Source of the DNA: a virus
Virus record (IMG/VR): IMGVR_UViG_3300005860_000070
Location: 1 to 22,928 of that record
Length of the DNA: 22,928 nucleotides
Reading direction: 5' to 3' (one strand)
Shown here: one piece after another, positions 1 through 22,928 of the stretch
Layout: every line of letters starts with the position of its first letter
Numbering within the stretch: position 1 is the stretch's first letter
Made by a program: the position numbers and the translations under genes
The notes under the pieces: model-generated
Databases searched by the model: none
Told to the model about the DNA's origin: nothing
What the model saw: only the letters and a program-made list of their open reading frames with translations

Positions 1-2277
1 AACATCTTTTTGAGTAAATTCAAATTTATCTTTTTCATTCTTTAAATATTCCAAAAGTTTTACCATTTTCTCTGTTGGTGTTTTACTTGATTTTTCTATT
101 TCTCTAATTAGAGGATATTTAACTTTAAATACCTTAAAAGCATTATCAAATATCTTTTCATCAAATTTTCCTTTAGTATAATGTTGCTCTAAAGCAGAAA
201 CAACTTCCCCTACATCTTTACCAGAAGCCTTATAAGCATCTGCAGCCAAGGTCCATATATCATAATCATCTCCCAAAACGGGAATTCTTTCTTCTATAAC
301 CCATTTAGCGGGGTCAAGTTTTCGGTTTACTATTCTTTGTTGAATTTGACTTATTATCTGCTCCTTTGATGCTCCTTCTGGAATTTCTCTTCTACCAGAA
401 TTAATTTCTTCTAAACTTTCAAGCAATGGGTCTCCCCATATCAAATTCTTTTTCTTTTCAAATTCTGCTATTTGAGAATAAGTAGCATTTTTAAATCCTT
501 CTTCTAAAACTAATAAATGTCTTTTAGCGTTTCCCTCTCTTGAAATGTTAGATAAAACATCAATAAGTAATTCTCCTTTATCATCAAGGTCAAAAATGAT
601 TTTTGTTTGTTTTGCTAATTGATTAACAAAAGTTGGCAAAAGTTTTCCTTGAGCCAACATCTCTATCAATCTTTCTCTATCTTGTTCCATTAATTTCTCT
701 GGTTTTTCTCCTGTTAAATGGTATAAATAGGACAAGGCTTCGTTTGAAAAGCGAAGTGTAAAACCAGTCAAATCTGGTATTATTTTACTCCAAAATTCTT
801 TCCTTTGGTCTGGAGTTAGTTTATTAAGATATTCAGTAATTAACCTCGCAATATTACCTTGATTTCTTTGAACAATATCTCTTAATTGTCCCACAAAAGC
901 ATCTAATTTTTCTAAAACTTCTGGTTTAGTAATTTCTATTCTCAAATAAGGAGTATTCTGATTTATGATTTCTATCGCCCTTTGCTTTTCCTCAATGGTC
1001 ATTTGTTTAAATGGTTTATCTTTTAGGTCTGCTGGTAAAAGCGATTTAATTTCTGGTTCTGCTTTTAATTCCTCAAATACTCTACCCAAAGTCATTCCCG
1101 CTTTTGCTATTTCTTGTCTCTGTAAAAGTTTAAAATGGTTTACAAAATTTTCCACTACTTGCCTAAATGAGACATTTTTAATGTTTTTGATATAATCTGC
1201 GTTTTTCAAACCTATATTTACTGCTGTCCTTAAAGCTTCATTTGCTATTTGATTAACATCCTCAAAATGAGAAAAAGTTATTTTTGTTACTCCCGCCTTA
1301 TCAAGTTTAGAAAGCAATTCGGCAGAAGCGACCCTCCTTAACGCTTCATCAAGTTTATTTGTTTCAAACGCTTTAGTAAACATTTCTGCCAGGTTTTCTT
1401 CTGTTCTTTTTTCAAGAGTGCTCGCCAATTGTTCTCCTGCTGCCGAGGTTTTATTTGAGGATTTGATTTCTCCCTCAAGTAATTCTTGGTCTGCTCTTGA
1501 AAGTAATTCTCTTGACCTAAAAAGAGTTTTTCTTAATACCCCTTCAAAACCAATATCAACTAATGGAAAAAATAAACTATTAACGAAGGGAGCCATAGCA
1601 AAGTTAGTTAATGCTTCTCCCCAATCTCTTTTTCCTTGGCTTGCCTCATACAATCCCTTAATTCCTTCTCCAACGCTAACCCCAATACCAATTGCTATAC
1701 TGTTATACAATCTTTCTTGCCATTTCAGGGCTGATTTATGAACCTCTTCTGGAAGTGAATAAATTTTCTTTCCTACTTTAAACGGAAGAAATCTTCCTGT
1801 TTCTTCCGCAACCATTTCAGGAAAAATTTTCCCCAACCTCATTGCTATTGGAGAAGAAACTTTTAGCAAAGGTTCTTTAATACGAACAGCTCTTGCTATT
1901 GTTCCACCAATTTTGCCAAACAATCTCAATGCTCCTCCCAATGTTAACCACTGAATTGCAGTTGCCAAAGAAACATCGTATGGCAAAAAAAGGTCTGCTA
2001 TTTGTTTTACTATTGGTATTTTGTCAAGAATTTTTTCTTTAATGGGTATTTTAGCAAACCAAAAATTATTCTCCATTTCCTCTCTGGTAAAATGAGGGTC
2101 ATACAATCCAAAGGTTAATCCTTCTGCTAATAAATTCCAAAAGGTACTTCGTTGTTTTATAGGTTTTTGAGGTTGAGTTGTGGGCTCTAGTTGTATCGGT
2201 TCCACTTCTACTCCATAATGCGATGGTAAAAACGAAGCGATATCAGAAATCATTTTGTATTGCTCTTTTGAAATCAT
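1..2277 (-). CDS. Large virion protein, probably DNA-ejection/internal protein (partial, C-terminus off window)
   Basis: One open frame without a stop runs from an ATG at 2277 to the left edge, giving at least 759 codons, so the C-terminus is missing. The protein is mostly helical and charged. Weakly hydrophobic glycine/alanine-rich stretches occur near residues 103-130, 192-207 and 225-245, which could contact a membrane. No enzymatic motif was recognised. It starts 4 bases after the stop of the 576-aa coiled-coil gene and is the last visible gene of the late operon, downstream of nozzle- and adaptor-like proteins. In short-tailed phages this position is typical of large ejection (internal virion) proteins. 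That role is inferred from position, size and composition only. No Shine-Dalgarno sequence precedes the start, as for most genes here. Confidence 0.72.
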   Translation of the reverse strand, partial: MISKEQYKMISDIASFLPSHYGVEVEPIQLEPTTQPQKPIKQRSTFWNLLAEGLTFGLYDPHFTREEMENNFWFAKIPIKEKILDKIPIVKQIADLFLPYDVSLATAIQWLTLGGALRLFGKIGGTIARAVRIKEPLLKVSSPIAMRLGKIFPEMVAEETGRFLPFKVGKKIYSLPEEVHKSALKWQERLYNSIAIGIGVSVGEGIKGLYEASQGKRDWGEALTNFAMAPFVNSLFFPLVDIGFEGVLRKTLFRSRELLSRADQELLEGEIKSSNKTSAAGEQLASTLEKRTEENLAEMFTKAFETNKLDEALRRVASAELLSKLDKAGVTKITFSHFEDVNQIANEALRTAVNIGLKNADYIKNIKNVSFRQVVENFVNHFKLLQRQEIAKAGMTLGRVFEELKAEPEIKSLLPADLKDKPFKQMTIEEKQRAIEIINQNTPYLRIEITKPEVLEKLDAFVGQLRDIVQRNQGNIARLITEYLNKLTPDQRKEFWSKIIPDLTGFTLRFSNEALSYLYHLTGEKPEKLMEQDRERLIEMLAQGKLLPTFVNQLAKQTKIIFDLDDKGELLIDVLSNISREGNAKRHLLVLEEGFKNATYSQIAEFEKKKNLIWGDPLLESLEEINSGRREIPEGASKEQIISQIQQRIVNRKLDPAKWVIEERIPVLGDDYDIWTLAADAYKASGKDVGEVVSALEQHYTKGKFDEKIFDNAFKVFKVKYPLIREIEKSSKTPTEKMVKLLEYLKNEKDKFEFTQKDV

Positions 2278-2281
2278 ATTT

Positions 2282-4012
2282 TTATTTTATTTGTTCTACT
2301 GATTGTTGTTGTGCAATTACAGAAAGAACCTCACTCATATCTATTCCTTGGGATTGCTTTACCATAACCAAATGTGCTGCTTTTTGGAAGTTTTCTTTAG
2401 CTTCTTGATATGCTTTTTTCTCTCTTTCTTTTAATACATCTGGCAATCTTTCAACCGCATCTAAATCAACATAATTGTCTGGATTAACCCTGCTCCAAAT
2501 ATCGTCTCTGTCTAATCCTGTTGTCATTGCTATTGCCTCAACCAAATTCTTTAATTTTGATGGAAGTTGTAATCGTCCTTCCTTGGTAAACCAAGCAGGC
2601 TTATCTTTTATCCAACCAGGAATTTCTTCTCCAGTTTGCGGGTCTTTTCCTCCATATAAAATTGAATGAATTAAATTATCTATGTATTGATTAAGATACA
2701 TTTTTCTTGCTTGGGTTTTTCCAAATAATCCTTCTAAACCACCTTCACCACCCCCACCTCCTGTTCCTATTGAAATAGTTTGGATTGGTTGTCCAGTAGT
2801 TTTGTTGTAGAAAATAACATTATTTCCTGCCCTTATAATTCCCACATCTGGTTGAGTAATCAATTGTTTTGCTATATCTGTTAAGGGTAAATTGGTTCTT
2901 GCCTCTAACCTCTCTATTTGTTGTCTTACTTGTAATGGAACACTTTCATAAGACATTCCCGTTCCAGCATAGGGTTTCAATAAAATTTCTAAATCATTCA
3001 AGGCATCTTGTTTTTCATATTGTTTTATTTGTGCTTGTGTCGTTAGTTCTGATAATGCTTGTTGTCTTAAAGCAAGTTTATTTTGTTGATAGATTTGCCA
3101 CAAATTCATATATTGATTAAAAAGATTTAGGCGAATATTAAGAATTTGAGCCAATCTATTCCAATCATCTTCTTTTTGGGTTGCTAATGCCTGTGTTAAT
3201 GCTTCTTCCTTCATCATATCCAACATAGAGTACGCTTTGGAAAATTCTGCTGAAATCTTTGCTTCTTCCTTCTCCAATTGTTCTAAATACTTCCCCAAAA
3301 TAACACTTCTAAATCCTAACATTTCTCTAGCTTCTTGAATTCTTTCTAATGCTTCTTGTTCTCTTTTTTGAATTTCTTGCTTTTGTTCCTCATATTGTCT
3401 CATAATTGATGCTTTTCTTGCTTCCATTTCTGCTGTACTTATTCCTGTCATTTTCTCAATTATTCCTCCAGTTAATTCATTTAATTGCTTAAATTCATCT
3501 AAATACTTCTGGAACATTATGTCCAATTCTCCTTTTTCTGGTTCAATCAATTTTCCAATTGAGGCAGCAGAAAGTTCTGGGGGTTGGGTGGGGGTAGTTT
3601 TACTTTTAACAGATTGAAGTGTCGTAATAATGTTTTTAATAACATCCGCTATTGTTTGCTGTAATGGTGTGGGCTGTGGTTGAACAGGTTGAGTAGGTTG
3701 AGTAGAACCAATAGGGGTAGGTTGTGCTGTTTGTTTAACTTGGGTAGTTCTTGTAGTTGAAGGAGTTGTTTGTCTTGGTGGAGCTGATGGTATTTGTTGT
3801 TTAATTGGTAGCGGCTGTATCATCGTAAGTTTACTTAAATCTCCCATCATTCCACCCATCATACCACCATAAATACCCCCATAACCCATTAATGGAGAAA
3901 TTGGAGTTCCTAAACCTTCAATTTTAAACGCCTCTCTTGCTTGCTTTGCTGTTTTCTCTTTTTTTGTTAATTCTTCAAGTTGTTGTATTGTAAATAAAGG
4001 TTTATCTACCAT
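2282..4012 (-). CDS. 576-aa coiled-coil virion protein, putative ejection/internal protein
   Basis: The N-terminal part is followed by a Gly/Met-rich patch around residues 42-60 (for example GGIYGGMMGGMMGD). A long Pro/Thr/Gln linker covers about 75-120. A Glu/Lys/Gln-rich region from about 165 to 345 has heptad-like spacing and is probably coiled coil. A glycine run (GGGGGEGG) lies near 415-425, and the C-terminus is helical. No catalytic motif is visible. The gene sits between the adaptor-like 397-aa protein (4-base gap) and the large protein, in the part of a podovirus operon where ejection proteins are usual. An internal virion protein is the best inference; a tail-associated structural protein is possible. 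The family was not recognised. Confidence 0.7.
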   Translation of the reverse strand: MVDKPLFTIQQLEELTKKEKTAKQAREAFKIEGLGTPISPLMGYGGIYGGMMGGMMGDLSKLTMIQPLPIKQQIPSAPPRQTTPSTTRTTQVKQTAQPTPIGSTQPTQPVQPQPTPLQQTIADVIKNIITTLQSVKSKTTPTQPPELSAASIGKLIEPEKGELDIMFQKYLDEFKQLNELTGGIIEKMTGISTAEMEARKASIMRQYEEQKQEIQKREQEALERIQEAREMLGFRSVILGKYLEQLEKEEAKISAEFSKAYSMLDMMKEEALTQALATQKEDDWNRLAQILNIRLNLFNQYMNLWQIYQQNKLALRQQALSELTTQAQIKQYEKQDALNDLEILLKPYAGTGMSYESVPLQVRQQIERLEARTNLPLTDIAKQLITQPDVGIIRAGNNVIFYNKTTGQPIQTISIGTGGGGGEGGLEGLFGKTQARKMYLNQYIDNLIHSILYGGKDPQTGEEIPGWIKDKPAWFTKEGRLQLPSKLKNLVEAIAMTTGLDRDDIWSRVNPDNYVDLDAVERLPDVLKEREKKAYQEAKENFQKAAHLVMVKQSQGIDMSEVLSVIAQQQSVEQIK

Positions 4013-4016
4013 ACTT

Positions 4017-5210
4017 TTATGTTAACGAAAATTTTGTTTTTCCGTAAGTAATACACCTTTTTCTTGGATAAGCCCTACCCAAGTTTCTAATAACATTTTC
4101 CGCTTCTTGGAAGAATAGAGTAGTAAATTCTACATTGGTTTTCAATTGTGGTGCTAAATAGAAAGCAGCTCTTAAAGCAATTGGTAAAATCAAATCAGGG
4201 GCAATACTATCAAATAAAGGAACATCGGTATCATTTTGAAGGTTCAATAAAAAGTTTCCAGAACTATCTTTTCCCTTGTAATTTGAATAATAAATTATAT
4301 CAATTAAATCAGGAATATGATTTCTAAAATTATCAAGCCATAATTGATAGGTTTGTCCACTTAAAATGTTAAAATAAATCTTTAATTTAACATCTGTTAA
4401 ATTTGATAAATCAAAACTATCTATGTTTCTTTTTTTGAATTTAATCGTATTCCAACTATTTGTTCTTTGAGAATAATCAGCATTTAAATTTTGAGCTGAA
4501 ATAGTATAAGATGTTGTTCCTTCTTTAAAAGAAAGTTCTATATTGGTTATTTTTGAAATATCTGGTAAATACAAGTCTACTGAAAAAAATTCCTCATCGT
4601 TGCTAATAGAAGAAATTGTAATATCAGATAACGGAATAACTAATGTGGGATTATCTGCCGACGCTGTAATTTTTAACCAAGCAGAAGCATTTCCCTCTGT
4701 TTTTTTTGTCTTATCGTTGTCTCCCAAAATAGTAGATATTCCCGTTGAAGCATTTAAAATTTGAGTTAATTTGGTTGCGTCAACAAATCTATCAAAACTC
4801 TCCAATAAATCAGAAGTAGCATAACTATCTTTTGCCACTATAATTGCCTTTTGAGTTCCATCTCTTCTCACAACAGAAAAAAAATTATGAACAAAATAAT
4901 TTCTATCCCCTAATGATTTCATTAGTTCATCATCTGGAACATATTTAAAAGAATTATTTTCGGAATTTCTATCTTTATTTGTATATTCTACCGCAATAAT
5001 CTCGTTAAAATCTTGTGGCAAAGAATAAAAATAGTTCCCAGCATAGTAAACAATCTGGTAAGTAAATTCATTACAGGGCAATCCTAAACGTCTCTGATAG
5101 TATTCTATCGCTCTATTGATGGCTCTCTTTTGTCTTTCCTCGTTTAAGTCCCCAAGATTAAACAATACCACAAAATCGTTTAATTGTTGTAAAATATCTG
5201 ATAATGTCAT
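4017..5210 (-). CDS. Adaptor-like (P22 gp4-type) protein with an inserted jelly-roll domain
   Basis: The 397-aa protein begins MTLSDILQQL, followed by helices (INRAIEYYQRRLG at 31-43) and a YFYSLPQDFNEIIAVEY strand at 60-76. This resembles the start of the 228-aa adaptor at 10208-10894 (helix, YSLP, IERVEV). The C-terminal helical part (about 330-385, ALRAAFYLAP and a long helix with AENVIRNLG) matches the helical end of that adaptor. Between them, about residues 135-297, is an extra beta-rich segment ending in QLWLDNFR, the pattern of carbohydrate-binding jelly-roll domains. It follows the nozzle-like gene with a 6-base gap. I infer a tail or adaptor component that gained a glycan-binding insert. 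Without a structure model the fold assignment stays tentative. Confidence 0.6.
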   Translation of the reverse strand: MTLSDILQQLNDFVVLFNLGDLNEERQKRAINRAIEYYQRRLGLPCNEFTYQIVYYAGNYFYSLPQDFNEIIAVEYTNKDRNSENNSFKYVPDDELMKSLGDRNYFVHNFFSVVRRDGTQKAIIVAKDSYATSDLLESFDRFVDATKLTQILNASTGISTILGDNDKTKKTEGNASAWLKITASADNPTLVIPLSDITISSISNDEEFFSVDLYLPDISKITNIELSFKEGTTSYTISAQNLNADYSQRTNSWNTIKFKKRNIDSFDLSNLTDVKLKIYFNILSGQTYQLWLDNFRNHIPDLIDIIYYSNYKGKDSSGNFLLNLQNDTDVPLFDSIAPDLILPIALRAAFYLAPQLKTNVEFTTLFFQEAENVIRNLGRAYPRKRCITYGKTKFSLT

Positions 5211-5216
5211 ATTAGT

Positions 5217-6998
5217 TTACATATTTCTTTCATTAACCTCGAAATAAATATCAATATTCTCAATCGCTGTTTTATCTCCCCTTAATTCTAATTTTAACCT
5301 AATCCAATCAGAAATTAAAGGGGGATTGGGGAAATGTAAAAATTGTTCTCTTTTTTTAGTGTTTGTTATTTTCCCCATTAATCTAAAATTGGTTACGAAA
5401 AACTTAATACTTCCTGATGCTCCAGAAAAACTATCTTCTATGGTTATTTTATTGTTTTGTTTATCAATAGCAGTTATTCTTGTATGTAATCCTGAACCAT
5501 CTCCTCTAACAATAATAAGTTCATCTCCTACCTGCCAATTATAAGAGGATACTGCTGATGATTGAATTTGATTTGGTGATTGCCAGGTTCCATCAAAATA
5601 AGTATTTGGTGGATAATTAACGAAATCATTCTCGTATTGGTATTTCACAATAATTACTCCATCTGATGTTGGTATTTTATATTTAACTAATACTCCTTGC
5701 CATATGTTATCTATTCCAGAACTTTTAATTTTGGGGGTTATTATTACTCCTCTTGCTAACCTTTTATAGTTAAAGTAATTTGGTGTAACATAAATTCCAC
5801 ATTGACATTCATCATTAGTAGTCCATAATCTTGCTCCAGCATACAAATAATATCCATCATACCATAAAGCACCAGTCCAAATTCTGAGGAAAATAGGCGG
5901 AGTACGATATGTCCAATCTCTTAAATCCCATAATCCATATGATTTCAAAGTATCTCTATTTGGAACCAATGAAGCATAATGATAAACTGTTAAAGAAACT
6001 GGGTCAAGAGCATAAATTCCTGCTGGATAATCTGTTATTTGTTCAATTTTATTTAAATCTGGCTCATCAACTCCTGCTCCAAAAGGAACAAAAAATAAAG
6101 GAATATCATTAACAACTGTTATTCCATTTCTATGAGGTAGAGTAAAAGCAGGAGTGTTGGGAAAATCAAGTCTTTTTGTAGGAAATTTAGCAATAGTTTG
6201 AAAACCAGTCCCAGTCCATTGTTTCATTTCTCCAAAATTAGTGAGAATAAACAAATTGTCTTGCCAAACAAACCCCACACATTCCCCCTCTGTCATTCTG
6301 TATTCAGTCCAAACAGATTGTAAAGGGTCATATACTATAACATAAAAATTATTCGTTCCTCTGTGAACTCCTAAAAACAATTTAGAAGAACTTGCTTTCA
6401 TCCAAGTAATTACACTTCCGCGAGGTAATAAAAGTTCATTTCTTTGAGCAAGAGACATATCAGCATTATATCTGTTAACATAATCCCAAGTTCCATAATA
6501 AAGGTATCTTCCCATAACTGCTAAACATCCTACTCCTTTTGTAAAACCTATTTTAGAACTTGCTCCTCCACTTCCATCAGCGCTATACCAAGAAAAATCA
6601 TTATCTGCTGGTCTTCCAGAGTAATTTATAAACCCACCATCTGTGACAATAACCGCTCTACCTTCAAAATAAATTAAATCTGGGTCTTGCCGATTATAAG
6701 GAGTATTGGTTCTATTATCCCAGCCATATTTCCCCCCAGTTCCAGTTCTTTTTGTTAAAACTTTATTATAGCAAGCAGCCATATGTTCACCCTCTAAATT
6801 ACAGAAGGCACTTATTCCATCTGTTAAGTCAGTTAAATCCTCATTAGTAGTATGCGGAACCAAAGGAAAAGAAGGAACTATTCTTCCTCTTTCAGCAAAA
6901 GGATTAACTTGAAAAGTAAATGCTAAATCTCCCCAATAATCTCCAAGATAATTGGGTTGCCATATTTGATTTTTTGCTGGTAATGATATTTTAGGCAT
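5217..6998 (-). CDS. Beta-propeller tail nozzle/stabilisation protein (P22 gp10 / T7 gp12-like)
   Basis: This 593-aa protein is almost all beta. Repeated blade-like units recur through residues 100-400: LIYFEGRAVIVTDG, LAVMGRYLYYGTWDYV, KLFLGVHRGTNNFYVIVYD, FVWQDNLFILTNFGEMKQW and a later WYDGYYLYAGARLW. Repeats of this type mark the propeller of podovirus nozzle proteins. The C-terminal 150 residues look like an additional beta domain. The protein is rich in Trp and Tyr. The start overlaps the end of the preceding coiled-coil gene by 8 bases (ATGCCTAA), implying coupled translation. Its position between fibre genes and the second adaptor-like gene suits the tail hub. Propeller fold and nozzle role are inferred from the repeat pattern and synteny. 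Confidence 0.62.
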   Translation of the reverse strand: MPKISLPAKNQIWQPNYLGDYWGDLAFTFQVNPFAERGRIVPSFPLVPHTTNEDLTDLTDGISAFCNLEGEHMAACYNKVLTKRTGTGGKYGWDNRTNTPYNRQDPDLIYFEGRAVIVTDGGFINYSGRPADNDFSWYSADGSGGASSKIGFTKGVGCLAVMGRYLYYGTWDYVNRYNADMSLAQRNELLLPRGSVITWMKASSSKLFLGVHRGTNNFYVIVYDPLQSVWTEYRMTEGECVGFVWQDNLFILTNFGEMKQWTGTGFQTIAKFPTKRLDFPNTPAFTLPHRNGITVVNDIPLFFVPFGAGVDEPDLNKIEQITDYPAGIYALDPVSLTVYHYASLVPNRDTLKSYGLWDLRDWTYRTPPIFLRIWTGALWYDGYYLYAGARLWTTNDECQCGIYVTPNYFNYKRLARGVIITPKIKSSGIDNIWQGVLVKYKIPTSDGVIIVKYQYENDFVNYPPNTYFDGTWQSPNQIQSSAVSSYNWQVGDELIIVRGDGSGLHTRITAIDKQNNKITIEDSFSGASGSIKFFVTNFRLMGKITNTKKREQFLHFPNPPLISDWIRLKLELRGDKTAIENIDIYFEVNERNM

Positions 6999-7572
6999 TT
7001 TTACTTTCTAAATCATTTAACCTTTGTTCTAAATTTTCAATTTTCTCTATAAGTTCTCTAATTGCTTGAACACATAATCCTAAAGTATGCCACCCAGATA
7101 TTGGTTTCTTTCCCGTGTTTTTATCTTCATAACGAAACTCATCTGGCATTTTATCCTCTTCAAGATATTGTCCCTTTCCATAATGTCCTTTTTTAATAAC
7201 TACTTTGGGAAGTTTTTTGAATACATTTATTGCTGAGTTTTTAACGGGTAAATCACATCCAGTTATATTTCCGTAGTAATAATTCCATTTGCGATTTGGG
7301 TCTCCTAAATTAAGATTTAGAGATGTTGAATATGGTTTAAAATCTCCAGTAATTAAAAGTTTTCCTCTTTTATCTGATGGGTCTTTTACTCCTGCTGCTG
7401 GTCCTTGTAAAGATACTCCTCTCCCAAAATAAATTACTCCTCTTTCTGGTAAATCAATATATTCTAGTTTTTTAGAACCATCTAAACCCGTATGAGTATG
7501 TTGCTTGAATCTTTCTAATTCTTTTTTTAATTCCTCTATTTCTATTTTAAGTTGTAGGATTTCATTTTCCAT
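6991..7572 (-). CDS. Short tail fibre-type protein with terminal coiled coils
   Basis: The 193-aa protein opens with a heptad-rich helix (residues 1-24, EIEELKKELERF). A HTHTGLDGSKKL motif follows, of the kind common in phage fibre proteins. The middle is beta-rich (GVIYFGRGVSLQG, NLNLGDPNRKWNYYYGNI). The C-terminal helix from about 160 has heptads again (VQAIRELIEKIENLEQRL). This layout suggests a trimeric fibre or receptor-binding protein. The end superficially resembles the final helix of S74-type intramolecular chaperones, but no catalytic Ser/Lys pair was seen, so self-cleavage is not claimed. It lies between the DUF2341 protein and the nozzle and overlaps the nozzle start by 8 bases. 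Confidence 0.6.
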   Translation of the reverse strand: MENEILQLKIEIEELKKELERFKQHTHTGLDGSKKLEYIDLPERGVIYFGRGVSLQGPAAGVKDPSDKRGKLLITGDFKPYSTSLNLNLGDPNRKWNYYYGNITGCDLPVKNSAINVFKKLPKVVIKKGHYGKGQYLEEDKMPDEFRYEDKNTGKKPISGWHTLGLCVQAIRELIEKIENLEQRLNDLESKNA

Positions 7573-7578
7573 TTGAGT

Positions 7579-8613
7579 TTATATGATAAACGGAATTATT
7601 GTTGACCTCTTTTCCTCTGCTCCTGCTGAATAAAATGCTGGTTCAGGGGAAACATATTTGCGAACCAAAACCCAATCAAAGTAAGCAGGTTCTCCAGCAG
7701 TGCCATCAATAAAGTTATCTAATCCTATCTTTTTATTGTTCCAATCTGCATTTGCTAACGAGCTTTGTCCTTTAAAAGTTCTATCTACTGTATAAAATTT
7801 GGCATAAACAGTATCTGTTGTTAAAATCATTTGGTTAATAGCCCAAGTATTAGCAGCAATATTTACTACATCTCCTAAATAATCAGTAAAAGATGTAGTT
7901 CCTCCATATCTTATTCGTGCGTAAATTCCATCAGTCCAAGAGTGATAAGAGTATGTATTGAAATTAGGAGATGTAGCAGGGTCATAATACAGAATACCTC
8001 CTGTATAATTTTGAGCTCCAGAAACAAATGCAGTCTGTAAAAATTTAGTCTCAATCGCAACAGGTCTTGCTACAGAAAAAGTTTTAGTAACTAAAGCCTC
8101 ATAACCAACAGAATCTATAACTGCTCTTGAATTTGCTGTATCAATATAGCAATAAGAGCTGGAAGTATCTTGAATAGTAGTTCCATCATTTCTCCCCCAT
8201 TTAGTTCCAATAGTGTTTGTGTTAAAATCGTCAAAAAACAAAAACGTATTATCTCCATTGCTTACATTTGTAGCCGCTGGATTTCCATAATAGCAATAAA
8301 TATCTTGATTTGTTCCTAAATCTGCTGAAACTTTAACCCAAACATAAGCAACTCTATTTGGCGAAGTTCCTACAACGCTTTCTACCCAAAAATCCAATGG
8401 AGTTACTCCATCTGAAGCAGCAAACCTTAAATCTCCGCTATCATTTTTCCCAGAAGGAAATTTTGCTGAATGTCCTTCAACGTGAAAATGAGCCCCAGTT
8501 GAACCTGCACTTTCTCCTACTTTTAAAGGGACTTGGTAATTTGTTCCAGCACCAGTTGAACCTGAAATTGTAATTCTTTTCCTATATTTCCAATTATAAT
8601 CTAACCAAGCCAT
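7579..8613 (-). CDS. DUF2341 protein with concanavalin-like C-terminal domain, putative receptor-binding tail protein
   Basis: The first 130 residues match the DUF2341 pattern: WLDYNWKYRKRITI, then DLRFAASDGVTPLDFWVE, VAYVWVKVSADLG, IYCYYGNPAAT and FLFFDDF. The second half (about 130-330) is a beta-sandwich of LamG/concanavalin type. It ends FDWVLVRKYVSPEP, a common closure of DUF2341-LamG proteins. Such domains are usually found on secreted or surface glycan-binding proteins of bacteria and archaea. No signal peptide is present here, which fits a virion protein. It sits between two fibre-type genes, so binding to a host polysaccharide is a reasonable inference. The domain identification is fairly firm; the function is inferred. 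Confidence 0.72.
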   Translation of the reverse strand: MAWLDYNWKYRKRITISGSTGAGTNYQVPLKVGESAGSTGAHFHVEGHSAKFPSGKNDSGDLRFAASDGVTPLDFWVESVVGTSPNRVAYVWVKVSADLGTNQDIYCYYGNPAATNVSNGDNTFLFFDDFNTNTIGTKWGRNDGTTIQDTSSSYCYIDTANSRAVIDSVGYEALVTKTFSVARPVAIETKFLQTAFVSGAQNYTGGILYYDPATSPNFNTYSYHSWTDGIYARIRYGGTTSFTDYLGDVVNIAANTWAINQMILTTDTVYAKFYTVDRTFKGQSSLANADWNNKKIGLDNFIDGTAGEPAYFDWVLVRKYVSPEPAFYSAGAEEKRSTIIPFII

Positions 8614-8628
8614 ATTAAATTTTAATCA

Positions 8629-8991
8629 TTAACTTATTTCAATTCTCCAAGTAAATTCAATCTTATCTCCGCTTGCTACTGTAATTCCTGTAAAATCTGC
8701 GTGGGTAATTAAAGTTCCACCAGCAGAAGCATTAAACAATCCTGATTCGGTAATAGTTTTTGATCCATCAGCAGTTATTGTTCCTACAATCTGTAAAACA
8801 TCAGCAGAAGGTTGAGACATCGTTCCTTGAACTCTCGCTTCTGAAGTAGGACCAAATAAATTAGTATCTGCTTTTGAGGCAGTTCCAGTTCCAGTTCCCC
8901 AAGCAATCCAATCAGGAGTGGTTTGGTCAAGTTCGTTTAATTTATCCACAATCCACGCTTCTCCGTTGTTTGTTAATACAACTGCACACAT
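8629..8991 (-). CDS. Small tail fibre/collar-type protein
   Basis: This 120-aa protein starts MCAVVLTNNGEAWIVDKL. It then has WIAWGTGTGTASKADTNLFG, an ARVQGT strand, TITADGSKTITESGLFNAS and a final IEFTWRIEIS strand. The order matches the N-terminal unit of phage tail-collar fibre proteins (DUF3751-like): an IxxGxG turn, a short arm and an (E/S)xGLF turn. It is much shorter than typical fibres and carries only that module. The arrangement here (small module, DUF2341 protein, coiled-coil protein) suggests an assembled fibre made from several polypeptides. This is a family-level resemblance seen by eye, not a search result. Confidence 0.6.
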   Translation of the reverse strand: MCAVVLTNNGEAWIVDKLNELDQTTPDWIAWGTGTGTASKADTNLFGPTSEARVQGTMSQPSADVLQIVGTITADGSKTITESGLFNASAGGTLITHADFTGITVASGDKIEFTWRIEIS

Positions 8992-8994
8992 ATT

Positions 8995-9132
8995 TTATTT
9001 TTTCTTAACGAATAAATTTTTAATTGCGACCTTTATTTTGGGAATTATCCCAACTTCTTCCCATTTTTTTTCTTTTGCCCGCCACACCCGAATTGATAAT
9101 CCAACTTTTTTTATTTTTGCTTTTGCAAACAT
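8995..9132 (-). CDS. 45-aa basic protein, unknown
   Basis: A small frame begins with ATG at 9132 and overlaps the 3' end of the glycosyltransferase by 22 bases. It stops 3 bases before the ATG of the 120-aa tail protein. The product is lysine-rich and contains VGLSIRVWRAKEKKWEEVG. It fills an otherwise unexplained gap in an operon where almost every gap is closed by a gene, which favours a real gene. No family was recognised and no ribosome site is visible. It could be a chance frame, since AT-rich lysine codons give long open reads. Confidence 0.45.
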   Translation of the reverse strand: MFAKAKIKKVGLSIRVWRAKEKKWEEVGIIPKIKVAIKNLFVKKK

Positions 9133-10211
9133 AAATTTTTAAATGTTTTTTCCCAAATATCTCCAACTATTTTAATATCACGATTTTTAAAAACATATTC
9201 TTGTTGTTCTTTTAATATTTTTTCTCTAAATTCTTTATCTACAATCAATTTTTCTAATTTTTTATACCAATCTTTGTAAGTATTCTTGGCTAAATAATTT
9301 ACTTCTTTATTATAAGGCGGAACATCCGAAGCTAATGTTACTGTTCCCAAAGAAGCATATTCATAAAATTTAATACAAGATTTCGAGCGATTAAATTCAT
9401 TATCTACTAAAGGTGCCAATCCTATATCTAAATCCAAATCTCTTAAAACTTGCGGATAAACAAATGGTATATGGAATGGAATGTGCCTATAATCTATTTT
9501 TTGTAATTTATCCCAAAAAATTTCGGCTTTTTCAAAAAAGGTATTGTATTCTGGAAGCCATTGCCTTTTATGTAAAAAGTTCCAAGTCGCTATTTCTGAC
9601 AACAAAGGATAACCAGTAATTCCCTCTAAAATGAATTTGAATTTATATTTCTCTTGCAAATCTTTGATAACATCGATAATTAACAGCAAATCATCAAAGT
9701 GGGTAACAGAACCAGTCCAACCAATTCTTAATTCCTTACTTTCTCTTTTTCTTTCTTTGTAGATATTGCGGTCAATCGCATTTGGGCAAACATATACATT
9801 TTTATTGAATTTTCGAAGAACATTGGCTAAATTTTCAGTAGTTGTCGTAACTAAATCTGCTTCTTTTAATAATCCTTCTATTCTTTCTTGAACATTTTTT
9901 TGATTAAAAATCGGTTGAACTGGGTTTACTGGTTGAATTGTCCAAATGTTATCATCCATCTCATAAACTACTTTTTTCCCTCTCGCTTTTACTTTATATA
10001 ATAACTTGAAAGGATCTAAATAATACAATCTTGTAAAAATTATAATATCATTCTCTCTTATCAATTTTTCCTCATCATTTATTGAACCCAAAACCGCATA
10101 ACTTATTTCGTGTCCCCTTCTTTTTAATTCAAGAGCGGGAATGTGAATTCTTATAAAGAAACAACCAGTTTTAAACTCATATATTGAATTCAAAATATAT
10201 ACGATTCTCAT
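9111..10211 (-). CDS. GT4-type glycosyltransferase
   Basis: The 366-aa protein has the two-domain GT-B layout. The N-terminal Rossmann-like half starts MRIVYILN and contains VVYEMDDNIW (82-90) and ADLVTTTTENLANVL (118-132). The hinge is VCPNAID (141-147). The second half starts LRIGWTGSVTHFDDL (161-175) and carries the acidic donor-site loop FYEYASLGTVTLASD, as in GT4 enzymes. It would transfer a sugar from a nucleotide donor to a glycan or protein acceptor; the substrate cannot be told. Its ATG overlaps the adaptor stop as ATGA, so it belongs to the late operon. A glycosyltransferase between adaptor and fibre genes is unusual. It may decorate virion proteins or alter the host surface. Confidence 0.82.
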   Translation of the reverse strand: MRIVYILNSIYEFKTGCFFIRIHIPALELKRRGHEISYAVLGSINDEEKLIRENDIIIFTRLYYLDPFKLLYKVKARGKKVVYEMDDNIWTIQPVNPVQPIFNQKNVQERIEGLLKEADLVTTTTENLANVLRKFNKNVYVCPNAIDRNIYKERKRESKELRIGWTGSVTHFDDLLLIIDVIKDLQEKYKFKFILEGITGYPLLSEIATWNFLHKRQWLPEYNTFFEKAEIFWDKLQKIDYRHIPFHIPFVYPQVLRDLDLDIGLAPLVDNEFNRSKSCIKFYEYASLGTVTLASDVPPYNKEVNYLAKNTYKDWYKKLEKLIVDKEFREKILKEQQEYVFKNRDIKIVGDIWEKTFKNLCLQKQK

Positions 10212-10894
10212 AAATAATATTCTCTATGTGGAAACATTCGATTTCCCATTGCTCTATGTCTTTGAGCATAAAATGCTTTTAATTGAATCATTAATCTTTC
10301 TTTTTCTCTTCTTAAATCCGCTTCTTTTGAAGATAATTGATTAGCAATACAAAAATCTTGAGCAGCACCTAAACTTAAAATTCTATGAAATTCTGAAGCA
10401 AATCCTGGCACATCTTCAGGAGCAGATAAAGGAGTAACGCTCCTTGAAACATATACTTTTAATCCATTATCTAAAGTAACTTGATTAGCATCTGGAGGAG
10501 GATATAAAAATATATTTTCACCAATTAAATTATATTCTTGGGGAAGTCCAGGAGTTTTTTTATATTCATCTAATGCTACTTTTATTTGAGACTTATCTAT
10601 TGGCTTTAATAAAACCCATTTTCCATCTTTATTTTTTACTTCCACTCTTTCAATCTTACGAGCAGTAGTTGGTAAAGAATATTGTTGTTGTCCATCCACT
10701 AAATTACAAGTAGCAATTGGTAAAGTATTTGCATTTGAATCATCAAAACTCCAATCTCCTACTGAATCCCAAATCAAAGTTACGACATCGTCGTAATGGC
10801 GATTAATATTTCTTAACAAATCATCATCTAAATAAGTTGCCGATGAAGAATTTGTTAGAAAATATACATCTTTTTTTAATTCATCTAATGTCAT
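10208..10894 (-). CDS. Head-tail adaptor (P22 gp4-like)
   Basis: The 228-aa protein begins MTLDELKKDVYFLTN with YLDDDLLRNINRHYDDVVTL, the helical start typical of gp4-like adaptors. A beta section follows (QQYSLPTTARKIERVEVK; NLIGENIFLYPPPDAN). A helical C-terminus (ILSLGAAQDFCIANQL; a long basic helix) ends near MGNRMFPHREYYL. Adaptors of this kind bind under the portal ring and connect it to the tail. It lies directly after the coat protein and an 82-aa protein, with ATGA-type overlaps on both sides. Compare the related protein at 4017-5210. Confidence 0.72.
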   Translation of the reverse strand: MTLDELKKDVYFLTNSSSATYLDDDLLRNINRHYDDVVTLIWDSVGDWSFDDSNANTLPIATCNLVDGQQQYSLPTTARKIERVEVKNKDGKWVLLKPIDKSQIKVALDEYKKTPGLPQEYNLIGENIFLYPPPDANQVTLDNGLKVYVSRSVTPLSAPEDVPGFASEFHRILSLGAAQDFCIANQLSSKEADLRREKERLMIQLKAFYAQRHRAMGNRMFPHREYYL

Positions 10895-11139
10895 ATTTTT
10901 TCTGCGTCGCCTTTTCTAATCATATCTTCGGCGAGCCATTGGGGAAGCATTAAAATATCTCCCGATTTTCCTTTAACCCAAACATACCCAGGATCTGGTG
11001 GGGGCAGATTGGGTTTATTTTGGGTTGGGGTTGAAGGCTGAGATTGAGCTTGTTTTTCTAATCTTCTCTTTGCCCTAATCTCTGCCATTTTCCTGCCCCA
11101 TTCCTTTTTTTCTTTTTCGTCTTTAAATTTCCTTGCCAT
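10891..11139 (-). CDS. 82-aa basic/proline-rich protein between coat and adaptor
   Basis: The N-terminus is highly basic and helical (KEKKEWGRKMAEIRAKRRLEK). A Ser/Thr/Pro/Gln linker follows (about 32-50), then a short C-terminal module GYVWVKGKSGDILMLPQWLAED. A weak AGGGA precedes the start. The stop overlaps the adaptor ATG by 4 bases. No known family is recognised. Position suggests a minor head or head-completion protein, but nothing in the sequence proves it. Confidence 0.6.
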   Translation of the reverse strand: MARKFKDEKEKKEWGRKMAEIRAKRRLEKQAQSQPSTPTQNKPNLPPPDPGYVWVKGKSGDILMLPQWLAEDMIRKGDAEKI

Positions 11140-11152
11140 ATTATTTCCCTAT

Positions 11153-11208
11153 ATCTGTTCCCCAGGATTTTCTCCCTAATGCTCCACAAGGAAGAGCGAG
11201 GAACAGAT
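11153..11208. repeat. 9-bp perfect inverted repeat between coat gene and 82-aa gene
   Basis: ATCTGTTCC at 11153-11161 is the exact reverse complement of GGAACAGAT at 11200-11208. The 38 bases between contain further partly complementary CT- and GA-rich stretches. It lies in the 84-base gap after the coat gene, one of the few real gaps in the operon. It could be an RNA hairpin that sets coat versus downstream mRNA levels. There is no T-tract, so it is not a classic terminator. Confidence 0.45.
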
Positions 11209-11223
11209 TAGAGAAACAATCAA

Positions 11224-12099
11224 TTATGGATTTCTGAAGTATACCTTTAAGAATCTATTCGAATTCTTCGTGAAGACCTTGATTCCATATAGACACCAAG
11301 CAATGAAGTTCCTTCCAAGTTTCTTCGGTTCCTCTTTAATTTCTACCCTTGGTGCTGCTTGCATTACCAAGTGAATACTTTTTGCCTTTCCGATGTATGC
11401 CACTTTACAATTCACTCCACCATAATTAGCAGTTGCAAGATTATTCGAAACATAAATCCTAAATCCAAGGAAATCACCAGCATATCCATTCCTCAAGGTT
11501 GCATCAGCAATTTGGAAACCTTTTCCAGTAGCTAACTCTTCAATAACAGCAGCGACGCTCGGAGGAATAATTGCAATCCAATCAGCCGCTTCTTCAACAT
11601 TCATTTGTCTCAATTTCTTTCTGGCAGCAGTGAAAACCTGAATAATATTGGCGGTAGTAGCGGAAATTCCGCTTCCAGCAGTCCCGCCAATATCTCCTTC
11701 ATCTAATGCTGAAGCTGCGGCAGTAACTTGAGCAAAAACAGCTTGATCAATAGTATCTTTCAATCTGTAAGCGGCTTCATCGGAAAAAGCAGCAATTAAA
11801 TCATATCGAGTTTGGATTTCTTCAATCCTATCGATATAAAATGCCGTATATTTTTTCTGATCGACCGTCAAAACTTCATCAGTGGCAGTTACATCAGAAA
11901 CTGTCACATCCGTTCCAGGAGTATAATTTCCAACGGTCAAATCACTGTGATATGGATAGTGGATTGTGTCCCCATAAGTCAAATCAGCCTCAAAAGAAGT
12001 ATCACAAGTTTCAGCAGCAACCAAGCTTTTCCTAAGAGGAACCTGCATTAAAGCACTCCACAATTCTGGATTTGTAGCCGTTAAATTGTTTGAAGGCAT
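11224..12099 (-). CDS. Major capsid protein, P22 coat-like (HK97 fold)
   Basis: The 291-aa protein starts MPSNNLTATNPELWSAL and continues with PLRKSLVAAETCDTSFE, GDTIHYPYHSDLTVGNYTP and LTVDQKKYTAFYIDRIEEIQ. This is the characteristic opening of P22-like coat proteins. A long helix (YRLKDTIDQAVFAQVTAAA) follows, then WIAIIPPSVAAVIEEL and GFRIYVSNNL, matching the core of the HK97 fold. It forms the icosahedral shell on the scaffold. It has one of the few clear ribosome sites in the window, AGGAG at 12110-12114, ten bases before the ATG, consistent with high expression. It follows the scaffold gene, as expected. Confidence 0.88.
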   Translation of the reverse strand: MPSNNLTATNPELWSALMQVPLRKSLVAAETCDTSFEADLTYGDTIHYPYHSDLTVGNYTPGTDVTVSDVTATDEVLTVDQKKYTAFYIDRIEEIQTRYDLIAAFSDEAAYRLKDTIDQAVFAQVTAAASALDEGDIGGTAGSGISATTANIIQVFTAARKKLRQMNVEEAADWIAIIPPSVAAVIEELATGKGFQIADATLRNGYAGDFLGFRIYVSNNLATANYGGVNCKVAYIGKAKSIHLVMQAAPRVEIKEEPKKLGRNFIAWCLYGIKVFTKNSNRFLKVYFRNP

Positions 12100-12109
12100 T
12101 TTAGTTTAT

Positions 12110-12114
12110 CTCCT
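12110..12114 (-). promoter_or_regulatory. Ribosome binding site of the coat gene
   Basis: AGGAG on the minus strand lies in the 15-base gap between scaffold stop and coat ATG, with 10-base spacing. Most other genes here lack such a site, so it probably raises coat protein synthesis. Confidence 0.7.
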
Positions 12115-12663
12115 CTACCTTCTTTGTGCCTTTGCCCATTTTCTGAATTCTTCTAATTCTTCCAAGGAAGCATTTCTAATATCTTCACTCGTCCATTCAG
12201 AGAATTCTTTCTTTTCGGGCAAAGTTTTTGTAGAAGGTGGAGGAGGTTGTGTTTGTTTTGCAACCTTTTCGCGCCTCGCCTGAATATAGAGCTGAACTTC
12301 CTCGCTGCGAGCCGCTTCCTCAAGGGAAATATTTTTAGCTTTGGAAATAAGAGAGATATAATCCAACTCTTCTGGGCTATAATCTTTTAAGACAGAGATT
12401 TTTTTTACTAAATCAGCTATATCTGGAGAAATTTCTTTTTTTTCTTCTTTCGGTTTTTCTTCTGCTTTCTTTTTTTCTTCAATTTCCCTTCTCAATAATT
12501 CCGCCTCTAATCTCTTCACTTTTTCCTCTGCCTTTTTAGCCCGAGCGAAGAGTTGTTTATTTTTCTCTCTTAATTCCTCTGAAGTCAGCTCTTTTTCTAA
12601 ATCTTTTTCAAGCTCCTCAAAAGACTTTTGAGGTTCTTCAGAAGTTTTTTCTTCTTCTGCCAT
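12115..12663 (-). CDS. Scaffold protein (procapsid assembly)
   Basis: This 182-aa protein is almost wholly charged helix. Glu/Lys-rich heptads run from about residue 10 to 75 (KSFEELEKDLEKELTSEEL, AKKAEEKVKRLEAELL). A helical middle with DYSPEELDYISLISKAK follows, and a basic-acidic C-terminal helix ends LEEFRKWAKAQRR. No enzyme motif is present. Charged coiled-coil proteins placed between portal and coat genes are typically scaffolds that line the procapsid and leave before DNA entry, the C-terminal helix usually binding coat. The assignment rests on composition and position. Confidence 0.7.
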   Translation of the reverse strand: MAEEEKTSEEPQKSFEELEKDLEKELTSEELREKNKQLFARAKKAEEKVKRLEAELLRREIEEKKKAEEKPKEEKKEISPDIADLVKKISVLKDYSPEELDYISLISKAKNISLEEAARSEEVQLYIQARREKVAKQTQPPPPSTKTLPEKKEFSEWTSEDIRNASLEELEEFRKWAKAQRR

Positions 12664-12671
12664 ATTTTTAA

Positions 12672-12717
12672 GGGTTTATGAAACCCATTTGCTCGTTTTG
12701 AGAGACGAGCTAACTCG
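12672..12717 (-). promoter_or_regulatory. Tandem, mutually exclusive small hairpins ahead of the scaffold gene
   Basis: In the 58-base gap before the scaffold ATG, three pairings are visible. GGGTTT/AAACCC pair at 12672-12677 and 12681-12686. GCTCGT/ACGAGC pair at 12691-12696 and 12705-12710. CGAG/CTCG pair at 12706-12709 and 12714-12717. The last two share bases 12706-12709, so only one can form at a time. No T-tract follows. They may modulate scaffold translation or mRNA stability; this is inference. Confidence 0.4.
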
Positions 12718-12721
12718 ACCT

Positions 12722-12955
12722 TTATTCATATTCCGATTTCTTTTTTTCGAAAGGTGGTTCTTTTAATAATTTTAATCTATACATTATTTCTTTCAAGACC
12801 TTTATTGCCATCTGTTTTCCTAATAATTCTTCAAAAGTAGTAATTTTTTCAATATTTGTTAATTCAGCGATTACCAAATTAAATTCATCTTTCAATGCCT
12901 CCATTTGTTGCGGTGTAAGTGATTTTAAAATTTTTTCTCTATCTTTTTTTTCCAT
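12722..12955 (-). CDS. 77-aa helical protein between portal and scaffold
   Basis: The product is a small charged helical protein (EKILKSLTPQQMEALKDEF; FEELLGKQMAIKVLKEIMY). Its ATG overlaps the portal stop by one base (TAATG), so translation is probably coupled to portal. No family was recognised. A minor head protein or assembly factor is likely from position. The stop is followed at once by an AGGTCG motif and the hairpins before the scaffold gene. Confidence 0.6.
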   Translation of the reverse strand: MEKKDREKILKSLTPQQMEALKDEFNLVIAELTNIEKITTFEELLGKQMAIKVLKEIMYRLKLLKEPPFEKKKSEYE

Positions 12956-14751
12956 TATATTTTTGTTTCTTCAGCCCCCATTATTGGGGTGGGCATAATT
13001 ACAGGAGCTGAAACTCCACCGCCTGCTCTTTTAGGAGGAGTCATTGCTGGAATTTTTTCTTCTTCTGCTTTTGGTAATTCTAAATCTTCAATTCTTATTC
13101 CACCCATTTCTAAAATTTGTGCAAAAATCTTTCTTTTAACTGGATCAGTTAATAATGTTGGATCAACAGTTATTGCTTGTAATGCCATTTGTAAATTAGC
13201 CGCTTTTATTCTTATATCTGTTGCTTCGCCAGTAATTTCAATTTCAAGCCAATATTTCAAATCTGAATAATATCCTTTCGGAATTCGAATTGATTTTTCT
13301 TTCTCTTTTTTCTTTTTCTCTTTAATCGCTGTTTTAATTAAATTCCATTGAAATGGAGTGGGTAAATGATGATTTCTTTGGAAAAATCTCCATTTTTCTT
13401 GTTCTGCTTCTAACGCAATTTCCCATTCGTGCCATTTATCTAAATCTTCACCAATTAATTTTAGATAATGTTCCTCGTTATTCTGTTTAATAAAAGTGGG
13501 TATAATTTTATCCATTAAAAGGTCTTTTATATCGAGCGCTACATTCTCTCTTATCTGATCAAAATAAGATCCAGCCATCGTTGAAGCTAAAATTGCGCTT
13601 CCTAATGGAGTTCCTGCTGGTAATCTTTCTCCACGAATAACATCATAAGCCATCGTCAATTCGTCTCTATTTTGAAGCCATAATCTATGTTCAGTTTCGA
13701 AAGCGCTTAAATTTCTTTCTTCTGTCGGAACTCTTGTAATTCCTGATCTTGTTATAATTATCTGACCATTTTTAACATCTGTTAAAAGATTTTTATTAAT
13801 CGTTTCATCTGAAGTTTGGAATATATTTAAAGCGGCGAAATAAGAAGATTTTACTCTTAAATTCATTTCTTCATTCACTCTTAATTGAGGATCGAATAAT
13901 CTTTCTACCATTCCAATTCCGAGCCATCTTCCTGGTAATTTTTCCCAATGGATTTCCCAATAAGGAAATTCAGTATCAAAATCAATTGGCGTTGCTTGTA
14001 AAATATAGCCTGCGGTTTGAACTTCATATTTTCTTTCTGGTGCAGGTTTTGATTCTTTTGAATAACAAATTATTCTTGAATAAACATACTTTGTGGGATC
14101 GCCATCATCTTTTATCCAATCTTCTGGAACTTCTCCATATCTTTCAATTATTCGAATATAAGGAACTTTTGTTTCTCGCCACATTTTGATTGTTTCTTCG
14201 ATATTCTCCCATTTTAATTTTTTCCCGATTTTTCTTAATTCATCTGGAGTATAATAATGGAGTTCTATAATATATTGACTTTCCCTTAACCAATTGGCAC
14301 TTTGTTCAACAATAAAATTTCTTAAATCAACAAAATATATATCATTGTTAACAATTTTAGGAACAACCGAACCGAAAATCGGCAATTCATAGAATATCCT
14401 GTTCAAAATCTCTCCAAATTTCTTTTCTCGCATCCAGTATTTTAAATCTCTATCTGCTAACCAAATTTTAATCGGATTTTGTCCTGGTGGAGTTAATAAA
14501 TGAATATCTTTCGTATCAAAATCGATTGCTTTTGTCGCTACATAACAAGGATTTCTGACTATATTGAAGAAATATTTTCTATATCCTTCGGAATCATATT
14601 CTCCATCTCGAAAGGTTGAATTATAAAAACGATAGATTTTTTCAATCGTATCTTTTTGACGAAATCTCAAACCTTCAACAATTCTAATTGATTGAGTTTT
14701 CCATTCATATAGCTCACTATCAATTTTTTTGAATATTTCTTCTTCTTTCAT
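12955..14751 (-). CDS. Portal protein
   Basis: The 598-aa length suits a portal. Features seen are an N-terminal helical wing, a beta-rich stem region, and the sequence PGRWLGIGMVERLFDPQLRV followed by NEEMNLRVKSSYFAAL. Then come RGERLPAGTPLGSA and a long helix with IRENVALDIKDLLMDKIIP. Portals of the P22-like class carry the same G(I/M)xERL, NE-N and AGTP elements. The C-terminus has a Lys/Glu-rich helical region and a Pro-rich tail (VIMPTPIMG). It forms the dodecameric DNA entry ring. It lies after two basic genes downstream of TerL and before the scaffold, and its ATG overlaps the 51-aa gene stop as ATGA. Confidence 0.84.
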   Translation of the reverse strand: MKEEEIFKKIDSELYEWKTQSIRIVEGLRFRQKDTIEKIYRFYNSTFRDGEYDSEGYRKYFFNIVRNPCYVATKAIDFDTKDIHLLTPPGQNPIKIWLADRDLKYWMREKKFGEILNRIFYELPIFGSVVPKIVNNDIYFVDLRNFIVEQSANWLRESQYIIELHYYTPDELRKIGKKLKWENIEETIKMWRETKVPYIRIIERYGEVPEDWIKDDGDPTKYVYSRIICYSKESKPAPERKYEVQTAGYILQATPIDFDTEFPYWEIHWEKLPGRWLGIGMVERLFDPQLRVNEEMNLRVKSSYFAALNIFQTSDETINKNLLTDVKNGQIIITRSGITRVPTEERNLSAFETEHRLWLQNRDELTMAYDVIRGERLPAGTPLGSAILASTMAGSYFDQIRENVALDIKDLLMDKIIPTFIKQNNEEHYLKLIGEDLDKWHEWEIALEAEQEKWRFFQRNHHLPTPFQWNLIKTAIKEKKKKEKEKSIRIPKGYYSDLKYWLEIEITGEATDIRIKAANLQMALQAITVDPTLLTDPVKRKIFAQILEMGGIRIEDLELPKAEEEKIPAMTPPKRAGGGVSAPVIMPTPIMGAEETKI

Positions 14752-14903
14752 TTTTTCTTTTTGCGTTTTCTATTAGTATGCCATTTTTCGGAACCTTTGA
14801 CGCCCATATTTATCAATGCATAAAATACCCGAGTTCCTCGTTCTTTCCCATATTGCCTTTGTAAGTTCGCTAAAACTCGTCTTCCAGAAGCAGTAAGTGG
14901 CAT
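14748..14903 (-). CDS. 51-aa small basic phage protein (YGKxxGxxVFYA family)
   Basis: A short frame from ATG at 14903 encodes MPLTASGRRVLANL, then QYGKERGTRVFYALINMG and a basic KWHTNRKRKKKK tail. I recognise this pattern (SGxxVLxxM, YGxxxGxxVFYAxxN) as a small protein often seen beside portal genes in uncultured phages; its function is unknown. The stop overlaps the portal ATG by 4 bases (ATGA), strong support for a real gene. The basic tail suggests nucleic-acid contact. Confidence 0.75.
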   Translation of the reverse strand: MPLTASGRRVLANLQRQYGKERGTRVFYALINMGVKGSEKWHTNRKRKKKK

Positions 14904-14914
14904 AATATTAAATT

Positions 14915-15151
14915 TTAAGCTCTTCTTCTTCTGCGGAGTCTTCTTAATGTTCTGGCTAAAACTGCTCTTCTTTTCAATTGTCTTGTAACTGTTATTGTTC
15001 CATCTGCTTTAACTCTTGCTCCAATACCTGCCTCTGCCAATCTCTGTAAAACCGATTCTGGAATTTTCTGTCCAGGCTTAATTCCTAATTGTCTTCTTAG
15101 GGCTCCCTTCCGTTTAATAGCAGACTGTATCCACAATTTTTTCCTTGCCAT
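14915..15151 (-). CDS. 78-aa arginine-rich phage protein (KRKGALRRQLGIKPG family)
   Basis: The protein starts MARKKLWIQSAIKRKGALRR followed by QLGIKPGQKIP. This motif is familiar in small basic proteins encoded near terminase and portal genes of many uncultured phages. The C-terminus is extremely arginine-rich (LARTLRRLRRRRRA), so nucleic-acid binding is likely. The function is not known; a packaging or internal head role is plausible. The start overlaps the tail of the broken HNH gene. Eleven bases separate its stop from the next gene. Confidence 0.7.
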   Translation of the reverse strand: MARKKLWIQSAIKRKGALRRQLGIKPGQKIPESVLQRLAEAGIGARVKADGTITVTRQLKRRAVLARTLRRLRRRRRA

Positions 15152-15639
15152 TGTAGAATAAATGAATTTTATGATGATAAACCCTACAAAGGGTAATGCC
15201 GTTATTTATATCGTCGACCTTTGAAATATTATATGCGATTGGAATAATATGATGTGCCTCTAAATTTCTTTTGATCCACATACTTGACAAATATAATTAT
15301 CTCTTTCTAAAATTCTTTTTGCCCAAGTCTTTCTTTGATGAGAATTATCCCAATCTTTTCTTTTACTAATTTTCTTTTTTAATAAATTCTGCAAATATAT
15401 TAATTGACATTTTCTCGAACAACATTTTGCTGTATCTTTTCGATATCTTTTAACCCAAAATTCTTTTCCGCAAATTATACAAAATTTCCGAAATCTAATT
15501 GGTTTTGCTTTGGGTCTACCTTTCTTTGACATTCTATTGAACAATATTTTCCTGCCTTACCATTTCTTAACCAAGCTCTATAAGTCCAGAATTCTTTTCC
15601 ACAATATTGACAAATTCTTTTTATTTTTCCCTTATTCAT
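15114..15639 (-). pseudogene. HNH homing-type endonuclease broken by two -1 frameshifts
   Basis: Three overlapping frames together spell one HNH protein. Piece 1 (15639-15475) has a zinc ribbon, ICQYCGKEFW then KYCSIECQRK. Piece 2 (15544-15260) has a second, similar ribbon (FCIICGKEFWVKRYRKDT, CCSRKC) and ERDNYICQVCGSK. Piece 3 (about 15290-15114) carries LEAHHIIPIAYNISKVDDIN then GITLCRVYHHKIHL, the HNH core. One extra A in the run at 15521-15523 and one in 15269-15272 (A read on the minus strand) would fuse all three. The gene lies between TerL (8-base overlap) and the basic gene. It may be a decayed mobile endonuclease, a product of base-calling errors in homopolymers, or a frameshifted gene. 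Confidence 0.75.
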
Positions 15640-16900
15640 ATTCAAATCGTCTTTTAAAATTGAAATCTTTTTTTCTAATTTCCTTCATTGGTTCTGGAGA
15701 TTGCAAACCCCAGGTTGCAAGCGCCAGCGCCATTACACAATCATCGTGAAAACCTTTGGGTGCTGTATATTTTATATTTCCCGCATCGCTTATCTCATAT
15801 GAAAATACTTTCAATTCATTAATAAGTTCTTCAATCGGTGGTATAATAATTCCTTTTTGTTCAATGAAAATTGATAATTTATCTATCAATTGCATTTTGC
15901 TCTTTCCTGTGAATTTGAAATCTTCTACTAAAAGTCCCTCGTGTCTTAAATCATCTACAATCGGATCGCCCAATCCCGTTGAATCTATTATTATTTTCGC
16001 ATTGTTATATTTTTTGGCAAGTGCTATAAGTCTCATTTTCTGTAACGGATAGTTTATTTCTTTAAATCTATCAAAAGCCACAACTTTATGAGATATTTTA
16101 TCTAATACTATGAAAACTGTGAAATCTTGATATTTTGCTAAATCAACGCCGATTATGTAATAATGTCCAGGAATAGGATTTGAAAAAGCATCTTGTTGAA
16201 CTATTTCATCTACTCCTCTAAATAACGAAGCCGCTTCTGGTAAAAATGTCGCTAAATATTCTTGCAAAAATACTCTTTCTGGTAATAATCTTTTTGCTCT
16301 TTCCCATTCCTCTTGTGAAAAGTGCGGATTTGCATTTGAGGGAAATTGAAATGCCGCTCCTTCTTCTTTTAATTGGAGAAACTTTTTATAAAACCAATTT
16401 TGTCCGCAAGGAGTTGAAATAAAAATTGTTCTTCCTGCTCTATCATGAGTTGTTGGAAATAAATATTCATTCCAAATTGATTCTGAAATTCTGGCGGCTT
16501 CATCAACAATTATTAAATCTGTCGCTCGCCCCAATAAACTGATTGGATTTTCAGTTGATTTACATTCTAAAATTGAACCAAAAGCAGTCGTTATTTGAGG
16601 AAATGGTCTTCTTTTAACATCTACAGTTCTTCCTGAAATTGCAATTTTTAAGAGCCATTTTAAAATTGTATCAAAAACTATTTGTGTTAAATCGTAATTT
16701 GGCGCTACTATCCAAATTCTTTTTCTTTTCCCAAGTAGTTCTTTTAATCCAATATAAGATGCTAATAATGATTTTCCAAACCTTCTACCAGCACAAACTA
16801 TTATTTCTCTATTTTTGCAAGCTAATATTTCTCTTTGAGCAGAATGCGGTTCAAAACCGATAATTGTTTGTAATTTTTGCTCATTTATAGCTTCAGCCAT
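15632..16900 (-). CDS. Terminase large subunit
   Basis: The 422-aa protein carries both terminase halves. Walker A GRRFGKS is at 39-44, Walker B DLIIVDEAAR at 128-137 and the coupling motif ISTP at 161-164. The RNase H-like nuclease half begins YIIGVDLAKYQDFTVFIVLD (about 248-267), then IIIDSTGLGDPIVDDL and the C-terminal FHDDCVMALALA, supplying the metal-binding acidic residues. It is the motor that cuts concatemers and pumps DNA through the portal. Length is at the short end of the family but all motifs are intact. The ATG lies inside the end of the RmlB-like gene (16-base overlap). Confidence 0.93.
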   Translation of the reverse strand: MAEAINEQKLQTIIGFEPHSAQREILACKNREIIVCAGRRFGKSLLASYIGLKELLGKRKRIWIVAPNYDLTQIVFDTILKWLLKIAISGRTVDVKRRPFPQITTAFGSILECKSTENPISLLGRATDLIIVDEAARISESIWNEYLFPTTHDRAGRTIFISTPCGQNWFYKKFLQLKEEGAAFQFPSNANPHFSQEEWERAKRLLPERVFLQEYLATFLPEAASLFRGVDEIVQQDAFSNPIPGHYYIIGVDLAKYQDFTVFIVLDKISHKVVAFDRFKEINYPLQKMRLIALAKKYNNAKIIIDSTGLGDPIVDDLRHEGLLVEDFKFTGKSKMQLIDKLSIFIEQKGIIIPPIEELINELKVFSYEISDAGNIKYTAPKGFHDDCVMALALATWGLQSPEPMKEIRKKDFNFKRRFEYE

Positions 16901-17901
16901 TTTAAATTTTCTCTTTGAATCATCCAGCGAATCATTTTATCAAAAGATTGTTCAAAAGACATTGAATATTTAAATCCCATATTTTTAAGTTTCGAACCAT
17001 CTAAAGCATAACGCATATCGTGTCCTGGTCTGGTAGAATGAAAATCAACATATTCAATTTCTTCTTCTTTTAATGGTCTTTTCTTTATAATTTGACAAAT
17101 TCTATTCGCAATATATAATACATCTCTTTCTTCACCAACAATATGATAAGATTCTTCGGGCACTCCTTTTTCTGTTAAAAAGAGCATAGCATTACAAACT
17201 TCTCTGGCGTGAATCCAACATCTTGAAGAAATTCCAATTTCAGGAGTTCCATGAATAATTACTTTTTTTCCATCTAAAATTGATTTAACTGTTTTTGGAA
17301 TGAATTTTTCAGGATGTTGGCGCTCGCCAAAAATATTCATCGAACGAACGATTAAAATCGGCAATTTGAAAGAATGAGCAAAAGCATAAGCTAAACATTC
17401 TTCACCTGCTTTTGTCGCTGAATAAGGATTTGAAGGTTTAAATCTATCTTCTTCTTTCCAAAAAACTCCTGGCGGCGCAGGACCAAAAACTTCATCAGTT
17501 GAAAATACAATTGTTTTTAAAGGATAATCTAAAAATACTTGTTTCTTTTTTATCCATTCCAAAAGATTAGCTGTTCCTAAAACATTCGAAAGAACGAATG
17601 GAATTGAATTTTCCAAAGATCTATCAACATGCGATTCGGCGGCTAAATGCCAAATATAATCTATTTTTCCTATTTCTTTATCGATCGCTTCTGAAATTGG
17701 AGATTTTAAATCGTGCCAAACAAATTTAACTCTATGCTTTACTTTATCCCAAATATCAATATCAGTTAATCTATTTAAATTTCCCGCATAAGTTAAACAA
17801 TCTAAAATAACAATATTCCAATTTGTTTGTTTTAAAACTCCTTCAACTAAATGATGCCCAACAAAACCAGCGCCGCCAGTAATTAAAAGCGTCTTATTCA
17901 T
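16885..17901 (-). CDS. RmlB-like dTDP-glucose 4,6-dehydratase / NAD-dependent sugar epimerase-dehydratase
   Basis: The 338-aa extended short-chain dehydrogenase has the NAD site ITGGAGFVGHH (7-17), LAAESHVDRS (87-95), STDEVFG (134-140) with the Thr-Asp-Glu triad of RmlB-type dehydratases, and the catalytic YSATK (160-164). GERQHPEKFIPKTV and SSRCWIHAREVCNAM also match RmlB. It would make a 4-keto-6-deoxy nucleotide sugar, the entry step to rhamnose and similar deoxysugars. No partner genes (RmlA, C, D) are in view, so the product must be completed by host or by other phage genes. Its ATG overlaps the 58-aa gene by 8 bases. It may share a pathway with the GT4 gene downstream. Confidence 0.85.
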   Translation of the reverse strand: MNKTLLITGGAGFVGHHLVEGVLKQTNWNIVILDCLTYAGNLNRLTDIDIWDKVKHRVKFVWHDLKSPISEAIDKEIGKIDYIWHLAAESHVDRSLENSIPFVLSNVLGTANLLEWIKKKQVFLDYPLKTIVFSTDEVFGPAPPGVFWKEEDRFKPSNPYSATKAGEECLAYAFAHSFKLPILIVRSMNIFGERQHPEKFIPKTVKSILDGKKVIIHGTPEIGISSRCWIHAREVCNAMLFLTEKGVPEESYHIVGEERDVLYIANRICQIIKKRPLKEEEIEYVDFHSTRPGHDMRYALDGSKLKNMGFKYSMSFEQSFDKMIRWMIQRENLKWLKL

Positions 17902-18070
17902 ATGGATTATGAAAAAATCTTTTAAAGAATCTTGTTTTTTTCCATTTTTCGGGAGTTTCGGTTAGCCTATCTTTTTCGAAATCCGATTTAAATTCTTCGC
18001 TGGCTTTTTTAAGTCCTTTTTTTAGAACTTCATCTTTGAATGTTTTTAATTTTTTGTATGGATAAACCAT
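17894..18070 (-). CDS. 58-aa charged protein, unknown
   Basis: A small frame between methyltransferase and RmlB-like genes is tied to both by overlaps. Its ATG shares one base with the methyltransferase stop (TAATG), and its stop is within ATGAATAA of the next gene. The product begins MVYPYKKLKTFKDEVLKKG and is rich in Lys, Glu and Phe, ending FFKRFFHNPYE. The tight packing supports translation. No family or function was recognised. Confidence 0.6.
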   Translation of the reverse strand: MVYPYKKLKTFKDEVLKKGLKKASEEFKSDFEKDRLTETPEKWKKTRFFKRFFHNPYE

Positions 18071-18483
18071 TATAGTTTTTTAAGTTTAACATAGAGTTCG
18101 GTATTAATCTTTTCATTTTGAATTATTAAAAAGTTATAATTTCCTTTTTGAGCGAGGTCATTTATAAGCGCATTCACCATTTTTTCATTCCAGTAAGATT
18201 TATGATCTGGATAAAATGCTTCATCACAATGAGAATGGGGAACACGAATAAAAATTTCGGCGCCAGGTTTTAAAACTCTATAACATTCTTCTAAAACCCA
18301 TCTAACATCATCTCCATTTAAATGTTCAAAAAAATGGCAAGAATATATTTCATCTACAGAATTATCATCGAAAGGTAAGCCCCGAGTAATATCTCGAACA
18401 ATTTCTTGCCCATAATCTTTAATATCTATATTAATCCAGCCTGGTTTTATATCTTTTCCGCAACCCAAATTTAATTTTCTCAT
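18070..18483 (-). CDS. Class I SAM-dependent methyltransferase (short)
   Basis: The 137-aa protein shows motif I as LNLGCGKD (4-11), then WINIDI and the segment LPFDDNSVDEIYSCHFFEHL (36-55), with ECYRVLKPGAEIFIRVP after it. These are the SAM-binding core strands of class I methyltransferases, most like Methyltransf_11-type enzymes that act on sugars or small molecules. It is short: typical members reach 180-250 residues, so it may lack the final strands or be a minimal form. An AAGGA ribosome site lies 12 bases before the start. The target is unknown. With the RmlB-like gene and GT4 it could act on a glycan. Confidence 0.75.
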   Translation of the reverse strand: MRKLNLGCGKDIKPGWINIDIKDYGQEIVRDITRGLPFDDNSVDEIYSCHFFEHLNGDDVRWVLEECYRVLKPGAEIFIRVPHSHCDEAFYPDHKSYWNEKMVNALINDLAQKGNYNFLIIQNEKINTELYVKLKKL

Positions 18484-18608
18484 TTTTTATATTCCTTTTT
18501 CGCCGCTTTTATCGCTTTAACTAAAACATCCTTCGTAATTCCATTTTTTCGAAGGCGTTCAATATGTTTTCTAACCAATTTTTGCCACTTTGTTTTTAAT
18601 TTAGCCAT
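18480..18608 (-). CDS. 42-aa lysine-rich protein, unknown
   Basis: The frame begins at ATG 18608, overlapping the TerS stop by 8 bases, and ends in ATGA overlap with the methyltransferase. The product (MAKLKTKWQKLVRKHIERLR, then a second basic helix) is nearly all Lys/Arg/Ile/Leu and probably helical. Overlaps on both sides support a real gene. No function can be assigned; binding to DNA or RNA is a guess from charge. Confidence 0.55.
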   Translation of the reverse strand: MAKLKTKWQKLVRKHIERLRKNGITKDVLVKAIKAAKKEYKK

Positions 18609-18951
18609 CTTCGTCTTTTATCTTTTTTAATTCTTCTTCAAATAATTCAACTCTTAATTTTTCTTTCGGATATCTATCTTTCAATTTCAAAAGCTCTTTT
18701 ATTGCTTCTATTGAAGCTCTTTTATCTTTTTTTGCAAGAGCGATTTCTTTTAATCTATCTAAAAGCGGTTTCTCATCAATTGAAGCGAGCAATTCTTTCC
18801 AGCCTTTTGAATTAGTTAAAATATGCGGGTTAATGGCGCTTTTAGGAGAATATCCCGCTTCTCTCATAATTTGCCCCATTCTAATAGGTTTACCTTCTTT
18901 TATTTTTTGGAGCTTTATTTCAAAGGCTCTTTTTTGCATTTCTGTTGCCAT
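18601..18951 (-). CDS. Terminase small subunit
   Basis: The 116-aa helical protein has an N-terminal helix-turn-helix-like part (MGQIMREAGYSPKSAINPHI) and the sequence LTNSKGWKELL. A second helical unit RASIEAIKELLKLKDRYPKE is followed by a charged C-terminus. The 'AGYSP...P.ILT.SKGW..LL' pattern is typical of TerS from many uncultured phages. The small subunit recognises the packaging site and hands DNA to TerL. It is the first gene of the leftward operon. The ATG at 18951 overlaps a promoter-like -10; an in-frame ATG four codons later (18939) is an alternative start. Confidence 0.75.
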   Translation of the reverse strand: MATEMQKRAFEIKLQKIKEGKPIRMGQIMREAGYSPKSAINPHILTNSKGWKELLASIDEKPLLDRLKEIALAKKDKRASIEAIKELLKLKDRYPKEKLRVELFEEELKKIKDEDG

Positions 18952-18979
18952 ATTAGAAAATTTGTTTAAAATTTGTCAA
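18950..18979 (-). promoter_or_regulatory. Candidate sigma70-like promoter at the TerS start
   Basis: On the minus strand TTGACA (18979-18974) is followed after 18 bases by TAATAT (18955-18950). The -35 is a perfect match and the -10 is five of six. The -10 runs into the annotated TerS ATG, so transcription would begin near 18943, just before the second ATG (18939), giving an almost leaderless message. Confidence 0.45.
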
Positions 18980-19245
18980 ATTTGTCGGTTGATGAATTGC
19001 AGGTGGGGTGAATAATCATTTTTTTTCCGAATTTTTTTCGAACTTTGCCTCTTATCCCCCCCCTATTTTTGAAATTTGAAAATGATTTTTTAAAAAATTG
19101 CGAATTTTTTCGAGAAATTGGGTATAATATCCATTATATCGATTCGATTTTTGCGATTATGCGAACTATTTTTTTGTCTTTTTCGATGTGCGTGCGTGAG
19201 TTTATTTTGTTTCGCTAATTTTCTTTTCGCTTAATTGTTTTTTTT

Positions 19246-19254
19246 TGTTATAAT
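19246..19254 (+). promoter_or_regulatory. Extended -10 promoter candidate, rightward
   Basis: TGTTATAAT is a perfect TGn-TATAAT extended -10 element. The -35 at the correct distance (TTCGCT) is weak, which is usual for extended -10 promoters. It would transcribe toward the acidic-peptide gene. Confidence 0.45.
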
Positions 19255-19319
19255 ATCTACTCAATATAGCTCAATAAAGATTTTTCTTAATTGATAAGCG
19301 CCAATTTCTTCTTAAAAGT

Positions 19320-19348
19320 ATTTTCTCTTTTTGTTTAATATCTGTCAA
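19320..19348 (-). promoter_or_regulatory. Leftward promoter candidate
   Basis: On the minus strand TTGACA (19348-19343), 17 bases, then GAAAAT (19325-19320), a perfect -35 with a four-of-six -10. It would start the late operon with a 5' leader of about 360 bases before TerS. It is less good at the -10 than the candidate at 18950-18979. Confidence 0.3.
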
Positions 19349-19412
19349 GTGTCAGGTTTTTATTTTTAAGCGCCGATTTGACATTTTTTTATTTTATGAT
19401 TTAAAAATGGGC

Positions 19413-19421
19413 TGTGAATAA
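19413..19421 (-). other. DnaA-box-like site
   Basis: TGTGAATAA reads TTATTCACA on the minus strand, a full match to TTATNCACA. A near match (TTATTCACC) lies at about 19007-19015. Only one perfect site is present, so an origin is a possibility, not a call. Confidence 0.35.
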
Positions 19422-19449
19422 CTTGTTGAAAATTTAGGAATTTAAGGTT

Positions 19450-19519
19450 CTTGACAAGGATTTTTGCCTTTGCTAATATGATAATAGAAATGATGACAGA
19501 ACTTGACAAGGATTTTTGC
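19450..19519 (+). repeat. 18-base direct repeat carrying -35 boxes
   Basis: CTTGACAAGGATTTTTGC occurs exactly at 19450-19467 and 19502-19519, 52 bases apart. Each copy contains TTGACA and the first part of the spacer, and each is followed by its own -10. This points to duplicated promoters with a shared operator. Confidence 0.75.
19451..19479 (+). promoter_or_regulatory. Strong sigma70-like promoter 1, rightward
   Basis: TTGACA (19451-19456), a 17-base spacer, then TAATAT (19474-19479) preceded by TGC, which also makes an extended -10. This is the best promoter in the window. It directs transcription into the acidic 39-aa gene and the early-type genes beyond. Confidence 0.75.
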
Positions 19520-19530
19520 TTGATTAAAAT
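19503..19530 (+). promoter_or_regulatory. Sigma70-like promoter 2, rightward
   Basis: TTGACA (19503-19508), a 16-base spacer, then TAAAAT (19525-19530). It shares the -35 and first spacer half with promoter 1, lies about 65 bases before the first ATG, and is probably regulated together with it. Confidence 0.6.
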
Positions 19531-19595
19531 AGAAAATGATAACATTTGTTATAAAAATAATAAAATAACGTCATATATATAAAGAAGACAAAAAA

Positions 19596-19715
19596 ATGGA
19601 AAAAGAAAATCAAAAATCAATATATGAAGAGATTGAAGAAGAAATAAGAGAAGAAATTTTGGAAAATGTTAGTGATTTAGATTTTGATAATGAGGATTTT
19701 GCTGATATTGGTTAA
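19596..19715 (+). CDS. 39-aa very acidic peptide, unknown
   Basis: The first frame after the tandem promoters is ATG at 19596 to TAA at 19715. The product holds 16 Glu/Asp against 3 Lys/Arg, in blocks such as EEIEEEIREEILE and DLDFDNEDFADIG. Its upstream bases and first codons are almost the same as those of the 108-aa gene (19588-19612 against 19845-19869, two mismatches in 25), suggesting a duplicated translation start. The last 18 bases form the left arm of an 18-base inverted repeat. A small acidic early protein could mimic DNA or bind a host enzyme, but no function can be claimed. Confidence 0.5.
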   Translation: MEKENQKSIYEEIEEEIREEILENVSDLDFDNEDFADIG

Positions 19716-19819
19716 AATTTAGCGCGCGCCGTCGTTTGTTTCTTTTTGCTCCTTTTCTTTGCGGTTTCACGATAGCAAACTAAAATGAAAGTAAAAGGGG
19801 CAACCAATATCAGCAAAAT
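19696..19819. repeat. 18-base perfect inverted repeat with GC-rich loop
   Basis: ATTTTGCTGATATTGGTT at 19696-19713 is the exact reverse complement of the bases at 19802-19819. The 88-base loop has a GC-rich island (GCGCGCGCCG near 19723-19732), unusual for this AT-rich sequence. An imperfect inner pair of CCTTTT and AAAAGG arms lies inside it. The element spans the gap between the acidic gene and the 108-aa gene. It could be a structured RNA, a processing site or the remnant of a small mobile element. Confidence 0.6.
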
Positions 19820-19820
19820 T

Positions 19821-19840
19821 AAAGGTCGAAAAATAAAAAA
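19821..19840 (+). repeat. AAAGGTCG repeat, copy 1
   Basis: AAAGGTCGAAAAATAAAAAA occurs here, just before the 108-aa gene, and again unchanged at 21014-21033. Shorter AGGTCG forms follow stop codons elsewhere (see findings). Confidence 0.5.
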
Positions 19841-19852
19841 TAAAACAAAAAA

Positions 19853-20179
19853 ATGGAAATAGAAACTCATAAAACTTGCGAACAAAGAATCGATGACAAT
19901 TTAGAAAATAGGTTGGAAGAAATAAAAAAAGGACAATTAACAGAAGAAAATTTACTTGCAATTACTAAAAAAGAAATTTGGACAATTGAATTGAGTTGGG
20001 GTGGACCACAAGAGTACTTCGAAGTATGGGTTGATAGAATGCCTTCGGGAAATGCGCCAAAAATTGAAAGTATTACTTATCATTTTTTGGATTGGTTTGA
20101 CGGAGCTGAAAGAAAATTACAAGGAGAAGAGTTTGAAACAGTTAAAAATTGGATTGAAACGCTTGGATTAATTGAATAA
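19853..20179 (+). CDS. Conserved 108-aa protein of unknown function
   Basis: The N-terminal half is helical (RIDDNLENRLEEIKKG, NLLAITKKE). The second half has TIELSWGGPQEYFEVWVD, ESITYHFLDWFDGAERKL and GEEFETVKNWIETLG. I have seen the 'SxGGPxxxFxVxxD ... YxFLDWFDGAxR.L.G..' pattern in small proteins of phages and plasmids from many bacteria, but know no function for it. Fold and charge suggest a soluble protein. It lies in the early-type region downstream of the tandem promoters, so host takeover or replication control is possible. No Shine-Dalgarno site precedes the ATG. Confidence 0.72.
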   Translation: MEIETHKTCEQRIDDNLENRLEEIKKGQLTEENLLAITKKEIWTIELSWGGPQEYFEVWVDRMPSGNAPKIESITYHFLDWFDGAERKLQGEEFETVKNWIETLGLIE

Positions 20180-20187
20180 GTTGGTTT

Positions 20188-20231
20188 CTTATTCTCTCCA
20201 TCTCCGAAGAAACGAGATGGAGAGAAATAAG
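20188..20231 (+). promoter_or_regulatory. Long stem-loop covering a ribosome site
   Basis: CTTATTCTCTCCATCTC (20188-20204) pairs with 20214-20231 around a 9-base loop (CGAAGAAAC). The stem is 17 base pairs with one bulged base. It starts 9 bases after the stop of the 108-aa gene. Its 3' arm takes in the first part of the AAGGAG ribosome site (20229-20234) of the next gene. No T-tract follows, so it looks more like a translational switch or stability element than a terminator. Confidence 0.6.
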
Positions 20232-20234
20232 GAG
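20229..20234 (+). promoter_or_regulatory. Ribosome binding site of the 35-aa membrane peptide
   Basis: AAGGAG lies 5 bases before the ATG at 20240. It is one of the few strong ribosome sites in the window, and its first three bases pair within the stem-loop upstream. Confidence 0.7.
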
Positions 20235-20239
20235 CTAAC

Positions 20240-20347
20240 ATGACATTAAAAACAAAATTAAAAATATCAATCACATTAAATATCCTATTATTTATTGGCT
20301 GGCTGATTACTTATATTTGCTTTTTAATTGTCGCTGGCGTTTTTTAA
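20240..20347 (+). CDS. 35-aa single-span membrane peptide
   Basis: ATG 20240 to TAA 20347, with AAGGAG at the right spacing. The product has a basic start (MTLKTKLKIS) followed by one hydrophobic segment (LNILLFIGWLITYICFLIVA) and a short tail. The strong ribosome site and the membrane helix support a real gene. It could be a small holin, antiholin, superinfection-exclusion or early membrane protein; nothing decides between them. It sits between the 108-aa and 204-aa genes, and its stop is followed at once by an AAGGTCG motif. Confidence 0.65.
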   Translation: MTLKTKLKISITLNILLFIGWLITYICFLIVAGVF

Positions 20348-20399
20348 AAGGTCGGCGCTGGCGAATTAAAAAAGATCAATATTTTTTATAAATAAAAAT

Positions 20400-21014
20400 A
20401 TGAAAACCGATTTATTATTTCATACCCAATTTAATTTTAAGCGTCGAACTTTTTATCCGAGGCGCCGAACTTTAAGAGCTGTGGCAAATTTTCAATCTGA
20501 TTATGTTATTAATCGATTTCCTATAATGGTGGCTTTTTCTTATGTCGTGGCACGAAAATTTTTTAATGATGAATTGGCTAAATCTTTGGCTGTGGCGAAT
20601 GCAACGCATTTTGCGATTTTAAAAAGAGTTGGTTTAAGTTTTGGAAGAACAAAAGCCAGATTCGAGAAAAAGCCGACTGGCGATGAAACATTTTTTGATA
20701 GCCAAGAAAGTTTTAAAGAATTCGAAATTATTAATTTTGTTGGTGGATCTTTTATTAAAAAGCGTGGCGAAAATATTATTTTAGCAATTGCTTTTATTCG
20801 GGGCAGGCAAAGCCCATTTACTATCGAAAAATTTAATCGAGAAGTCGAAAAATTAAATACTTTGGCGCCAAATGGATTTGATTTAATATGCGCCGAATGG
20901 GAAAAGATAATAAAAAATGAGAATTTAGAAGATTTAAAGAATGGAAAAAGATTTTTTCAGGTTTGGCGCCAATATCGAGATAAATTAAGAGAAGCCCAAT
21001 TTTGGGCTAAATAA
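20400..21014 (+). CDS. 204-aa basic protein of unknown function
   Basis: The N-terminus is strongly basic (RRTFYPRRRTLRAVANF). A helical, moderately hydrophobic part follows (FPIMVAFSYVVARKFFNDEL). The C-terminal half is mixed and soluble-looking (EIINFVGGSFIKKRGENIIL, AFIRGRQSPFTIEKFN, GFDLICAEWEKI). I do not recognise a family. It is the last rightward gene before a terminator, in the early-type set. The basic start might contact nucleic acid. The ATG at 20400 is 52 bases after the preceding stop. No ribosome site was found. Confidence 0.6.
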   Translation: MKTDLLFHTQFNFKRRTFYPRRRTLRAVANFQSDYVINRFPIMVAFSYVVARKFFNDELAKSLAVANATHFAILKRVGLSFGRTKARFEKKPTGDETFFDSQESFKEFEIINFVGGSFIKKRGENIILAIAFIRGRQSPFTIEKFNREVEKLNTLAPNGFDLICAEWEKIIKNENLEDLKNGKRFFQVWRQYRDKLREAQFWAK

Positions 21015-21033
21015 AAGGTCGAAAAATAAAAAA
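21014..21033 (+). repeat. AAAGGTCG repeat, copy 2
   Basis: This is identical over 20 bases to 19821-19840. It begins with the last base of the 204-aa stop codon. A small 24-codon frame starts just after it (21036) but is too short to call. Confidence 0.5.
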
Positions 21034-21124
21034 ATATGATTGATGAATTATCAATTATCGATTGGCAAATAATAAGAGAAAAAAACACCGAAAATAAATA
21101 AATTGCCGTAAGGCTGGCTATTTT

Positions 21125-21162
21125 GCGAATTTTCGAGCCATTAATCTGAAAATTCGCTTTTT
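21125..21162 (+). terminator. Stem-loop terminator between convergent genes
   Basis: GCGAATTTTC (21125-21134) pairs perfectly with GAAAATTCGC (21148-21157) around a 13-base loop, followed by TTTTT (21158-21162). It ends the rightward 204-aa transcription unit and lies 20 bases before the end of the opposing HNH gene. The reverse strand has a weaker tract, so some two-way action is possible. Confidence 0.72.
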
Positions 21163-21182
21163 AATTGGCGGCGGCGCAAATT

Positions 21183-21542
21183 TTAAAGTAATTTTTTTAA
21201 TTTTTCTATTTGTTTTTGATACCATTCAATATTTAAAAAGCTGGGAGGCGGTTTTTGTTTTGCTTTTTTCTCTAATTTATTATACCATCTTTTACTTTTA
21301 AGCGCCACGATTTTTCCTGATAAACTTTTATCGACATGCGTTAATTGAAAATGACAAGCTTGACAAAGTGAAATCCCATTATCTAATTCATATCTTAAAT
21401 GAGCGTAGCGGCTTTTAGGAAAAAAATGATGAACTTGATTTGCTGGGCGTCCGCATAATAAACATTTAGGATTTTTTAAAAGGCAAACTTGATAAAATAA
21501 TTTATCGGCTTCTCTCTTGAGTTTTTTTTTCTTTTTGTTCAT
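21183..21542 (-). CDS. HNH endonuclease (phage recombination/nuclease type)
   Basis: The 119-aa protein has a very basic start (MNKKKKKLKREADKLFYQV), the zinc/HNH pair CLLCGRPANQVHHFFPKSRY and RYELDNGISLCQACHFQLTH. The first His pair and the CxxC motifs are complete, so the domain should be functional. Small HNH proteins of this type cut DNA in recombination or packaging; this one resembles general HNH nucleases more than LAGLIDADG-like enzymes. It is the last gene of the right-hand leftward block, beside the terminator. The second half (KPPPSFLNIEWYQKQIEKL) is a helix of unknown role. Confidence 0.78.
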   Translation of the reverse strand: MNKKKKKLKREADKLFYQVCLLKNPKCLLCGRPANQVHHFFPKSRYAHLRYELDNGISLCQACHFQLTHVDKSLSGKIVALKSKRWYNKLEKKAKQKPPPSFLNIEWYQKQIEKLKKLL

Positions 21543-21593
21543 ATATAATAAAATCAGGATGATATTTTTTAAACATTTCCATCTATGATTTTT

Positions 21594-22007
21594 TTATTTT
21601 AGACATTTTTTTATTGTATTTCGCCAATGGTATATATTATTCCAGTTTTCTTCGAGCATATAATTCGCACATTTTTTCTGAATTTCAGCGTCGAAGATTT
21701 GGGATAAATTTTGAGCCAACCCGTATTTGTTGATACAAAATTGTTTAAAGGTTGCCCGCTTAAATTGGAGAATGCCAAAACTTGTTCCGTGATCTCCGAT
21801 ACATCTTTCTTTTTTCTGGGTTTGACAGATTTGACTTTCATAATAAATTAAACAATCCAAAAGTGCTGCATATTTAAGCGGTTTTCGATATTGGATAGAT
21901 TGAGCCTTAATCGTAGTGCCATTTAAAATGATAATCCGATTCGTTTCAGGATTTTCAATTAGAGGAGCCAGAGCCTCTTGCCACGACCACAAGGAAATCA
22001 GAATCAA
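21594..22007 (-). CDS. Lysozyme-like endolysin / lytic transglycosylase
   Basis: The core reads LLDCLIYYES, then CIGDHGTSFGILQFKRATF, KYGLAQNLSQIFDAEIQKKC and a final helix with NWNNIYHW. This is the lysozyme-like fold with catalytic Glu in YYES and GxSxGxLQF, seen in transglycosylases and phage lysins. The uninterrupted frame starts at a TTG (22007) inside a hydrophobic run (LILISLWSWQEALA), so the leader would be only about 14 residues. A complete signal peptide appears if reading begins at ATG 22039 and shifts -1 near 22022 (see the leader entry). The cell-wall enzyme role is supported by the adjacent holin-like gene (35 bases upstream of this start). Confidence 0.72.
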   Translation of the reverse strand: MILISLWSWQEALAPLIENPETNRIIILNGTTIKAQSIQYRKPLKYAALLDCLIYYESQICQTQKKERCIGDHGTSFGILQFKRATFKQFCINKYGLAQNLSQIFDAEIQKKCANYMLEENWNNIYHWRNTIKKCLK

Positions 22008-22018
22008 GAGGATGGCTA

Positions 22019-22039
22019 CTAAAAATTTCGTTTATACAT
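22019..22039 (-). other. Endolysin leader with slippery A AAT TTT and stop
   Basis: From ATG 22039 the frame reads MYKRNF and stops (TAG, 22021-22019). The bases before the stop, A AAT TTT (22028-22022), fit the slippery X XXY YYZ pattern. A -1 shift continues as LVAILLILISLWSWQEALA, so the joined start is a typical Lys/Arg plus hydrophobic signal peptide. One missing T in the run at 22021-22025 would have the same effect. This is either a recoded start, a sequence error, or a mutation. Confidence 0.55.
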
Positions 22040-22041
22040 AT

Positions 22042-22224
22042 TTATTTTAAAGATTCGGCGAAGCGGTCAATTGTTCTAACTGCTATAAACCCACTTAAAA
22101 TCGTTAGAAGTCCTTGTGCGATAAAATCAGGAATAATTCCTTCTGATTTTAACACTCCAACAATAGCAATTAGAATCAATGCCCAGAATCGCCTACTCTT
22201 TAAAAATGACCAATCTCCTATCAT
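22042..22224 (-). CDS. Holin-like two-span membrane protein
   Basis: The 60-aa protein has a short charged start (MIGDWSFLKSRRF), a first hydrophobic segment (WALILIAIVGVL), a short loop (KSEGIIPDFI), and a second one (AQGLLTILSGFIAV). It ends with a charged RTIDRFAESLK. Size, two spans and charged ends match small class II-type holins. It lies 35 bases before the endolysin start and after the 84-aa gene. Holins open the inner membrane to release or activate the lysin. The function is inferred from size, topology and neighbours. Confidence 0.65.
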   Translation of the reverse strand: MIGDWSFLKSRRFWALILIAIVGVLKSEGIIPDFIAQGLLTILSGFIAVRTIDRFAESLK

Positions 22225-22236
22225 AGTTTAAATTGT

Positions 22237-22491
22237 TTAATTTTCGACCTTTTTTTGGCTATTTAGGGATTTTTTCATTCGTTTCATTAACATCTTTTCC
22301 ACTACTTTTCTGGGTTTTAATGTAACTTCATTACCTTCAAAAACAAATACTGACCTAAAACCAGGAAAGTCGGATGCTTCAATCAAAATATAATCAGCAC
22401 TTTCTTTAGGAAGTTTTGAATATATTCTATTCAAAACGAGAAGCATTCCTTTTTTAAGTTCTCTGGTATATTTAATTTTTTGAATCCTCAT
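22237..22491 (-). CDS. 84-aa basic protein of unknown function
   Basis: The protein is small and basic (MRIQKIKYTRELKKGMLLVL; ESADYILIEASDFPGF; a Lys-rich C-terminal helix). No family or membrane segment was recognised. It lies between the peptidase (17-base gap) and holin, so a lysis accessory is possible. The AAAGGTCGAAAAT motif falls in its last codons, near its own stop. Confidence 0.5.
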   Translation of the reverse strand: MRIQKIKYTRELKKGMLLVLNRIYSKLPKESADYILIEASDFPGFRSVFVFEGNEVTLKPRKVVEKMLMKRMKKSLNSQKKVEN

Positions 22492-22508
22492 TTTTTTGGC
22501 GACTTTTT

Positions 22509-22928
22509 TTATTTTTCCTCAATTACTTTAACCCGCACCCAATTATAATTATCAATTTTTTCGCCGATTTTTATAACTTGTAATGTTTGATTTGGGTTTA
22601 AAATAGTTAAAATTCTTCCACTTAATCCTGGTGTTTCTCTCAATCTTAAACCTACAACTGGCCTTACTAATGCTCCTTCTTGTAAAGTTAAAGTTCTTAA
22701 ATATTCTGCGGCGCACCAACCTTCTCGATAAGTTGGCAAATCCATTACAATCCAAGCTTCAAAAGGTGGATAATCTTTTGGAATATAAAACAATCCTTTA
22801 TCTCCCCAATCTGTCCCCCAAGAATTTTGTCCTATTAAATAATTTTCATTGTATCCAATGATACAATTATGAACTGCTACGCCTTCAGCAATATAAGAAT
22901 TATCTTCATCTACTTCTAAATTCCAAAC
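22509..22928 (-). CDS. Papain-like (C1) peptidase with SH3-like tail, interrupted by an intein C-terminus (partial)
   Basis: A frame open to the right edge encodes 139 residues here. Residues 1-21 are VWNLEVDEDN plus SYIAEGVAVHN, matching the C-terminal blocks of Hint/intein domains, with the splice junction HN|C (Asn at 22868-22866, Cys at 22865-22863). The extein continues CIIGYNENYLIGQNSWGTDW, then GDKG. NSWGTDWGDKG is the papain-family Asn motif, and GYN follows where the family has HAxxxxGY. Downstream, about residues 88-138, RETPGLSGRIL and NYNWVRVKV look like a bacterial SH3 domain, often cell-wall binding. A wall-degrading or host-protein-cleaving enzyme is likely; the N-terminal catalytic Cys and most of the intein are outside. 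Confidence 0.78.
   Translation of the reverse strand, partial: VWNLEVDEDNSYIAEGVAVHNCIIGYNENYLIGQNSWGTDWGDKGLFYIPKDYPPFEAWIVMDLPTYREGWCAAEYLRTLTLQEGALVRPVVGLRLRETPGLSGRILTILNPNQTLQVIKIGEKIDNYNWVRVKVIEEK

What the first reader, a model, noticed from the sequence alone, without database searches (positions are those of the whole stretch)
22863..22928. Intein C-terminus inserted at the active site of a papain-like phage enzyme
The right edge encodes an intein-type ending (LEVDEDNSYIAEGVAVHN) directly joined to Cys and then to the GYN...NSWGTDWGDKG segment of a C1 peptidase. Papain-family enzymes have the catalytic His a few residues before GY, so the intein appears to sit next to it and to separate Cys/His from the Asn motif. 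Splicing would then be required to make the enzyme active, a possible on-switch for lysis or another late step. Inteins in phage replication and packaging genes are known; one in a papain-like/SH3 phage protein would be unusual.
Basis: partly seen in the sequence, partly recalled or inferred. Interest (0 to 1): 0.85.

Follow-up and report, generated by a model that had tools for sequence, protein, structure and literature searches.

The report
Intein in a phage papain-like enzyme
A phage gene for a papain-like, probably cell-wall-cutting enzyme carries a self-splicing protein insert (intein) three residues after its catalytic histidine, and a second, different phage carries one at exactly the same spot, so the working enzyme should appear only after the insert splices itself out.

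Summary
The window is a whole IMG/VR contig. Its right end codes (minus strand) VWNLEVDEDNSYIAEGVAVHN^CIIGYNENYLIGQNSWG. The first 21 residues match the intein C-terminal splicing model TIGR01443 over its cut-off; the rest is a papain-family (C1A) C-terminus followed by an SH3 domain. A phage relative, 83% identical over the 117 residues after the +1 Cys, lacks the insert and reads GHAV^LIIGYN. The junction therefore lies three residues after the catalytic His, with Cys and His on one side and the Asn motif on the other. A second, unrelated phage contig (L021) has an intein ending at the same site (GIFVHN^CLYGYD); its intein-free sibling reads GGHET^CFYGYD. A pattern scan of 84,980 species genomes found no further case. 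The N-terminal halves of both inteins lie beyond the contig ends, so blocks A/B and any homing endonuclease are unseen. SH3 or peptidoglycan-binding tails and a holin-like neighbour suggest an endolysin. Most likely this is an ordinary homing intein in a conserved active-site motif of an unusual host protein. Splicing should be needed for activity, but nothing shows that it is regulated; the 'lysis switch' idea is untested.

The parts
22866..22928 (-). C-terminal 21 residues of the intein (VWNLEVDEDNSYIAEGVAVHN); the rest of the intein is beyond the contig end
   Evidence: TIGR01443 over cut-off; alignment to other inteins; motif specificity
22863..22865 (-). +1 Cys codon of the C-extein, at the position of Leu187 of the intein-free relative, three residues after catalytic His184
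22509..22865 (-). C-extein: end of a C1A (papain-family) peptidase plus C-terminal domain, with stop codon
   Evidence: 83% identical to L001
22824..22826 (-). Codon of the active-site Asn (NSWG; papain Asn175)
   Evidence: phmmer alignment to papain
22530..22652 (-). SH3_3 domain (probable cell-wall binding)
   Evidence: PF08239, 31.4 bits, over cut-off
22237..22491 (-). 84-aa ORF of unknown function directly downstream
   Evidence: no family match
22042..22224 (-). 60-aa hydrophobic, holin-like ORF (by eye; no family match)
   Evidence: no match
21594..22007 (-). 137-aa ORF, possibly transglycosylase-like by eye (ES...GTSFGILQF); not confirmed
   Evidence: no significant family match; structure model too poor

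Best explanation
A phage gene for a C1A (papain-family) peptidase with a C-terminal SH3 domain, probably part of the lysis module, is interrupted by an intein inserted in the active-site motif GHxx^CxxGY, after the second residue following the catalytic His. The precursor should hold catalytic Cys and His in the N-extein and Asn-Ser-Trp in the C-extein; His-Asn at the intein end and Cys at +1 fit ordinary Cys-class protein splicing, which would rejoin GHAV-CIIGYN and make the enzyme active. The most likely reason for the place is intein homing: inteins persist in conserved motifs where imprecise loss would kill the host protein. Shown: the C-terminal splice junction, its exact place, the intein-free alleles, the same site in a second phage. 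Inferred: the N-terminal half, splicing, a homing endonuclease, the endolysin role.
For: TIGR01443 over cut-off and C1/SH3 domains. Codon-exact junction against intein-free L001. Second phage, same site, with its own intein-free sibling. +1 residue Cys occurs naturally at this position in 6 of 21 intein-free relatives. Papain fold of the L001 protein. Mycobacteriophage inteins also sit beside invariant active-site residues (PMC5050341).
Against: No N-terminal half, TxxH motif or endonuclease was seen for either C1A intein, because both contigs end inside the intein. The window's own catalytic Cys and His are not in it. Splicing was not tested.
Confidence: 0.88

Rival explanations
1. Conditional splicing: the intein is kept as a timer or sensor that holds the lysis enzyme inactive until late infection or until a redox or other cue.
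For: Position splits the catalytic residues; same site in two phages; conditional splicing is documented for other inteins (PMC5790916, PMC6195587, PMC7360933, abstracts).
Against: No regulatory feature was seen; inteins beside active-site residues are the rule without any switch (PMC5050341); most relatives, including the 83% identical L001 gene, do without the intein.
Confidence: 0.06
2. Assembly chimera: an intein fragment from another gene was joined to the end of a peptidase gene at the contig edge.
For: The segment is the last 63 bases of the contig, where misjoins gather.
Against: Codon-exact junction followed by the Cys that splicing needs; the same junction in an unrelated phage contig with a longer intein tail.
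Confidence: 0.03
3. Degenerate or split element: the intein has lost its N-terminal half, or the gene is split in two (trans-splicing).
For: The upstream half is not visible; fractured genes with split inteins are known in phages (own knowledge).
Against: Intact His-Asn-Cys junction; the L021 frame runs at least 112 residues upstream of its junction without a break, as in a cis intein.
Confidence: 0.03

Closest known systems
Phage inteins in TerL, RecB-like nuclease, DNA methylase, RDF, ThyX and others (PMC5050341)
   Same: Same kind of element; sits beside an invariant active-site motif; sporadic, with intein-free alleles
   Different: Known hosts in that survey are DNA or nucleotide enzymes, terminase and portal; no peptidase or lysis enzyme (Table 1)
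Intein in the HD-domain protein of the L021 phage (G001)
   Same: Ends GILVHN^C, inserted directly behind the catalytic HD motif; in the genome that also has the second C1A intein
   Different: Complete, PF14890 at 63 bits; other host protein
Xylellain and other C1A peptidases (PDB 3ois, papain, cathepsins)
   Same: Papain fold of the L001 homologue; conserved His and NSWG motifs
   Different: No intein; phage proteins add SH3 or peptidoglycan-binding tails
Papain-like N5 domain of mycobacteriophage Lysin A (PMC3314691)
   Same: Papain-family domain within an endolysin
   Different: None of 224 such endolysins is interrupted by an intein or intron

Membership tests
Intein | C-terminal splice motif ending in Asn, with C/S/T at +1 (blocks F/G) | tested here: met
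   TIGR01443 26.6 bits, cut-off 15.6; VHN^C
Intein | In-frame, exact insertion relative to an intein-free homologue | tested here: met
   C-terminal boundary only: homology to L001 starts at the junction; L021/L006 likewise
Intein | N-terminal nucleophile (block A) and TxxH (block B) | not testable with these tools
   Beyond the contig end; searches for the missing half found nothing
Intein | Self-splicing | not testable with these tools
   Needs expression
Intein | Homing endonuclease (frequent, not required) | not testable with these tools
   Beyond the contig end
Peptidase C1A | Asn of NSWG and the GY strand | tested here: met
   PF00112 over cut-off; alignment to papain
Peptidase C1A | Catalytic Cys and His | tested here: inconclusive
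   Off the contig; in L001 they are Cys60 and His184, nearly invariant in A3
Peptidase C1A | Papain fold | tested here: met
   Met for the intein-free homologue L001
Phage endolysin | Cell-wall-binding domain | tested here: met
   SH3_3 over cut-off in the window; PG_binding_1 in relatives L017 (over cut-off) and L011 (just under)
Phage endolysin | Next to a holin | tested here: inconclusive
   60-aa hydrophobic ORF two genes downstream; no family match
Phage endolysin | Peptidoglycan hydrolysis | not testable with these tools
   Needs an assay

The most novel reading that the evidence does not exclude
The intein works as an on-switch: phage lysis enzymes of this family are held inactive as precursors and are switched on by conditional protein splicing, which would explain why two unrelated phages carry an intein at the same catalytic-site position.
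Probability: 0.06. Interest if true: 0.85.

Novelty: new member of a known kind. Interest (0 to 1): 0.48.

Why it matters
Phage inteins are known mainly from DNA and nucleotide enzymes: the mycobacteriophage survey lists no peptidase or lysis enzyme as host (PMC5050341), and none of 224 mycobacteriophage endolysins is interrupted (PMC3314691). An intein at the His motif of a papain-family phage enzyme, found twice, adds a host-protein class and an insertion site, and gives a simple test system: the catalytic residues are split until splicing, so enzyme activity would read out splicing.

Tried and rejected
Search for the N-terminal half: relatives of L001's protein, a profile of phage C1A proteins (31 loci; no intein in any locus whose site could be read), DNA patterns for WGHA[VI]C and GGHAxC followed by an intein-like start, relatives of the window's major head protein: none gave it. 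Junction pattern HN[CST]xxGY...N-x-WG in 84,980 species genomes: 31 matches, none an intein-bearing C1A peptidase by inspection of the translated sites. Phage and plasmid collections by tblastn: no C1A gene with an intein; the Rhizobium hit is an intein in a DNA methylase. 380 genomes of the phylum of a Paceibacterota locus: five matches, of which three were read out as inteins in other proteins and one as an intein-free C1A-like gene; the fifth was not read. The viral match L027 is chance. The single-sequence model of the 137-aa neighbour was too poor to use. Literature: no report of an intein in a papain-like or endolysin gene among the results looked at; subscription journals are mostly not in the library.

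Full report
What is there. The window is a complete IMG/VR record of 22,928 bases. On the minus strand its right edge holds an open frame without a start, 22928 to 22509: VWNLEVDEDNSYIAEGVAVHN CIIGYNENYLIGQNSWGTDWGDKGLFYIPKDYPPFEAWIVMDLPTYREGWCAAEYLRTLTLQEGALVRPVVGLRLRETPGLSGRILTILNPNQTLQVIKIGEKIDNYNWVRVKVIEEK*. NCBIfam's intein C-terminal splicing model TIGR01443 matches residues 2-22 over its cut-off; Pfam gives Peptidase_C1 for 22-51 and SH3_3 for 93-133, both over cut-off. A regular expression for intein C-termini, partly shaped on these sequences, found 7 distinct matches in 2.55 million residues of six-frame translation of everything then held, each in an intein context.

Where the insert sits. 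A phage relative, L001, has the same gene without the insert...GEKVWGHAVLIIGYNKNYLIGQNSWGTDWGDKG.... DNA identity is 83% over 356 bases and begins at the first codon after the +1 Cys. The +1 Cys aligns with papain residue 162, which puts the Asn of NSWG at 175; His is three residues upstream of the +1 position in all 21 intein-free phage relatives aligned.

A second case. A DNA pattern for HN[CST]xxGY...N-x-WG across 2.9 million viral contigs gave four matches; three are chance and one, L021, reads VYDLTVDEYNNFALSAGIFVHN^CLYGYDRIEGIFLGVNSWGTKWGD. TIGR01443 (E 4e-8, over cut-off) and PF14890 (E 1.6e-7, just under cut-off) recognise it. Its intein-free sibling L006 reads GGHET^CFYGYDRIEGVF, 67% identical over 96 residues from the +1 Cys on. 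The L021 phage carries a further, complete intein inside an HD-domain-like protein directly behind the HD motif, with PF14890 at 63 bits (the HD match itself is weak). The extein part of the pattern (GY...N-S-W-G) fits 21 of the 22 rows of alignment A3 (the other has NSYG). The same pattern in 84,980 species genomes found no intein-bearing C1A gene.

Function. The L001 protein models as a papain fold (mean pLDDT 80; best PDB match xylellain, then cathepsins and papain). Relatives end in SH3 or peptidoglycan-binding domains, partly just under the curated cut-offs, and structural neighbours in the viral library include proteins annotated as peptidoglycan binding-like and, more weakly, endolysin. 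Downstream in the window follow an 84-aa ORF, a 60-aa hydrophobic, holin-like ORF and a 137-aa ORF that by eye could be a transglycosylase; no family model confirms either. In L001 the peptidase gene lies in one stretch with a small hydrophobic ORF and a confirmed SLT transglycosylase. A lysis role is the most likely reading (about 0.65), not a proven one.

Mechanism. Ordinary Cys-class splicing is expected: His-Asn at the end, Cys at +1. The spliced product GHAV-CIIGYN would resemble the natural GGHAVCIVGY of intein-free relatives (L002, L072). Mycobacteriophage inteins also sit beside invariant active-site residues (PMC5050341), so the place needs no regulatory explanation. Whether splicing is timed or conditional cannot be told from the sequence; I give it 0.06.

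Limits. Both intein-bearing contigs end inside the intein, so no N-terminal half was seen. One possible reason, untested, is a fork in the assembly graph between intein-bearing and intein-free alleles. A chimera at the contig end is unlikely because the junction is codon-exact, is followed by the residue splicing needs, and recurs at the same codon in an unrelated phage. The pattern scans would miss inteins that do not end in His-Asn and peptidases without the NSWG or GY motif, so 'two cases' is a lower bound.

Noticed in passing
L149 8549-10363 (record G001 21549-23363): Complete intein in an HD-domain-like protein of the L021 phage, inserted right behind the HD motif (IMHDL^CFPKGT...GILVHN^CSNGYP), with a DUF559-like (Vsr-type by eye) nuclease segment inside.
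   Followed up: partly
L118 1063-1812 and similar ORFs in L117, L120, L126, L129, L131, L136: Phage ORFs with a GGHAI motif upstream of a YDQGxEGACVGFS motif; in L118 an LLNSWG motif follows. This looks like a papain-like enzyme with the His segment moved in front of the Cys segment (order His-Cys-Asn). No Pfam match for L118.
   Followed up: partly
window 1-21000 against L083 and L001: Portal, major head protein and sugar-enzyme genes of the window resemble L083 (about 42-51% identity), while the peptidase gene is 83% identical to L001, whose head genes did not match: the peptidase gene seems to move between phages.
   Followed up: partly
L007, L008, L009; L145: Inteins with very similar C-termini (VWNLEVDEDNT..., VYNVEVEEDNSY...) inserted in DNA methylase genes of three viral contigs and of a Rhizobium plasmid.
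   Followed up: no
L152, L153, L154: Inteins in genomes drawn from the phylum of a Paceibacterota locus with C-termini close to the window's (VFNLEVDEDNSYITEFAAVHN in L152); L152 and L153 share one host protein. This may hint at such hosts for the window's phage.
   Followed up: no
window 22928 and L021 1: Both contigs that carry an intein in a C1A gene break off inside the intein, 63 and about 335 bases from the junction.
   Followed up: no
window 21183-21542: Free-standing HNH endonuclease ORF (PF01844 over cut-off) close to the peptidase gene.
   Followed up: no
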